Below, one piece after another: positions 1 through 64,000 of a stretch of DNA of 64,000 nucleotides. This DNA is from Thiolapillus brandeum (GTDB lineage Bacteria > Pseudomonadota > Gammaproteobacteria > Chromatiales > Chromatiaceae). The notes below the pieces were generated by a model. That model was given only the letters and a program-made list of their open reading frames with translations, was not told the DNA's origin and made no database searches. A program made the translations under genes and the position numbers. Numbering within the stretch: position 1 is the first letter of the stretch; every line of letters begins with the position of its first letter. The stretch covers positions 1,116,001 to 1,180,000 of the forward strand of contig NZ_AP012273.1 in NCBI RefSeq assembly GCF_000828615.1, in the 5' to 3' direction.

Positions 1-740
1 GCCACAAAGACATGGCCTCCCTCTACAGGGCGGGGGGCGGTTGGTTGGCTGGTCACGATTACCTGGATGTCTTTGGTCATCAGGCTTTCCGGATTCACGG
101 TAAAAACAAGGCGTGGCACCTGGGCAAAAACATTGTGCAGGCCCGCCCGCTCAAGCACCTCGTTGAGCCAGTGCCTGCCACCAATGGTCATGGGGGGGGT
201 GGCCCAGATTTCGTAATATGTGGGAACTTTCATGCCAGAAGAGCGGTGTGGGCAGGCTTGGTCCAAATCCCTGAGAAAACGGGCAGCCGCTTTTCTGCCG
301 GCTTTGGGCTCGCCGATCAGTCTCCCGAGTTTTTCCAGGGTGGTGGCAATATCATCCAATGTCCCGGGTTCACTGATGAACACGGGAATGTCTGAATGTC
401 TGAGCCATTGCAGGTCTGCCTGCCGGTTTCCCGATCCCCAGGCAATGACCAGATCGGGATTTGTTTCCAGTAGGTACTCGCGGTTCAGGCTGCCCAGGGT
501 GTCGATGCGGGGTATTTTGTCCAGGCTGTGGGGGTATTCGGAAAACTGCGCGACGGCCACCAGGCGCTTTTCTGCCCCTATTGCCAGCAACATCTCTGTG
601 GCATGTGGTGCCAGGGTCAGAATGCGGGTGGCGGATGAAGCAAGACGAACTTCCCGGCCCAGGTCATCTTCCACCCGAATGTCGCCCCAAACGGGTGCAA
701 GAAAACTGAAGAGTAGCAGAGCACGCAGAAAAACCGTCAT
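1..740 (-). CDS. BtuF-like periplasmic cobalamin-binding protein (3' end outside window)
   Basis: The minus strand from the ATG at 738-740 stays open to the window edge, giving about 246 residues. The start MTVFLRALLLFSFLAPVWG looks like a signal peptide. The following pattern is that of ABC-type vitamin B12/metal-chelate binding proteins: DDLGREVRL, then ATRILTLAPHATEMLLAIGA, then NPDLVIAWGSGN. The likely role is to bind corrinoid in the periplasm for a BtuCD transporter; no transporter gene is visible here. The start overlaps the ampD stop by four bases (ATGA), so the two genes are probably translationally coupled. A riboswitch-controlled btuB lies about 55 kb away. A heme or siderophore binding protein of the same fold is the main alternative. 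The C-terminus cannot be assessed. Confidence 0.8.
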   Translation of the reverse strand, partial: MTVFLRALLLFSFLAPVWGDIRVEDDLGREVRLASSATRILTLAPHATEMLLAIGAEKRLVAVAQFSEYPHSLDKIPRIDTLGSLNREYLLETNPDLVIAWGSGNRQADLQWLRHSDIPVFISEPGTLDDIATTLEKLGRLIGEPKAGRKAAARFLRDLDQACPHRSSGMKVPTYYEIWATPPMTIGGRHWLNEVLERAGLHNVFAQVPRLVFTVNPESLMTKDIQVIVTSQPTAPRPVEGGHVFV

Positions 741-1288
741 GGGTTGATCAATGCAGTGCGATATCGCTTCCAGTCGAAAGCAGGACCCGGATCCGTTTTT
801 CTGCCGGGGGCGATATTCTCGTGTCCGGTGATACGCCTGGAGGTGATGCCGGGGTAGTATTCCATGATCTCCCGGGTGATTCGTGCCAGGGCCTGATACT
901 GGGCATTGGTATAAGGTATCCGGTCACTGCCTTCCATTTCTATGCCGATGGAGTAATCGTTGCAGTTTTTCCGGTCATCGAAGCAGGACTCGCCTGCATG
1001 CCAGGCGCGCTTATCCAGAGAAACGAATTGAATGACCTCCCCATCTCTTCGCACCAGGGCATGGGCGGACACCTTCATATGATATATTTTCGCGAAATAA
1101 GGGTGGGCGCATGGATCGAGCTGATTGAGAAACAGATCGGCAATCCATGGTCCGCCATATTCATCGGGCGGCAGGCTGATATTGTGGATCACCAGCAGAT
1201 CCGGGGTCGTTCCTGCCGGGCGTTCATCATGATTGGGTGAGGGCAGGTACTGGTCGGCGGACAGCATCGTGTTGAATGGGGCTGGCAT
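737..1288 (-). CDS. ampD: 1,6-anhydro-N-acetylmuramyl-L-alanine amidase AmpD
   Basis: This 183-residue protein is of normal AmpD length. AmpD is a cytosolic zinc amidase that removes the stem peptide from anhydro-muropeptides during cell-wall recycling, which also sets beta-lactamase inducer levels in many Gram-negatives. Visible ligands are H35 (LVIHNISLP), H157 (RRITGHENIAPGRKTDPG) and D167, matching the family's two histidines and one aspartate; IGIEMEG near residues 115-121 is also typical. There is no signal peptide, as expected for cytosolic AmpD rather than AmiD. A GGAG ribosome site lies about nine bases before the ATG. The gene overlaps the downstream BtuF-like gene by four bases. 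Confidence 0.93.
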   Translation of the reverse strand: MPAPFNTMLSADQYLPSPNHDERPAGTTPDLLVIHNISLPPDEYGGPWIADLFLNQLDPCAHPYFAKIYHMKVSAHALVRRDGEVIQFVSLDKRAWHAGESCFDDRKNCNDYSIGIEMEGSDRIPYTNAQYQALARITREIMEYYPGITSRRITGHENIAPGRKTDPGPAFDWKRYRTALINP

Positions 1289-1617
1289 GCAGTGTTACTC
1301 CCGTGAACGCCAAATATTGATCCCGAACAAATGGTGGGGGGTTCAATACTAGGCTATAATTCTTTTGACTCAATAGTTTGATGTTTATTTTTTATAAAAA
1401 ACTTTAATTCATTTGGTGCTTGGAGGGGGTTTTGTCTCGGGTAGATCCATGTTTCTGCTCATTTTACCTGTGATCCTGTTCATATGAACTGTAAATCCCA
1501 TTGGCTTGCGTACCGATAAACTGTCAGACTAACCATATCACTGCTTTGGGACGATTTTCGTTTGATCCACTCATGTCACAACCAAAATCATTGCCAGGAA
1601 TACGCTGAGGCAGGAAT
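1289..1617. other. Divergent intergenic region ampD / DUF1631 gene
   Basis: This 329-bp gap is more AT-rich than its surroundings and shows no convincing gene. A plausible minus-strand promoter for ampD is TTGAGT (complement of 1368-1373), a 16-bp spacer and TAGTAT (complement of 1346-1351). On the plus strand a perfect TATAAT lies at 1355-1360 but has no good -35 partner. No repeat or strong hairpin was seen. Confidence 0.5.
1346..1373 (-). promoter_or_regulatory. Candidate sigma-70 promoter for ampD
   Basis: On the minus strand TTGAGT and TAGTAT are separated by 16 bp, about 60 bp upstream of the ampD start. Each box has one or two mismatches to consensus, so this is a weak pattern-based call. 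Confidence 0.35.
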
Positions 1618-3768
1618 ATGCTGAGTCCGGTTCGGAAACGGGAGCTCCATGCTGCGATAGGCCGCCATTTTCAGGCATGGATGCAAGGGCTTTGGCCAGC
1701 ATTTACGGAGCAGATGGATGATGAGTTCTTCCGTCTGGCAGAGCAGTCTGTCAATGACATGGTACAGCGCGGGTACATCGATGCCATTCGCGAACTGCGC
1801 CAGGGGAAAAAACGCCTGTACCGGGAATGCCAACAGGAGTGCGCGAGAGCATCCCAACTGTTTTTTCTCGATTTCCGGGCTTATCAGCAGAATTTTCTGC
1901 GCCCCCATGTGCACATTGATGCCAATCAGGGTTCCCTGGAACTTATCGATGAGGAGGTTCTGGAGGAGGATCTTGCGGCCATGCGTGTCGTGCATCATGC
2001 CGATAGCCAGCATCTTTCCCGCCTGAAGCTGATTGCAAGCCTGTGTGCTTCTGCTATTGGTTCTTCTACCCTGAAGTATGCCGATGTTCCCTTGTCTCCA
2101 CGCATCATGACGGCAGTTTTGGAACATTCTCTGACATCCTGGCAGGCAGGTTTGCCAAGCAAGCTGGTGTTCTACAAGATTTTTGGCAAAACTTTTTTGC
2201 GGCATCTCGACGAACTCTATCCCCAGGTCATTCAGGAACTTGAGAAAGCGGGCCTCACTCCCCGGGAAAATACCGTGATTCGGCGCAAGGATATCCCCCG
2301 GCCTGCGCCATCCTCTGTGGGGCGGGCATCTGCTCTGGAGGAAAGTACCCTGTTTGGCGTTGTTGCCATGGTCAGGCAACTGGAGCAGGAACAGCGGGAG
2401 CAGCTCGGCCTGTTCAGTCAGGACATCGGCCCGGATGGAGAAAACCTTCCTGTGGCGCCGCTTCAGTTGATCAGCAGTGTATTGGAGGATTTGCAAAAGG
2501 AAGTGCTGCAAAGTCCCAGACCCCAGGACATGCGCCAGGCCAGGGTGATTCACAATGCTTTCAGGGGACGTTTGGTAACGGAACTGGAAAAATCGGTTCA
2601 GGGAAAGCGGATGCGGTTACAGCGACTGGATCAACACATTATTGATGTGGTCAGTATGCTTTTCGAATATATATTGGATGATCCCGTTATTCCTGCGCAA
2701 ATGAAAGTCCTGCTGATACGTCTGCAGATGCCGGTATTGCGCGTGGCTGTGGAAGACAAGACCTTTCTTACTGATCGCAATCATCCAGTACGGGATCTTC
2801 TCAACACTCTTGCGGCAGCAGCCTCACGATGGACTGATGAAGGTGATTATTCCGACAACAGTATCTATGGCCGGGTGGACTGGGCCGTGCAGCGAATACT
2901 CTCCAGTCCTGATCAGGGACTTGATTTGTGGGAGGAAGTGAACCGGAGTTTCTCCGATTTCATGCTTCATGAAGAAAGGGGAGCCGTGGTAGCGGAGGAA
3001 CGGCTTTCCCAGGTGGCGAAAGGGCGGGAACGCCTGTCCCTCGCCAGGCGCACGGTTGATGAGGTGCTGGAAGAATTGCTGCCCAAATCCATACCGGCGC
3101 CTGTCTATCAGATCATCGATGAAGTCTGGCGGGATGTAATGACCCTGGCATTGTTGCGTGAGGGAGAGAAAAGCAAGCAGTGGAAGCAGGCTGTGGACGT
3201 TGTGAAGCGGTTGCTGGACAGTGTCGTGCCCAAAGCGGATCCGGAGGAACGGCGGCGCTATGTAGCCATGGTGCCCAAGCTGTATGCGGATCTGCGTCGT
3301 GGTTTTGCATCGATTGCTTACGATAGCACCAGAACGGCCCTGTTGTTCAAGCAATTGCAACATTGCCATGTTACCAGCCTGCGGGGTTTGCAGCCAGCCA
3401 CCATGAACTACCAGCCGGACAAACAATACAACCTGGACGAGGATGCTATAGAACGGATTCTTGACGATGACTGTATCCAGGCAGTCAATGATCTGAAGGA
3501 AGGACAATGGGTTTCCTGGACCAATGGTGATGGCCGGCAATTACGAGGCAAGTTTTCCTGGCGCAGTGATATTGCCGACCTGCTTATGTTCGTGGATCTA
3601 CGGGGCAGAAAACTGGCGGAAATGTCCAGTAGCGAACTGGCTGATCTGTTGCGCACAGGCAGGGCCAGCATTCTGGCGGAAATCAGCCAGCCGTTCATGG
3701 ATCGGGCTCTTGCCAGTATCCAGGCTATTCTCACCCGCCAGTTGCCACCCCAGGTCATGCATGCCTGA
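1618..3768 (+). CDS. DUF1631 family protein
   Basis: This 716-residue protein matches the family called DUF1631, sometimes misnamed thymidine phosphorylase. Recognisable parts are the N-terminal stretch near residue 100 with an acidic block (IDEEVLEEDLAAMRV), the long alpha-helical middle, and a C-terminal module around residues 620-700 with EGQWVSWTNGDGRQLRGKFSW and VDLRGRKLAEMSSSELADLL. The C-terminal module resembles the PilZ-like end of this family. No catalytic residues can be named and there is no signal peptide or membrane segment. Function is unknown; a role in c-di-GMP-linked regulation is only inference from that C-terminal resemblance and from the HD-GYP relic next door. A GAGG motif seven bases upstream supports the ATG. 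Confidence 0.8.
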   Translation: MLSPVRKRELHAAIGRHFQAWMQGLWPAFTEQMDDEFFRLAEQSVNDMVQRGYIDAIRELRQGKKRLYRECQQECARASQLFFLDFRAYQQNFLRPHVHIDANQGSLELIDEEVLEEDLAAMRVVHHADSQHLSRLKLIASLCASAIGSSTLKYADVPLSPRIMTAVLEHSLTSWQAGLPSKLVFYKIFGKTFLRHLDELYPQVIQELEKAGLTPRENTVIRRKDIPRPAPSSVGRASALEESTLFGVVAMVRQLEQEQREQLGLFSQDIGPDGENLPVAPLQLISSVLEDLQKEVLQSPRPQDMRQARVIHNAFRGRLVTELEKSVQGKRMRLQRLDQHIIDVVSMLFEYILDDPVIPAQMKVLLIRLQMPVLRVAVEDKTFLTDRNHPVRDLLNTLAAAASRWTDEGDYSDNSIYGRVDWAVQRILSSPDQGLDLWEEVNRSFSDFMLHEERGAVVAEERLSQVAKGRERLSLARRTVDEVLEELLPKSIPAPVYQIIDEVWRDVMTLALLREGEKSKQWKQAVDVVKRLLDSVVPKADPEERRRYVAMVPKLYADLRRGFASIAYDSTRTALLFKQLQHCHVTSLRGLQPATMNYQPDKQYNLDEDAIERILDDDCIQAVNDLKEGQWVSWTNGDGRQLRGKFSWRSDIADLLMFVDLRGRKLAEMSSSELADLLRTGRASILAEISQPFMDRALASIQAILTRQLPPQVMHA

Positions 3769-3817
3769 TCGAGTGTTTCTGTGCCTGCCGGCGGGTGACC
3801 AGTAAAACCGGAGGATC

Positions 3818-4531
3818 ATGCAAGCCGCGCAATCCACAGTCCACGGAAGGGAAACTGACAGCAGGAAGGCCGGATGGCTGCAGCACAAGCATTTTCCCCT
3901 GCATATTCATATTGCTACCCTGTTCATCGCCCTTACCCTGGCTTTTGGCCTGGCATTGGGCTGGTTCAATTACCAGAACAATGCCCAAATCCTCCTGTCT
4001 GCCTCAAGGCAGGCATTTGAGCAGATCAACCAGGAGTTGATATCCGATCTTCGCACCAAGCGTGTTCAAACAGCCGGCAGCATCAATCTGCTCGTACATA
4101 CCCAACTGGTAACCGCCCGCAACTTGAAGGGCTTTCCCTGCTGACCACGGTGTTGTAGGGCAATGATGCCCCGTCTGCCCTGCAGATCGGCTATCAGCCT
4201 GAGTCCGACAGGCTGCTATGCCAATGGTGACTATTTTATGGATGGTAGCGGCTATCCACGTGGACTGACCGGTGAAGAGCTGCCCCTGGAAGCCCGGATC
4301 ATGGCCATTGCAGACATATTTGAGGCCCTTACCGCATCTGACCGGCCCTACAAAGCACCCAAGAAGCTCAGTGAAGTCCTCAGGATCATGCACCATATGA
4401 AACAGGATCAGCATGTCGATGCCGATCTGTTTGAGTTGTTTCTTACCTCGGGAGTGTATCGCCAATATGCCGAAAAATATCTGGCTCCCGACCAGTGTGA
4501 TGAAGTGGATATCCGGGAATATCTTTCCTGA
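3818..4531 (+). pseudogene. Decayed HD-GYP phosphodiesterase with internal deletion
   Basis: A strong ribosome site (GGAGGA) precedes an ATG at 3818 that encodes a cytoplasmic N-tail, one membrane helix (about residues 28-50) and the start of a periplasmic sensor region, then stops at 4142-4144. Around 4126-4200 a different frame continues family-like sequence (LSLLTTVL, then a TAG at 4156-4158, then [12 protein letters not shown]). From about 4220 the original frame resumes with NGDYF, which is joined directly to [19 protein letters not shown] and [19 protein letters not shown], the tail of an HD-GYP domain. The catalytic HD motif and most of the enzyme are missing. This looks like a membrane-anchored c-di-GMP phosphodiesterase that lost its centre and gained frameshift and nonsense lesions. 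Confidence 0.8.
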
Positions 4532-4623
4532 TTCTGAAGGGCTGTTAAAATGCTATTCTTTTGTGCGCATTTGGGTGCTGCTTTCCCCAAACAAGCATAC
4601 TAACCAGTTACGTGGAGAAAACC

Positions 4624-4968
4624 ATGGCAGAGAAGATTACGGATTCCGGTCTCAAATATGATGATCTGGAGGAAGGTACGGGTACAGAGGCGGTTGCCGG
4701 CAATCAGGTGAGCGTGCATTACACCGGATGGTTGGAGAATGGCACCAAGTTCGATTCCAGCCTGGATCGCAATCAACCCTTCCAGTTTGCCCTGGGACGC
4801 GGACAGGTCATTCGTGGCTGGGATGAAGGTGTGCAGGGGATGAAAGTGGGCGGCAAGCGCAAGCTGATTATTCCCGCGCAACTGGGATATGGGGCTGCAG
4901 GCGCCGGTGGCGTGATCCCCCCCAATGCCACTCTGGTATTTGAAGTGGAACTGCTGGAAGTGATCTGA
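4624..4968 (+). CDS. FKBP-type peptidyl-prolyl cis-trans isomerase (cytoplasmic, single domain)
   Basis: This 114-residue protein is a minimal FKBP domain that isomerises X-Pro bonds. Family signatures are [51 protein letters not shown] and the C-terminal VFEVELLEV. There is no signal peptide, so it should be cytoplasmic. The chosen ATG follows GGAG at a normal distance; an upstream in-frame extension to 4561 lacks family sequence. The TGA shares its A with the ATG of nadC (TGATG), suggesting translational coupling. Confidence 0.9.
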
Positions 4969-5795
4969 TGCTGCCAGCTCCCGAGCAGATCGCCGCTGAT
5001 GTCAGACTGGCCCTGCAGGAAGATGTGGGAAGCGGTGATCTGACGGCCCGCCTGGTGCCCCCGGGAGTGGTTGAGGCGCATATCGTATGCCGGCAGCAGG
5101 CGGTGCTTAGCGGCATACCCTGGGCGAATGAGGTTTTTGCCCAGGTGGATGCGGATTTGGAGCTTTCCTGGCAGTTGGCTGATGGAGATGTTCTGAACAA
5201 GGGGCAGGTGGTTTGTGAAATTCGCGGCCAGGCGGCAAGCATACTCACTGGCGAGCGTGCGGCGCTGAATTTCCTGCAAACACTTTCCGCGACAGCTACA
5301 TCCACAGCCGCTTACGTGGAGGCCGTGGCCGGTACTGGTGTGAATATTCTCGACACCCGTAAAACGCTTCCCGGCCTGCGCCTGGCACAAAAATATGCCG
5401 TGACCTGCGGTGGTGGCGTCAATCATCGTGTCGGACTGCATGATATGGTGCTCATTAAAGAGAATCACATCGCTGCAGCAGGTTCAATCGCCGGGGTTCT
5501 GCACAAGGCGGCCACCTTGTATGGAAACACTCCCATTGAGATCGAAGTGGAGAATCTCAGGGAGTTGCAGGAAGCCCTGGATGCGGGGGCACGGCGCGTA
5601 CTGCTGGACAATTTTGGGGTCGAGGAGCTTGAGGAGGCAGTGACACTCAATGCCGGTCGTGCCCGTCTGGAAGCGTCCGGTGGCGTCAGTTTCGATACGG
5701 TAGCCACCATTGCGGCGACAGGGGTGGATGATATCTCCGTTGGTGCCCTGACCAAGGATGTGAGTGCAGTGGATTTTTCACTGCTTTTCTCCTGA
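4968..5795 (+). CDS. nadC: Nicotinate-nucleotide pyrophosphorylase (quinolinate phosphoribosyltransferase)
   Basis: NadC converts quinolinate and PRPP to nicotinate mononucleotide in de novo NAD synthesis. The 275-residue length is typical. Recognisable stretches are ALQEDVGSGDLTARLV at the N-terminus, GERAALNFLQTLSATAT, the active-site block ILDTRKTLPGLRLAQKYAV followed by GGGVNHRVGLHDMVLIKENH, and the C-terminal barrel strand IAATGVDDISVGALT. It overlaps the upstream FKBP gene by one base. Confidence 0.95.
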   Translation: MLPAPEQIAADVRLALQEDVGSGDLTARLVPPGVVEAHIVCRQQAVLSGIPWANEVFAQVDADLELSWQLADGDVLNKGQVVCEIRGQAASILTGERAALNFLQTLSATATSTAAYVEAVAGTGVNILDTRKTLPGLRLAQKYAVTCGGGVNHRVGLHDMVLIKENHIAAAGSIAGVLHKAATLYGNTPIEIEVENLRELQEALDAGARRVLLDNFGVEELEEAVTLNAGRARLEASGGVSFDTVATIAATGVDDISVGALTKDVSAVDFSLLFS

Positions 5796-5892
5796 TATCC
5801 GAACTATTCCAGGAAAATCTGTCAAACTTATCACCAATCAGAGCTCTGCCAATAGGGGTGGGGCGAAACAACCATACCGAGGAACTTAGCAG

Positions 5893-6612
5893 ATGAAGAA
5901 AAAACCTATTGTGTTGATGTTGGCCGCAGTTGTTCTGGGAGGGCAGGTACAGGCTACAGAGCTCAAGACTTTCGACCAGCGATTCAGCTATACCCTGGGT
6001 GTGCGCATGGCGAAGATGTTGAGCGCACAGGGAATCGGTAAGCTGGATGGGCCTGCTTTTGGCTCTGCAGTGGCGGATGTCATCAATGGCAAGGATCTGC
6101 AGATGACTGAGGATCAAATGACCGAGGTCTTGAAAGAGCGTTCTGATCGTCTCAACAAGGAACGCAAGGCCAAGGCTGCAGCAGCCCTTGAAAAGGGCAA
6201 GAAGTTTCTTGCGGATAACGCCAGGAATGAAGGCGTGAAGGTTACGGATTCCGGACTTCAATACAAGGTGATCCGTGAAGGCAAAGGCGATTCGCCCAAA
6301 AAGACCGACCGGGTCAAGGTGCACTACGAGGGCCGTACTATCGATGGCAAGAAGTTCGACAGTTCCTATGATCGGGGCAAGCCAGCGGAATTTGGTGTGT
6401 CTGGTGTGGTAAAAGGCTTCTCGGAAGCGTTGCAGCTGATGAAGCCAGGTGCCAAATACCAGGTGTTCATTCCGTCAGAGCTGGGATATGGTGAACGCGG
6501 TGCCGGCAAGGTAATTGGTCCCAATGAAGTCCTGGTCTTCGATCTGGAGCTGCTGGAAGTATTGCCAGAGAAGAAACCCGAGCCTGCAGCTGCCGATGCC
6601 GGGAAGAAGTAA
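5893..6612 (+). CDS. Exported FKBP-type isomerase, FkpA/Mip-like
   Basis: This 239-residue protein has a signal peptide (MKKKPIVLMLAAVVLGGQVQA), an alpha-helical FKBP_N dimerisation part (about residues 25-110, rich in Lys/Glu/Ala) and a C-terminal FKBP domain (about 115-225) with VKVHYEGRTIDGKKFDSS, GVVKGFSEALQLMKPGAKY and IPSELGYGERGAG. That layout is that of periplasmic FkpA and Mip proteins, folding helpers for envelope proteins. GAGGAA lies eight bases before the ATG. The gene ends at a bidirectional terminator shared with bamD on the other strand. Confidence 0.9.
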   Translation: MKKKPIVLMLAAVVLGGQVQATELKTFDQRFSYTLGVRMAKMLSAQGIGKLDGPAFGSAVADVINGKDLQMTEDQMTEVLKERSDRLNKERKAKAAAALEKGKKFLADNARNEGVKVTDSGLQYKVIREGKGDSPKKTDRVKVHYEGRTIDGKKFDSSYDRGKPAEFGVSGVVKGFSEALQLMKPGAKYQVFIPSELGYGERGAGKVIGPNEVLVFDLELLEVLPEKKPEPAAADAGKK

Positions 6613-6661
6613 CTCTGAATCCATGGATGCAGAGTAATAGCATCAGAGAAAAGTGCGTATA

Positions 6662-6692
6662 GAAAATGCCGCGGTATCGCGGCATTTTTTTT
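6662..6692. terminator. Bidirectional rho-independent terminator
   Basis: An eight-base-pair stem ATGCCGCG / CGCGGCAT (6666-6673 and 6678-6685) with a GTAT loop is followed by seven T on the plus strand and preceded by an A-rich stretch that would serve the minus strand. It separates the convergent FkpA-like and bamD genes. Confidence 0.85.
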
Positions 6693-6710
6693 GTGCGTCA
6701 GGTGCCCGTA

Positions 6711-7526
6711 TCAGTGTTTGTCCAGCTCCAGATATTCCCAGATCTTTTCTGTGAGCGTCTTGTCCGTGTCTTTGAGGGTTGGGAAATTCCCCTTGGCCTC
6801 ATTCAAGGCCAGCACTTTCAGTGCGTCCCGGTACAATTTTTCCATTCCCATTTTATCGTAGGCCACGATCATGATGGTCAGCCCTTCCTTGACGGAAGGG
6901 GAGTATTGATAGTGCTCCACCACATACTGGGCCCGGTTGGCAGCCGCCAGCCATGCGCCCCGGTCCAGATAATAACGGGCCACATGAATCTCGTGCCGGG
7001 CCAGCTGGTTTCGCAGGTACAGCATGCGCAGCTTGGCGTCTTCAGCATATTCCGTGTCCGGGAAACGGCGCACCAGCTCTGCAAATATGTCATAGGCTTC
7101 CTGGGTGGAGCCCGGATCCCTCTGGGAATTGTCCGTGGGAAGGAAGCGGGAAAAAAAGCCCATGTTGCGGGTGAAATACACCACGCCTTTCAGGTACAGC
7201 GCATAGGCAATGGCGGGATGATCCGGATGCAGCTTCTCGAAACGTTCCAGGGCGGCCAGGGCGGCATCGGGTTCGTCAGCCTGGTAATGGGCATAGGCAA
7301 TGTTCAGTTGAGACTGCAAAGCGTACTTGCCGAAAGGATAACGGGACTCCAGCTTCTGGTAGTATTCAATGGCTTTTTCGTAGTTGCCGCCATGCATGTT
7401 GGAGGTAGCTTCTGAATACAGTTTCTGGGCAGACCAGCCGGCAGTCTTGTCCTGCTGTTCAGGCAAAAGGCTACAGCCACCCAGTAAAAATGAGACAATC
7501 AAGAGTGGCCAGATGAGTCTAGGCAT
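6711..7526 (-). CDS. bamD: Outer membrane assembly lipoprotein BamD
   Basis: This 271-residue lipoprotein has a signal sequence ending in the lipobox LLGGC. TPR-like repeats follow, for example SEATSNMHGGNYEKAIEYY, then KLESRYPFGKYALQSQLNIA. BamD is the essential lipoprotein partner of BamA in outer-membrane beta-barrel insertion. Family signatures include AALERFEKLHPDHPAIAYAL, YFTRNMGFFSRFLPTD and RDPGSTQEAYDIFAELV. It is divergent from rluD, the usual gammaproteobacterial arrangement. Confidence 0.95.
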   Translation of the reverse strand: MPRLIWPLLIVSFLLGGCSLLPEQQDKTAGWSAQKLYSEATSNMHGGNYEKAIEYYQKLESRYPFGKYALQSQLNIAYAHYQADEPDAALAALERFEKLHPDHPAIAYALYLKGVVYFTRNMGFFSRFLPTDNSQRDPGSTQEAYDIFAELVRRFPDTEYAEDAKLRMLYLRNQLARHEIHVARYYLDRGAWLAAANRAQYVVEHYQYSPSVKEGLTIMIVAYDKMGMEKLYRDALKVLALNEAKGNFPTLKDTDKTLTEKIWEYLELDKH

Positions 7527-7614
7527 GGATTCAGATACCCCGGAAACGATGTGCGCCAGATTATAGCGCAGATTCCGGTCCGGCAGAAAAACTTGGCAAA
7601 TGAGGGTTTCCTTG

Positions 7615-8574
7615 GTGGAACAAATTCATCTTCAGGGGGTGGTCAGTCCGGAACTGTCCGGAAAACGCCTGGATCAGGCGTTGGCGCTGCTGTTTCCCGA
7701 CTATTCCCGCAGTCGCCTGCAGGGGTGGATCCGTGAGGGCCGGGTTCATGTGGATGGAAAGCAGCGAAAACCGAAGGAGAAAGTATGGCCAGGGGAAAGG
7801 ATTGTTCTGCAGGCGGTGCTGGAGAGTGTCGACAGTTGCCAGCCAGAAGCGATTCCCCTGGATCTGCTGTATGAGGATGAACATCTGCTGGTGGTGAACA
7901 AACCCGCTGGGCTGGTGGTGCATCCGGCCGCCGGAAACTGGAGTGGCACACTGCAAAATGCCCTGCTGCACCACGATCCTGCACTGGCCGGTCTACCTCG
8001 TGGAGGTATCGTTCACCGCCTGGACAAGGATACTACGGGGCTGCTGGTAGTGGCACGCAATCTGCGCACACACAAACGTCTTGTAGAATTGCTGCAGGCG
8101 CGGGAAATCAAGCGGGAATATATGGCAGTAGTCAATGGCTTGCCAGCGGCCGGGGGAACGGTGGATGCGCCCATTGGCCGTCATCCCGTGAATCGGGTGC
8201 GTATGGCCGTAGTGGCCAGTGGCAAACCCGCCCGTACCCACTATCGTATCAAAGAGCGTTTCCGCAATCACAGCCTGTTGGATGTGCAGTTGGAATCAGG
8301 CCGCACCCACCAGATCCGGGTGCATATGGCCTATATCCACTATCCTCTGCTGGGTGATCCCGTTTACGGAGGGCGTTTGAAACTGCCTTCCGGGGCCAGT
8401 GACGAAACCATCAAATTGCTACAGAAGTTTGGCCGCCAGGCCCTGCATGCCCGGCGTCTCAGCTTGGTGCATCCTGTGTCAGGGCAGGCCATGGCCTGGG
8501 AGAGTCCGCTGCCGGAAGATTTCAGCAGCCTGCTGGAGGGGCTGCGCCAGGATCGGGAGGAACATGGAACCTGA
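7615..8574 (+). CDS. rluD: 23S rRNA pseudouridine synthase RluD
   Basis: RluD makes pseudouridines in helix 69 of 23S rRNA. An S4 RNA-binding domain (LSGKRLDQALALLFPDYSRS) is followed by the catalytic domain with the active-site motif GIVHRLDKDTTG and LESGRTHQIRVHMAY. I chose the GTG at 7615: a GAGGG lies nine bases before it and EQIHLQ aligns directly with the start of E. coli RluD. An ATG at 7600 is in frame and would add five residues. The 3' end overlaps pgeF by 11 bases. Confidence 0.93.
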   Translation: MEQIHLQGVVSPELSGKRLDQALALLFPDYSRSRLQGWIREGRVHVDGKQRKPKEKVWPGERIVLQAVLESVDSCQPEAIPLDLLYEDEHLLVVNKPAGLVVHPAAGNWSGTLQNALLHHDPALAGLPRGGIVHRLDKDTTGLLVVARNLRTHKRLVELLQAREIKREYMAVVNGLPAAGGTVDAPIGRHPVNRVRMAVVASGKPARTHYRIKERFRNHSLLDVQLESGRTHQIRVHMAYIHYPLLGDPVYGGRLKLPSGASDETIKLLQKFGRQALHARRLSLVHPVSGQAMAWESPLPEDFSSLLEGLRQDREEHGT

Positions 8575-9292
8575 GTTCATAGTTCCTGAGTGGCCGGCAC
8601 CGGCAAGTGTCGGGGCATTGAGCACCACCCGTATTGGTGGTGTCAGTGCCGCGCCCTGGAAGAGCTTCAATCTTGGGGATCATGTGGGAGATGATCCTGA
8701 GAAGGTGATGGAGAACCGTCGTATTCTGAAACGGGCTGCCGGTCTGTCCGTGGCTCCCCATTGGCTGGAGCAGGTGCATGGCTGCCGTGTCATGTCGGAG
8801 CATCAGTCGGCTTGCCAGGCGGATGCCAGCTACAGTCAGGGAGCGGGGAAGGTCTGTGCGGTACTGACGGCGGACTGCCTGCCGGTGCTCTTCTGCAATC
8901 AGGAGGGAACTGCCGTGGCTGCTGCCCATGCGGGTTGGAGAGGATTGGCAGCGGGTGTTCTGGAGAGCACCCTGGCCTGTTTCGAGGATCCGCCTTCCTG
9001 CATACTGGCATGGCTGGGTCCTGCCATAGGACCGCAACATTTTGAGGTGGGTGCCGAAGTACGGCGGGCCTTCCTGTCCCGGCAGCCGGAAGCAGACTGT
9101 GCCTTCCGTCCGAATGGGCAGGACAAGTGGTTGGCTGATATCTGGAAGTTGGCCCGATTACGCCTTGCCGCCGCCGGGGTCACCCGGGTGTATGGGGGAG
9201 GGCGATGTACTTTTACGGAAGAGCAGAAGTTTTTTTCCTACCGGCGTGAGGGTCAGACAGGGCGTATGGCCAGCCTTGTCTGGCTTCAATAG
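8564..9292 (+). CDS. pgeF: YfiH/PgeF-family purine nucleoside phosphorylase / peptidoglycan editing factor
   Basis: This 242-residue protein belongs to the YfiH (COG1496, multicopper oxidase-like laccase) family, variously assigned purine nucleoside phosphorylase/adenosine deaminase activity and removal of misincorporated amino acids from peptidoglycan precursors. Conserved parts are LSTTRIGGVS near the N-terminus, LEQVHG, TADCLPVLF, HAGWRGLAAG and the C-terminal FFSYRREGQTGRMASLVWL; the H, C, H metal ligands are present. GGAGG lies upstream of the ATG inside the rluD end. It overlaps the convergent diguanylate cyclase gene by seven bases. Confidence 0.92.
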   Translation: MEPEFIVPEWPAPASVGALSTTRIGGVSAAPWKSFNLGDHVGDDPEKVMENRRILKRAAGLSVAPHWLEQVHGCRVMSEHQSACQADASYSQGAGKVCAVLTADCLPVLFCNQEGTAVAAAHAGWRGLAAGVLESTLACFEDPPSCILAWLGPAIGPQHFEVGAEVRRAFLSRQPEADCAFRPNGQDKWLADIWKLARLRLAAAGVTRVYGGGRCTFTEEQKFFSYRREGQTGRMASLVWLQ

Positions 9293-10539
9293 CAAACCCG
9301 ATTCCGCCCCCCTGACTTGGCTTCGTAGAGTTTTCCGTCGGCTTCCATGATCAGTTCATCCAGCAGCATGCCGGGTTTCCATTGAGCAACACCCAGACTA
9401 ATGGTCAACCGTATCCCGGGATTGATGTCTGCCCAGTTGTATTCTTCTACCACCAGGCGCAGTTTCTCAGCGGCGAGGCGCGCCTGTTCCAGGTTCAGCA
9501 TGGGAAAACAGATCAGGAACTCTTCTCCGCCGTAGCGTCCTACCAGGTCTCCCGCACGGCAGTGCTCTGTCAGGATGCTGGCCAGTTGCCGCAGTACCTG
9601 GTCGCCGCCAGTATGCAGATAGTTGTCATTGATACGCTTGAAATGATCGACGTCTATCAAAACGACGGAGAAATCGGCTCCGGTTTTTCGGGCGTGTTCG
9701 ATCTGGTCAGATACAAATGCATTTGCGTGACGCCTGTTGCTGATTCCAGTGAGCGCATCACGCTGAGCCTGATCTTCCAGGGCATGGGTACGTTCCTTCA
9801 CCAATGCCTCCAGGTGCAGGCGGATATTGGCATACTGTTTCATGACCAGCATGCCAATACTGATGGTAATGAGAACCAGTAGAAACAGGAGAGTATCCTG
9901 ACGGTTGTAGACCAGGGCCAGGGTCATGCCCACCATCCCGTTCCCTATTTCTATGGCAGATGCCTGCATGACGATGGTATTCCGGGCCCGGCCACCGCGC
10001 AGATAGACCAGCATATACATGGCAAGCTCATTGAATATCTGCATTACCACCAGAGTGGAGAATACTGCCCAGATGGATCGCAGACTGATGGAGACCAGAG
10101 GAGTTTCACCCCCCACCCACTCATACCAGGTACTGGCCAGGAGCAGCATCAGCGTCATGGTTCCCGTATTGAACAATACGGCATTGATGGTGTTGCGCAA
10201 GGGTATTCCCCGGCGTAAACGCCCCCAGGAGAAAAGAAAATAGCTCAAACCACTGATCCAGGCTGCGTGAAATCCTCCCAGGGTCAGCAGGCACAGGAGC
10301 TGACCTGCCCGATCCATGGATATGTATCCAAAGTAGGGGTGCCGGTAGCCTACGGCAACACTGAACAGGGAATAAGCAAAGAAACCACCCAGCACTGCGG
10401 CGGGTGGCGTGATGGCGGGGGGGAACTGGTGCCACAGGGCTGTCAGGGCAATGGCAAACAAAGGGCTGGCATAGAGAAAGACTTTGAGCCATTCCTTACC
10501 CATTACATGCCGTTGGTGTTCTCTATTGCTGGATTTCAT
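9286..10539 (-). CDS. Membrane-bound GGDEF diguanylate cyclase
   Basis: The N-terminal half has about six or seven hydrophobic helices; the C-terminal half is a GGDEF domain with the active site RYGGEEF and an RxxD inhibitory site (RAGD) five residues before it. The protein should therefore make c-di-GMP and be subject to product inhibition. DALTGISNRRHANAF and DVDHFKRINDNYLHTGGD are canonical. What the membrane part senses is unknown. The start is uncertain: ATG at 10539 is used here, with in-frame ATGs at 10575 and 10503 possible. The gene is divergent from the gcvR-like gene and convergent with pgeF. Confidence 0.9.
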   Translation of the reverse strand: MKSSNREHQRHVMGKEWLKVFLYASPLFAIALTALWHQFPPAITPPAAVLGGFFAYSLFSVAVGYRHPYFGYISMDRAGQLLCLLTLGGFHAAWISGLSYFLFSWGRLRRGIPLRNTINAVLFNTGTMTLMLLLASTWYEWVGGETPLVSISLRSIWAVFSTLVVMQIFNELAMYMLVYLRGGRARNTIVMQASAIEIGNGMVGMTLALVYNRQDTLLFLLVLITISIGMLVMKQYANIRLHLEALVKERTHALEDQAQRDALTGISNRRHANAFVSDQIEHARKTGADFSVVLIDVDHFKRINDNYLHTGGDQVLRQLASILTEHCRAGDLVGRYGGEEFLICFPMLNLEQARLAAEKLRLVVEEYNWADINPGIRLTISLGVAQWKPGMLLDELIMEADGKLYEAKSGGRNRVCY

Positions 10540-10639
10540 CTTCAGGTAGCAGATGTTTGTTGTATTCCACCTCAATTCAGGGCCTCAGCTTCAAGTATAC
10601 TATCTCCCACTTATTGATATCCTTCACAGGAAGGCAACC

Positions 10640-11161
10640 ATGAGCAATTGGTACATGCTGACGCTGACGGGCGAAGACCGGCCGGGCATTGTTGCCCAGG
10701 TGACCCGGACCCTGTTCGAGCGGGATATGACCCTGGGCGAAGCTTCCATGCTGCGCCTGGGAGGCAACTTCACCATTATGATGATGGTAGGTGGTGAGCT
10801 GGATGTGCCGGCACTGGAGCAGGCCCTGGATCCCGTAACCGCAACCCTGGGTCTGAGTCTGCATATCGATCCCATGGATGGAGGTTTGCACCGGCATGTG
10901 CCGCCCAACCTCATGGTTCGGGTCAGTGGCGCTGATCGGGCCGGCATTGTGGCCCGGGTTACCGGAGTACTGGCGGAAGCCGGGTTCAATATTCTGGATC
11001 TGGCGTCTGATGTCGCCGGTACGGTGGATCGCCCGGTGTACATCATGCAGATTGCCGGCGTGGCTACAGTGCCCCAGGAATCCCTGGAAACTGCTGTGGG
11101 TGGTCTGCGTGAAGATGGCATCGAGGTGAATATCTCCCCCATGGAAATGCTGGTGGGCTGA
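10640..11161 (+). CDS. ACT-domain protein, GcvR-like
   Basis: This 173-residue protein consists of two ACT domains, the first with GEDRPGIVAQVTRTLFERD and the second with GADRAGIVARVTGVLAEAG. The layout fits the glycine cleavage system repressor GcvR, which binds glycine and holds GcvA. No gcv genes are in the window, so the target is unknown. AGGAAGG precedes the ATG. The peptide deformylase gene starts three bases after the stop. Confidence 0.85.
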   Translation: MSNWYMLTLTGEDRPGIVAQVTRTLFERDMTLGEASMLRLGGNFTIMMMVGGELDVPALEQALDPVTATLGLSLHIDPMDGGLHRHVPPNLMVRVSGADRAGIVARVTGVLAEAGFNILDLASDVAGTVDRPVYIMQIAGVATVPQESLETAVGGLREDGIEVNISPMEMLVG

Positions 11162-11164
11162 TTC

Positions 11165-11668
11165 GTGGAAGCCCTGCAGATACTGACCATACCGGATGAA
11201 CGCCTGAAGCAGGACTCCCTGCCGGTCACCAATTTCGACAATGACTTGCGGGAATTCGTTGCCCGGCTGGAACTGACCCGTCAGCAGGGGCCTGCTGCTG
11301 TAGGCATTGCGGCGCCCCAGGTGGGGCATTTTCAACGTATTGCCATCGTGGATTGCTCTAATACGCGCAAGCCCGTGCCCAATCACGGTAACCTGGTGCT
11401 GATCAACCCGGAAATCACTCACTGGGACGGCTACGAGGTTGGCCGGGAGGGATGCCTGTCGGTGCCGGACTATACGGGCAATGTGATCCGTGCGACGCAG
11501 ATCCACCTCAAGGCATGGGATGAGCATGGTGAGGAAAGGGAATATGAAATGGAGGGCTATGAGGCCCGGGCTGTCCAACATGAAATCGATCATCTGGACG
11601 GGATTCTCTTCATCGATCGTGTCGTGAGCCGCCGTACCGATCTCTTCAAACGCAAGGTATACCGCTGA
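11165..11668 (+). CDS. def: Peptide deformylase (second-type paralogue)
   Basis: This 167-residue metalloenzyme removes the formyl group from nascent polypeptides. All three family motifs are present: VGIAAPQVG (residues 46-54, motif 1), EGCLS (95-99, metal ligand C97) and HEIDH (139-143). The start is a GTG. It is not next to fmt, as the housekeeping def usually is, so it may be an accessory copy. The TGA overlaps the next ATG (ATGA). Confidence 0.92.
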   Translation: MEALQILTIPDERLKQDSLPVTNFDNDLREFVARLELTRQQGPAAVGIAAPQVGHFQRIAIVDCSNTRKPVPNHGNLVLINPEITHWDGYEVGREGCLSVPDYTGNVIRATQIHLKAWDEHGEEREYEMEGYEARAVQHEIDHLDGILFIDRVVSRRTDLFKRKVYR

Positions 11669-12333
11669 TGAATGTACTTGAGGCCATCCAGGGGCGCGCT
11701 TCCACCCGCGCCTACCAGAACAAGCCGGTTTCCCGGGAAATCATCCGGAAGATTCTGGACGTTGCCCGATGGAGCCCCTCCGGGGTCAATACCCAGCCCT
11801 GGCAGGTGGCCGTGGTGCAGGAGCAGGCCCTGGAGCGACTCAGTCAGGCCCTGCTGCAGTTGCAGGCTGAAGGAGTCGCGCCCGCTCCCGATTATGTCTA
11901 CTACCCCGGCAAGTGGGTGCAGCCCTACAAAGGCAGGCGCTTCCAGTGCGGCATGGATCTGTACAAGGCCCTTGGCATTGGCCGGGAAGACAAGGAAAAA
12001 CGTCTGGAAGCCGCCCTGAACAACTACCGCTTTTTTGGTGCTCCCGTAAGCCTGTTCTTTTTTATTGATCGCAACCTGGGGCAGGGGTCCTGGCTGGATA
12101 TGGGCATGTTTATCCAGTCAGTGATGCTGGCTGCCCGGGAATTCGGCCTGGATAGCTGCCCCCAGGCATCGACGGCAGACTACCCGGATACGGTTCGGGA
12201 ACTCCTGGGTATTGAAGACCGGAAGCTGCTGGTTTGCGGCATGGCCATTGGGTATGCCGACAAGGAGCATCCGGTAAATCAATATCGCACCCGGAGAGAG
12301 GAAGTGGATCAGTTCAGTACCTGGCATCAGTGA
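11668..12333 (+). CDS. Nitroreductase family FMN oxidoreductase
   Basis: This 221-residue protein has the nitroreductase fold: GRASTRAYQNKPVSREII at the N-terminus, DVARWSPSGVNTQPWQV (FMN phosphate contact region) and GLDSCPQAS with PVNQYRTRREEVDQF at the end. Members reduce nitro compounds, quinones or flavins with NAD(P)H; the substrate cannot be read from sequence. It overlaps def by one base of its ATG and is the last gene of the gcvR-def unit. Confidence 0.9.
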   Translation: MNVLEAIQGRASTRAYQNKPVSREIIRKILDVARWSPSGVNTQPWQVAVVQEQALERLSQALLQLQAEGVAPAPDYVYYPGKWVQPYKGRRFQCGMDLYKALGIGREDKEKRLEAALNNYRFFGAPVSLFFFIDRNLGQGSWLDMGMFIQSVMLAAREFGLDSCPQASTADYPDTVRELLGIEDRKLLVCGMAIGYADKEHPVNQYRTRREEVDQFSTWHQ

Positions 12334-12426
12334 TCTGAGGGGATTCTCGCCCCATATTCCGCAGGAATCGCTGCAGCTGTGCAGGAAGACTGTAGGAAGG
12401 TGGTGTTCATACCCTCTGAAACAGGT

Positions 12427-12454
12427 GTTGAAATCCTCCGAATCATCCCCATCT
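12427..12454 (+). promoter_or_regulatory. Sigma-32 (RpoH)-type heat-shock promoter of clpB
   Basis: GTTGAA (12427-12432) and CCCCATCT (12447-12454) are 14 bp apart, matching the RpoH pattern CTTGAA - 13 to 17 bp - CCCCATnT with one mismatch in the -35 box. It lies 35 bp upstream of the clpB ATG and directs transcription toward it. Confidence 0.8.
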
Positions 12455-12488
12455 CAAGGCCATCTAAAGAATTTGGGAGCCTGCAGAC

Positions 12489-15080
12489 ATGCGGATGGAT
12501 AAACTTACAAGCAAATTTCAACTCGCTCTGGCCGATGCCCAGAGTCTCGCCCTGGGAAAGGACCATCAGTTCATCGAGCCCGTGCACCTGATGATTGCCA
12601 TGCTGGATCAGGAAGGAGGCGGTGTGCGTCATCTCCTTACCCAGGCGGGTGTGAACGTCAACCAGCTGCGTTCCAGCCTGGGTGAAATTCTCGACCACAT
12701 GCCCAGCGTCTCCGGTGGGGATGCCGATGTGCATGTTTCCAATGACCTCAATCGTCTGCTCAACCAGACAGACAAGCTGGCCCAGAAACGTGGTGACCAG
12801 TATATTTCCTCGGAGCTTTTCGTTCTTGCTGCCGTGGAAGACAAGGGGCCATTGGGTGATGCCATGCGCAAGGCCGGCGCGAGCAAGGGCGTCATCGAAA
12901 AAGCTATCGAAAATGTACGTGGCGGCCAGGCTGTGGATGATCCCAATGCCGAGGATCAGCGCCAGGCGCTGGAAAAATACACTATCGACCTGACTGAGCG
13001 CGCCGAGCAGGGCAAGCTGGATCCGGTCATTGGCCGGGACAGCGAAATTCGTCGCACTGTCCAGGTTTTGCAACGACGCACCAAGAACAATCCGGTACTC
13101 ATCGGGGAGCCTGGTGTGGGCAAGACCGCCATCGTGGAAGGACTGGCCCAGCGTATTGTCAATGGCGAAGTCCCCGAGGGTCTGAAGAACAAGCGTCTCC
13201 TGTCCCTGGATATGGCAGCACTCATCGCCGGTGCCAAATTCCGGGGTGAGTTCGAGGAACGCCTCAAGGCCGTGCTCAATGACCTGGGCAAAGCCGAAGG
13301 GCAGATTATCCTGTTCATCGACGAAATTCACACCATGGTAGGCGCCGGGAAGACCGAGGGTTCCATGGATGCCGGCAACATGCTCAAACCGGCCCTGGCC
13401 AGAGGTGAGCTGCATTGCGTGGGCGCCACCACTTTGGACGAATACCGTCAGTATATCGAGAAAGATGCGGCCCTGGAGCGCCGCTTCCAGAAGGTGTTGG
13501 TGGATGAGCCCAGCGTAGAAGACACTATTGCCATTCTGCGGGGGCTGAAAGAGCGCTACGAGGTGCATCATGGGGTGGAGATCACTGATCCGGCCATTGT
13601 TGCAGCGGCGACACTTTCTCACCGCTACATTACTGACCGGCAACTCCCGGACAAGGCAATCGACCTCATCGACGAAGCTGCATCACGCATTCGTATGGAA
13701 ATTGATTCCATGCCGGAGGAAATGGACAAGCTGGATCGCCGTATCATTCAGCTCAAGATCGAGCGCGAGGCTCTGAAAAAGGAAACCGACGAGGCTTCGA
13801 AGAAGCGTCTTGCTGCTTTGGAAGAAGAGATCGAGCGCCTGGAGAAGCAGTTTTCCGATCTGGAAGAAATCTGGAAAGCGGAAAAGGCCGCGGTACAGGG
13901 CACTACCCACATCAAGGAAGAGCTGGAGCGTGCCCGTATCGAACTGGAAACCGCCCGCCGGGCAGGTGACTTGCAGCGTATGTCCGAGATCCAGTACGGC
14001 ATCATTCCCCAGCTGGAGCAACAGCTCGCGGCAGCGGATGAGGCCGAGCACATGGATTTTCAACTGTTGCGCAACAATGTCACCGACGAAGAGATTGCAG
14101 AAGTGGTGTCCAAGTGGACAGGCATTCCCGTGAGCAAGATGCTCGAGGGCGAGCGTGAGAAGCTCCTCAAGATGGAAGAGAACCTGACCAAACGCGTAGT
14201 GGGGCAGGATGAGGCAGTCAAAGCGGTTTCCGATGCCATTCGGCGCTCCCGTGCCGGGTTGTCCGATCCCAACCGGCCCAATGGTTCCTTCCTGTTCCTT
14301 GGACCCACGGGTGTGGGCAAGACCGAACTGTGCAAGGCTCTGGCCGAGTTCCTCTTCGACACGGAAGATGCCATGGTGCGTATCGATATGTCGGAATTCA
14401 TGGAGAAACATTCCGTGGCACGGCTCATCGGTGCGCCTCCCGGCTATGTGGGCTATGAAGAAGGTGGTTATCTCACCGAACTGGTGCGGCGCAAGCCATA
14501 CTCCGTGATCCTCATGGATGAAGTGGAGAAGGCCCATCCGGATGTGTTCAATGTGCTGCTCCAGGTGCTGGATGATGGTCGCCTGACCGACGGCCAGGGA
14601 CGTACTGTTGATTTCCGGAATACGGTTATCGTCATGACCTCCAACCTGGGTTCACACCTGATCCAGGAAATGGCTCATACCAATGACTATGAGGCCATGA
14701 AGACAGCGGTTATGGAAGTCGTGGGTCAGCATTTCCGTCCCGAGTTCATCAACCGGGTGGATGAGACCGTGGTATTCCATCCTCTGGGACGTGAGCAGAT
14801 CCGCAAGATTGCGACCATTCAGATCGAGCATCTGAGGCAACGTCTGCATGAAAGGGATTTACAGCTGGAGATCAGCAATGCCGCCCTGGATCTGCTGGGT
14901 GAGGCCGGATTTGACCCGGTGTATGGAGCACGACCCCTGAAGCGGGCTATTCAGCATCAACTGGAGAATCCCCTGGCACAGAAGATACTTGCCGGTGAGT
15001 TTGGCCCTGGAGACCTTGTCACAGTGGATGCCAGTGGTGACCAGCTGGTGTTTGGTCGTAAACAGGGAAATGCTGATTAA
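12489..15080 (+). CDS. clpB: ATP-dependent disaggregase ClpB
   Basis: This 863-residue Hsp100 protein pulls polypeptides out of aggregates together with DnaK. In order: an N-domain (about 1-145), AAA-1 with Walker [10 protein letters not shown] and Walker [10 protein letters not shown], the coiled-coil M-domain (about 400-530, rich in Glu/Lys, present and full length), and AAA-2 with GPTGVGKTE and a Walker [10 protein letters not shown]. The N-terminal M-R-M-D-K-L-T matches the family start. The M-domain separates it from ClpA and ClpC. It is preceded by a sigma-32-type promoter and followed by a terminator, so it is probably monocistronic. Confidence 0.97.
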
Positions 15081-15147
15081 TCAGGTATAAAATAGACAAG
15101 GTAAAGCCTGATTAGTGCTTCGAATAGAAATACCGGGAAATCATACA

Positions 15148-15178
15148 AGCGTGCTCTTCATGGGCACGCTTTTTTTTA
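15148..15178 (+). terminator. Rho-independent terminator of clpB
   Basis: A perfect seven-bp stem AGCGTGC / GCACGCT (15148-15154 and 15164-15170) with a nine-base loop is followed by a run of T. Confidence 0.85.
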
Positions 15179-15887
15179 TCGTGAAAATGTACTAATGGAT
15201 AGTCATTCTTGGCCGAAAATATACCAATCGATCCCTGTAACCTGGTAAATTTGTTACCCATATGCCCATTTTATTGGGGGTATTCCTCAATTTATGATGC
15301 TGATTGTGTTTATGTCTGTTGAGTTTATTGAAAATGGTTAAAATTTATATGGCAAACAGTAAGATAGAGGTTTTTTGAATGAGGTTCTGTTGTCTGGATG
15401 GCTCGGGTTGGCTTTTCCACGCTGAAAATTTCAGGCTCACCATAGGCCCGGGGTTCCCTAACAGGATGTTGAAAAAGTCCTTCCATGGGCTTTTTCAACT
15501 CAAAAAGACAAAAATGCGATTTTGTCTTTCCTCCATTTTCAATGACTTAAAGTCACTGAAAATGGCCGCACATCCTTGTGCGGCATTCAGGCTGCCGAAA
15601 AACGGTGTTTTTCAGCAGCCTGCTAAATGGTTGTTCGACCCGGGAAGTGCTGGGGGATGAGGATTTGCGTGGGTGTATGAAACTGCTATGCTTCAGTAAC
15701 ATGGGTTGTATTGGTTGCAATATATGTCCTGTATTGACCGGCGCTTGACAGCGCTTTTGGGGGCTGATGAGTATTGGAAATGATGGGATTAGTGCGTTTC
15801 CGGTTTTTGGATAACAAGCGTGGGTGAGACAGCAAAGTTGAATACCATTGGCATATTGAATGAATATCGGGATAGAGGACACTATTA
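15179..15887. other. Long AT-rich intergenic region clpB / rpfG
   Basis: No convincing gene is seen in this stretch of about 700 bp. It holds the hairpin element at 15462-15622 described separately. Outside it the DNA is AT-rich; GGTAA (15244-15248) and TTACC (15254-15258) form a small inverted repeat. An open frame from 15379 runs into the hairpin element and has no recognisable features. Confidence 0.5.
15462..15622. mobile_element. 161-bp MITE-like element of five consecutive hairpins
   Basis: The ends CAGGATGTTGAAAAA and the complement of TTTTTCAGCAGCCTG form an imperfect terminal inverted repeat, and CTAA occurs directly on both sides (15458-15461 and 15623-15626), as a target duplication would. 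Inside are five stem-loops in a row: 15468-15499 (13-bp arms, one mismatch), 15504-15529 (10 bp), 15533-15565 (15 bp, one mismatch), 15565-15584 (7 bp) and 15590-15620 (14 bp, one mismatch). There is no coding capacity. It resembles a non-autonomous transposable element; the parent insertion sequence is not in the window. Confidence 0.65.
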
Positions 15888-17024
15888 ATGGTGAAGCATA
15901 ATACATCATTTGTGCAGGGGTCTGAATCGACAAGCCGGAAAGAAGGGAATGTTATTCCATTCATTACTGCGGAAGAGCAATTCGTGGTTATTGTGGATGA
16001 CCAAGCCACGGGTAGAACCATACTGGAGAGTATCATCTCAGCGATTTCTCCAAAAATTACCTGTAGGGCTTTTGCCGATGCCAGGGAAGCATTGGCATGT
16101 TGCACGACACGAGTTCCGGATTTGCTGATCACTGACTACAAGATGCCGGGTATGAACGGAGTGGAACTGACCCGTGCGGTAAGAAATCTTCCCAAAGGTG
16201 CCGATGTTCCCGTTGTCGTAGTGACCGTGGTGAACGATCGGAAGATCCGCTACGAATCACTGGAAGCAGGGGCCACAGATTTTCTGTCCCGGCCCTTTGA
16301 CCACTATGAGTGCCAGGCCAGGTGCCGCAATCTGCTTTTGTTGCATCAACATCAGAAAGAAGCCGCAGACCAGGCTCTTCTGCTCCAGGGGTTGGTGTCC
16401 AAAGCGACCAAGGAGGCGGTTACCAGGGAAGAGGAAACGCTCATGTGCCTGGCCAAGGCGGGTGAGTATCGAGATGAAGGTACGGGCAACCACGTATTTC
16501 GCATGGCCAGGTATTCTTATGAAATCGCCCGGGGTCTTGACCTGGAAGATTTTCATTGCAATCTTATCGATAAAGCGGCCCCCCTGCATGATATTGGCAA
16601 GATAGGCATCTCTGATTCCATCCTTCTCAAACCTGCCCGGCTTACTCCGGAAGAACGCCGTATCATGGAAACCCACACCACCATTGGTTATGACATTCTC
16701 AAGGACAGTACCTCTGCCTATCTGTCCATGGCGGCGAGCATCGCCTTGCATCACCATGAACATTTTGACGGTAATGGGTATCCCCATGGCCTGAAAGGAG
16801 AAGAAATTCCGGTGGAAGCAAGAATTGTTGCGGTTGCCGATACACTGGATGCCCTGATGACCGTCCGCCCTTACAAGGATGCCTGGCCCCGGGAAAAGGC
16901 GTTGAGCTACTTGCGGGAACATTCCGGCAGTCACTTTGATCCTGACTGTGTAGATGCATTGTTTTCCAGAGAAGCTGAAGTTCGCAGAATCTACCAGGAA
17001 CTACCGGATAAGTATCAGGATTGA
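15888..17024 (+). CDS. rpfG: RpfG-type response regulator with HD-GYP c-di-GMP phosphodiesterase
   Basis: The 378-residue protein has a receiver domain (about 30-150; phospho-acceptor D83 in LLITDYKMPGMNG) and an HD-GYP domain with catalytic H234-D235 (LHDIGKIGI) and GYP at 297-299 (HEHFDGNGYPHGL). This is the RpfG arrangement, in which phosphorylation by RpfC activates c-di-GMP hydrolysis. A hybrid kinase of the RpfC type and an RpfF homologue follow, so the assignment rests on both domains and context. In Xanthomonas rpfG lies downstream of rpfC; here it lies upstream. A separate small repeat-bearing region divides it from rpfC, so the two may not be co-transcribed. Confidence 0.88.
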   Translation: MVKHNTSFVQGSESTSRKEGNVIPFITAEEQFVVIVDDQATGRTILESIISAISPKITCRAFADAREALACCTTRVPDLLITDYKMPGMNGVELTRAVRNLPKGADVPVVVVTVVNDRKIRYESLEAGATDFLSRPFDHYECQARCRNLLLLHQHQKEAADQALLLQGLVSKATKEAVTREEETLMCLAKAGEYRDEGTGNHVFRMARYSYEIARGLDLEDFHCNLIDKAAPLHDIGKIGISDSILLKPARLTPEERRIMETHTTIGYDILKDSTSAYLSMAASIALHHHEHFDGNGYPHGLKGEEIPVEARIVAVADTLDALMTVRPYKDAWPREKALSYLREHSGSHFDPDCVDALFSREAEVRRIYQELPDKYQD

Positions 17025-17028
17025 ATAT

Positions 17029-17112
17029 ATGGACAAGGAAGATGTGCTCAAACTACTGAGAAAAACGGTTCCAAAATCCCCATCGGATTCTCTTCCCGAA
17101 TCCAACCAATAA
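17029..17112 (+). CDS. Possible 27-residue small ORF after rpfG
   Basis: An ATG four bases after the rpfG stop, with AGGA in the rpfG end as ribosome site, opens a hydrophilic 27-residue frame (MDKEDVLKLLRKT and on) ending at TAA. It has no recognised homology. It may be a real small gene, a truncated leftover of a longer downstream gene, or chance. Confidence 0.25.
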   Translation: MDKEDVLKLLRKTVPKSPSDSLPESNQ

Positions 17113-17131
17113 TCGCAACATCACCCGATGT

Positions 17132-17294
17132 GGCGTCCAGTCATATGGAAGCGGGGTGCGTAGCAGTAACGAGCTTGCGAGGTTGTTGCGTAGTACTCGG
17201 TGACCAGGACGACTGGGGGACTAATGAGTTGTCAAAGGCTGAGTCGATTTTGGGGGCTGGGATGCCCCAACTCTATCACGAGGTCGAAGACATG
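17132..17294 (+). repeat. 163-bp direct repeat, left copy
   Basis: This segment matches 21294-21456 in the same orientation and at the same length, with scattered substitutions. The core AACGAGCTTGCGAGGTTGTT is identical in both. The copies are 4,162 bp apart and bracket rpfC-rpfF. Neither copy has a shared long reading frame. Confidence 0.8.
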
Positions 17295-17494
17295 TTTGTC
17301 TGGGTTTGGCGTCAGAGCCACCAAATCGAGGCAGTAACTGACTCTCTTTCAGGTTCATGTGTTGCCGTTATGCTATGAATTTGGGCGATATTCAGTGCAC
17401 CAGGAGGGCAATACGATCCTAAAGGATTGGTAGTTGGCATGGAAGGATAGGAAAATAGCTATAACCAAAAATGTTATGATGGAAGCTGTCCACA

Positions 17495-20074
17495 TTGGAC
17501 GGGAAGTGCCGACCGTTGAGTTATTTCAGATCCGTTAAGTCACGATTCGTCAATCGCTACAACCGGGTTGATGTTGAACAGGCGACCATCCGCCTGTTTA
17601 TCTCTGTGGGCCTTTTTGTGTATCTGGTACTTACACACCATCTGGCCGACGAAAAAAGTGATTCAGTTGTATCGCTACTGAATTTGTCCGTAGGATTTAC
17701 CCTTTTCTCGGCGGTGTTGTGGATCTGGACATTAGTCGCCAAAAGCGACCCTACAATTGAGCGTTATGTAGGTATCTTCGGGGATGTGGCAACAACGACG
17801 ATCGCCCTGATCATCGGTGGAGAAACGATTTCACCCGTCTACATCATCTATATCTGGATCAGTATTGGCAATGGCTTTCGGTTCGGCCTCAAGCCCCTGT
17901 ATATTACTTCAGGGCTCAGCATCATGGGATTTATGCTGGCCATAACGTACAGTGGGTTTTGGAGCGAACATATTACCTTGAGCGTGGGGTTGTTGCTCGG
18001 GATTCCTGCCATATCGTTCTACACGGCACTGCTGCTTAAACGCCTGAATCTGGCCATGGAAAAGGCCAAAGCGGCCAACCAGGCCAAGAGCAGTTTCCTG
18101 GCCAATATGAGTCATGAGATACGCACCCCTTTGAATGGGCTCGTAGGCGCAACCGACCTGCTCCTGGACACGCCCTTGAATATGGAGCAGCGAGAACTGA
18201 TTCATACTGCTCATGAATCCGCAGAAACTCTGTTGTCACTGATCACGGGTATCCTGGATATTTCCAAAATAGAGTCCGGCCAGTTTGATGTGGTGGCAAA
18301 GGACATAGATTTCACGGTATTTGTCCGATCAACGGTACGTATGCTACAGACCATTGCGGAGAATCGTGGGCTGTCCCTGAGTCTTATCTTATCGCCGGAA
18401 GTGCCCGTTTACCTGCGAATCGATGTCCAGTTGGTGCGTCAGGTGCTCTTTAATCTGATCTACAACGCCATCAAGTTCACGGAGAAGGGCAAAATAACTG
18501 TGTTAATATCAACAGTTCAGTCCGATTTGCCATCTGATAAGACCATGTTGTTGGTCGAAGTTATCGATACCGGAGTGGGCATTTCTTCGGCGGATCAACA
18601 AAGGATATTCCAGCGATTCGAACGCGCAAGAGACAACCGCCCCGAGCAGCCAGGCATAGGATTGGGAACCACCATCAGCAAGCAACTCGTTGAGCTGATG
18701 GGGGGCGAAATAGGCGTAGAAAGCACCTTGGGAAAAGGCAGCCGGTTTTACTTCACCGTGCCCGCTGAAGTGCAGTCTAAATTGGCAACTATGGTAGAAG
18801 ACATGCAGTTGAAACGTAACATACTTGTGGTAAGTGGTGAGGATAGTACCTGTCATCAGCTTAGCGAGTATCTGGAATCCTGGGGAGCAGAGGTGACCTG
18901 TGTTTCCACCCTGTTGCGTGCCGGTGCCAAGTTGCTGGAAGCAAACGACCAGGGTACCCCTTACACCTTGATCGTTGTCGATGAAAACTCGGGCCTGAAT
19001 GCCCTGAACGCCGTTGAACTGCTCAGTGGCGAAAAGATATTTGAGGGAATCCAGCTCCTGTTGCTGGCCGACAATCCCAGCCGTAACCGGCTGGAAGAAC
19101 TGTACAGAACAGGGTATGACTCCGTGATATCCGCACCCGTGAGCAAAACCAGCCTGTTCAATGCGCTGCATGCATTGCATTACGGGGTGACCGAGAGCAG
19201 CAATGGCGTGTCTGTGCTTGAGGACTATCGACAAAAGCAGGGTGGAACGCATACTTACAATATCTTGGTGGCGGAAGACAATCCGACCAATCAGCGCATT
19301 GTGAGGAAAATCCTGGAACGGGGAGGCCATCAACCCCTGATAGTCAATAATGGCGAGGAGGCGTTGGAAGCGCTGCAGGAACATCAGTTTGACCTGGCCA
19401 TCGTGGATATGCAGATGCCTGTCATCAGCGGCCTCGAATTGATCAAAATCCACAAGGCGGCCACTATCGGGGAGCCGCCCTTCCCCTTTATCGTACTCAC
19501 CGCCAATGCCACCAGTGAAGCGGCAAAGGCTTGTCAGGAGGTCGGTGCTTCTGTTTACCTGACTAAGCCCCTGAGTACTGAAGAACTGCTCAGTGCGATT
19601 GAGCGAGTGATGGGGAACGAGCGATATGAGTACAGTGCAAGGACAAGCATTATACGCCCGCAGATGTTCGCCTACACCGAAGAAGGCGGCAGGAAACTGG
19701 TGTTGGATCGCCAGGTACTGGCGGATCTTGAGAGTTTGAATGTTGGCCAGAATAGCCAGAAATTCATGAAAGACCTGATTGAAGGGTTTTTTAATGATGC
19801 AGAGATATTGCTGAATAACATGGAGCAGGCCGCCGCCAAGGCCAAAACGGCGGATTACAGGGAGTACGCCCACGCGTTGGCGGGTATCGGTGCAGGAGTG
19901 GGTGCCATACTGCTGCTCAATGCGGCATCAGCCGTGTCCGGCATGGACGATTTGAAATTCTTCCGTAAACGCGAAGAAATCCATGCTGACATCCACAACG
20001 CATACAACTTGTCCAAACAGGCGCTGCTCGCTTATCTGGCGCAGTACCTGGACAACGGTGAGTTGCAGCAATAG
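17495..20074 (+). CDS. rpfC: RpfC-type hybrid sensor histidine kinase (DSF receptor)
   Basis: An N-terminal membrane region of about five helices (residues 33-185) contains [12 protein letters not shown], which matches the RpfC sensor region. It is followed by a histidine kinase core (H207 in [12 protein letters not shown]), two receiver-like domains and a C-terminal Hpt (H793 in [15 protein letters not shown]). The second receiver is canonical (D638 in IVDMQMP, KPLS). The first, about residues 440-560, lacks the conserved lysine and looks degenerate. RpfC binds DSF fatty-acid signal and phosphorylates RpfG. The start is a TTG with GGAAG nine bases upstream; an in-frame stop at 17477-17479 rules out longer forms and no early in-frame ATG exists. 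rpfF is convergent, as in Xanthomonas. Confidence 0.9.
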
Positions 20075-20081
20075 CCTTGAT

Positions 20082-20105
20082 GCCTTGTCCCTCCCGGGGC
20101 AAGGC
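20082..20105. terminator. Hairpin between convergent rpfC and rpfF
   Basis: Arms GCCTTGTCCC (20082-20091) and GGGGCAAGGC (20096-20105) pair over ten positions with one mismatch around a four-base loop. There is no T-run on either side, so terminator function is inferred only from position. Confidence 0.5.
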
Positions 20106-20131
20106 AGTTCAAGACCACGAGATACGAGGCA

Positions 20132-21001
20132 TTATGCTGCCTGGCGCATCTTTTCCATGAGCTTTTGCTGGCGTTTGACCAGGATCTCCATCACGCGCAG
20201 GTCTTTTGCGGTCAGGCGCATGGCGGCTTCCACCCAAATTTCTACCACATCAATCATTTCCTGATATTCAATTGGGGGATTCACCCTTTGAGCGGTGGCC
20301 CGGACAGCCATGGCCCCGTTGAACGCTTTGCTGTGTTTTTTGATGTAACTGTGTACGGCGTCCACACCTTCACCTTTTTTCGCCAGCACATCCACGATGC
20401 CCATCTCATGCAGGGCTTCGGCGGTGTGGGTGTCACCACTCAGAATGAAATTTTCTGCCTTGGTGGGGCCGATCTTGCGCGATAGCATACTGTAAGCACC
20501 CATGCCGGGGAAAAGGTTGAACAGGATTTCAGGAAGACCCATCTGCACACCTTCTTCAGCAATCATCACATTATTTGACATTGCCGCTTCGAAACCACCC
20601 CCCAGGGCAGACCCTTGAATCAAGCCGATGGTGGTCATGTTCGGTAGGTCGAAACTGGCGTAGTTGGGATGTACCACGTCGATGCAGGCCCTCGCGTACT
20701 CGGACAGTGTTTTGCGGTCTTTGTTTTGAATGAGTTCCCGGAACAGGCCCAGATCCCCACCAAGATTCCAGACATCAGGGAGCGCAGATTGCCATACAAA
20801 GTAATCGATCTCCAGCAGGCCATCAGCCACGACGTCATGGGCCTTTTGCTGGAGATCGTGAATCTCGCGGAGAATCGTTGGGTTGAAACATGGGCGAGGA
20901 CCGGGAGCCATCTGGCACCAAGCGGTCTTCGTGGCAAGGTCAACGCTTACCTGGAGCTGGTTATAGGAAGGGAAGGGATTACCTGGCTGAATATGTTGCA
21001 T
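20132..21001 (-). CDS. rpfF: DSF synthase RpfF (crotonase family)
   Basis: The chosen ATG (complement of 20999-21001) follows GAGGAA and gives 289 residues, the length of Xanthomonas RpfF; a longer frame to 21067 is unlikely. RpfF has acyl-ACP dehydratase and thioesterase activity and makes cis-2-unsaturated fatty-acid signals. The two glutamates typical of RpfF are visible 20 residues apart, E138 in ALGGGFEAA and E158 in GLPEILFNLFPGMGAYS. Other matches are the C-terminal IEYQEMIDVVEIWVEAAMRL. These features separate it from beta-oxidation enoyl-CoA hydratases. It is transcribed toward rpfC. Confidence 0.92.
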   Translation of the reverse strand: MQHIQPGNPFPSYNQLQVSVDLATKTAWCQMAPGPRPCFNPTILREIHDLQQKAHDVVADGLLEIDYFVWQSALPDVWNLGGDLGLFRELIQNKDRKTLSEYARACIDVVHPNYASFDLPNMTTIGLIQGSALGGGFEAAMSNNVMIAEEGVQMGLPEILFNLFPGMGAYSMLSRKIGPTKAENFILSGDTHTAEALHEMGIVDVLAKKGEGVDAVHSYIKKHSKAFNGAMAVRATAQRVNPPIEYQEMIDVVEIWVEAAMRLTAKDLRVMEILVKRQQKLMEKMRQAA

Positions 21002-21591
21002 GATCGTTCCTCTTGTTGGATTACGATGGAGTGATACAGGGTGTTCCTGTATTGTCCCGTAAATCATGGCCTAGCAATGGGGAAGGGTTCAAGTTATTTC
21101 GTGTCGTATTCTTCGGCACTGAATGCTCCTGAGTGCTGTTGAACAAGGGGGAAGCAATCTTGGTTCGGGACGAGCCGACGCTGCGAGTTATAGAGAGCGT
21201 TGCAAAGGTGAATAGTCCCCAGTAGCTGCGAGTCCGCACTGTTTTTCCGGCGTATCTTGCGCCAGAGGGAAAACAAAGTAGGTCTCCGAACGCGGCGTTC
21301 AGTCATTGGGAGCCAAGTATGGAGCAGCAACGAGCTTGCGAGGTTGTTGCGTAATACTTGGTGACCAAGACGGCTAGGGCACTAATGAGTTGTCAAAGTC
21401 CGAGTCGATTTTGGGGGCAGGGATGTCCCAAAATCTATCACGAGGGCGAAGGCATGCTTAAAATAGGATGATAGTCATACAAAAATAGAATGATAACCTA
21501 TTGAAAAATAAGGAAACGAAAAATATATCTGGATTTATTTATTCGAGCCTGTCAATATTTGCCGCATAATTTTCAACTGATTGGAATGGCT
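21002..21591. other. Intergenic region rpfF / aceE
   Basis: About 590 bp separate the divergent rpfF and aceE starts. The middle contains the right copy of the 163-bp repeat (21294-21456); the last 100 bp before aceE are strongly AT-rich and are the likely aceE promoter region, though no clear -35/-10 pair stands out. No gene is recognised. Confidence 0.5.
21294..21456 (+). repeat. 163-bp direct repeat, right copy
   Basis: Partner of 17132-17294. In this copy CCAAGTA (21313-21319) and TACTTGG (21355-21361) can pair to close a stem-loop whose inner arms include CAGCAAC and GTTGTTG. The left copy keeps the inner part but the outer pairing is weaker. Confidence 0.8.
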
Positions 21592-24249
21592 ATGGCAGAA
21601 ATCAACGACATCGATCCCCAGGAGACCGGGGAATGGCTGGAGGCTCTGGAGGCCGTGTTGGAGAACGAAGGCGCGGAGCGTGCCCACTTCCTCCTTGAAC
21701 AGCTCATTGAAAAGGCTCGCCTTTCAGGCGCCTACCTTCCCTACAAGGCTACCACCGCCTATCTGAATACCATTCCGCCATCGAAGCAGCCGCCATTCCC
21801 GGGCAACCGGGCCATGGAGCGCCGTATCCGTTCATTTATACGCTGGAATGCCATGGCCATGGTGGTGCAGGCCAATCGCAAGGAGCCCGAGCTGGGAGGG
21901 CATATCGCCAGCTTTGCTTCCAGCGCTACGCTCTTTGATGTGGGATTCAACCATTTCTTCCGGGGCAGCAATGAAGACAAGGAAGGGGATCTGGTGTTCT
22001 TCCAGGGGCATTCCGCACCGGGGATCTATGCCCGGGCTTTCCTGGAAGGACGAATCACTGAAGATCAGCTCAACAAGTTCCGCCAGGAGTCCGGAGGTGA
22101 TGGCCTGTCTTCCTATCCCCATCCCTGGCTGATGCCCAATTTCTGGCAGTTTCCCACGGTGTCCATGGGATTGGGTCCCCTGATGGCCATATATCAGGCA
22201 CGTTTCATGCGCTACATGCACGATCGGGGCATGGCGGACATGGATCATCGCAAGGTGTGGGCCTACATGGGCGATGGTGAGATGGATGAGCCGGAGTCCC
22301 TGGGCGCCATTTCCCTGGCCTCACGGGAGCGCCTGGACAATCTGGTATTCGTGGTCAATTGTAACCTGCAGCGTCTGGATGGCCCGGTGCGTGGCAACGG
22401 CAAGATTATTCAGGAGCTGGAGGCCGTGTTCCGGGGGGCCGGCTGGAACGTCATAAAAGTCGTCTGGGGCGGTTACTGGGATCCCCTTATCGCCCGGGAC
22501 AAGAAGGGACTGCTGCGCAAACGCATGGAAGAAGCCCTGGATGGCGACTACCAGGCCTATAAGGCCAAGGGCGGTGCCTACACGCGGGAGCATTTTTTCG
22601 GCAAGTATCCGGAGCTCCTGGAAATGGTTGCGAATATGAGCGACGAGGATATATGGCGCCTGAACCGGGGTGGCCATGATCCCATCAAGGTCTATGCCGC
22701 CTACAAGGCTGCCATGGAGCATCGGGGCCAGCCTACAGTGATTCTGGCCAAGACAGTGAAGGGCTACGGCATGGGGGAAGCCGGGGAAGGGCAAAACATC
22801 ACCCATTCCCAGAAGAAGATGGGAGAGGATGCCCTGCGGCATTTTCGGGATCGTTTCAATATCCCCATCCCCGAGGACCAGCTGTCCTCGGCACCGTACT
22901 TCAAGCCTGCGGAAGATAGTGAGGAAATGAAATATCTCCATGAGCGCCGCCAGGCTCTGGGCGGTTACCTGCCGTCCCGCCGCACCGAAGCCCAGTCTCT
23001 GGAAGTGCCGGGACTGGACGCATTCCAGGCTCTTCTGGAAGGCAGCGGCGAGCGGGAGATGTCCACCACCATGGCCTATGTGCGCTTCCTCACCAGCCTG
23101 TTGCGGGACAAGAAGGTGGGTAAGCATGTGGTGCCCATTGTTCCTGATGAGGCGCGCACCTTTGGCATGGAAGGCATGTTCCGTCAACTGGGGATCTATT
23201 CCCACGTGGGCCAGCTATACACACCCATGGATGCGGATCAGGTCATGTATTACCGGGAGGATGTGAAAGGCCAGATCCTCCAGGAAGGTATCAACGAAGC
23301 CGGGGCCATGTCCTCATGGATCGCGGCTGCGACATCCTATTCGAATCATGGCGTGCCCATGATTCCCTTCTATGTCTATTACTCCATGTTTGGTTTCCAG
23401 CGGGTAGGGGATCTGGCCTGGGCCGCCGGAGACATGCAGGCACGGGGCTTTCTCATGGGCGGCACGGCCGGGCGCACCACCCTGTCCGGTGAGGGTCTGC
23501 AGCATCAGGATGGCCACAGCCACCTGGCTTCGGCGGGGATTCCCAATTGCCGTTCCTATGATCCGACCTTTGCCTACGAGCTGGCCGTGATCCTCCAGGA
23601 TGGTATGCGGCGCATGTATGCCGAGCAGGAGAATATCTTCTACTACGTCACCATCATGAACGAGAATTATGTTCACCCCCCCATGCCCAAGGGGGTGGAA
23701 GAGGGTATCGTCAAGGGCATGTACCTGTTCAAAGCGGGTTCGCGCAAGAAGAAGCGCGTGCAGCTCATGGGCTCGGGTACGATTCTGCGGGAGGTCATTG
23801 CAGCAGCAGAACTGCTGGAAAAGGACTGGAAGATCGCAGCCGACGTGTGGAGTATCACCAGTTTCACGGAACTGGCCCGGGATGGCATGGAATGCGAGCG
23901 CTGGAACCGCCTGCATCCCATGGAAAAGCCGCGCATGCCTTATGTGACGCAGCAGTTGAAGGACGCCCAGGGTCCCGTGGTAGCCTCCACGGACTATGTA
24001 CGCATGTTTGCTGACCAGATTCGTCCCTATCTGGACGGGCGTGGCTGTATCACTTTGGGTACGGACGGCTTTGGCCGATCCGATCTGCGCCGCAGGTTGC
24101 GGGAGTTTTTTGAGGTCAATCGTCATCATGTAGCAGTGGCCGCCCTCAAGGCTCTGGCGGATGAAGGCAGTGTGGATGCCGACCTGGTGGCTCAGGCCAT
24201 CAAGGCCTACCGTATCGATCCTGAAAAACCCAACCCGACCAAGGTGTGA
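21592..24249 (+). CDS. aceE: Pyruvate dehydrogenase E1 component, homodimeric type
   Basis: AceE decarboxylates pyruvate with thiamine diphosphate and acetylates the E2 lipoyl group. The protein is about 885 residues, close to E. coli AceE. The ThDP-binding motif is GDGEMDEPES with NCNLQRLDGPVRGNGK, and other family blocks are FFRGSNEDKEGDLVFFQGH, SSYPHPWLMPNFWQFPTVS and LGTDGFGRSD. I chose ATG 21592 (MAEINDIDPQETGEW) because it aligns with the family start; ATG 21586 and a TTG at 21559 are alternatives. aceF follows after 11 bases. Confidence 0.96.
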   Translation: MAEINDIDPQETGEWLEALEAVLENEGAERAHFLLEQLIEKARLSGAYLPYKATTAYLNTIPPSKQPPFPGNRAMERRIRSFIRWNAMAMVVQANRKEPELGGHIASFASSATLFDVGFNHFFRGSNEDKEGDLVFFQGHSAPGIYARAFLEGRITEDQLNKFRQESGGDGLSSYPHPWLMPNFWQFPTVSMGLGPLMAIYQARFMRYMHDRGMADMDHRKVWAYMGDGEMDEPESLGAISLASRERLDNLVFVVNCNLQRLDGPVRGNGKIIQELEAVFRGAGWNVIKVVWGGYWDPLIARDKKGLLRKRMEEALDGDYQAYKAKGGAYTREHFFGKYPELLEMVANMSDEDIWRLNRGGHDPIKVYAAYKAAMEHRGQPTVILAKTVKGYGMGEAGEGQNITHSQKKMGEDALRHFRDRFNIPIPEDQLSSAPYFKPAEDSEEMKYLHERRQALGGYLPSRRTEAQSLEVPGLDAFQALLEGSGEREMSTTMAYVRFLTSLLRDKKVGKHVVPIVPDEARTFGMEGMFRQLGIYSHVGQLYTPMDADQVMYYREDVKGQILQEGINEAGAMSSWIAAATSYSNHGVPMIPFYVYYSMFGFQRVGDLAWAAGDMQARGFLMGGTAGRTTLSGEGLQHQDGHSHLASAGIPNCRSYDPTFAYELAVILQDGMRRMYAEQENIFYYVTIMNENYVHPPMPKGVEEGIVKGMYLFKAGSRKKKRVQLMGSGTILREVIAAAELLEKDWKIAADVWSITSFTELARDGMECERWNRLHPMEKPRMPYVTQQLKDAQGPVVASTDYVRMFADQIRPYLDGRGCITLGTDGFGRSDLRRRLREFFEVNRHHVAVAALKALADEGSVDADLVAQAIKAYRIDPEKPNPTKV

Positions 24250-24260
24250 GGAGCAAGCTC

Positions 24261-25544
24261 ATGGCGAATCTGAAAGAAATCACCCTGCCGGACATTGGCG
24301 ACTTCAAGGATGTGGAGGTTATTGAGGTACTGGTCTCTGCTGGCGATACCATCAGTGCGGAAGATTCCCTCATCACCCTGGAGAGCGACAAGGCCTCCAT
24401 GGAGATACCCTCCCCTGTGGGCGGTTTGATCAAGGAAGTGAAGGTCAAGGTAGGCGATATCATCAACCAGGGGGATCTCCTGGTGGTGGTGGATCAGGAG
24501 ACCGCTCCCGAGGAAACTGCTCCTGTGGCGCCGCCCAAGCCTGTGGACAGCATCCCCCATCCTGCGCCGCCTGCTCCCGGAGAGAAGAAGGCCAAACCCC
24601 TGCCGGTCGCTCCCACCCAGGATGACATGCCCAGCCGCAAGGCCCATGCCAGCCCCGCAGTGCGTCGTTTCGCCCGGGAACTGGGGGTGGATCTGGGGCG
24701 GGTCCAGGGAAGTGCGCCCAAGGGACGCATCACCAAGAAAGACGTACAGAACTTTGTCAAGTCCACCCTGTCCAGCAGTGGTGCAGCAACGTCTGCTGGT
24801 GGTTCCCTGGCCTTGCCGTCCATGCCTGAAGTGGATTTCTCCAGGTTTGGTCCTGTCGAGGAGGTGGAGCTGGGGCGCATCAAAAAGATCAGTGGTGCCC
24901 ATCTGCATCGCAGCTGGATCACTGTGCCCCATGTCACCCAGTTCGACGAAGCCGACATTACCGATCTGGAAGCCTTCCGCAAAGGGCAGAAGGATGAGGC
25001 CCTGAAACAGGATGTACGCCTCACCTTCATGCCTTTCCTGATGAAGGCCTGTGAAGCGGCCTTGCGCGAGTTCCCCGAGGTCAATGCCTCTTTGTCTCCC
25101 AACGGAGAGCACCTGATCATGAAGAAGTATCTGCATATCGGTGTGGCCGTGGATACGCCCAATGGCCTGGTAGTACCGGTGATTCGTGATGTGGATCAGA
25201 AAGGTGTCTACGACCTGGCCCGGGAACTCATGGACATCAGCACCAAAGCCCGGGACGGCAAGCTTGGACCGGCAGACATGCAAGGGGGGTGTTTCACCAT
25301 ATCCAGCCTGGGAGGTATTGGCGGCACCCAGTTCACACCCATCGTGAATGCGCCGGAGGTGGCCATTCTTGGGGTATCGCGGGCGAGCATGAAGCCGGTC
25401 TGGAACGGAAAGAAATTCAAACCACGGCTGGTCATGCCTTTTAGCCTGTCCTATGATCACCGGGTTATCGACGGTGCCCAGGGAGTACGCTTCACCACCT
25501 ATCTCGCCGGGCTGTTGTCCGATATACGCCGGTTGGTGTTGTAG
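24261..25544 (+). CDS. aceF: Dihydrolipoyllysine-residue acetyltransferase (PDH E2)
   Basis: The 427-residue protein has one N-terminal lipoyl domain (about 1-80, lipoyl lysine in ESDKASME), a Pro/Ala linker, a peripheral subunit-binding domain (HASPAVRRFARELGVDL, about 130-165) and the C-terminal acyltransferase core ending in SLSYDHRVIDGAQG, the catalytic DHRxxxG motif. It transfers acetyl groups to CoA. E. coli AceF has three lipoyl domains; one is common in other proteobacteria. GAGGAG precedes the ATG. Confidence 0.96.
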   Translation: MANLKEITLPDIGDFKDVEVIEVLVSAGDTISAEDSLITLESDKASMEIPSPVGGLIKEVKVKVGDIINQGDLLVVVDQETAPEETAPVAPPKPVDSIPHPAPPAPGEKKAKPLPVAPTQDDMPSRKAHASPAVRRFARELGVDLGRVQGSAPKGRITKKDVQNFVKSTLSSSGAATSAGGSLALPSMPEVDFSRFGPVEEVELGRIKKISGAHLHRSWITVPHVTQFDEADITDLEAFRKGQKDEALKQDVRLTFMPFLMKACEAALREFPEVNASLSPNGEHLIMKKYLHIGVAVDTPNGLVVPVIRDVDQKGVYDLARELMDISTKARDGKLGPADMQGGCFTISSLGGIGGTQFTPIVNAPEVAILGVSRASMKPVWNGKKFKPRLVMPFSLSYDHRVIDGAQGVRFTTYLAGLLSDIRRLVL

Positions 25545-25588
25545 CTTTTGCTGCCACACCCAGAAGTAACAACTACAGGTCTTTGCAA

Positions 25589-27367
25589 ATGAGCAATACA
25601 ATTGAAGTGACTCTTCCCGATATTGGCGACTTCCCCGAGGTCGAGGTGATCGAAGTGCTGGTAAAGCCCGGTGACACCATCGAGAAAGAAGACTCCATCA
25701 TCACCCTGGAGAGCGACAAGGCGTCCATGGAGATCCCCAGTCCCGAAAGTGGAGTGGTGAAAGAGGTCAGGGTAAGCGTGGGGGACAGGATTTCCCAGGG
25801 AAGCCCGCTGCTGTTGCTGGAAACCGGAAATGCCGGCGGGCAGGCTGCTGCTTCGGAAACGGAAAAAACCACACCGAAGCCAGCCCCTGTTTCGGAAAAG
25901 GCTCCTCCTGTCCGGCACGCCGACAGCGCCCCCGTAGCTGCCGTGGAAGGTGTGGCGGATATCCGCACCCAGGTACTGGTGCTGGGAGCTGGCCCTGGGG
26001 GTTATTCCGCTGCCTTCCGGGCGGCCGACCTGGGCATGAGTGTGGTGCTGGTCGAAAAATATGCCGACCTGGGGGGGGTATGCCTGAACGTGGGTTGTAT
26101 TCCCTCCAAGGCCCTGTTGCATACCGTGGACATCATCAATGAAGCGGCAGAACTGGAAGCCATGGGAGTAAGTTTCGGCAAGCCCAGTGTCGATCTGGAT
26201 AAACTGCGCGCCGGCAAGGACAGGGTGGTGAAAAAACTCACCGGTGGCCTGGCTCAGATGGCCAGGATGCGCAAGGTACAGATCGTCCGGGGCTGGGGGC
26301 AGTTTCAGAGTCCTAAAACCCTGTCCGTGGAAGCAGAAGGGCAGCAGACCCTCATCGAGTTCGATCATTGCATCATCGCCTGTGGGTCTTCCGCGGTGCA
26401 GATCCCCGGCTTTCCCAACGATGACCCCAGGCTCATCGATTCCACCGGTGCCCTGGCCCTGGAAGATATTCCCAGGCGCATGCTCATCATTGGTGGCGGC
26501 ATCATCGGCCTGGAGATGGCCACGGTGTACAGCACCCTGGGCAGCCGCGTGGATATCGTGGAACTGCAGGATGGCCTGATTCCCGGTTGTGACCGGGATC
26601 TGGTCAAGCCCCTGCAAAAGCGCCTGGACAAGCAGGTGAACCGGATTCTGCTCAAGACCAGCGTGGAAAGTATCAAGGCCCTCAAATCCGGATTGAAAGT
26701 CAGCTTTGCCGGGGACAATGCCCCTGAAGACACGACTTACGACAAGGTTCTGGTAGCCGTAGGCCGCCGCCCCAATGGCCATCAGATCAATGCCGCGGCG
26801 GCGGGTGTCGAAGTGGATCAGCGCGGATTCATTGCCGTGGATCAGCACATGCGCACCAACGTGCCGCATATCTTTGCCATCGGTGATGTGGTGGGCAATC
26901 CCATGCTCGCCCACAAGGCCACCCACGAGGCGCATGTGGCTGCCGAAGTCATCGCCGGCCTGCCGGCCATGTTCGATCCCCTCACCATTCCTTCCGTGGC
27001 CTACACCGACCCGGAAGTGGCCTGGATGGGGCTGACGGAAACCGAAGCAAAGGAAAAAGGCATCAGGTACGAAAAGTCCGTGTTCCCCTGGGCGGCTTCC
27101 GGTCGGGCCATTGGCGTGGGCCGGGACGAAGGTATGACCAAGCTCCTGTTCGATCCCGATACCAGGCGCATTCTGGGCGCGGGCATCGTGGGTGTGAATG
27201 CCGGTGAACTCATCGGCGAAACCGTGCTCGCCCTGGAGATGGGAGCGGATGCCGAGGATATCGGCCTGACCATCCATCCCCACCCGACCCTCAACGAAAG
27301 TATCGGCCTGGCAGCAGAGGCTGCTGAGGGCAGTTGCACTGACCTGCCGCCCCAGCGCCGGAAGTAG
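25589..27367 (+). CDS. lpdA: Dihydrolipoyl dehydrogenase (PDH E3) with N-terminal lipoyl domain
   Basis: The 592-residue protein carries its own lipoyl domain (about 1-80, ESDKASME) joined by a Pro/Ala-rich linker to a standard FAD/NAD disulfide oxidoreductase. The redox pair is in GGVCLNVGCIPSKALL, FAD and NAD folds are at VLGAGPGGYSAAF and IIGGGIIGLEMATV, and the C-terminal catalytic stretch is HPHPTLNES. E3 enzymes with a fused lipoyl domain occur in several beta- and gammaproteobacteria. It is the third gene of the PDH operon, 44 bases after aceF. Confidence 0.96.
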   Translation: MSNTIEVTLPDIGDFPEVEVIEVLVKPGDTIEKEDSIITLESDKASMEIPSPESGVVKEVRVSVGDRISQGSPLLLLETGNAGGQAAASETEKTTPKPAPVSEKAPPVRHADSAPVAAVEGVADIRTQVLVLGAGPGGYSAAFRAADLGMSVVLVEKYADLGGVCLNVGCIPSKALLHTVDIINEAAELEAMGVSFGKPSVDLDKLRAGKDRVVKKLTGGLAQMARMRKVQIVRGWGQFQSPKTLSVEAEGQQTLIEFDHCIIACGSSAVQIPGFPNDDPRLIDSTGALALEDIPRRMLIIGGGIIGLEMATVYSTLGSRVDIVELQDGLIPGCDRDLVKPLQKRLDKQVNRILLKTSVESIKALKSGLKVSFAGDNAPEDTTYDKVLVAVGRRPNGHQINAAAAGVEVDQRGFIAVDQHMRTNVPHIFAIGDVVGNPMLAHKATHEAHVAAEVIAGLPAMFDPLTIPSVAYTDPEVAWMGLTETEAKEKGIRYEKSVFPWAASGRAIGVGRDEGMTKLLFDPDTRRILGAGIVGVNAGELIGETVLALEMGADAEDIGLTIHPHPTLNESIGLAAEAAEGSCTDLPPQRRK

Positions 27368-27393
27368 CCCGCATGCATTTTCAGGGACAGAAG

Positions 27394-28050
27394 ATGCAAG
27401 GGCGCCTGGTGCGATGGAACGACGACAAGGGTTTTGGTTTTATCAATGTCGACAAGCAGAAGCGGGACGTATTTATACATATCTCCCAGGTCGTGAATAT
27501 GCCCAGGCGTCCCCAGAGAGGAGATGTCATGGCGTTCGTGCTGGGTCAGGACAAAGATGGCCGGCCCAGGGCAGAGCAGGCGAGCATCCAGGGGCTTGCA
27601 AAGCGGAAGGCTGGTATATCGCACGGACGGCAGCGTAGCTATAACATTCGAGGCCGGTCTCTGGGCGTTCCAGGCTGGATCCTGGTGCTGGCGCCCATGG
27701 CCTTTTCTGCCTGGGTTCTCTATAGAGATCACAATATCCTGCCCCTGACGGGTTACCTGTTCATGAGTCTGTTCACTTTCATTGCCTACGCCTATGACAA
27801 GAAGAAGGCCATCGATGGCCAGTGGCGTACGCCGGAAAACACCCTGCATGTCATGGAGTTGCTTGGTGGCTGGCCGGGTGGTTTCTTGGCCCAGTATAAA
27901 ATCCGTCACAAGAGCGTGAAAGGCAGCTACCAGGAGGTTTTCTGGCTGATCGTCTTCCTGCACCTTGTGCTTTGGCTGGATTACCTGCTGTTTTCCGGTC
28001 GCTGGATATGGCACCCCTTGGGCCGTCTGATGGGAGGAATTTGGGGATGA
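27394..28050 (+). CDS. Cold-shock domain / DUF1294 membrane protein
   Basis: The N-terminus is a cold-shock domain (MQGRLVRWNDDKGFGFINV, DVFIHISQV), expected to bind single-stranded nucleic acid. After a basic linker comes a DUF1294 membrane region with three helices and the conserved YDKKKAIDGQWRTPENTLH. I chose the ATG at 27394, with CAGGGA upstream, over 27373 seven codons earlier, since family proteins begin just before the cold-shock domain. The function of the fusion is unknown. It follows lpdA closely and overlaps the next gene (ATGA). Confidence 0.85.
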   Translation: MQGRLVRWNDDKGFGFINVDKQKRDVFIHISQVVNMPRRPQRGDVMAFVLGQDKDGRPRAEQASIQGLAKRKAGISHGRQRSYNIRGRSLGVPGWILVLAPMAFSAWVLYRDHNILPLTGYLFMSLFTFIAYAYDKKKAIDGQWRTPENTLHVMELLGGWPGGFLAQYKIRHKSVKGSYQEVFWLIVFLHLVLWLDYLLFSGRWIWHPLGRLMGGIWG

Positions 28051-28817
28051 AACCCTATTTTCGCCAGTTTGGCGAGGAGCATCCGGGAGTGCCCCTGGTG
28101 CTTCTCCATGGTCTGCTCGGTTCACTGGTCAACTGGCAGCGCATCGCCAGAAACTTGTCCAAAACCCATCGCGTGATCGTGCCGGATCTTCGTAACCATG
28201 GGCGTTCCCCCCATGATCCTGACGTGTCCTATGAGGCTATGGCGGCGGATATACTGGAACTGATGGATGATTTGAAGATTTCCCGTGCAGCACTGGTGGG
28301 GCACAGCATGGGTGGCAAGACGGCCATGGTGCTTGCCTTGCAACATGCGAAGCGTGTGGAGCGCCTGGCTGTCGTTGATATTGCTCCCGTGGCCTACCGT
28401 GGACGGCTTGGGCAACTGCTCGATGCCCTGTTGGCCCTGCCATTGGAGCAAATCGGGAACCGCACCCATGCGAATGATTTACTGTCGGAACGGGTGCCTG
28501 ACAAGGCGGTGCGCGATCATATGTTGCAGAACCTCCAGCGTACTGAACACGGCTGGCGCTGGCGCAACAACCTGCAGGCCTTGCGGGATGGGCTCGATGT
28601 GATCAGCAGTTTTCCCGGGTACCTGTCGAAACCCTACACAGGCAGGTGTTGCTTCATCAAGGGGGAGCATTCAGACTATATCGACGAACAAAGCCTGTCC
28701 CGTATCAACGCCCTGTTTCCCGCTGCGGAATTCGTGACCATCCCCGCCGCCGGACACTGGGTGTATGCCGAACAGCCACAGGCCTTCATAGAAGCCCTGG
28801 AAAATTTTCTTTCCTGA
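28047..28817 (+). CDS. Alpha/beta hydrolase, YbfF-like esterase
   Basis: The 256-residue protein has an alpha/beta-hydrolase fold: [10 protein letters not shown] (oxyanion region), [10 protein letters not shown], the nucleophile elbow GHSMGG and the late histidine in [11 protein letters not shown]. It is closest in pattern to the acyl-CoA esterase YbfF. The physiological substrate is unknown. It overlaps the upstream gene by four bases and ends 17 bases before xthA. Confidence 0.88.
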
Positions 28818-28834
28818 ATCGGATAGACAAACAT

Positions 28835-29650
28835 ATGCGTATTGTTTCATTCAATGTCAACGGCGTCCGCGCCCGTCCTCATCAGCTCAAGGCCCTGGTT
28901 GACCAGTACCAGCCGGATATCATCGGGCTGCAGGAAATCAAGGTGCAGGACAGCGAGTTTCCCCGGGAAATGATCGAGGAACTCGGCTATCAAGTGGACT
29001 TTTACGGACAGAAAGGTCATTACGGTGTGGCGTTGATGTCCCGCGAACCCGCAGTTGAAGTGATTCGTGGATTGCCGGGAGACGATGATGACAGCCAGCG
29101 GCGCCTGATTACCGGTATTTACAGGACGCCGGGAGGTAAAGAGATCACCGTGATGAACGGGTATTTTCCCCAGGGAGAAAGCCGTGAACATCCGGTCAAA
29201 TTCCCCGCAAAGCAAAAATTTTATGCGGATCTGACGGAATGGTTGAAGCAGGATTTTTCGCCGGATCAGCATCTGGCGATCATCGGTGACATGAACATTG
29301 CGCCTACCGACAAGGATATTGGCATTGGTCCGGACAACATGAAGCGTTGGCTGCGCACGGGAAAATGCTCCTTTCTGCCGGAAGAAAGAGAGTGGTTGCA
29401 AACCCTCATGGACTGGGGCCTGTATGACAGCTGGCGGGAGAAATACCCTGAAGAAGACAACCTGTTCAGCTGGTTCGATTACCGCAGTAAAGGTTTTGAT
29501 CGTGATCCCAGGCGTGGCCTGCGTATCGATCTACTGCTTGCCAGCCATCCCTTGTTTGGCAAACTGGCGGATGCCGGTATTGCCTATGATATCCGGAGCA
29601 TGGAAAAGCCTTCTGATCATTGTCCGGTATGGATGGATGCCGACCTGTAA
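28835..29650 (+). CDS. xthA: Exodeoxyribonuclease III
   Basis: The 271-residue protein is an exonuclease III/AP endonuclease for base-excision repair. Active-site blocks seen are [18 protein letters not shown] (metal-binding Glu), [26 protein letters not shown] and the C-terminal SDHCPVW with the catalytic Asp-His pair. The ATG sits after a short gap from the hydrolase gene. Confidence 0.95.
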
Positions 29651-29727
29651 ACAGGATTGACAGGCGCTGGAAAATCCGGGGGATATGAAATGGCAGATCC
29701 CTGTTTGATATGAAGAGCCTGGTCATG

Positions 29728-29763
29728 TGAAAAAGCCCCGGCCGACAGGAGTCGACCGGGGCT
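29728..29763 (-). terminator. Rho-independent terminator of acs
   Basis: Arms 29734-29746 and 29751-29763 (AGCCCCGG.CGAC with its complement, one mismatch) form a 12-bp stem with a four-base loop; read on the minus strand it is followed by five T. It also sits just after xthA, but the plus side lacks a T-run. Confidence 0.85.
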
Positions 29764-29787
29764 ATGGATTACCGCTGTTCCCTGTGA

Positions 29788-31734
29788 TCAGCGATTCAGA
29801 CGGTTCTTGATGAGATCATCCACTACGGAAGGGTCCGCCAGGGTAGAGGTGTCTCCCAGGTTGTCCAGTTCGTTGGCGGCGATTTTGCGCAGGATGCGGC
29901 GCATGATCTTGCCGGAACGGGTCTTGGGCAAACCGGGTGCCCACTGGATGATGTTGATCTTGGCGATGGGGCCGATTTCCTTTCTCACCAGTTGCACCAG
30001 TTCGTCCTTGAGTTCATCAGCATATTCTTCCCCGGACATCAGGGTGACATAGGCGTAGATGCCCTGGCCGGTGATCTCATGGGGATAGCCCACCACGGCA
30101 GCTTCAGCCACCTTGGGATGCAACACCAGAGCGGATTCGATTTCCGCCGTGCCCAGGCGGTGACCGGAGACATTGAGTACATCATCCACCCGGCCGGTGA
30201 TCCAGTAGTAGCCATCGGCATCGCGTTTGGCGCCGTCGCCAGTGAAATAGTAGCCGGGATACATCTGGAAGTAGGTTTCATAGAAACGCTGGTGATCACC
30301 GTAGAGGGTGCGCATCATGGATGGCCAGGGGTGTTTTATGGCCAGATTGCCGGAGGCGGGATTGCCCTCGATCTCCTTGCCCTGGTCGTCCAGCAGCACG
30401 GGTTGTACCCCGAAGAAGGGCCAGCAGGCAGAACCGGGTTTCAACGGTGTGGCGCCGGGCAGGGGAGTAAGCATATGGGCGCCGGTTTCAGTCTGCCACC
30501 AGGTATCCACGATGGGGCAGCGTTTATTGCCTACTACCTGGTAGTACCATTCCCAGGCCTCGGGATTGATGGGCTCGCCCACGGTTCCCAGCACCCGCAG
30601 GCTTTCCCGTGAGGTGCAGGTTACCTTGTCTTCACCTGCGGCCATGAGGGCGCGAATGGCGGTGGGGGCGGTGTAGAAACTGGCCACCTGGTGCTTGTCG
30701 ATGACCTGCCAGAAGCGGCTGGCGTCGGGATAGGTGGGAATGCCTTCGAACATCAGGCTGATGGCGCCGTTGCACAGGGGGCCGTAAACGATATAGCTGT
30801 GGCCGGTGACCCAGCCGATGTCGGCGGTGCACCAATAGACTTCACCATCCTTGTAGTCGAACACCAGCTTGTGGGTCATGGCTGCCTGCAGCAGATAGCC
30901 GCCGGTGGTGTGCAACACGCCCTTGGGTTTTCCCGTGGAGCCGGAGGTGTAGAGGATGAACAGGGGATCTTCAGCATCCATCTCCTCGGCTTCGCAGACC
31001 GGATCGGCGTCGGCCATGGCCTCGTGATACCAGAGGTCACGGTCATCCGTCCATTCGACGGGATCACCGCCCCGCTTTACGACCACCGATGTATGTACAT
31101 TGGGACAGCTTTCCAGCGCCTTGTCGGCGTTGACCTTCAGGGGCAGGCGCTTGCCGCCACGGATGGACTGGTCGGCAGTGATCAGCACCTGGCAGTCGGA
31201 ATCCAGGATGCGGTCTTTCAGAGCGTCGGGAGAAAATGCGCTGAATACGATGGAATGCACGGCGCCGATGCGGGTGCAGGCGAGCATGGCCACCACCGCT
31301 TCGGGGATCATGGGCATGTAGATGGAAACCCTGTCGCCTTTCTTTACTCTGCGGCTCTTGAGCACGTTGGCGAATTTATTGACGTCAGCATGCAATTCCC
31401 GGTAGCTGATCTTCCTGTCTTCATTCGGATCATCACCTTCCCAGAGTATGGCGGTCTGATCGCCGCGGGTGTCCAGGTGGCGATCCAGGCAGTTCCAGGA
31501 GACGTTCAGCTTGCCGCCCTTGAACCATTCGATGTGCAGATCATCTTCCATGAAACTCCAGTCCAGCACCTTGTCCCAGCCCTTGAACCAGTGCAGGTAG
31601 TTCGTTGCCTGCTCGGCCCAGTATGCCTCGGGATCCTCAATTGAGCGCTGGTAGTCGGTTTCGTATTGTTCTGCGGTTATATTGGCCTGTGCGGCAAAGG
31701 CTTCGGGAACCGGGTAGATGGTATCTTCTGACAT
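29788..31734 (-). CDS. acs: Acetyl-CoA synthetase
   Basis: This 648-residue AMP-forming enzyme makes acetyl-CoA from acetate, ATP and CoA. Motifs: the P-loop [25 protein letters not shown] and the C-terminal [15 protein letters not shown] containing the lysine that is acetylated for control in homologues. The length equals other bacterial Acs. It heads toward a strong terminator and lies 55 bp after the exonuclease gene on the same strand. The acetate symporter genes lie in the same block. Confidence 0.97.
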
Positions 31735-31789
31735 GATTGCGATCTCCGTTGTGAGGTTGAGTCTTTTTTATTACCTTGCAATCCCCTGG

Positions 31790-32482
31790 TCAAGGACTCA
31801 GGAGGAAATTCTTCAAGGGGGGTGATTTGGAATAGCTGCCATGAGCCAGCTGGGCAAGGAACAACTCTCCCGTGGCAATGGCATCCATGAGGGCATTGTG
31901 CGCCCGGTAAGGGGGCAGGCCATATTTGCTGCGCAGGTTGAACAGGCGCAGTTCATTGGCCTGGATGGGCTGTTGCAGGCGCTCCAGGCGCTTACGGGCA
32001 ATCTGCATGGTGTCGATGGCCGGTAGTACCGGGGCCATACCGTACAGACGTCGGCAGGCCTGTTGCAGAAAGCCGATCTCCACCTTGGCATGGTGCGCCA
32101 GCAATACCTTGCCGGACAGGGCTTCGAGTATGGATTCCACGACTTTCTCCAGTCCCATGCCGTCTGCGACCTGATCGTGGGTAATATGATGAATGCTGAT
32201 GTTTTCGTCCGCCATTTCCCGGTTGCTGCGAATGATCTGGTGGCGGGCGCTGCCCAGCAGCAGCTTTTCGTGCAGGAGTTCCACATGGCCGACGCTGAGC
32301 AGGTGGTCTTTGTTCGCATCCAGCCCCGTGGTTTCAAAGTCCATGGCCAGCAGGGGAACGTCATGGATGGGGAGCTTCCGGTGTGGAAATTCCGTGCCCA
32401 GAAAATTCTTCATGGGGCCCTCCGGAGCCTGTTCCAGCAGCTTTTTGCGCTTTTGATCCAGGTTGAAGAGCCAGCTCAGCAT
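31790..32482 (-). CDS. DnaQ-like 3'-5' exonuclease (DEDDh family)
   Basis: The 230-residue protein shows DEDDh motifs: ExoI AMDFETTGLD, ExoII with LLAHHAKVEIGFL, and ExoIII YRAHNALMDAIAT (His and Asp). The substrate may be DNA or RNA. In many proteobacteria such a gene sits next to the CBS/DUF294 gene and acetate symporter genes, as here; the reason is not known. Its start overlaps the stop of the DUF294 gene by one base (TGATG). Confidence 0.88.
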   Translation of the reverse strand: MLSWLFNLDQKRKKLLEQAPEGPMKNFLGTEFPHRKLPIHDVPLLAMDFETTGLDANKDHLLSVGHVELLHEKLLLGSARHQIIRSNREMADENISIHHITHDQVADGMGLEKVVESILEALSGKVLLAHHAKVEIGFLQQACRRLYGMAPVLPAIDTMQIARKRLERLQQPIQANELRLFNLRSKYGLPPYRAHNALMDAIATGELFLAQLAHGSYSKSPPLKNFLLSP

Positions 32483-34338
32483 CAGATTCGTCCGGTCTGG
32501 TAACGCATCTCCAGGGTGGCCTGCATGGTCTGCACCACCTTGAAGGCATCCTTGAGGTGTTCCCGCTCCAGCTTGGAGAGTTGCCTGGGCGACATGAAGT
32601 TGTCAGGATCGTCCCCGGCCTGGATCTGCGCGGCCTGGTGTTCGAGGCGCAGATTGCTGATGAATTCGAAGGCATCCAGCAGGTTGGCAGAGCCGCCTTT
32701 GCTCAGGGAGGCCGTGCCGGCAGCGGCGCGCAGGCGATCCTCGGTGCTGATTTCCTTCAGGCCTTCCGCCAAAGCATAGATCCGCGCCATGTCGATGATG
32801 GGCACCAGGCCGGAATGCTTCAGGTCCAGGGTGTCATCGTGCTGCCCGTCATGCACCAGTACAAAGTCGCGGAAGAAGCCCAGGGGTGGGCGATGAGTCA
32901 GTGCATTGCGTGTCATGTGCGCCAGAAACAACTGGTTCTTGGGGGTTTTTTTCAGTATGTTTCTGCGGATTTTTCGCAGCAGCTTTTCCTTGCCATGGAT
33001 GACCCGAAGATCAAAAAAGATACTGGATAGCATCAGCGCCATGGGTTCGGGTTCTTCTATCCATTTATCGAAGTATGCCTGCCAGGCTGAAGCGGTCTGA
33101 CGCCATTTGGGATTGCTGGCCATGACATCTCCGGGACAGTATATGAAACCGCAGGCATTGAGACCATCGTTGACGAAACGGGCCAGAGACTCGAACCAGG
33201 CATCGTCACCTGGCTGCATTTTGTCCGAGATGATGATGCCATTGTCCTGGTCGGAATGACTGGTTTGCTCACGCCGGGCCTGGGAACCGGCGGCGATCCA
33301 GGCGTAGGGAACCGGCGGTGGCCCCAACTTATCTTCCGCCATCTCGATGAGGCGCCGGGTGATGGCCCCGGATATGGCGGTGATGGCGTAACCCAGGTGA
33401 TGCAGGTCGGCCCCCATATTCACCAGCTGTAGCTGGATGCGCGGCAGCATTTTACTGGCTTCCACCAGGGTTTCCAGGGATTCGGCCTTGCGAATGGTGC
33501 TGGTCAGGTGCACGGCGCTCACACCTTCCTGGCGCATGATGTCTGTGGTGGTGATGACGCCGGTAATGTCGCCTTCGTCACCGAATACGGGAAGATGATG
33601 CACCTGGTTGCGGGTCATGACCAGTAGGGCGTCGAACAGGCTGTCGCTGGCGCTGATACTGATGATGTCCCGGGTCATGATCTGTTTCACGGGGGTATCC
33701 ACGTCAAGGGCATGAGCCACGCAGCGCTTGCGGATATCCCGGTCGGTGATCAGACCTGCGGGTTCGTGGTCTTCGAGAATGACCAGAGAAGAAACTCCTT
33801 TCTCTGACATGAGCATGGCGCATTCACGGATACTGTAATCCGGGTCGGCGGTGATCAGTGGCGCACGGCAAATTTCTCCGGCATAGGTATGCAGCAGGTT
33901 GGAGCTGCTTTGTTCCTGCATGCGTGCTACCGCCTGTTTGAGGCGTTGGGCGGCAGAGTGGCGAATGAAATGCAATACCGATTCATCCTGGTCCACGAGG
34001 CGGGACAGTTCATCACAAGGGATGCTGTACAAGAGCGTGTCTTCCGTGGCCTTGACGTAGAAATCAGGCATCACATCTGCGGCGCAGAAACTGGTGCAGA
34101 TGTCCCCTTCGCCCAGCATGCCGATGAGATTGTCCTCACCCGAATACATGGCAATGGCGCCCTGGCGCAGGATATGCAACATGGAAGTGCTGCCCGGTTC
34201 ACCGGAAACATCACCACCACGCCGCACATACTGAATGCTCAGGGCTTGAGTCAGTGCATTCAGTACATTTTCGGGCAGCCGGTCCAGGGGCGGAATGGCG
34301 GCGATGAAGTCACGTATTTCCTGAAGTTCGATTTCCAT
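32482..34338 (-). CDS. Cyclic-nucleotide-binding / CBS / DUF294 nucleotidyltransferase-like protein
   Basis: The roughly 618-residue protein has a cyclic-nucleotide-binding-like domain (about 10-130), a pair of CBS domains (about 150-270, LITDRDIRKRCVA and TDIMRQEG), a GlnD-like nucleotidyltransferase domain of DUF294 (about 330-430; GSQARREQTSHSDQDNGII carries the G-S and D-x-D pattern) and a DUF294 C-terminal domain. It is predicted to sense adenine nucleotides and perhaps modify a partner protein. I chose ATG 34338, with AGGTGA six bases before it, over a GTG at 34347. It sits between the exonuclease and symporter genes. Confidence 0.88.
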   Translation of the reverse strand: MEIELQEIRDFIAAIPPLDRLPENVLNALTQALSIQYVRRGGDVSGEPGSTSMLHILRQGAIAMYSGEDNLIGMLGEGDICTSFCAADVMPDFYVKATEDTLLYSIPCDELSRLVDQDESVLHFIRHSAAQRLKQAVARMQEQSSSNLLHTYAGEICRAPLITADPDYSIRECAMLMSEKGVSSLVILEDHEPAGLITDRDIRKRCVAHALDVDTPVKQIMTRDIISISASDSLFDALLVMTRNQVHHLPVFGDEGDITGVITTTDIMRQEGVSAVHLTSTIRKAESLETLVEASKMLPRIQLQLVNMGADLHHLGYAITAISGAITRRLIEMAEDKLGPPPVPYAWIAAGSQARREQTSHSDQDNGIIISDKMQPGDDAWFESLARFVNDGLNACGFIYCPGDVMASNPKWRQTASAWQAYFDKWIEEPEPMALMLSSIFFDLRVIHGKEKLLRKIRRNILKKTPKNQLFLAHMTRNALTHRPPLGFFRDFVLVHDGQHDDTLDLKHSGLVPIIDMARIYALAEGLKEISTEDRLRAAAGTASLSKGGSANLLDAFEFISNLRLEHQAAQIQAGDDPDNFMSPRQLSKLEREHLKDAFKVVQTMQATLEMRYQTGRI

Positions 34339-34347
34339 GTTTGTCAC

Positions 34348-34806
34348 CTAGTCCGAAACAGGAATTTCAGCGAAGTAGCGATGCTTGTTGCCGGAGATGA
34401 CCAGTTTCACCCGTTGGCCCTCGTGAATGGGCTCCCGGATCTCCAGCACCCATTTCCTGTTGTCTCCTCCCCGGCGATGCATGGGGCGGGGCGCTTGCTG
34501 GTCGGTAAAGGCCACCAGTGTACCCTTGATGGGGGTGCTGGTGCTCAGGTAGAAAAGGCGTTGTCCCCCCTCGTTCTCCATGGCAACGTTCACGGCAATT
34601 TCCCGGTGCAGCAGTTCACATACGCCGCTAAGCAGGTGGCAGTCTGGTTGCAGTGCCAGTGGTTTGTCCATGGTGGGCTGGGCATCGATCCTGTCGTCAA
34701 GGTAGATGCCCGTGAGTATATAACCGCCGATGGCCAGCATTGGTGCCAGGATGATGGCCAGTTTGACATGCCGGTTGGACTGATAGAAACGTTTTATTAA
34801 TCCCAT
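34348..34806 (-). CDS. Unrecognised single-pass membrane protein in the acetate block
   Basis: From the ATG at 34806 this is a 152-residue protein: a basic N-terminus (MGLIKRFYQSNRHVK), one membrane helix (about 15-36) and an exported or periplasmic domain with two cysteines close together (PDCHLLSGVC) that could form a disulfide. No family is recognised. The stop abuts the start region of the DUF294 gene, so they probably form one transcript downstream of the actP terminator. A longer frame to 35034 exists but the added part overlaps the terminator and looks non-coding. Confidence 0.7.
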   Translation of the reverse strand: MGLIKRFYQSNRHVKLAIILAPMLAIGGYILTGIYLDDRIDAQPTMDKPLALQPDCHLLSGVCELLHREIAVNVAMENEGGQRLFYLSTSTPIKGTLVAFTDQQAPRPMHRRGGDNRKWVLEIREPIHEGQRVKLVISGNKHRYFAEIPVSD

Positions 34807-34950
34807 GGGACCCGCATTATTGTGGTGTTTGTATATCCCTGGTTGAAGGAGCCAGGGGTTCAGCCTGTTTTCAGAGGCTCCCTGAGGAAGCGTCTGAAGA
34901 CAGGTTGAAGACAGGGCCGCAGGGAGAATCTTCCCTGCGGCATCCTGCAA

Positions 34951-34980
34951 GAAAAAGGCTCCCTGGGGAGCCTTTTTCTC
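34951..34980 (-). terminator. Rho-independent terminator after actP
   Basis: GGCTCC and GGAGCC around CTGG, flanked by five A and five T, form a symmetric hairpin that would work on both strands. It lies 16 bp beyond the actP stop. Confidence 0.85.
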
Positions 34981-34996
34981 CTGACGGATACAGCTA

Positions 34997-36730
34997 TCAG
35001 TGACCCGTGGCAGCACCGGCACCGGCGGGAACACGAATGTTCTCGACCATGTGCTGGATATGCTCCGGAGGCGGTGCAGTCACTTTGGCAACAACAAATG
35101 CCGTAACAAAGTTGAATACTGCGCCGATGGCGCCAAAGGCGTTGGGTTCAACGCCCAGGAACCAGTTGCTGCCCCAGCTCTGCAGATATTTCCAGTCGGC
35201 AATGAAGAAAATGCCCTTGTGCTGGAAAACATAGAACAGGGTGATACTGATTCCCACCAACATACCTGCCATGGCACCCTGCTTGTTCATGGACTTGGAG
35301 AAGATGCCCATCATCAGTGCCGGGAAGATGGAGGACGCCGCCAGGCCGAAGGCCAGGGCCACGGTACCGGCAGCGAAATCCGGTGGATGCAGTCCCAGAT
35401 ATCCCGCGGCCGCGATGGCACCGGCCATGGCGACCCGGCTGGCCATGAGTTCCGATTTTTCCGAGATGTTTGGTGCGAACACCCCCTTCAACAGGTCATG
35501 GGAGATGGACGACGCAATGGCCAGCAACAATCCTGCTGCCGTGGACAGGGCGGCGGCCAGGCCACCGGCAACCACCAGAGCAATGACCCAGTTGGGCAGC
35601 TTGGCGATCTCGGGGTTGGCCAGCACCATGATGTCGCGGTCGACTTTGACCATCTCGTTCTTGGCCTTGTCGGCTACATACTGGATCTTGCCATCCTTGT
35701 TCTTGTCTTCGAACTTCAGCAGACCGGTTTTTTCCCAGTTTTTGAACCACTGGGGACGCTGATCCACTTCGATCCACTGGCCGGGGGCCGGCTGAATGGT
35801 GTTCATCAGGTTCAGACGAGCCATGGCGCCAACAGCAGGAGCCACGGTGTACAGCAGGGCGATGAAGACCAGTGCCCAGCCTGCGGATGCGCGGGCATCA
35901 CGTACACGGGGTACGGTGAAGAAGCGCATGATGACGTGAGGCAGACCGGCGGTACCGATCATCAGGGACATGGTGTAGACGAACATGTTGAAGGTACTTA
36001 ATCGCGCCTTGTCGGTGTAGGCGCCAAATCCAAGATCGGTCATGGTCGCGTCGAGCTTGTCCAGCAGGAACATACCGCTGCCATCCGCCATTTTACTGCC
36101 CAGGCCGATCTGGGGAATGGGGTTGCCGGTCAGGTGCATGGAAATGAACACGGCAGGCACGGTGTAGGCAAAGATCAGAACGCAGTACTGGGCGATCTGG
36201 GTGTAGGTGATGCCTTTCATGCCGCCCATGACCGCGTAGATGAACACGATGCCCATGCCGATATACAGGCCGGTGTCATAGTCGGTTTCCAGGAAGCGGG
36301 AGAAAGCCACGCCGATACCCTTCATCTGGCCGATAACATAAGTCACGGATGCGATGATCAGGCAGATAACCGCCAGAATACGCGCCGACTTGCCGTAATA
36401 GCGGTCACCGATGAACTCGGGCACGGTGAACTTGCCATACTTGCGCAGGTAAGGTGCCAGGAGCATGGCGAGCAGCACGTAGCCGCCGGTCCAGCCCATG
36501 AGGAACACGGAACCACCATAGCCGTAGAAGGCAATCAGGCCCGCCATGGAGATGAAAGATGCGGCAGACATCCAGTCAGCGGCAGTAGCCATGCCGTTGA
36601 GTACCGGATTGACGCCCTTGCCGGCAACATAGAAGTCCCCGGTGGTCTTGGCGCGGGCCCAGATGGCAATGCCGATATACAGGGCAAAGGTCGCGCCGAC
36701 GACGATATAAGTTAGTGTTTGCAGATCCAT
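34997..36730 (-). CDS. actP: Cation/acetate symporter, ActP-like (VC_2705-type SSF)
   Basis: The 577-residue integral membrane protein belongs to the sodium:solute symporter family, with about 13 helices and signatures FYVAGKGVNPVLNGMATAA and GYGGSVFLMGWTGGYVLLA. A hydrophilic insertion of about 60 residues (near 310-375, WFKNWEKTGLLKFED) marks the subfamily that pairs with a small DUF4212 subunit. Acetate is the probable substrate given acs in the same block and family knowledge; other short organic acids are possible. It is 16 bp after the DUF4212 gene. Confidence 0.9.
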   Translation of the reverse strand: MDLQTLTYIVVGATFALYIGIAIWARAKTTGDFYVAGKGVNPVLNGMATAADWMSAASFISMAGLIAFYGYGGSVFLMGWTGGYVLLAMLLAPYLRKYGKFTVPEFIGDRYYGKSARILAVICLIIASVTYVIGQMKGIGVAFSRFLETDYDTGLYIGMGIVFIYAVMGGMKGITYTQIAQYCVLIFAYTVPAVFISMHLTGNPIPQIGLGSKMADGSGMFLLDKLDATMTDLGFGAYTDKARLSTFNMFVYTMSLMIGTAGLPHVIMRFFTVPRVRDARASAGWALVFIALLYTVAPAVGAMARLNLMNTIQPAPGQWIEVDQRPQWFKNWEKTGLLKFEDKNKDGKIQYVADKAKNEMVKVDRDIMVLANPEIAKLPNWVIALVVAGGLAAALSTAAGLLLAIASSISHDLLKGVFAPNISEKSELMASRVAMAGAIAAAGYLGLHPPDFAAGTVALAFGLAASSIFPALMMGIFSKSMNKQGAMAGMLVGISITLFYVFQHKGIFFIADWKYLQSWGSNWFLGVEPNAFGAIGAVFNFVTAFVVAKVTAPPPEHIQHMVENIRVPAGAGAATGH

Positions 36731-36746
36731 TTAATGACTCCTCAAT

Positions 36747-36998
36747 TTAGTCTTCGCGGACGCCGAATTCCTGGTCCAGCTTGTTCGCACGCCAGGCGTA
36801 GAAAAAGGTCAGGACCACGAAGGTGTAGATGGAGCCTTGCTGGGAGAACCAGAAGCCCAGCTTGTAACCGCCCAGGCGGATACTGTTCAGGGGCTCGGCA
36901 AGTAATATGCCGAACACGAACGAGGCAAGGAACCAGACCACCAGGCAACCGAATACCAGGCGCAGGTTCGCTTTCCAGTACGAAGCGTGTTTGCTCAT
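36747..36998 (-). CDS. DUF4212 small subunit of the sodium/solute symporter
   Basis: This 83-residue protein with two membrane helices (about 15-35 and 50-70) matches DUF4212 (YWKANLRLVFGCLVVWF, FWFSQQGSIYTFV, FYAWRANKLDQEFG). Such proteins are encoded directly before VC_2705-type symporters and are regarded as their small subunit. It is the first gene after the sigma-54-like promoter at 37102-37117. Confidence 0.93.
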   Translation of the reverse strand: MSKHASYWKANLRLVFGCLVVWFLASFVFGILLAEPLNSIRLGGYKLGFWFSQQGSIYTFVVLTFFYAWRANKLDQEFGVRED

Positions 36999-37101
36999 TT
37001 CAATTACTCTCTCTGTTGTGGGGAGATAGGTTGTTTTTTTGACCAGGATTCACAGATCCCGGTTTGATTTACCCATTGTCGCGGGAAATCCTTCTGATGG
37101 A

Positions 37102-37117
37102 AGCAATAACCGGGCCA
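37102..37117 (-). promoter_or_regulatory. Sigma-54 (RpoN)-type promoter for the DUF4212-actP operon
   Basis: On the minus strand TGGCCCGGTTATTGCT matches TGGCACG-N4-TTGCW with one mismatch and the exact GG-N10-GC spacing of -24/-12 elements. It lies about 104 bp upstream of the DUF4212 start. The next gene upstream encodes a sigma-54 activator. Confidence 0.72.
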
Positions 37118-37177
37118 GTTGGGATGTTCTTGATGTGGAACAAATTTCCCCTGGCAACATGGTGGGAAAAAGGGAAA

Positions 37178-37196
37178 GTGTTACCATAGGTAACAC
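37178..37196. promoter_or_regulatory. Perfect GTGTTACC-ATA-GGTAACAC palindrome, candidate activator site
   Basis: Eight-base arms at 37178-37185 and 37189-37196 are perfectly inverted. A further GGTAAC lies at 37211-37216, 22 bp (two helical turns) from the right arm. The site is about 70 bp upstream of the sigma-54-like promoter, where enhancer sites usually lie. TGTTAC/GTAACA half sites resemble those known for CbrB, though usually with wider spacing. Confidence 0.65.
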
Positions 37197-37254
37197 ATTG
37201 TGTGTAGGATGGTAACGACTGTGCTGATGGCGATATGGCCTATAGGGAGGCTCT

Positions 37255-38595
37255 TTAAGGTTCCTGCTGGCCGGGGCGGGGAATGCCCAGACGCTGGCGT
37301 TTCTGCCACAGGGTCTTGCGGCTGATGCCCAATTGCCGGGCCAGCTCGGTTTCCGTCATATGCTCCTGATTCTGGATGACAAACTGGACGAAATAGTCTT
37401 CGAGGGAGAGATTACTGTCCGGTTTTTCCCGGGGGACGGAGGTGTCCAGGGGGATGCCCAGGGCTTCGACCGTGACCAGTTCACCGTCGGAAAGAATGGC
37501 GGCCCTTTCGATGGCATTTTCCAGTTCACGAATGTTTCCCGGCCAGTGATAGTTGCGCAGGCTTTCCAGGGCGCCATCCGCCAAATCCATGCAGGGCCGG
37601 TTCAGGCGCTTGCAGGTCTTGTGCAGCAAATGCTTTACCAGCAGGGCAAGGTCATCGCCGCGTTCCCGTAGTGGAGGCATGCGCAGTTCCACCACCTGCA
37701 GGCGGAAGAACAAGTCACTGCGGAAATCGCCCTGATCGACCATCTGTTGCAGGTTACGGTTGGTGGCAGCCAGAATGCGTACGTCCACCCGCAGGGTCTT
37801 TTCCGAGCCCACCCGGCGCAGTTCCCCATCCTGGAGTACGCGTAGCAAACGGGCCTGAATGGACAGGGGTAGTTCCGCGATTTCATCCAGAAACAGGGTG
37901 CCGCTATCGGCAGACTGTATGAGTCCGGTACGGGCCTGCTCTGCGCCGGTATAGGCGCCTTTTACATGGCCAAACAGCTCTGATTCCACGAGATTCTCGG
38001 GAATGGCCGCGCAGTTTACGGCCACGAAAGGCGCGTCTTTGCGTGGGCTGTGAGCATGGATGGCCCGGGCCACCAGCTCCTTGCCCGTGCCGGACTCACC
38101 CAGTATGAGCACGCCGGCGGTAGTGGGTGCGACTTTGCGAATATAGTGGAAAACGGCTTGCATGGCCGGGCTTTCACCGATTATGTCAGTGGTGGGCCAG
38201 GTTTCCTCCACATCCTGTTCCAGGGCCTGGCGGACGCGCTCCTGGCGGTGCTGCCTGAGTATCTGCTCGATGACCAGCAGCAACTCCTCGTGATCAAAAG
38301 GCTTGGCAATGTAGTCTGCCGCCCCCTGTTTCATGGCTTCCACTGCGGAGGAAACACTGGCGTAGCTGGTCATGATGAGCACGGGTACAGGACTGGCCAG
38401 GGTGATCAGATCGGTTCCGGGTTTTCCCGGAAGGCGGATATCCACAATGAGGAGGTGAAAATCGGTCAGGTCATGGGCCTTCAGGGCTTCTTCCACGGAA
38501 GCGGCGGTGCTGGCCTCATAGCCGTTGCGTTTGAGCAGTTTGCTCACAGCATCGCGGATCACCTGCTCGTCTTCGACTATCAGTATGCGGTTCAT
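37255..38595 (-). CDS. NtrC-family sigma-54-dependent response regulator, CbrB-like
   Basis: The 446-residue protein has a receiver (phospho-acceptor D52 in LLIVDIRLPG, lysine in IAKPF), an AAA+ domain with Walker A GESGTGKE (166-173) and the sigma-54 contact loop GAYTGA (213-218), and a Fis-type helix-turn-helix at the end (TETELARQLGISRKTLWQKR). It activates sigma-54 promoters when phosphorylated. Its partner is the overlapping kinase gene (ATGA). The arrangement matches CbrA/CbrB of pseudomonads, which control carbon use. A sigma-54-like promoter and palindrome lie just beyond its 3' end, making the DUF4212-actP operon a likely target. Confidence 0.9.
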   Translation of the reverse strand: MNRILIVEDEQVIRDAVSKLLKRNGYEASTAASVEEALKAHDLTDFHLLIVDIRLPGKPGTDLITLASPVPVLIMTSYASVSSAVEAMKQGAADYIAKPFDHEELLLVIEQILRQHRQERVRQALEQDVEETWPTTDIIGESPAMQAVFHYIRKVAPTTAGVLILGESGTGKELVARAIHAHSPRKDAPFVAVNCAAIPENLVESELFGHVKGAYTGAEQARTGLIQSADSGTLFLDEIAELPLSIQARLLRVLQDGELRRVGSEKTLRVDVRILAATNRNLQQMVDQGDFRSDLFFRLQVVELRMPPLRERGDDLALLVKHLLHKTCKRLNRPCMDLADGALESLRNYHWPGNIRELENAIERAAILSDGELVTVEALGIPLDTSVPREKPDSNLSLEDYFVQFVIQNQEHMTETELARQLGISRKTLWQKRQRLGIPRPGQQEP

Positions 38596-41516
38596 TGCTG
38601 CCTGGGAAAACTGATGATGACCCGGGTGCCCCTGCCGGGTTCCGAGTCGATTTCAATGTTGCCATTGTGATCCAGGATGATGTTTCTGGCCAGTGCCAAT
38701 CCCAGGCCGGTGCCCTTGCCCGTGCGTTTGGTGGTGGCAAAGGGCTCGAACAATTGCTCGCGGAAGTGATCCGGAATGCCGCTGCCTTCATCGATCACTT
38801 CGATGGTCAGCTGCTGGTCATCCTGGTGGGCCAGCACCTGAATGCTGCTTCCTGCGGTGGAAGCATCGCTGGCGTTATTGAGCAGATTGACGAAGACCTG
38901 CGACAACCGCTGGCGGTCGGCGTGCAGCATGATCTGTTCATCGCAGTCGATATGATAGTTCAGGCCGTCGTGCTTGTGCATGAGTTGAATTAGGGCCAGG
39001 GCATCTTCCAGTACTTCCCGCACGGCCACGTTTTCCCGGGGACGGTCGGCAGTGCTGCTGCGGCTGAAATTCATCAGGGATTGGACGATATCCGTGATGC
39101 GCCGGGTCTGGGTGAGAATATCCCGTGTACTCTGTTCGATGGCGCCAGGTTCTTCCTCGTATTTGAGATTCTGGGCGATGGAGGCGATACCGGTTACCGG
39201 GTTGCCGATTTCATGGGCCACGCCGGCGGCGAGGCGGCCAATGGAGGCCAGGCGGTCGCTGTGGGCCAGTTCTGCTTCCAGGTTCTCCATCTGGGTAAGA
39301 TCCTCGATGAGGATAACCATGCCGGGTGCCTCGGAGGTGGCGGAAACCTGGGGATCTTCGATAGCGGCCTTGTGCAGGTTGAACCAGCGGGTCCTGCCGG
39401 AAAAATGTACTTCCAGATGGTAGCTGTGGCTGTCCGCAGCCCGGGCGAATCCCCCCAACAGGTCGTTCCAGGGTTCCGGCAGTTGTGACAGGGGATGACC
39501 GATGGTGGTTTTCGCTTCGATGCCCGTAGTATCTTCCATGGCCTGGTTCCAGATGATGATTTCTCCATCCTGCCCGAGTGCACAGGCACCCAGGGGCAGA
39601 TCTTCGAGAATCTGGCGCTGGTAGCGCTGCAAATTGTCCAGTTCCCGGGTCAGGCCATGCAGCAGGGAACGGGAATGGGCCAGGCGTTCTTCCACATAGC
39701 GCATGGAATCCGCCAGGGCGGTTCGGGCTTCGGGATCCAGAGCCAGTTTCTGGTTGACGATGAGATGGGACATCTGTGGGCCGATGAGACCATACAGATT
39801 GCGTTCGATGCGCTCGCGCAGGCGGCGCAGTTCCGCAGGGCGGGTTTCTGCAGGAGACATGTCCAGATCACTGAGGGCATGGTTGACTTCTTTCTCCGCA
39901 GTGGATCTGCCCAGGAGCACTCCCAGTTCCTGCTTGAATTCTTCCGGCGAGCGAGCCGCCACCACACCGGTCAGGGGAATGAAGATACTGCTGCAGCAAC
40001 TGGCGGCAGCCTGCTGTTCTTCGCTGCGCTGGCGGCTGGCCAGGGAAATCATGGCAAACAGCAGACCATTCAGGCTCAGGGACCAGAAAGTGGCAAAGCT
40101 CCAGTGATCCAGGCCCAGCATGGCCTGCCATTGGGTGATTGGGTAGGCATTCTCGATGAAACCCGAATGTTTGAGCATGGGTACCAGCAAGGTGAAACCC
40201 CATACGGTGATGCCAGCCAGCAGACCGGCGATAACACCTTCCCGGGTGGCCCGGCGCCAGTACAGCAGTCCGATGATGCCGGGAAGAAACTGGGCCACGG
40301 CAACAAAGGAGATCAATCCGAGCTGGGCCAGGCCTGCACGGTGTTCCAGGAAAGCGTAAAAACTGTAGCCGGCGAGAATGATCAGACCGATCATCAGGCG
40401 TCTTCCCCAAAGCAGCCAGTAATACAGATTGACCCTGGGATCGGGATAACTGGCGGGCAGGAGCAGATGGTTCATGCACATGGATGAAAGGGCCAGGGTG
40501 GTGATGATGACCATGGCGCTGGCGGCGGATATACCTCCGATAAAGGTCAGGAGCGGGAGCCAGGAGTGCCCCTGGGACAGAGTGATGCTGAGAACGAAGT
40601 AGTCAGGATCACTACTCAACCCCAAATAGTGTCCCGCCCACAGGATCACGGGAATGGGCAGGTTCAGCAGCAGCAGGAACAGGGGGAAGCCCCAGCTGGC
40701 GAAACGCAGATTGTCCTCTTTCAGATTCTCGGCAAACAGCATGTGAAACTGCCTGGGCAGGAGAAAAGCGGCGCCAAAAGCCAGGAATATCAGGGTGCTC
40801 CACTGGGTGCTGCCCACGGGCTCATAGAGTTTCTGAATGGCTTCAGGGTGTTCAGACAGCCATTGATTCAGGCTGTCCGGGCCGGAAAAGACGCCAAACA
40901 AGGCAAACAGGCCAACCCCGAGCAGGGCAAGGAGCTTGATCAGAGATTCGAAAGCAATGGCCATCACCAGTCCCCGGTGTTTCTGCCGGGGTGAAATGTG
41001 CCGGGCACCAAACAGGATGGCAAAGGCGGTCAGGGTGATGCAGAAACCCAGAGCCAGGATATGGGGCGGCGCTTCCTGGGTCAGCTCATGCAGGGACTGG
41101 GTGACTGCGCGGATCTGCAGGGCAATATAGGGTAGGGCGCCAATAAGCATGAACAGAGTAACCAACACGCCCACCACCTGGCTGCGGTAGCGGAAGGCGA
41201 ACAGGTCTGCCAGGGAGCTGAGCTGGTATTCGGCAGTGAGGCGCAATATCGGTCGCAGCAATACCGGGCTCAGGGCAAAAGCCAGAGTCACCCCCAGATA
41301 AATGGTCAGAAACAGGTAGCCGTTGGAATTGGCCAGACCCACGCTGCCATAGTAGGTCCATGATGTCGCGTATACCCCCAGGGAAAGGGTATAAACCAGG
41401 GGATGTGAAACCCAGCGCTCCGGAATCAGCCCCCGGTCGGTCACGTAGGCGATGAGAAACAGCAACACCAGGTAGAGGAAACCGGCAATGAACAGGGAAG
41501 ACAGTTCCAGGGTCAT
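38592..41516 (-). CDS. Sodium:solute symporter-fused sensor histidine kinase, CbrA-like
   Basis: The 974-residue protein begins with a symporter-like membrane domain of about 13 helices (residues 1-500; TSWTYYGSVGLANSNGYLFL, FAFRYRSQVVGVLVTL), then a linker, a PAS-type sensor (about 640-730, LEDLPLGACALGQDGEIIIW) and a kinase core with H768 in VAHEIGNPVTG and ATP-binding GKGTGLGLALARN. It is the CbrA/CrbS class, in which the symporter part senses or transports a substrate. I chose the ATG at 41516, aligned with the first helix and overlapping the small upstream gene by ATGA. Histidine or acetate are conceivable ligands; none can be read here. Confidence 0.9.
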   Translation of the reverse strand: MTLELSSLFIAGFLYLVLLFLIAYVTDRGLIPERWVSHPLVYTLSLGVYATSWTYYGSVGLANSNGYLFLTIYLGVTLAFALSPVLLRPILRLTAEYQLSSLADLFAFRYRSQVVGVLVTLFMLIGALPYIALQIRAVTQSLHELTQEAPPHILALGFCITLTAFAILFGARHISPRQKHRGLVMAIAFESLIKLLALLGVGLFALFGVFSGPDSLNQWLSEHPEAIQKLYEPVGSTQWSTLIFLAFGAAFLLPRQFHMLFAENLKEDNLRFASWGFPLFLLLLNLPIPVILWAGHYLGLSSDPDYFVLSITLSQGHSWLPLLTFIGGISAASAMVIITTLALSSMCMNHLLLPASYPDPRVNLYYWLLWGRRLMIGLIILAGYSFYAFLEHRAGLAQLGLISFVAVAQFLPGIIGLLYWRRATREGVIAGLLAGITVWGFTLLVPMLKHSGFIENAYPITQWQAMLGLDHWSFATFWSLSLNGLLFAMISLASRQRSEEQQAAASCCSSIFIPLTGVVAARSPEEFKQELGVLLGRSTAEKEVNHALSDLDMSPAETRPAELRRLRERIERNLYGLIGPQMSHLIVNQKLALDPEARTALADSMRYVEERLAHSRSLLHGLTRELDNLQRYQRQILEDLPLGACALGQDGEIIIWNQAMEDTTGIEAKTTIGHPLSQLPEPWNDLLGGFARAADSHSYHLEVHFSGRTRWFNLHKAAIEDPQVSATSEAPGMVILIEDLTQMENLEAELAHSDRLASIGRLAAGVAHEIGNPVTGIASIAQNLKYEEEPGAIEQSTRDILTQTRRITDIVQSLMNFSRSSTADRPRENVAVREVLEDALALIQLMHKHDGLNYHIDCDEQIMLHADRQRLSQVFVNLLNNASDASTAGSSIQVLAHQDDQQLTIEVIDEGSGIPDHFREQLFEPFATTKRTGKGTGLGLALARNIILDHNGNIEIDSEPGRGTRVIISFPRQQ

Positions 41517-41713
41517 GGAGATGGGTTTCCTTTTCCCCTTAATTGAGCCACCGCCAACAGGGCAATAATCAGCAGCCATAGCATATATGGGATGTACCAG
41601 GCATCACTGTTCCTGGCCCACAGGCTGGCAAAAGGGGTGGCAAAGAAGAGAATCAGGATGAAAGCCGTTACCAGGCTCTTGTCGGTGTGGTCATTGTTGT
41701 TTGCTTGGGCCAT
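41513..41713 (-). CDS. Small two-helix membrane protein upstream of the CbrA-like kinase
   Basis: This 66-residue protein has a polar N-tail and two hydrophobic helices (about 15-31 and 39-58). Its stop overlaps the kinase start by ATGA, so translation is probably coupled. A comparably placed small hydrophobic gene precedes cbrA in pseudomonads. The family is not firmly recognised (DUF3311-like in size and topology). It may assist the symporter-like domain. Confidence 0.7.
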   Translation of the reverse strand: MAQANNNDHTDKSLVTAFILILFFATPFASLWARNSDAWYIPYMLWLLIIALLAVAQLRGKGNPSP

Positions 41714-41841
41714 GACGGGAAAATATCACAACTGGGGTTTCTACAGCATCCTGAATCCATGCTTTCGTCAATATACAAGCGCATATCAGCGGGTAGCCAG
41801 GCGCCTTGCCGGTTCGTTGTTTTCTTTGTTCCGGTGACCAT

Positions 41842-41858
41842 GGAAACAGGGGGTTTCC
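41842..41858. promoter_or_regulatory. Inverted repeat GGAAAC-AGGGG-GTTTCC in divergent promoter region
   Basis: Perfect six-base arms lie between the small membrane protein gene (minus) and the DUF6394 gene (plus), 57 bp before the latter. It could be an operator; it is short enough to be chance. Confidence 0.35.
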
Positions 41859-41915
41859 CTGGGGCAATGTTTCCTGCTACATTCGAATCACACTTGATAC
41901 CCAACGGAAATTTCC

Positions 41916-42299
41916 ATGAACCCGGAAAAGGTTGTCTTCGGTTTTTTCATCGTACTCTCCCTCACCCTCAACTTCGGCTTTTTTGTCGGCGAGATCGACG
42001 ATCCCGTGCATCACAACGTGTACGAGCTGTTCGCAGTGCTCATCGTCAATATCATTGCCACCCTGCTGAAGTTTGGAGACCGCAGTCAGCTTGGCGCGGT
42101 GCTGCTCTCGACCAGCCTGGTCGCGGTGTTACAGCTGGTTGCTGCTGCAGTGCTGTGGATGTGGGTGGAACATATCTCCAGTACCGGGCTTACGCCATCC
42201 ACCATGGCCAGTATCGTATCCCTGAGTGGCGGCGCGATGTTGGCGAATATCATTTCCGTGGTGCTGCTGGTCATCGAGACGGTGATGCTGCGCCGCTGA
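41916..42299 (+). CDS. DUF6394-like integral membrane protein
   Basis: This 127-residue protein has four predicted membrane helices (about 6-25, 35-55, 62-85 and 100-122) and the N-terminal stretch VFGFFIVLSLTLNFGFFVG. I believe it belongs to the small family DUF6394, function unknown. It is followed after six bases by a potassium-channel-like gene and an MscS gene, so a role in ion or osmotic homeostasis is inferred from context only. Confidence 0.7.
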   Translation: MNPEKVVFGFFIVLSLTLNFGFFVGEIDDPVHHNVYELFAVLIVNIIATLLKFGDRSQLGAVLLSTSLVAVLQLVAAAVLWMWVEHISSTGLTPSTMASIVSLSGGAMLANIISVVLLVIETVMLRR

Positions 42300-42305
42300 T
42301 CCCGC

Positions 42306-44009
42306 ATGGACAATATCGTCTTCCTCATTCTGCGGCGCATGCGCCGTCCGCTGTTGACCCTGGTGCTGGTCTATGCGGTTTCCATTCTCGGTCTGGTACT
42401 GATTCCCGGGCAGGATGCCCAGGGCCAACCCTGGCACATGGATTTTTTTCATGCGTTCTATTTTGTCAGCTTTATGTCCACCACCATTGGCTTTGGTGAA
42501 ATTCCCTATGAATTCACCGATGCCCAGCGTGCCTGGGTCACCGTATGCATCTACCTGTCGGTGGTGGCCTGGATCTATGCCATTGGCACCATACTCACCC
42601 TGCTGCAGGACAAGACCTTCCAGCATGCCATCAAGGAACGGCGTTTTGCCCAGCGCATCCGCAACATGGGTGAAGCGTTCTATATTCTCTGTGGATATGG
42701 TGAAACCGGGCGGGAACTGGCCCTGGCACTGACGGAACGTGGACAGCACGTGGTGGTGATCGATCTCAACGAAGACAAAATCAATCTTCTGAGGCTGCAG
42801 AATCTGCGCGATTATGTTCCTGCCCTGCATGCCAACGCACGCACGCCCAGGCATCTTCTGGAAGCCGGACTCCAGCATCCCCGGTGCGCGGGAATCGTGG
42901 CCCTGACCAACAACAATGATGTCAATCTCAAGATAGCCATTACGGCCAAGCTGCTCAATCCCGATGTGACCGTTATCTGCAGGGCGGATTCTCATGCGGT
43001 AGAGGCGAACATGGCCTCATTCGGCACCGACTACATCATCGATCCTTTCGATACTTTTGCCAAGTATCTTTCCACTGCGCTACAGACGCCCGGCCTGTAT
43101 CTGCTGCAGAGCTGGCTGACGGCCAGGCCCGGCACCCGGCTGGCTGATCCGGTGTACCCGCCAACCCATGGCCACTGGATCATTGGAGGATATGGGCGTT
43201 TTGGAAAGGCCGTATTCAAACGACTCAAAAAGGAAGACATTTCCATTGCGGTCATGGAAGCTACTCCGGAGAAGACCGGTGAGCCCCGGCAGGGTGTGGT
43301 CAGAGGGGTGGGCACGGAGGAAGAAACCCTCCTTGAGGCGGATATCCAGCAGGCTGTGGGTATTGTTGCGGGCACGGACAATGATGCCAACAATCTGTCC
43401 ATTGTCATGACTGCCCGGGCCATGACCAACCGGCTTTTCGTCATTGCACGGCAGAATTACCGGGAGAACGACACCCTGTTTCAGGCGGTGCATGCGGATA
43501 TGGTCATGCATCCCAGTGCCATCGTGGCTGAGAAAATCCGGGTGCTGTTGGCGACGCCCATGCTTTATGAGTTCATGAGTCTGGCGGCCTACCAGGAGGA
43601 AGACTGGGCCTGCGCCCTCATCAGCCGGATTGCCGGGTTGGTGGATCACCGTGTGCCGGTGATCCAGGAGTTCATTCTTGGCGATAGCAGGCATTGCGCC
43701 GTTGAAGAGGCACTGGAACATGGTCGGGTTGTGTGCCTGGGAGACATCATGCGCGATCCCGGAAATCGTGAGCGTTCACTCAATTGTATCGCTCTGCTCC
43801 GGATAAGCCGTAACAGCCGGGAGTTGTTGCCCGGAGAGAACACGGAACTGCTGCCGGGTGACAAGCTGTTGTTCTGCGGAACCCGGCATGCTTTTTCCAC
43901 CATGGAATGGATACTCTGCCATGGGCCAACACTGGAATACGTTCTTACAGGGGAAGACAAGCCCCGCAGCTGGATATGGCGTAAATTGGTCCAAAGGTCG
44001 AAAAAATGA
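42306..44009 (+). CDS. Ion channel with two RCK/TrkA-N domains, potassium channel-like
   Basis: The 567-residue protein has two membrane helices framing a pore loop with TTIGFGE (59-65), a potassium-channel-type selectivity filter, then two Rossmann RCK modules (ILCGYGETGRELALAL and WIIGGYGRFGKAVFKRL) and a TrkA-C-like end (ENTELLPGDKLLFCG). It is probably a ligand-gated potassium channel. It overlaps the downstream mscS-like gene by four bases. Confidence 0.88.
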   Translation: MDNIVFLILRRMRRPLLTLVLVYAVSILGLVLIPGQDAQGQPWHMDFFHAFYFVSFMSTTIGFGEIPYEFTDAQRAWVTVCIYLSVVAWIYAIGTILTLLQDKTFQHAIKERRFAQRIRNMGEAFYILCGYGETGRELALALTERGQHVVVIDLNEDKINLLRLQNLRDYVPALHANARTPRHLLEAGLQHPRCAGIVALTNNNDVNLKIAITAKLLNPDVTVICRADSHAVEANMASFGTDYIIDPFDTFAKYLSTALQTPGLYLLQSWLTARPGTRLADPVYPPTHGHWIIGGYGRFGKAVFKRLKKEDISIAVMEATPEKTGEPRQGVVRGVGTEEETLLEADIQQAVGIVAGTDNDANNLSIVMTARAMTNRLFVIARQNYRENDTLFQAVHADMVMHPSAIVAEKIRVLLATPMLYEFMSLAAYQEEDWACALISRIAGLVDHRVPVIQEFILGDSRHCAVEEALEHGRVVCLGDIMRDPGNRERSLNCIALLRISRNSRELLPGENTELLPGDKLLFCGTRHAFSTMEWILCHGPTLEYVLTGEDKPRSWIWRKLVQRSKK

Positions 44010-45076
44010 ATATTGATCAGCTGTACGAATATTTTTCCGGAATGGAACTCCTGCTGTTGGGAGCCAACCTGTTGCTGCTGGTGTTTTCCCGCACATTGTT
44101 GAAATTTATCTTCCCGGAGCATGATGATGAGGGGCTTTTTCGCAGCCGTCTGAATCTTTTCCGTGCCGCCAACGTCATTGCCCTGGTGATCATCATCAGC
44201 AGTGCCATCATGCATCCGGGTAGTGGCGCTGTGTGGATTCCGCGCACCCTGGGCGTCATGCTGGCCATCTACATCGCCTGGCTGTGTTTCTATTTTATCG
44301 CCCGTCTGATCCGTCGGCGCTGGGGTGGAGAGCGTAAGCGGGGCGAAGAAACGGTATTTGTGGAAACCTACAATTCACGCCTGTTGACCCTCATTGCCGG
44401 AACTGTAGTTGCCATCGTCACTCTGGTGGCGGTGATTCGCATCCTGGGTTACAGCACCCTGCTGGAGGCTGGAGGCGTGCTGGGTGTCATCGGCGTCATG
44501 CTGGCGATTACCCAGTCTTCCTGGGTGCCGGATCTGGTCAGCGGCCTGGTGATTCTCAACAGCCGCCTGGTGGCTGAGGGAGATATCATTCAGCTGGGGG
44601 ATGACAGCGATCAAATTGGCATGGTGTTTCGCACCAAGGTTTTCTTTACCGAGATCCTGCATTTGGCCAACAACCACCGCATTCTGATTCAGAACAGCCG
44701 ATTGCGCAGCATGACGGTGCACAATCTTTCCCGGTTTGCGTCGGCCAAGGGCTTGCGTGAAACTTTGAATATCAATGTTTCCTATGCGGTTACGGAAGAA
44801 CAGGTAAACGGGCTCTTTCAACAGGTTATCGAGTATGCCCGGGAGAATCCCGATCTGCCCATAGAAAACCAGTACGAAGTGGAGATACGCGCCACCCGCG
44901 GGGGGGACTATGCCGTGCAATGGACCTGTTTCTATTACATCAAGGAAACCCGCAATGTATTGAAAATACGCCAGTTGATGTTGGCTCTGGTACTCAAGGC
45001 CGCCAGAGAGCAGGGCATCAGTCTGCAGACACCGATGCTCTGCCAGATGGAAGGGAGCCCATCAGAAACGGCCTGA
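44006..45076 (+). CDS. MscS-family mechanosensitive channel
   Basis: The 356-residue protein has about five hydrophobic helices followed by an MscS core: the pore-lining helix region LLEAGGVLGVIGVMLAITQSSW, the beta domain with LVAEGDIIQLG and a C-terminal alpha/beta domain (about 240-340). It should release solutes on hypo-osmotic shock. Translational coupling to the potassium channel gene (ATGA) suggests joint control of turgor. Confidence 0.87.
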   Translation: MNIDQLYEYFSGMELLLLGANLLLLVFSRTLLKFIFPEHDDEGLFRSRLNLFRAANVIALVIIISSAIMHPGSGAVWIPRTLGVMLAIYIAWLCFYFIARLIRRRWGGERKRGEETVFVETYNSRLLTLIAGTVVAIVTLVAVIRILGYSTLLEAGGVLGVIGVMLAITQSSWVPDLVSGLVILNSRLVAEGDIIQLGDDSDQIGMVFRTKVFFTEILHLANNHRILIQNSRLRSMTVHNLSRFASAKGLRETLNINVSYAVTEEQVNGLFQQVIEYARENPDLPIENQYEVEIRATRGGDYAVQWTCFYYIKETRNVLKIRQLMLALVLKAAREQGISLQTPMLCQMEGSPSETA

Positions 45077-45325
45077 GTTCGCCTGACTCTGTGAGTCGGT
45101 GCCAAAGTGTATCGTGGAAGCGCCCGGATCGCCTCGGCGGGCCCGGAGATTTCACAAAACCACCCGGAGTTTCAGCGTTTTGTGGGTGAAAACTCAGTTA
45201 CTCCTCCTTCTGAATCCTCCTGGAACCCATAGTTTCAGGTTGTGGTTTTCCACAATAGGATGCTTCAAGCATTTCCGGTACCATCGAAAAAATTACAAGA
45301 TCAATCGAGAATGAGGAGTTCTGTC

Positions 45326-45850
45326 ATGAAGAGGATTTTAGCTGTAGGCCTTGCGCTGTTTGTTTCCGTTTCCGCCTGGGCGGGAGAGAAGAAAGCTGCA
45401 GCCATGCCCAAGATGGATCAGGCCATGATGCAACAAATGGTTCAGGCCAGTATTCAGAAATTCAAGATCAATGATGATGTATCCGTGGAGGATGCCATTG
45501 ATTCCATGATGCTGAGGGCAAACAATCTCAATTTCAAACTGGTGGCTGATCTGCCATTGTCTGAACAGGTCAAGGCCATGGGTGAGGAAGCCAATTACAT
45601 GCGCATCCTGGCCTTTTGTGATGCCCTGATCGCCAAGAAAATGGTGGAGCACGACATTGTTTTTGCCGGTTTCCTGCCGTGCCGTATTGCCGTGCTGAAG
45701 GACTCCAAGGGACAGGGCTGGATTGTCACCATGAATATGGACATGATGGTAAAAGGTGTGAGTCTGCCCAAGGATCTGCAGCCTCTTGCGCTCAAGGTAC
45801 GGGATACCATCTACAGTATCGTCGATGCGGGTGTGAACGGCGATCTGTAA
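45326..45850 (+). CDS. Exported DUF302 family protein
   Basis: The 174-residue protein has a signal peptide (MKRILAVGLALFVSVSAWA) and a DUF302 domain with NNLNFKLVADLPLS and a C-terminal stretch ending in GFLPCRIAVL and MNMDMMV. DUF302 proteins are common in sulfur-oxidising gammaproteobacteria; their function is unknown. GAGGAG lies seven bases before the chosen ATG. It stands alone between the mscS-like and SQR-like genes. Confidence 0.8.
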   Translation: MKRILAVGLALFVSVSAWAGEKKAAAMPKMDQAMMQQMVQASIQKFKINDDVSVEDAIDSMMLRANNLNFKLVADLPLSEQVKAMGEEANYMRILAFCDALIAKKMVEHDIVFAGFLPCRIAVLKDSKGQGWIVTMNMDMMVKGVSLPKDLQPLALKVRDTIYSIVDAGVNGDL

Positions 45851-45863
45851 TCAATAGCTGCAC

Positions 45864-45888
45864 ACCCGCCAGGATGGCGGGTTTGTAG
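45864..45888 (+). terminator. Weak terminator-like hairpin after the DUF302 gene
   Basis: ACCCGCC (45864-45870) and GGCGGGT (45876-45882) pair perfectly around five bases, but the T-run is short and interrupted. Confidence 0.4.
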
Positions 45889-46046
45889 TTCAATAAATTA
45901 CAGAATAATCATATTCTTATATGTGTTTATTTGGGCGATTTGCATGGTAAATCCCCCGTGAATTTGCCATAATCCCCACCTATTCCCGCTGGCTGGCCCG
46001 ATGTTGTCACAAATAAGAGCCGCCGCGGTTCAACCTGCAATAATAA

Positions 46047-47339
<1,293 letters not shown>

Positions 47340-47360
47340 GCGCGACCATCGAACCAGAAA

Positions 47361-47390
47361 AGCCCGGTTTGCGCCGGGTTTTTCTTTTTT
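47361..47390 (+). terminator. Terminator after the SQR-like gene
   Basis: CCCGG (47363-47367) and CCGGG (47374-47378) form a short GC-rich stem followed by a long T-rich run. Confidence 0.7.
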
Positions 47391-47428
47391 GGCATATTCT
47401 TGACCCATTGGTTCTGAGAGGCTCCCCC

Positions 47429-47887
47429 ATGACAGAAGCGGCGCACAATTCAGGAGATGGCCTGATATCAAATCGAAGACAGCGGCTCTATATGTACTAC
47501 CTCACGGCAGTACTCATGGATCTGGTAGTGTTGAATCTGTTTGCCGAATACTGGAATTCCGTGGTTATCGATTCCTTCAGTATTTCCCTGTTGGCGGCGC
47601 TCCTGTTGCAGGTGATGCTCAAGGTTTCCATCGCCATCGAGCACAGAGTGGGCGCATATGTTCAGGATCGGCATGGTAACAAGGCCAGGCTGTTTTCCGC
47701 CTGGGCCATTCTGTTTGTGTCCAAGCTTATCATCCTGGAGGCGCTGAGCTGGGCATTCTCCGGTGACGTGAAGTTTCTTGGCGCTTATCACGGGCTGCTG
47801 GCTTTTCTGGTAGTGGTCATTGCCATGCTGGCGGCTGAAGCCCTGATGCGCAAGATCTACCATCTGTTGGGAGATCAGACCCCCTGA
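47429..47887 (+). CDS. Unrecognised four-helix membrane protein
   Basis: This 152-residue protein has four hydrophobic segments (about 22-42, 47-69, 87-107 and 114-137) and a polar N-terminus. No family is recognised. The chosen ATG follows GAGAGG; an in-frame extension to 47369 crosses the SQR terminator and is unlikely. It lies 89 bp after the SQR-like gene, with the terminator between, and just before the MITE-like element. Confidence 0.65.
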   Translation: MTEAAHNSGDGLISNRRQRLYMYYLTAVLMDLVVLNLFAEYWNSVVIDSFSISLLAALLLQVMLKVSIAIEHRVGAYVQDRHGNKARLFSAWAILFVSKLIILEALSWAFSGDVKFLGAYHGLLAFLVVVIAMLAAEALMRKIYHLLGDQTP

Positions 47888-47892
47888 CTTCA

Positions 47893-48092
47893 GGGCATCT
47901 CTATTAATTCTGTTTGAGCAGATCTGTGTTTGAGGAGCTCAAGAACAAGGCGAAGATCGAAGCAAATGCCCCAGGGCACCCTCTCTCGCGCAAGCGCGAT
48001 TCACCTTGTAGCAGGCTATTCGCAAGATATTCAACGAAGTTATTGGGCTTCTCAAGCGCAGAGATGCCAGACATGAATTATTAGAGGTGCCC
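47893..48092. mobile_element. 200-bp MITE-like element upstream of ispG
   Basis: The ends GGGCATCTCTATTAATTC (47893-47910) and the complement of 48075-48092 (GGGCACCTCTAATAATTC) form an 18-bp terminal inverted repeat with two mismatches. TTCA lies directly on both sides (47889-47892 and 48093-48096), as a four-base target duplication would. No coding capacity is seen. Size, ends and duplication fit a non-autonomous DNA transposon, perhaps from an IS5-type parent, which is not in the window. Confidence 0.72.
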
Positions 48093-48155
48093 TTCAGTCT
48101 TCTGCATGGAGTATGATTCTGCCTTGTTTTCAACCCCGTCGAGATCCCGTTTTTC

Positions 48156-49367
48156 ATGTCCATCAGCAGAAAGAATACACATCAGGTACTCGTAGGCAGG
48201 ATCCCTCTGGGAGGGAGCGCCCCTGTAGTGGTGCAGTCCATGACCAATACCGACACGGCCAATGTGGCCGCCTCTGTAGCCCAGGTGGCGGAGCTGGCCA
48301 GGGCCGGATCCGAACTGGTGCGACTGACCGTGAACAATGAAGCTTCTGCCGCAGCCCTGGGGGAGATCCGCCAGCGTCTGGATGACATGGGCGTGGATGT
48401 CCCTCTGGTGGGGGATTTTCACTTTAATGGCCATCGGCTCCTGGAAAAATATCCCGAATGCGCCAGGGCTCTGGCCAAATACCGCATCAACCCCGGTAAC
48501 GTGGGCAGCGGTGAGAAGCGTGACGAACAGTTCAATGCCATGATCGAAAAAGCCATGGAGTACGGTAAGGCAGTGCGTATCGGCGTCAATTGGGGTTCCA
48601 TGGACAAGCAGCTGGTGGCGCGCATGATGGATGAGAACGCCCGGCGAAAGTCACCCTTGGACTCGGATCATATGATACGGGAAATCATGGTGACATCCGC
48701 CCTGGAGAGTGCAGCCCAGGCTCAGGCTGTGGGTCTGGATGCGGACAGAATCGTCCTGTCCTGCAAGATGAGCGGTGTGCAGGATCTTATAGCCGTGTAC
48801 CAGATGCTTTCAGAGCGATGCGACTATGCGCTGCACCTGGGTCTTACAGAAGCCGGCATGGGTTCCAAGGGCATCGTAGCTTCCACCGCGGCCTTGTCCG
48901 TGCTCCTGCAGCAGGGTATTGGCGACACCATTCGTATTTCCCTGACGCCGGAACCCGGTGGCAGCCGCAGCACCGAAGTGAAGGTGGCTCAGCAGATTCT
49001 TCAGGCCCTGGAGCTGCGTTCCTTCACGCCCCAGGTTATCGCCTGCCCTGGCTGCGGGCGCACCACCAGTACCTACTTCCAGCAACTGGCCCAGGATATC
49101 CAGGACTACCTGGATGCGAGTATGCCTCGCTGGAGCCGGGAATATCCGGGGGTGGAGGCGATGAATGTGGCGGTCATGGGTTGCGTGGTGAACGGTCCGG
49201 GAGAGAGCAAGCATGCCAACATCGGTATCAGCCTTCCCGGTACAGGTGAGCAACCTGCCGCGCCAGTATATGTGGATGGCGTCAAGACCGTAACCCTCAA
49301 GGGCGAGGGGATAGCAGAAGACTTCCAGAGAATTGTGGAAGACTATGTAAAGCGGACTTACGCGTGA
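48156..49367 (+). CDS. ispG: 4-hydroxy-3-methylbut-2-en-1-yl diphosphate synthase (flavodoxin)
   Basis: The 403-residue IspG (GcpE) reduces methylerythritol cyclodiphosphate in the MEP isoprenoid pathway with a 4Fe-4S cluster. Cluster ligands are visible in [11 protein letters not shown] and [11 protein letters not shown]. The N-terminal barrel shows [14 protein letters not shown] and RINPGNVG. The Isc cluster operon further on supplies its cofactor. The ribosome site is weak. The MITE-like element ends about 60 bp upstream of the start, so the native promoter may be displaced or replaced. Confidence 0.96.
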
Positions 49368-49449
49368 TGTGACGGTGCTGCGGGAGGCTCCGTGACGGCA
49401 CGTGATGCATTTGTGTCTGATCGAAGCACCGCCTGATCAGGATACGGGG

Positions 49450-49833
49450 TTATCCCTGTTCCACTGGCCTCAGGTTCTCCAGTTCCTCATCCGTGTACAG
49501 CCGTGACACCGTCATAAACCGCAATCCAAGAGGAATCTCCAGGGAAAAGCCCGCGCCGCGGCCCTCAGCAACATCGATGGTCAGGTGAGTGTTCTGCCAG
49601 AACTCGAACTGATCAGCGGCCATGTAGAAGTCACAGCCATGTACCTGGCCCAGTTTCACGTCTCTCGAACCCACCATGAAGTCACCCACGGCAAAGCACA
49701 TGGGGGCGGAACCGTCGCAGCAGCCGCCGCTCTGGTGAAACATCAGCTCGCCGTGCTTTTCCCGCAGCTGGTCGATGACCTTGGCGGCTGCCTCGGTGAC
49801 ATCCACCCGTTCAGAGTATTCTTTTTCGCTCAT
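49450..49833 (-). CDS. DUF779 family protein
   Basis: The 127-residue protein matches DUF779, with the cysteine cluster HQSGGCCDGSAPMCF and FEFWQNTHLTIDVAEGRG. These proteins are typically encoded beside aldehyde dehydrogenases of the ExaC/AldB type, as here, and may bind metal through the cysteines; function is unproven. It is the second gene after the dehydrogenase, separated by a hairpin. Confidence 0.88.
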   Translation of the reverse strand: MSEKEYSERVDVTEAAAKVIDQLREKHGELMFHQSGGCCDGSAPMCFAVGDFMVGSRDVKLGQVHGCDFYMAADQFEFWQNTHLTIDVAEGRGAGFSLEIPLGLRFMTVSRLYTDEELENLRPVEQG

Positions 49834-49858
49834 GACATTTGTCTCCCGACCTGAAAAA

Positions 49859-49897
49859 GGGAACCACGCTCCAGGGAGGGGCCTGGAACGCGGTCCC
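49859..49897 (-). other. Intercistronic hairpin between aldehyde dehydrogenase and DUF779 genes
   Basis: Arms starting GGGAACCACGCTCCAGG and ending CCTGGAACGCGGTCCC pair imperfectly over about 16 positions with a short loop. No T-run follows on the minus strand. It may protect or attenuate the transcript between the two genes. Confidence 0.55.
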
Positions 49898-49913
49898 GTA
49901 AAGGTGAATTGAA

Positions 49914-51410
49914 TCAGAAGAAGCCCAGGGGGTTCTTGTCGTAGGACATGAGGACGTTCTTGGTCTTGCGATAGTGATTGAGCATCATCTTATGGGTCTC
50001 CCGGCCGATGCCGGATTTCTTCTGGCCGCCGAAGGAAGCATGGGCGGGATACAGGTGATAGCAGTTGGCCCAGACCCGGCCGGCTTCTATGCCCCGGGTG
50101 AAGGTCTGCATCTGATGGATGTCCCGGGTCCAGACGCCGGCACCCAGGCCGTACATGGTGTCGTTGGCAATCTGCAGGGCCTCGTCCTCGTCCTTGAAGG
50201 TGGTCACGCAGAGTACCGGACCAAAAATCTCTTCCTGGAATACGCGCATGCTATTTCGGCCCTTGAGTACCGTGGGCTTGATGTAATAGCCCTCTGGATA
50301 GACCTCATTGCTGTAGGCTTCGCCACCGCAGAGCACTTCCGCGCCTTCATCCTTGCCGATCTGGATGTAGTTGAGAATCTTCATGAACTGGTCGTTGGAG
50401 GCCTGGGCGCCCATCATGGTGCCGGTGTCCAGGGTATCACCCATCCTGATGGCGTCGATGCGCTTCAGGCAGCGCTCCATGAACTCGTCATAGATGCTTT
50501 CCTGGATCAGCGCCCGGGAAGGGCAGGTGCAGACTTCGCCCTGGTTGAAGGCAAACAGCACCAGGCCTTCAATGGCCTTGTCCAGGAAGTTGTCGTCCTC
50601 AGCCATTACTGAATCGAAGAAGATATTGGGGGACTTGCCGCCCAGTTCCAGGGTGACGGGAATAATGTTCTCGGAGGCGTATTGCATGATCAGGCGGCCG
50701 GTAGTGGTCTCGCCGGTGAAGGCCACCTTGCGGATGTCCGGGTGGGTGGCCAGGGGTTTGCCGGCCTCGGGGCCGAAGCCGTTCACCACGTTGATCACGC
50801 CAGGAGGCAGCAGATCCTGAATCAGTTCGATGACGACCAGAATGGAGGCTGGAGTTTGTTCCGCCGGCTTGAGCACCACGCAGTTGCCTGCTGCCAGGGC
50901 CGGGGCGAGCTTCCAGGCGGCCATGAGTATGGGGAAGTTCCAGGGAATGATCTGGCCCACGACACCCAGAGGCTCATGGATTTCCATGGATACCGTGGCA
51001 GCGTCCAGATCCGATACCTCACCGCTCTCGGCGCGGATCACCCCGGCAAAATAACGGAAATGATCGACGGTCAGGGGGATATCGGCAGCCAGGGTTTCAC
51101 GGATGGCCTTGCCATTGTCCCAGGTTTCCGCGTGGGCGATCTTGTCCAGGTTGGCTTCGATGGTATCGGCAATCTTCAGCAACAGGTTGCTGCGCTCGGT
51201 GACGGAACTCCTGTTCCACTCGGGAGCAGCCTTCCAGGCGGCGGCGACGGCAAGATCGATGTCCTTGCTGCCGGAGCGGGGTACGCGGCACAGGAGTTGC
51301 CCGTTCACAGGGGAGTGGTTGTCGAAATACTCGCCTTCCACCGGGGCGACCCATTCGCCACCGATAAAGTTCTCGTATTGTTCCTTGAATTCAGGTTGCT
51401 TGTCAGACAT
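49914..51410 (-). CDS. NAD-dependent aldehyde dehydrogenase, ExaC/AldB type
   Basis: The 498-residue protein has the aldehyde dehydrogenase fold with FIGGEWVAP, the NAD region [19 protein letters not shown] and [11 protein letters not shown], the catalytic glutamate in LELGGKSPN and the catalytic cysteine in [14 protein letters not shown]. Acetaldehyde is the likely substrate by subfamily and by the adjoining DUF779 gene. AAGGAG precedes the ATG at 51410. An AraC-family gene is divergent and shares a promoter region with direct repeats. Confidence 0.93.
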
Positions 51411-51515
51411 GTTCGGGATTCTCCTTACAGGGGATGATGGAATATACACCCCGGCCTTCGCCGGGTTAATAGTGTTAAAACTTAAGCCTTTTTACTCACC
51501 CCTGATTGACTCAGC

Positions 51516-51549
51516 GTCCAGAATCCTTGTGTCAGAGTCCAGAACCTTG
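51516..51549. promoter_or_regulatory. Two direct repeats with 21-bp period, candidate AraC-family operator
   Basis: GTCCAGAATCCTTG (51516-51529) and GTCCAGAACCTTG (51537-51549) are 21 bp apart start to start, two helical turns, the spacing AraC proteins favour. They lie between the dehydrogenase and the AraC-family gene, about 65 bp before the latter. Confidence 0.6.
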
Positions 51550-51612
51550 CCGAAAGGAAAAACAGCTGGTGTATGATGTTGGGTATTCGACTGTTTGCAG
51601 GAGTGTTTTCCC

Positions 51613-52527
51613 ATGGCAGTGAACCCGCTGAACGGATTGCGTGCGCCGCAGAAACTCATCGAGAACAAGGTGAGTTTTGCAGGCGATAGCTCTGAAGTCA
51701 GTATCTATGATACCTATGAAGCGGCATCCCGGGTTTATCTGGAAGCAGACGAATTGCTGTTTTGCGGCATGATCACCGGTCGCAAGATCATGCATCATCC
51801 CAATGATGCTCAGGATTCGCCGGGGACGGTATTTTTGCCGCACGAGAGTTTTGTGGTAGCGCCAGGTGAAGCGGTGGAAATCGATTTTCCTGATGCCAGT
51901 CTGGAAAATCCCACTACCTGCCTGACGGTGGAGATCTCCAAAGAGAAAGTCAGTCAGGTCAGTGAACGCCTTATGGAGTCTCTGGCCCAGCCGGAGCTGG
52001 CGGACAGCTGGCAGTTCGGCAATCCCGTGCTGCATACCCGCCACAATAGTGAGACCCAGCGCCTGCTGAATCGCCTCACCAAGTTGTTCACGGAAAACCA
52101 CCCGGATCGGAATGTGCTCATCGACCTGAATGTGACGGAGCTCATCATCCGCCTGCTGCGCCACAAGACCCGGGATTTTCTTCTCACCTGGTGCAGCCAG
52201 GATCCCGAGGCGAATGCCCTCATTGCCGCCCTGGACTGGATCAACAGCACCCTTTCCCAGCCACTGGATATCGAACGGCTCTGCCGTCATGCGGGCATGA
52301 GCCGTAGCCGGTTATATGTGGAGTTCAAGGAGAAGATCGGTTGTTCTCCCGTGGAGTTGCAGCAGCAGTTGCGCCTCAAGCGGGCCGCCGAGCGTATCCG
52401 CAATGGCGAGGCCATTACTGCCGTTGCCTATGATCTGGGCTTCAAGAGTCCCAGTCATTTCTGTCGCCGTTTCAAGGCCTTCTATGGTTGCGTGGCCACG
52501 GAGTACAAGGAACGTTCCGGGCGTTAA
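51613..52527 (+). CDS. AraC-family transcriptional regulator
   Basis: The 304-residue protein has an N-terminal AraC_N ligand domain (about 1-190) and a C-terminal double helix-turn-helix (DIERLCRHAGMSRSRLYVEF, ITAVAYDLGFKSPSHFCRRF). The ATG follows CAGGAG at nine bases. Being divergent from the aldehyde dehydrogenase gene with a repeat operator between, it probably activates that operon in response to an aldehyde or alcohol signal. Confidence 0.9.
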   Translation: MAVNPLNGLRAPQKLIENKVSFAGDSSEVSIYDTYEAASRVYLEADELLFCGMITGRKIMHHPNDAQDSPGTVFLPHESFVVAPGEAVEIDFPDASLENPTTCLTVEISKEKVSQVSERLMESLAQPELADSWQFGNPVLHTRHNSETQRLLNRLTKLFTENHPDRNVLIDLNVTELIIRLLRHKTRDFLLTWCSQDPEANALIAALDWINSTLSQPLDIERLCRHAGMSRSRLYVEFKEKIGCSPVELQQQLRLKRAAERIRNGEAITAVAYDLGFKSPSHFCRRFKAFYGCVATEYKERSGR

Positions 52528-52539
52528 ATATCCGAGCGG

Positions 52540-52995
52540 TCAGGCGTCAACGGGAATGGCGCTGTTGTCCACTTCCAGCATCTTGGCGCGGAAGACCACT
52601 GCCTGGCCGCTGAGAGGGTGGTTGAAGTCCACCAGCACCCTGTCATCGTCCACCGCCAGCAGGGAGCCCATGGTTTCCTCGCCATCGGGCAGACTGAAGG
52701 CGAGGATCTGACCGGCCTCCAGTTCCGCATCGGCGGGAAAGTCCCCGCGCGGCATTTCCTTTACCAGTTCCTGTTGGCGTTCGCCCCAGGCCTGTTCCGG
52801 GGTGAGGGTGAGGGTCTGTTCCTCGTCGGCACGCAAACCGTACAGGGCGAGCTCCAGACCGGGTAGCAGAGTGCCGTCCCCGAGGGTACAGCGCAGGGGT
52901 TCATCTCCCGTGTCGAAAGCCTGGGTGCCGTCCGTGAGAGAAAGACTGAAATGCAACACGATGGTACTGCCGGGCATGGCTTCGCTAAGGGGCAT
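52540..52995 (-). CDS. SlpA/FkpB-like FKBP isomerase
   Basis: The 151-residue protein has an FKBP domain interrupted by an insert-in-flap (SlyD/SlpA class): GSTIVLHFSLSLTDGT, GDGTLLPGLELALYGLRADE, AWGERQQELVKEMPRGDFP and VDFNHPLSGQAVVF. It is a cytosolic chaperone-isomerase and not a classical FKBP. It is the last gene of the riboswitch-led operon and overlaps the preceding stop by one base. Confidence 0.88.
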   Translation of the reverse strand: MPLSEAMPGSTIVLHFSLSLTDGTQAFDTGDEPLRCTLGDGTLLPGLELALYGLRADEEQTLTLTPEQAWGERQQELVKEMPRGDFPADAELEAGQILAFSLPDGEETMGSLLAVDDDRVLVDFNHPLSGQAVVFRAKMLEVDNSAIPVDA

Positions 52996-53756
52996 CAGTG
53001 CATCTCCGAGGCCAGTTGCATGAGGCCGGGAAGTTCGAGATTCTCCCGTTCCGCGTGGTTCAGGGCTCGCTCCAGGCGGGTTGGGGCGCTACGTCCCATG
53101 CACTGATGATTCGGATCGCCTTCGAAAGCAGCAAGCATGGCCTGAATCAGGGTTTCCCGGTCGAAGGTCGTGCCGGTGAGCTGTTCCTGCAGGGTGATGA
53201 TCTCGTTCGCCACCTTGCGGGCAGTATCCTGGTGTTCGGACCAGAGTTCGCCTACGGTGCCGCCGGTCTTGAGGCCAGCGATATTGGTGGTAAGGATGTA
53301 GAGGTTCTTGAGTACCAGCTCGAACAGCAGCTCGTCTTCCCCGCTGAGCATTTTCACCGGTATGTCCAGCTTGCCCAGGGCATCGCCCAGCAGTTTGCAA
53401 TGGGGGCCGAAGCAGGGGGAGGGAATGATGACCTTGTAATCCATGCCGGGCTTTTTTTCGAACCACACGGAGATGACCGTGGCCTGGGGCAGATGCGCAA
53501 AATCTGCGGGAAGCAGTTCGTTTTGCAGCAGAATGACCTTGTCCTTCCAGCGGTCCGGCAGCTGTTCCAGTACACCGGGAAGATCCTTCTCCCCCACGGC
53601 AATGAGTACGGCTTCCGGGTTGGGGATATCCGTGGCGGCCTGCTGCAGGTTCTGGTCGCGGGTCACGGGATATACCGGGTGACCCAGACGCAGAAAACCC
53701 CGGGCGAAGACGCCGCCCATTTCTCCAACGCCAATGATGACTACGGGTGGTTTCAC
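52995..53756 (-). CDS. Rossmann-fold NAD(P)-binding protein, reductase-like
   Basis: This 253-residue protein begins with a dinucleotide-binding motif (VVIIGVGEMGGVFARGFL) and contains VILLQNELLP and a mainly helical C-terminal half, so it resembles ketopantoate-reductase-type or 6-phosphogluconate-type enzymes. No substrate can be assigned. Its place between the adenosyltransferase and the SlpA-like genes, with overlaps on both sides (ATGA with cobO/pduO, TGATG with the FKBP gene), puts it in the cobalamin-controlled transcript. Confidence 0.7.
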   Translation of the reverse strand: MKPPVVIIGVGEMGGVFARGFLRLGHPVYPVTRDQNLQQAATDIPNPEAVLIAVGEKDLPGVLEQLPDRWKDKVILLQNELLPADFAHLPQATVISVWFEKKPGMDYKVIIPSPCFGPHCKLLGDALGKLDIPVKMLSGEDELLFELVLKNLYILTTNIAGLKTGGTVGELWSEHQDTARKVANEIITLQEQLTGTTFDRETLIQAMLAAFEGDPNHQCMGRSAPTRLERALNHAERENLELPGLMQLASEMH

Positions 53757-54295
53757 TTTTCTCGCTTCCAGGTTGTTTCTTCCGCTCCCGCCTCATGATT
53801 CAGGAACCTTGCCAGGTCGAACAGCAGGTCGGACAGGCGGTTGAGGTATTTCAGGGATTCGAAGTTTACCTTTTCCTTGTGGGAAAGTCGCCACAGGCTG
53901 CGTTCTGTCCGGCGGCATACCGCCCTGGCCACATGGGCCTGGGCGGCGGCGCGGGTGCCGCCGGGCAGAATAAATTCCTCCAGGGGAGGCAACTGCTCGT
54001 TGAGATTCTCCTGCCACATCTCCAGCAGTCCAACCGCCTCACCGTTCAGTTCCTCATGGCCGGGGAGGGCGGTTTCTCCGCCCAGGGAAAACAGCTTCTG
54101 CTGGATATCCGGAATGATGACTTCCAGGGCAAGAGGGCGCATTTCCACCGCCAGCAGACCCAGGGCCGCGTTGAGTTCATCCAGATCGCCCAGTACCTGA
54201 ATGCGCAGGCTGTCTTTGGCCACACGACTGCCATCGGCCAGGCCCGTCTGCCCGCTGTCACCCGTACGGGTGGTGATGCGGGTCAGGCGCGCCAT
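53753..54295 (-). CDS. Cob(I)alamin adenosyltransferase, PduO type
   Basis: The 180-residue protein matches the PduO/MMAB adenosyltransferase family: the N-terminal ITTRTGDSGQTGLADGSRVAK (ATP binding) and the later AQAHVARAVCRRTERSLWRL, with LNRLSDLLFDLARF at the end. It converts cob(I)alamin to adenosylcobalamin. It lies six bases after btuB, so uptake and activation of B12 share the riboswitch. Confidence 0.93.
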   Translation of the reverse strand: MARLTRITTRTGDSGQTGLADGSRVAKDSLRIQVLGDLDELNAALGLLAVEMRPLALEVIIPDIQQKLFSLGGETALPGHEELNGEAVGLLEMWQENLNEQLPPLEEFILPGGTRAAAQAHVARAVCRRTERSLWRLSHKEKVNFESLKYLNRLSDLLFDLARFLNHEAGAEETTWKREK

Positions 54296-54301
54296 GGGGC
54301 G

Positions 54302-56080
54302 TCAATGGCTGTAGCGGATGCCCAGGAAGCCTGCGCGCTCCTGAGTGTTGTAGCCGGAAGCCAGCTCATAGTCTTCATCGAAAGCGTTTTCCAGTTTGGC
54401 GAAGATCTGCCAGTTTGGGTTCAGCTGATAACTGGCGTTGAGATTCACCAGAGTATAGCTGTCCAGGGTGATGCCGCCAAAGTCCTTGCGGTTACCTGAG
54501 TAGAGCAGGTCGCCGCCAAGGCTCCAGGCACCCCAGTGGTAGTTCACCTGGGCATTCAGGCTGTGTTCGGCGCGGCGCAGCAGCCGTTCGCCGGTACTGC
54601 GGTCTTCGGGGTTCTGCCAGTTGCCGCCCAGATGCAGAGTCAGGTCATCGCTGTGGTAGTCATAGCCCAGCTCCAGGCCGTCGATACGCACTTCCGCCAC
54701 ATTCTGGTTGTAGCCGAACCAGGGTGGGGTGACTAGCACCCACTGGATCATGTTGTCGATGTCGTTGCGGTACAGGGAGGCGCTCAGTTCATGGCTGCTG
54801 CTCAGTCGATGTTTCAGTCCCAACTCATAGGAGGTGGATTCTTCCGGCTCCAGGTCGGGGTTGCCGCCGAAACCGTAGCGCTCGTTGGCACTGGGCACAC
54901 GGAAGGCGGTGGCGGCGCTGGCCCAAGCGCGGGTGCCCTGGCCGAAGTCGTAGCCGTAGTTGAGGCTCCAGGTGAACTTGCTGCCTGCATCCTCATGATC
55001 CAGATAGCGGATTCCGGCAATGGCGTGATGGGTGCCACGCACCAGGTCGTATTGGCCCCAGGCTTCGAGGATGTCCGTGTCCGTATCATAGGAGGAGAAG
55101 GCGCCGTCCAGGGTTACGTCCTCATTGCTGCCCTTGATGCCCAGCAGGGCCTGGTCCCGGTTCAGGGTAATGCGGTTGCGCCAGGACAGTTCCGTGCGGT
55201 CCGTATGTACCGAATCGCTGCTTTGGTTCTGGTCGATGTGGTCGCGCACATGGGCGAGTTCCAGGGTGCTGGTCCAGGCATCGGTGAACGCGGCTTCCCA
55301 GTTCAGGCTGGAGCGGCTGTTGAGAAAGTCTTGATCCAGGGGGGTGCCGAAATAGTCCAGGTATTCGTTGTTGCCCCGGGTTTGCCAGTGGCTGGCGTTG
55401 AAATGGTGAATGCCGGCATCGAAGCCAGCCGCCAGGTTGAAGCTGGTGTTGTCATAGCCCCGGTCGATGTTTGAGGAAGCCAGGGGCGGAAAGCCGTCGG
55501 TTTCCTGATAAGAGGCTGAGGCGCTCAGATGATAATTGTCTGCGGCATGTCCCAGGTGGGCGTTGGCCCGCCAGGTGTTGTCGCTACCGCCTTCCAGGGT
55601 GCCGCCGTAACTGAATTCCTGCGTGCCGGCCTTGCGCGTGATGATGTTGATCACACCACCAATGGCGCCGGAGCCCCAGAGGGTGGAGCGGGGACCTTTG
55701 TAGATCTCGATGCGCTCGATGTTCTGAGGGTCGATGTGCTGCAGGGCGGCACTGCCTACGCTACCGGAATTGATGGGTACACCGTCGATCATCACCAGGT
55801 TGTGATCGCTTTCCGTGCCGCGGATGAACAGGGAGGTCGCCTGGCCCGGGCCACCATTCCGCCCGATTTCCAGACCCGTGTGAAACTTCAGCAGATCGGC
55901 AATATCCGTGGCCGGGGAACGCCGGATCTCTTCGGCAGTAATAATCTCCATGCTTGCCAGAGTATCGTCCAGATGAGTGGGATACCCGGTGGCGGTGACC
56001 ACCAGGGGTTCCAGGGTGTCGGCAGCATGGGCCGTGCCCAGAGTCATGGCAAGGGCCAGGGGAAGGGAGTTGATTTTCAT
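54302..56080 (-). CDS. btuB: TonB-dependent vitamin B12 receptor BtuB
   Basis: The roughly 592-residue outer-membrane receptor starts with a signal peptide (MKINSLPLALAMTLGTAHA) and a TonB box-like TLEPLVVTATG, then a plug domain (about 40-160, LLKFHTGLEIGRNGGPGQ, LFIRGTESDHNLVMIDGVP) and a 22-stranded barrel ending in aromatic FLGIRYSH. The start at 56080 sits just behind the signal peptide; a longer frame upstream would run through the riboswitch. It is the first gene of the cobalamin operon. Confidence 0.94.
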   Translation of the reverse strand: MKINSLPLALAMTLGTAHAADTLEPLVVTATGYPTHLDDTLASMEIITAEEIRRSPATDIADLLKFHTGLEIGRNGGPGQATSLFIRGTESDHNLVMIDGVPINSGSVGSAALQHIDPQNIERIEIYKGPRSTLWGSGAIGGVINIITRKAGTQEFSYGGTLEGGSDNTWRANAHLGHAADNYHLSASASYQETDGFPPLASSNIDRGYDNTSFNLAAGFDAGIHHFNASHWQTRGNNEYLDYFGTPLDQDFLNSRSSLNWEAAFTDAWTSTLELAHVRDHIDQNQSSDSVHTDRTELSWRNRITLNRDQALLGIKGSNEDVTLDGAFSSYDTDTDILEAWGQYDLVRGTHHAIAGIRYLDHEDAGSKFTWSLNYGYDFGQGTRAWASAATAFRVPSANERYGFGGNPDLEPEESTSYELGLKHRLSSSHELSASLYRNDIDNMIQWVLVTPPWFGYNQNVAEVRIDGLELGYDYHSDDLTLHLGGNWQNPEDRSTGERLLRRAEHSLNAQVNYHWGAWSLGGDLLYSGNRKDFGGITLDSYTLVNLNASYQLNPNWQIFAKLENAFDEDYELASGYNTQERAGFLGIRYSH

Positions 56081-56461
56081 TGTCGTGTTCCTTTGTTGAA
56101 GGCGCACACCCGCGCCGGGTTGGAAACAGCAGAAGGCCGGTCTCCGGACTGATGGGCGGTAATGCTGCGGCAAACAGCGCCTTCCCACGATCGGATCGCA
56201 GTGGCCTGTGCTGTTTTCCTTACCCAATCACCGTTGCGGGGGCAGTGCCGGTCTTACACCGGCTTCCCGTTTAACCCTGGGTTTCAGGGCACCCTCTGGC
56301 GAGGGGTGCAGTCTGTCAGGGACCTTGTTCAAGGTCAAGATTCAACTTCCAGGAAATTTTCCGGATGCCGGGGAAGGGACAGTGTGAATGTAAAACCTTG
56401 CGGGTAGAGAAAGAAAATAGAGTAAAATGCTCGGATATTAATTACTGTCGCAGCGCAGATC
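56081..56461. other. Divergent regulatory region btuB / cysE
   Basis: Apart from the riboswitch (56128-56311) this region holds the btuB and cysE promoters. TAAAAT at about 56422-56427 is a possible cysE -10 box, without a well-spaced -35. No gene is seen. Confidence 0.5.
56128..56311 (-). promoter_or_regulatory. Cobalamin riboswitch upstream of btuB
   Basis: Read on the minus strand, the leader contains the characteristic blocks in order: GGGAAGCCGGTG, then ACCGGCACTGCCCCCGCAAC and GGTGATTGGG, a GCCACTG segment and the B12 box AGTCCGGAGACCGGCC (56135-56150). These are the core of the adenosylcobalamin riboswitch. It ends about 50 bp before the btuB ATG and should shut down btuB and the following genes when B12 is plentiful. 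Confidence 0.95.
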
Positions 56462-57277
56462 ATGTTTGAACGTCTGAAAGAGGATATTCAGTCCGTTTTC
56501 GACCGCGACCCGGCGGCCCGCACCAGTTTCGAGGTGCTGACCACCTATCCGGGAGTGCATGCCGTCATGGCACATCGTTTGGCCCATGGCCTGTGGAAAC
56601 GTGGCTTCAAGTGGCTGGGACGGACGGTATCCAACCTGGCCCGCTGGCTGACGGGTATCGAGATCCATCCCGGGGCTACCATCGGTCGGCGTTTCTTCAT
56701 CGATCACGGTATGGGCGTGGTGATTGGCGAGACAGCCGTTATCGGCGATGACTGCACCCTCTATCATGGTGTGACTCTGGGGGGGACTTCCTGGGAAAAG
56801 GGCAAGCGCCATCCCACCCTGGGCAATGATGTCGTGGTAGGGGCGGGCGCCAAGGTGTTGGGCCCCATCGATATTGGTCACGGTGCGCGTATCGGCTCCA
56901 ATGCCGTGGTGGTGAAATCCGTGCCTGACAATGCCACAGTGGTGGGAATTCCGGGGCGTCTCGTGGAAAGGCGCGGGGCGGGAGACAAGGCCCACAGGGA
57001 GAAGCTGGCGAAGAAGATGGGCTTTGATGCCTATGGCGCCACCCGGGATGCTCCTGATCCCGTAGCCAATGCCATCAATTGCATGCTGGATCATGTGCAT
57101 GTGATGGAAGCCAAAATGTCCCGCATGTGTGAAGTGCTCAAGAGCATGGGCTATACGGATGAGGAGGTGAGCCTGCCGGAGCTGACTTCCTGCGAAATCG
57201 TTTCCACGGCCGAAGAATTGCACAAACTGGGAGAAGAGGAATCCGATGATGATACCGCGGCTTCCAAATCTCTGTGA
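56462..57277 (+). CDS. cysE: Serine O-acetyltransferase
   Basis: The 271-residue enzyme makes O-acetylserine for cysteine synthesis. It shows the hexapeptide-repeat left-handed helix ([39 protein letters not shown]) and the catalytic region [18 protein letters not shown]. The gene precedes iscR, as in many gammaproteobacteria, linking cysteine supply to cluster assembly. Its C-terminal tail (about 190-271) is longer and acidic. Confidence 0.94.
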
Positions 57278-57301
57278 AAACCCGGATTCCCTTCCCTGTC
57301 A

Positions 57302-57333
57302 ATACTTGACTAAAATAGTCGGTAATGTATAGT
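57302..57333 (+). promoter_or_regulatory. iscR promoter with overlapping type-1 IscR site
   Basis: TTGACT (57306-57311) and TATAGT (57328-57333) with a 16-bp spacer form a sigma-70 promoter. The segment 57302-57326 follows the type-1 IscR pattern ATASYYGACTRWWWYAGTCRRSTAT with only its end diverging. Overlap of site and -35 box predicts repression of the isc operon by holo-IscR. Confidence 0.85.
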
Positions 57334-57364
57334 TGCGCCCATATTTGCCACGGGATCGGGAAAC

Positions 57365-57826
57365 ATGAGACTGACAACCAAAGGTCGATACGCCGTTACC
57401 GCCATGCTGGATCTGGCTCTGCATAGTGATGAAGGGCCTGTGAGCCTGGCTGAAATCGCTGATCGCCAGGACATCTCCCTGTCCTATCTGGAGCAACTCT
57501 TCTCCCGCCTGCGCAAGCGCGAACTGGTCACCAGTATTCGTGGCCCTGGTGGCGGCTACCTGCTGGGCCAGAAAGCCGGACACATCGATGTCGCCGGGGT
57601 CATCACCGCAGTGGATGAGCGCCTGGATTCCACCGCCTGTGGCGGCAAGGGGAACTGCCATGGCGACAAACGTTGCCTGACCCATGAGCTCTGGCAGGAT
57701 CTGAGCGAGAGTATTCACGATTATCTGAGCAGCATCAGCCTGCAGGATTTGCTGGACAAGCAACTCGCCAGGGACAAGCGCCAGACGGCCAGGCTGTCCT
57801 GGGCCGATTCTGCCAAACAACACTGA
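57365..57826 (+). CDS. iscR: Fe-S cluster assembly transcription factor IscR
   Basis: The 153-residue Rrf2-family regulator has an N-terminal winged helix ([19 protein letters not shown]) and the cluster ligands C92, C98, C104 and H107 in [17 protein letters not shown]. Holo-IscR represses its own operon through the site at 57302-57326. It is the first gene of the isc operon. Confidence 0.97.
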
Positions 57827-57849
57827 GCAAGATATTCCCGGAGCACTGC

Positions 57850-59064
57850 ATGAAACTCCCTATCTATTTCGATTATTCAGCAACCACTCCCGTAGATGAA
57901 CGAGTGGCTGAGAAAATGTGCCGTTGCCTGACCCTGGATGGTACTTTTGGCAATCCGGCGTCCCGCAGCCACCCCTTCGGCTGGGAAGCGGAAAAACTGG
58001 TGGATGAAGCCCGGGGGCAGGTGGCAGCTCTAATCAATGCCGATTCCCGGGAGATCGTGTGGACATCCGGCGCTACCGAATCCGATAACCTGGCCCTCAA
58101 GGGAGCGGCGCACTTCTATCACAAGAAGGGCAAGCATATCGTTACGGTGAAAACCGAACACAAGGCGGTGCTGGATACCTGCCGCCAGCTGGAAAGGGAA
58201 GGTTACGAGGTGACTTATCTGGATGTGCAAGCCAATGGTCTGCTGGATCTGGACGCCTTCCGTGATGCCCTGCGCGAGGACACCATCCTGGCCTCGGTGA
58301 TGCACGTGAACAATGAGATTGGCGTGATCCAGGACATTGCGGCTATCGGGGAGATCTGCAGGGAAAATAAGGTTGTATTTCATGTGGATGCAGCACAAAG
58401 TGCAGGTAAGGTCGAAATCGATGTTCAGGCTCTGCCGGTGGACTTGATGAGCTTTTCTGCCCACAAGATCTATGGCCCCAAGGGCATGGGCGCCTTGTAT
58501 GTGCGGCGCAAGCCCCGGGTGCGCCTGGAGGCCCAGATGCACGGTGGCGGTCATGAGCGTGGTCTGCGCTCAGGTACCCTGGCCACTCATCAGATCGTGG
58601 GCATGGGCGAGGCTTTCCGTATTGCCAGGGAAGAGATGGCAGAAGAGAATGCCCGCCTGCTGGCCCTGCGCAATCGTCTCTGGGATGGACTCAAGGACAT
58701 GGAAGAGGTGTATGTGAACGGCGACCTGGAACAAAGGGTTGCCGGCAACCTGAATGTGAGTTTCAATTACGTGGAGGGCGAGAGTCTGATGATGGCGCTG
58801 AAGGATATTGCCGTCTCTTCGGGGTCTGCCTGTACCTCTACCAGCCTGGAGCCCAGCTATGTGTTGCGGGCGATCGGACGCCCGGATGAACTGGCTCACA
58901 GTTCCCTGAGATTCACCTTGGGGCGGTATACGACAGAAGAAGAAATAGATTTTGTTATCAGTAAGTTGAGAGAGCAAGTTCAGAGACTGCGTGATCTTTC
59001 GCCCCTTTGGGACATGTACAAGGCTGGTATTGATCTAAACTCGGTACAGTGGGCTGCGCATTAA
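57850..59064 (+). CDS. iscS: Cysteine desulfurase IscS
   Basis: The 404-residue pyridoxal-phosphate enzyme takes sulfur from cysteine. Length equals that of E. coli IscS. The PLP lysine is in [15 protein letters not shown] and the catalytic cysteine loop is [15 protein letters not shown], near residue 328. It donates sulfur to IscU, encoded 18 bases downstream. Confidence 0.98.
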
Positions 59065-59082
59065 TTTTCAAGGTAAAGACTT

Positions 59083-59466
59083 ATGGCATACAGTGACAAG
59101 GTAATCGATCATTACGAAAATCCCCGCAACGTCGGACAGATGGACGACAACGCCAGTAACGTGGGCACCGGCATGGTGGGTGCACCGGCCTGCGGCGATG
59201 TCATGCGCCTGCAGATCGAAGTGGGCGAGGACGGGGTGATCAAGGACGCCAAGTTCAAGACCTATGGTTGCGGCAGCGCCATTGCCTCCAGCTCCCTGCT
59301 CACCGAGTGGGTGAAGGGCAAGACCCTGGACGAGGCGCAACAGATCAAGAATACCGACATTGCTGAGGAACTTGCGTTGCCACCGGTGAAAGTGCATTGC
59401 TCCGTGCTGGCAGAAGATGCCATCAAGGCTGCTATTGAAGACTTCACATCCAAGCAACAGGATTGA
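59083..59466 (+). CDS. iscU: Fe-S cluster scaffold IscU
   Basis: The 127-residue scaffold carries three conserved cysteines in GAPACGDVM, TYGCGSAIASS and VHCSVLAEDA, and the LPPVK motif recognised by HscA. It assembles 2Fe-2S clusters with IscS. Confidence 0.98.
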   Translation: MAYSDKVIDHYENPRNVGQMDDNASNVGTGMVGAPACGDVMRLQIEVGEDGVIKDAKFKTYGCGSAIASSSLLTEWVKGKTLDEAQQIKNTDIAEELALPPVKVHCSVLAEDAIKAAIEDFTSKQQD

Positions 59467-59469
59467 TTC

Positions 59470-59796
59470 ATGGCCATTTCCCTGACAGAGACTGCCGCAG
59501 AGCGGGTGCAGGCTTTTCTGCAGAATCGCGGTAAAGGCGTCGGCGTGCGTCTGGCGGTGAAGACTTCCGGTTGTTCCGGCATGGCCTATGTCATTGAGTT
59601 CGTGGATGAACTGGACGAGGAGAACGATGAGGTTTTCGAAGACCATGGGGTCAAACTCGTGGTGGACAGGAAAAGCCTGCTCTATCTCGATGGTACTGAA
59701 GTGGATTATGGCAAAGAAGGCCTGAACGAAGGTTTCAAGTTCAACAATCCCAATGCCAAGGCCTCTTGCGGCTGTGGCGAAAGCTTCACTGTCTGA
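59470..59796 (+). CDS. iscA: A-type Fe-S carrier IscA
   Basis: The 108-residue protein has the A-type cysteine pattern: one in [12 protein letters not shown] and two in ASCGCGESF near the C-terminus. It carries iron or clusters to targets. It begins three bases after iscU. Confidence 0.97.
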
Positions 59797-59821
59797 TCCA
59801 TCGCCGGGAACCGGGGCAGCC

Positions 59822-60367
59822 ATGTTCAACTTATCCAAGAACTATTTTGAACTCTTTGGTTTGCCTGTGGACTTTATCGTCGATGGCGAAGCCCTGGCAG
59901 AGCGGTATCGGGAACTGCAGCGGGTGGTGCATCCTGATCGTTATGCCAACGCCAGTAACCAGGAGCAACGGATTTCCCTGCAACAGGCCACGCGCATCAA
60001 CGAGGCCTTCGAAACCCTCAAGAATCCCGTGAGCCGCGCCCAGTACCTGCTTTCCCTGCACGGTATCGACATGCAGGCAGAGAAGGAGACCACCAGGGAT
60101 ACGGCCTTCCTCATGGAGCAGCTGGAGCTGCGTGAAGCCCTGGAGAACGCCCGCCAGGCGGATGATCCCCAGGCGGTACTGGATGAACTCATGGATCGCA
60201 TCAGCGCCATGATCCGCAAGCAGGTGGCCCAGATGGCGATTCATTTCGAGGAACCCAGTTCCACCAATTTGCAGGCGGCCCGGGAATCTGTGCGTAAGAT
60301 GCAGTTTCTGAACAAGCTGTTGTCCGAGGCTGAATCCCTGGAAGCTGAACTCGAGGATATGTACTGA
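59822..60367 (+). CDS. hscB: Co-chaperone HscB
   Basis: The 181-residue protein has an N-terminal J-domain ([17 protein letters not shown], with HPD in [11 protein letters not shown]) and a helical C-terminal domain that binds IscU. It brings IscU to HscA. The chosen ATG aligns with the family start; the upstream extension overlaps iscA. Its stop shares one base with the hscA start. Confidence 0.96.
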
Positions 60368-62238
60368 TGGCCCTGTTGCAGATTGCAGAACCCGGGCAGG
60401 CGGCAGCACCCCACGAGCACAAGCTGGCGGCAGGTATCGACCTGGGCACCACCAATTCCCTGGTGGCTGCTGTGCGCAGTGGCCAGGCCGAGACCCTGCC
60501 GGACGAACGGAACCGCCATCTGTTGCCCTCGGTGGTGCGCTATACCCCGAAAGGGGTTGTCGTCGGCTATGAGGCTCGTGACGCTGCCGCTTCCGACCCC
60601 CTGAATACCATTGCATCAGCGAAACGCCTGATCGGCCGCCCGGTGTCCGACATCAAGTCCCTGGGCAGTAGCCTGCCTTATGAATTCGTCGATCAGGACA
60701 GTAGCGTGCCGCGCGTGCGTACGGTGGCCGGTGATATCAGTCCCATGGAAATCTCAGCCGAGATCCTGCGGGTATTGGCCCGGCGTGCCGAGGATACCCT
60801 GGGCGGTGAACTCAGCGGAGTGGTGATCACTGTCCCCGCCTATTTCGACGATGCTCAGCGTCAGGCGACGAAGGATGCTGCCCGCCTGGCGGGTCTCAAC
60901 GTATATCGCCTGCTCAACGAGCCTACGGCCGCCGCCGTGGCCTATGGTCTGGACCGGGGCGCGGATGGCGTGCATGCCATCTTCGATCTTGGTGGCGGCA
61001 CTTTCGATATTTCCATCCTGCGCCTGAACCGGGGTGTGTTCGAAGTGATGGCAACCGGTGGCGATTCCGCCCTGGGGGGTGATGACTTCGACCAGGTGAT
61101 TGCCGAATGGATCATGGAACAGGCGGGTATTGCCGATGATGCCGATCACAAGGTGTTGCGTCAGCTCATGCAGGATGCCCGGGCCGCCAAGGAAGCCCTG
61201 AGCCAGGCTGAAGCCGCCGACCTGGATATTGCCATTCCCGGTGATGGCCGCTGGCAGGGGCGTATGGACCGTGAGACATTCAATGGCCTGGCCGATCCCC
61301 TGATTCGCAAGACCATCAGTGCCTGCCGCCGTGCATTGCGGGATGCGGGGGTCAGTGCCGGGGAAGTGCGGGAAGTGGTGATGGTGGGAGGTTCCACGCG
61401 CATGCCCCGGGTACGGGAGAAAGTTGGCGAGTTCTTTGGTCGCCAGCCGCTGGTGGACATCGACCCGGACAAAGTGGTGGCTCTTGGTGCGGCCATCCAG
61501 GCAGACGTCCTGGCGGGCAACAAACCGGATGAGGAAATTCTGCTGCTGGATGTCACCCCTCTGTCCCTGGGTCTGGAGACCATGGGCGGGCTGGTGGAGA
61601 AAGTCATTCCCCGCAATACCACCATCCCCGTGGCCCGTGCCCAGGAGTTCACGACTTTCAAGGACGGACAAACGGCCATGGCCATCCATGTGGTGCAGGG
61701 GGAGCGGGAGATGGTGGAGCATTGCCGTTCCCTGGCGCGGTTCGAGCTGCGGGGCATTCCCCCCATGGTGGCGGGCGCGGCGCGCATTCGTGTCACCTTC
61801 AGTGTGGATGCGGATGGGTTGCTCAACGTCGAGGCGGAAGAGCTCAGTCAGGGGGTCAAGGCCCAGGTAACGGTCAAGCCCTCCTATGGTCTTAGCGATG
61901 AAGAGATCAGCGGCATGCTTCAGGCATCCTTTGAACACGCCGAGGAAGACATGGAAGAGCGCAAACTGGCCGAGGCCAGGGTGGAAGGCCTGCGCGTGGT
62001 GGAAGCGTTGCAGGCAGCTCTGGCCAGCGATGGCGAAAAACTTCTCAGCCCGGAGGAGCGTGCATCCATAGATGCCGCTCTGGGAGAACTCGTGGCGGCC
62101 ATCGATGGCAATGATGCCAGCATCATTGAACAGCAGGCCGGGAATGTGGAAAAAACCTGCGAGTTCTATGTGGAACGGCGCATGAACAGCGGTGTCCAGG
62201 AAGCCATGGCTGGCCACAATATCAACGAATTTGAATAG
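60367..62238 (+). CDS. hscA: Fe-S assembly chaperone HscA (Hsp66)
   Basis: The 623-residue Hsp70 homologue has the actin-like ATPase domain ([48 protein letters not shown]) and a substrate-binding domain from about residue 390. It releases clusters from IscU. The length and operon position separate it from DnaK. Confidence 0.97.
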
Positions 62239-62253
62239 CAGCAGGACATTTCA

Positions 62254-62592
62254 ATGCCCCAGATCATCTTTCTTCCCCATGAGGAAATCTGCCCCGAAGG
62301 CGCGGTCATAGAGACCAGCCCTGGCACCACCATCTGTGACGCCGCCCTGGAGCATGGCATAGAGATCGAACATGCCTGCGAGAAATCCTGTGCCTGCACG
62401 ACCTGCCACGTCATCGTGCGGGAGGGTTTCGATTCCCTGAATGAAGCCAGTGAAACCGAAGAGGATTTGTTGGACAAGGCCTGGGGTCTGGAGCCTGAAT
62501 CCCGGCTGAGTTGCCAGGCGGAGGTGGGAAAGGATGATCTCGTGGTCGAGATTCCCAAGTACACCATCAACCAGGTTTCGGAGAATCATTGA
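62254..62592 (+). CDS. fdx: Isc-type 2Fe-2S ferredoxin
   Basis: The 112-residue adrenodoxin-type ferredoxin has ligands in HACEKSCACTTCHV and a last cysteine in SRLSCQAEV. It supplies electrons for cluster building. It begins 15 bases after hscA. Confidence 0.97.
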   Translation: MPQIIFLPHEEICPEGAVIETSPGTTICDAALEHGIEIEHACEKSCACTTCHVIVREGFDSLNEASETEEDLLDKAWGLEPESRLSCQAEVGKDDLVVEIPKYTINQVSENH

Positions 62593-62593
62593 G

Positions 62594-62794
62594 ATGGGAT
62601 TGCGCTGGACTGACGTACTGGACATTGCTATCGAGCTGGATGAAGCCCATCCGGATGTGGATCCCCTGACCGTCAATTTCGTGGATCTGCGCAACTGGGT
62701 CATTGCCTTGGCGGATTTTGACGACGACCCGGACAAAAGCGGTGAAAAGATTCTCGAAGCCATTCAGTTGCATTGGATAGAAGAAAGGGAATAG
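62594..62794 (+). CDS. iscX: IscX, Fe-S assembly accessory protein
   Basis: The 66-residue acidic protein matches IscX (LRWTDVLDIAIELDEAHPDV, VDLRNWVIALADFDDDP and a terminal GEKILEAIQLHWIEER). It binds IscS and iron and tunes desulfurase activity. The ATG lies one base after the fdx stop region. Confidence 0.95.
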   Translation: MGLRWTDVLDIAIELDEAHPDVDPLTVNFVDLRNWVIALADFDDDPDKSGEKILEAIQLHWIEERE

Positions 62795-62849
62795 GCTGTT
62801 GTTGGCGACAGACTTCTCCGGTTTGACAATGGTTTGAATCCGGAATCCA

Positions 62850-63692
62850 GTGCTGGCAGAGGGCAAGAAACTTTCGGGCGTTACGCTGTTTCGCATACTG
62901 GCTTTTCACCTGTCCGCCCTGTTGGTGTTTTTCACCGGCTACAGCACCACGGCACTGGTGTGTTTTCTGGTTTTGTATGTGACCCGTTTCTGGGCTATCG
63001 CTGGTGGTTATCACCGCTATTTTTCTCATCGCAGCTACGATACTTCCCGGGCGTTCCAGTTCCTGCTGGCGCTGGCCGGAAGCTCTGCCGGACAAAAAGG
63101 CCCGCTTTCCTGGGCCACCAGCCACGTCTGTCATCACCGCTATTCCGATCAGCCTGGAGATCCCCATTCTCCGGTAACCGGCGGGGTGTTTCATGCCTAT
63201 TTGGGCTGGTTGCTGGCCAGGGATGCATTGCCCACGGATGAAAGCCAGGTAAAGGCCTGGGCGGCATATCCCGAAATCCTGTTTCTCAACCGCTATCATT
63301 ATGTCGGCACTCTGGGCCTGATGATTGGACTCTATGCCCTGGGAGAGTATCTTGCTGCGGGTTATCCGAAGCTGGGGACATCCGGATTGCAGTTGCTGGT
63401 CTGGGGATTCATTCTGTCTACCCTGCTGATCCTTCATGGAGCCTGCCTGGTCAATTCAGTCACTCACCTGACGGGGTATCGGCGTTTTGATACGGCTGAC
63501 CAAAGCCGCAACGTATGGTGGCTGCTGCCTGTGCTGTGGGGAGAGAACTGGCACAACAACCACCATCACTACCCGTGTTCGGCAAGAACGACAGTAGCCT
63601 GGTGGGAACTGGATCCCGTCTATCTCGGCTTGCGCCTGTTTGAACGCCTGGGGCTGGTCTGGAATGTGCGGGGCGGTAAATGCCGGGACTGA
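62850..63692 (+). CDS. Membrane fatty acyl desaturase (stearoyl-CoA/delta-9 type)
   Basis: The 280-residue membrane protein has the three histidine boxes of acyl-CoA desaturases: HRYFSH (55-60), HVCHH (92-96) and HNNHHH (235-240, in GENWHNNHHHYP), with two pairs of helices between. It should introduce a double bond into acyl chains with di-iron and oxygen. The start is a GTG; an ATG at 62829 is followed by a stop. Oxygen dependence suits an aerobic host. It is monocistronic or read from the isc operon. Confidence 0.9.
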   Translation: MLAEGKKLSGVTLFRILAFHLSALLVFFTGYSTTALVCFLVLYVTRFWAIAGGYHRYFSHRSYDTSRAFQFLLALAGSSAGQKGPLSWATSHVCHHRYSDQPGDPHSPVTGGVFHAYLGWLLARDALPTDESQVKAWAAYPEILFLNRYHYVGTLGLMIGLYALGEYLAAGYPKLGTSGLQLLVWGFILSTLLILHGACLVNSVTHLTGYRRFDTADQSRNVWWLLPVLWGENWHNNHHHYPCSARTTVAWWELDPVYLGLRLFERLGLVWNVRGGKCRD

Positions 63693-63788
63693 CCGGCCTG
63701 CTAAGGAAGCGGAAATGCAACCACAGGATGCAATCCGGGCTTTTTTTTGAAACAATTGTCTCCGTTTTCAACTCCAGCGAGTAGTTTC

Positions 63789-64000
63789 ATGTCCCTGATC
63801 AAAGCTTTTACCGGCTTGCGCCCCGTTGCGGGCCGTGCCGACGATGTTGTTGCCCCTCCTTACGATGTAATGAATGAAGCCGAAGCCAGGGCTATGGTCG
63901 AGGGCCGTCCCTGGAGCTTCCTGCACATCTCCCGTCCCGAAGTGGACCTGCCTCAGGGCACGGATCCCTACGCACCGGAAGTCTATGCCAAGGGCCGTGA
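63789..64000 (+). CDS. DUF1015 family protein (5' part, runs off window)
   Basis: The first 70 residues (MSLIKAFTGLRPVAGRADDV, VAPPYDVMNEAEARAMVEG) match the start of DUF1015 (COG4198) proteins, whose function is not established. The frame is open to the window edge. A T-run at about 63741-63748 precedes it but no clear hairpin. Confidence 0.8.
   Translation, partial: MSLIKAFTGLRPVAGRADDVVAPPYDVMNEAEARAMVEGRPWSFLHISRPEVDLPQGTDPYAPEVYAKGR

Follow-up and report, generated by a model that had tools for sequence, protein, structure and literature searches.

In Gram-positive peptide signalling, it is well known that matched alleles of signal and receptor can be swapped while the output remains common to them. 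When we searched the literature for swapped DSF signal-receptor pairs, Stenotrophomonas, with two closer variants, was the only case found. Published accounts describe matched RpfF-RpfC variants, rpf-1 and rpf-2, between strains of Stenotrophomonas maltophilia and propose their horizontal exchange; rpfC and rpfF stay convergent there and the rpfF variants share 71% nucleotide identity (PMC4517397, PMC7283896). In Xanthomonas, the operon rpfGHC is described as convergent with rpfF (PMC4504480). Among chemolithotrophs, RpfF, RpfC and RpfG have been described from Leptospirillum and Acidithiobacillus, and DSF-family compounds were reported from Leptospirillum cultures (PMC8357829, PMC9040811). 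RpfC and RpfG of the DSF network had already been reported in the genome paper of Thiolapillus brandeum Hiromi 1. The rpf locus of this vent sulfur bacterium likely encodes a DSF-type system in which the rpfC-rpfF unit was exchanged in place between Thiolapillus species, while rpfG and the aceE side are orthologous. Judged from sequence comparison, it is this apparent exchange of the pair between congeners that is new here, and Stenotrophomonas rpf-1/rpf-2 is a milder precedent: in Thiolapillus, the two types of pair share 40% and 30% protein identity and are inverted in order, one site is empty, and the pair of the window is flanked by repeats.

The features of the locus are listed below in coordinates of the window, the whole stretch of 64,000 nucleotides that was analysed; G and L handles denote compared genomes and loci.

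12489..15080, + strand: clpB, upstream neighbour, common to G004 and G008 only
15888..17024, + strand: rpfG, REC-HD-GYP response regulator, 378 aa, 92% identity to G004
17025..21459: block lacking DNA homology to the corresponding site of the congeners, holding the putatively exchanged cassette and two flanking repeats (short homologous stretches inside rpfC and rpfF coding excepted)
17132..17298, + strand: truncated direct copy of interspersed repeat R, 167 bp, 85%
17495..20074, + strand: rpfC, 859 aa, sensor helices-HisKA-HATPase-pseudo-receiver-REC-Hpt, TTG start (17495 or TTG 17516)
18794..19216, + strand: pseudo-receiver domain of RpfC (residues 434-574)
20132..21001, - strand: rpfF, predicted DSF-type synthase, 289 aa, or 311 aa with a start at 21067
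21177..21459, + strand: full-length copy of repeat R, 283 bp, structured; congener homology resumes at 21460 or later
21559..24249, + strand: aceE, downstream syntenic anchor, followed by aceF and lpd

The three rpf genes proposed by a sequence-only reading of this DNA are genuine open reading frames. As in Xanthomonas campestris, rpfG is followed by rpfC, here after a spacer of 470 bp, rpfF is convergent, the output regulator is of the REC-HD-GYP type and the catalytic and pocket residues of RpfF are present. The arrangement is thus the rpfGHC order as described in PMC4504480 minus rpfH, and the claim that it differs from Xanthomonas was wrong. In contrast to X. campestris, and as had been read correctly, the locus contains neither rpfH nor rpfB; further differences are an RpfF below the equivalog cut-off, an extra pseudo-receiver in RpfC and changed docking residues in an ungapped alignment. 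An acyl-CoA ligase gene is absent from the locus, and the genome has eight AMP-binding matches, one of which adjoins a FadB-like gene. Scans of the locus for promoters and terminators gave no clear excess over shuffles (6 vs 6.6 and 9 vs 7.1, respectively), and an Rfam search of it gave no match. The clusters of Leptospirillum are set apart by their description as one-way rpfFCG, unlike the window (PMC8357829, PMC9040811). A related locus in another genus is that of Sedimenticola sp. BM503 (G039, L073/L106), which has the order G-C-F as in the window and a sister rpfC-rpfF pair (RpfF 67%, RpfC 49% identical). Unlike the window, its RpfG is only 55% identical, a second rpfC follows rpfF and the genome has no copy of repeat R at E 1e-6.

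RpfG comprises Response_reg and HD_5 domains. The intact HD and GYP motifs noted earlier (H234 D235; G297 Y298 P299) are present and, like D83, invariant in all seven RpfGs of the genus that were aligned. A c-di-GMP network exists, as the genome holds 27 GGDEF matches, two of them close together and perhaps one split gene, and 5 PilZ matches. From family knowledge and its residues, RpfG would be expected to lower c-di-GMP. RpfC has the HisKA, HATPase_c and REC domains and, in its membrane part, the stretch [12 protein letters not shown] that was described earlier as belonging to a DSF sensor. Its architecture is a multi-helix membrane sensor with putative helices, followed by HisKA, HATPase, REC and Hpt with their phospho-residues. 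The sensor resembles that of X. campestris RpfC, whose membrane stretch presumably likewise has the motif IGNG. The Hpt domain scores weakly in Pfam (17.9 bits, cut-off 24.6), but its histidine, H793, is invariant in 34 of 34 aligned RpfC proteins, as are H207 and D638. The pseudo-receiver was modelled by AlphaFold2 with a mean pLDDT of 89.2, and its best structural match is a receiver domain (TMq 0.73); to our knowledge, Xanthomonas RpfC has no such domain.

By analogy with the family, RpfF would make a cis-2-unsaturated fatty acid, and RpfC would sense this product and pass phosphate along a His-Asp-His-Asp chain to RpfG. The RpfF of the window matches that of Xanthomonas at each of the 11 catalytic and pocket positions checked (G85, G86, L136, G137, G138, E141, E161, G169, M170, W258 and L276 in Xanthomonas numbering). 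The two glutamates, E138 and E158 in the 289-aa form, are 20 residues apart as claimed, whereas the claimed length of exactly 289 residues requires a start at the ATG of position 21001, the reading frame from the ATG at 21067 giving 311 aa. The active-site stretch reads LGGGFEA in the window and LGAAFEA in RpfF of the congeners' predominant type, called type A below. That this RpfF is a housekeeping crotonase rather than a signal synthase is highly improbable. It does miss the NCBI RpfF equivalog NF053515 (225 bits against a cut-off of 550 that is uncalibrated here on other RpfFs) and exceeds the cut-off of NF006452, a broader crotonase model (361.8 against 177 bits). However, its four best relatives of solved structure score 178-196 bits, any other hydratase 57; two of the four are deposited as RpfF. 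We take 5fus and 7zq7 to be the RpfF of Burkholderia and of a xanthomonad, and 7zq7 joins the RpfF 3m6m at 100/100 in the RpfF tree. In this tree, which was built without the partial RpfFs L022 and L032 and without L133 and whose bootstrap had not settled, the window protein clusters with RpfF proteins, among them characterised and structurally solved members, and is separated from the two enoyl-CoA hydratases of its own genome (split support 83/95), which form the only outgroup and sit on long branches. The phylogeny, suggested earlier as a check, and the structure-match scores thus reject a housekeeping hydratase. Moreover, rpfF adjoins rpfC in most of the loci collected, though not in every one, and co-diverges with it. 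A second alternative concerns the receptor: RpfC might no longer sense DSF, responding to another cue or being fixed on or off, so that the locus would have ceased to serve quorum sensing. As described for Xanthomonas RpfC, R15, D17, S18, E19 and Q22 bind DSF (PMC5391125). The window protein has Y, R, V, D and Q there in an ungapped alignment, which keeps one of five, but introducing a gap of two residues would bring back R, D, E and Q and thereby four of five. All five are kept in 13 of 43 anchored RpfCs (counting Thr as Ser), in rough counts for which anchoring failed in 7 of 50 RpfCs and was misplaced in at least two (L113, L131). The type A sensors, mostly with two of five, and the type B sensors, mostly with three, are altered too, a pattern compatible with different signals and with loss alike. 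As the phospho-residues are kept and the predicted structure is ordered, we regard a loss of sensing as unlikely. Synthase, sensor and output regulator of the DSF-type reading are well supported, but with docking residues altered in the ungapped alignment DSF itself is only a putative ligand of RpfC.

Ten genomes carry an rpfG of at least 72% identity at this site, nine of them fragmented metagenome assemblies. Type A, an rpfF-rpfC pair that lies in inverted order between rpfG and aceE and whose RpfF is about 40% and RpfC about 30% identical to those of the window, is present in eight, including loci split over contigs; one site is empty and one, that of the window, has its own type, window and type A coming from different species. 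RpfG of the window is 72-92% identical to those of its congeners. In G001, G004, G008, G009 and G010, rpfG, rpfF, rpfC and aceE lie on one contig in the order G-F-C, as against G-C-F in the window, and BLAST identities are 75-92% for RpfG, about 40% for RpfF and about 31% for RpfC. Homology at the DNA level is lost at the rpfG stop or no more than about 10 bases from it, in G014 earlier than that, and is regained between 21460 and 21590. Upstream, clpB adjoins rpfG in the window, G004 and G008, while other genes take its place in the remaining congeners. GC content was discarded as a sign of transfer: the window pair is low, but type A genes and rpfG also lie below the flanks, so that lower GC is no mark of this pair.

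RpfF and RpfC diverge jointly and RpfG largely apart. In 32 loci that have the full trio, L077 and L085 being left out, the distances of F and C given G correlated at 0.76, with none of 999 permutations as high, and those of F and G given C at 0.19; over 26 thinned loci, the values were 0.64 and 0.18. Twin loci (L093-L098, L100, L101, L106) were dropped, as were L099, L102 and L103 from the RpfG trees. The careful trees held 32 of 60 rows for RpfG and 28 of 50 for RpfC; the RpfC tree was drawn from 50 chosen rows, about 10 further RpfCs, several from Thiodiazotropha, being left out, and carries a long-branch warning, with L125 beside type A. The RpfG tree places the window with G004 (100/99). 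AU tests rejected a common clade of window and type A for RpfF (p 0.00118) and for RpfC (p 1.2e-6). In the aceE+aceF tree, the window forms a group with G004, G008 and G001, all type A carriers (93/96), and a clade uniting the type A carriers with the empty-site genome to the exclusion of the window was rejected (p 0.0088). G004 is nearer G008 and G001 by four-fold identities and groups with the window in the aceE+aceF protein tree (94/94); both nest the window. The idea of a recent transfer of type A into G004 out of the G008 lineage was abandoned, as flank genes are equally close and rpfG of G001 and G008 is out of line.

On these data, we give hardly any credence to an ordinary vertical DSF locus in which fast evolution and a local inversion account for the low RpfF and RpfC identities. 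RpfC does generally evolve more rapidly than RpfG (among type A loci, RpfCs are 59-61% identical where the RpfGs are 71-75%), but 92% in RpfG against 30% in RpfC between the same two genomes, the AU rejections, which disfavour simple divergence of one pair, and the closer kin in Sedimenticola all speak against it. A possible, though in our view rather doubtful, history is that the window keeps the ancestral rpfG-rpfC-rpfF and that congeners took up inverted type A two or three times. The order G-C-F also occurs in G039, L104, L105 and L131, whose RpfGs lie near those of the genus; RpfGs of the genus plus G039 were not rejected as a clade (p 0.072), whereas RpfFs of G039 plus L104/L105/L131 were (p 0.0148). 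RpfF and RpfC of window and G039 are also compatible with the closeness of ClpB, the window ClpB being 83% identical to that of G039, 77-79% to those of the L104/L105/L131 genomes and 81-84% to other family members too. Against this history stands the aceE+aceF nesting of the window, under which type A would need several arrivals. Furthermore, RpfF and RpfC of type A give the same split of the genus, and of the rpf loci compared within the genus only that of the window has the bracketing repeats. An exchange in place thus remains our preferred reading, in which the synthase-receptor pair appears to behave as an exchangeable cassette and, since the window lies within the type A carriers by its flank genes, the window pair is probably the newcomer.

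The exchange probably proceeded via recombination, located either in the flanks or in the bracketing copies of the repeat, and the shared RpfG would then read the signal produced and perceived by whatever pair is resident. The pair may thereby bring a change of signal. As a tentative proposal, which we consider less probable than not, the rpfC-rpfF unit may be a mobile dialect module for pherotype switching: its swap under a fixed rpfG would change the fatty acid made and heard, leave the output untouched and use the structured repeats as exchange points. T. brandeum would then be deaf to its congeners. At a single site, this genus of sulfur oxidisers has two deeply different pairs besides an empty allele, and several of its genomes have a third rpfF-rpfC pair elsewhere, which makes private DSF dialects under one RpfG testable. 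The putative dialect system sits in non-pathogenic bacteria, one of them in culture; T. brandeum Hiromi 1 is available from collections as JCM15507 / DSM23672.

Repeat R is a structured genomic repeat of 283 bp without a match in an Rfam search, and the two copies beside the rpfC-rpfF pair of the window are in direct orientation. No direct repeat of at least 40 bp was found in the four type A loci checked. The copies may have landed in the spacers independently. A transposase as constant partner of repeat R was rejected: among the ORFs of 12 copies, only translations of the repeat itself recur, besides one weak ABC-ATPase pair. A single copy of repeat R, the only such case, contains an IS110 element split over two frames.

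What is new at the rpf locus of Thiolapillus brandeum is a probable exchange of its rpfC-rpfF pair within the genus. The locus as first noted is known, since the available text of the Hiromi 1 genome paper already names RpfC/RpfG and a DSF network (PMC4136832). The exchange is a variant of a known phenomenon, its nearest precedent being rpf-1/rpf-2 of S. maltophilia, matched RpfF/RpfC variants for which the accessible parts of two papers propose horizontal exchange (PMC4517397, PMC7283896). No report of an rpf pair exchange in this genus was found in the literature searched, whose coverage left out most subscription journals. The chromosome measures 3,129,662 bases and is accompanied by two small contigs (published, as far as that text goes, as 3,129,661 bases and two plasmids; PMC4136832), and all three rpf genes sit between clpB and aceE-aceF-lpd:

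12489-15080, clpB, upstream of the rpf genes
15888-17024, + strand, rpfG, response regulator combining a receiver with an HD-GYP domain
17132-17298, shortened direct copy of a structured repeat (repeat R), in the spacer on the rpfG side of rpfC-rpfF
17495-20074, + strand, rpfC, large hybrid histidine kinase
20132-21001 (or to 21067), - strand, rpfF, crotonase-family protein
21177-21459, full copy of repeat R, in the spacer on the aceE side of rpfC-rpfF
21559-27367, aceE-aceF-lpd, downstream of the rpf genes

The motifs on which the sequence-only reading had based a complete DSF quorum-sensing locus are present in the three open reading frames. Its statement that the gene order differs from Xanthomonas has to be withdrawn: there, according to the relevant section of a review (PMC4504480), an rpfGHC operon is convergent with rpfF, and thus the arrangement is the same except for the missing rpfH. 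The rpf clusters of Leptospirillum run in one direction in the available part of the report (PMC8357829). The best solved relative of RpfG is a metal-dependent phosphohydrolase (4mcw). Those of RpfC are kinase cores, with the RpfC receiver 3m6m_D also among the matches. For RpfF, four chains rank best (7zq7, 6dgn, 5fus and 3m6m); two carry the name RpfF in their deposition, and the other two, 5fus and 7zq7, are RpfF of Burkholderia and a xanthomonad. In a tree of 75 RpfF-like proteins, three solved ones among them, the window protein was placed within the RpfFs. The grouping with beta-oxidation hydratases that had been named as the alternative was not recovered, as the two hydratase rows of the same genome, which form a long-branched outgroup, fell outside (split 83/95). 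RpfF scores below the NCBI RpfF equivalog cut-off (225 versus 550 bits) and above that of the broader family NF006452 (361.8 versus 177 bits). At 11 of 11 catalytic or pocket positions compared, as defined in the accessible text of PMC9864630 and PMC9040811, RpfF agrees with Xanthomonas.

All three phospho-residues of RpfC are present in the window and in 34 of 34 aligned sequences. Between kinase and receiver, the window protein has an additional receiver-like domain (18794-19216; model pLDDT 89.2; receiver structures matched with TM 0.73), whose Asp position and acidic start are only partly kept across the aligned sequences. Such a degenerate extra receiver between kinase core and true receiver is a feature of RpfC in the window and its relatives. 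Four of the five DSF-docking positions defined for Xanthomonas RpfC in the available part of PMC5391125 are altered (alignment without gaps), and the full set occurs in 13 of 43 anchored RpfCs, Thr counted as Ser.

Among 15 searchable genomes of the genus, ten (the window's included) carry rpfG at at least 72% identity, and the window pair is found in the window alone. Eight have a diverged pair, type A, in the order rpfG-rpfF followed by convergent rpfC; rpfG, rpfF, rpfC and aceE share a single contig in five (G001, G004, G008, G009, G010) and are spread over split contigs in three (G003, G005, G014). Type A RpfF and RpfC are only 38-40% and about 30% identical to those of the window, while RpfG reaches 72-92%; AceE is 92-97% identical, none being seen in G003. 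At the DNA level, homology stops at or near the rpfG stop codon and resumes between 21460 and 21590, with short matching stretches inside the block confined to the rpfC and rpfF coding regions. Upstream of rpfG, clpB (97-98%) is common to the window, G004 and G008 only, an ABC-type ATPase gene lies there in G005, G009, G010 and G014, and another gene in G001. In G006, aceE directly follows rpfG. Its sister G009 carries type A, and the G006 spacer aligns with both sequences flanking that pair on the outside, as a clean deletion would leave it; the joint has short, imperfect homology only. A third pair, type B, occurs in seven of the 15 genomes (RpfF in G002, G003, G004, G005, G006, G007 and G010, the last partial and assigned via its RpfC), with no rpfG on the fetched stretches.

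In the active site of type A RpfF, Ala replaces Gly138 (Xanthomonas numbering) in seven of seven rows (L019, L023, L025, L029, L030, L031, L033), and the three rows whose stretch was read out have LGAAFEA instead of LGGGFEA. The same Gly138-to-Ala change, the first of these, occurs in locus L036. Judged from these residues, type A RpfF may have a changed activity.

The trees separate the pairs. The sister of window RpfF is the one from Sedimenticola sp. BM503 (G039; support 100/99), that of type A RpfF comes from another family member, G021 (99/94), and type B forms part of a third clade. A joint clade of window and type A was rejected by AU tests for RpfF (p 0.00118) and RpfC (p 1.2e-6). In the RpfG tree, the window joins G004 (100/99) inside a ten-genome clade. 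In the 32 loci that have the complete trio, the correlation between RpfF and RpfC distances is 0.84, and 0.76 with RpfG taken out (a value reached in 0 of 999 permutations); for RpfF and RpfG it is 0.58, falling to 0.19 with RpfC taken out. Thinning to 26 loci gave 0.64 and 0.18 for the two partial values. Therefore, synthase and receptor travel together, RpfG less so. The rpfG genes of G001 and G008 (L019, L029) are 74-76% identical in DNA to that of G004 (L023), flank genes 88-89%, a pattern that a single exchange of rpfG itself inside the genus would produce.

The window might keep the older arrangement, its pair then being no newcomer. Its pair shares order and kin with G039, L104, L105 and L131, and in the RpfG test a clade of the genus plus G039 was not rejected (p 0.072). 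Against this, in a protein tree of aceE and aceF covering 12 genomes the window clusters with G004, G008 and G001 (93/96), and a clade made up of the other eight close congeners (type A in seven, an empty site in one) and excluding the window was rejected (p 0.0088). The window thus lies within the group of type A carriers, a position suggesting that it is the altered member. The flank tree makes it somewhat more probable that the window pair is the newcomer, and we consider this quite probable.

The two copies of repeat R around the window pair are 85% identical over 166 bases, and homology with G009 restarts at 21460, on the right-hand edge of the second copy (slightly later with other congeners). 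A check of four type A loci turned up no direct repeats of at least 40 bases. Copies of repeat R may have mediated the pair exchange, or the repeats may have landed in the spacers independently of it. Counting the bracketing two, the genome holds five long copies, plus one fragment (all 14 candidates scored). Repeat R, a non-coding interspersed element about 285 nt long, occurs in 31 of 210 family genomes (E 1e-6), and some of these may carry many copies (up to 380 first-look candidates, 4 scored). Both-sided changes affect 22 of 80 predicted pairs in ten copies, a value reached by 0 of 500 shuffles and compared with 2 to 6 for slid structures; further pair types showed no excess (438 of 500 shuffles as high). 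Rfam gave no match, and no constant protein partner was seen. Besides those in the window, copies lie at loci L223, L224, L225 and L227-L235; the one at L223 contains an IS110-family element with its transposase in two reading frames (L223:~500-1730; G000:C1 about 1027500-1028730).

In the putative circuit, RpfF would release a cis-2-enoic acid. RpfC would hold RpfF when the signal is low, as the available text of PMC4517397 describes for Xanthomonas, and phosphorylate RpfG when it is high, so that c-di-GMP falls. The genome has 27 GGDEF and 5 PilZ matches. Provided that the pair connects to the cell mainly through the contact between Hpt and RpfG, synthase and receptor could be replaced together with the circuit intact. 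Both pair types may drive one and the same RpfG.

Other arrangements were seen in related loci. In Ca. Thiodiazotropha and related lucinid symbionts, rpfG is accompanied by a shorter kinase-like gene and a convergent rpfC (L107, L109, L110, L111, L113, L114, L116, L117, L118, L123), with no rpfF match beside rpfG/rpfC in this set. Sedimenticola sp. BM503 (L073/L106) has a single rpfF flanked by two rpfC genes of differing types. A contig labelled Nitrospirae (L127) carries a full rpfG-rpfC-rpfF set with its RpfF among gammaproteobacterial ones, and is possibly wrongly binned.
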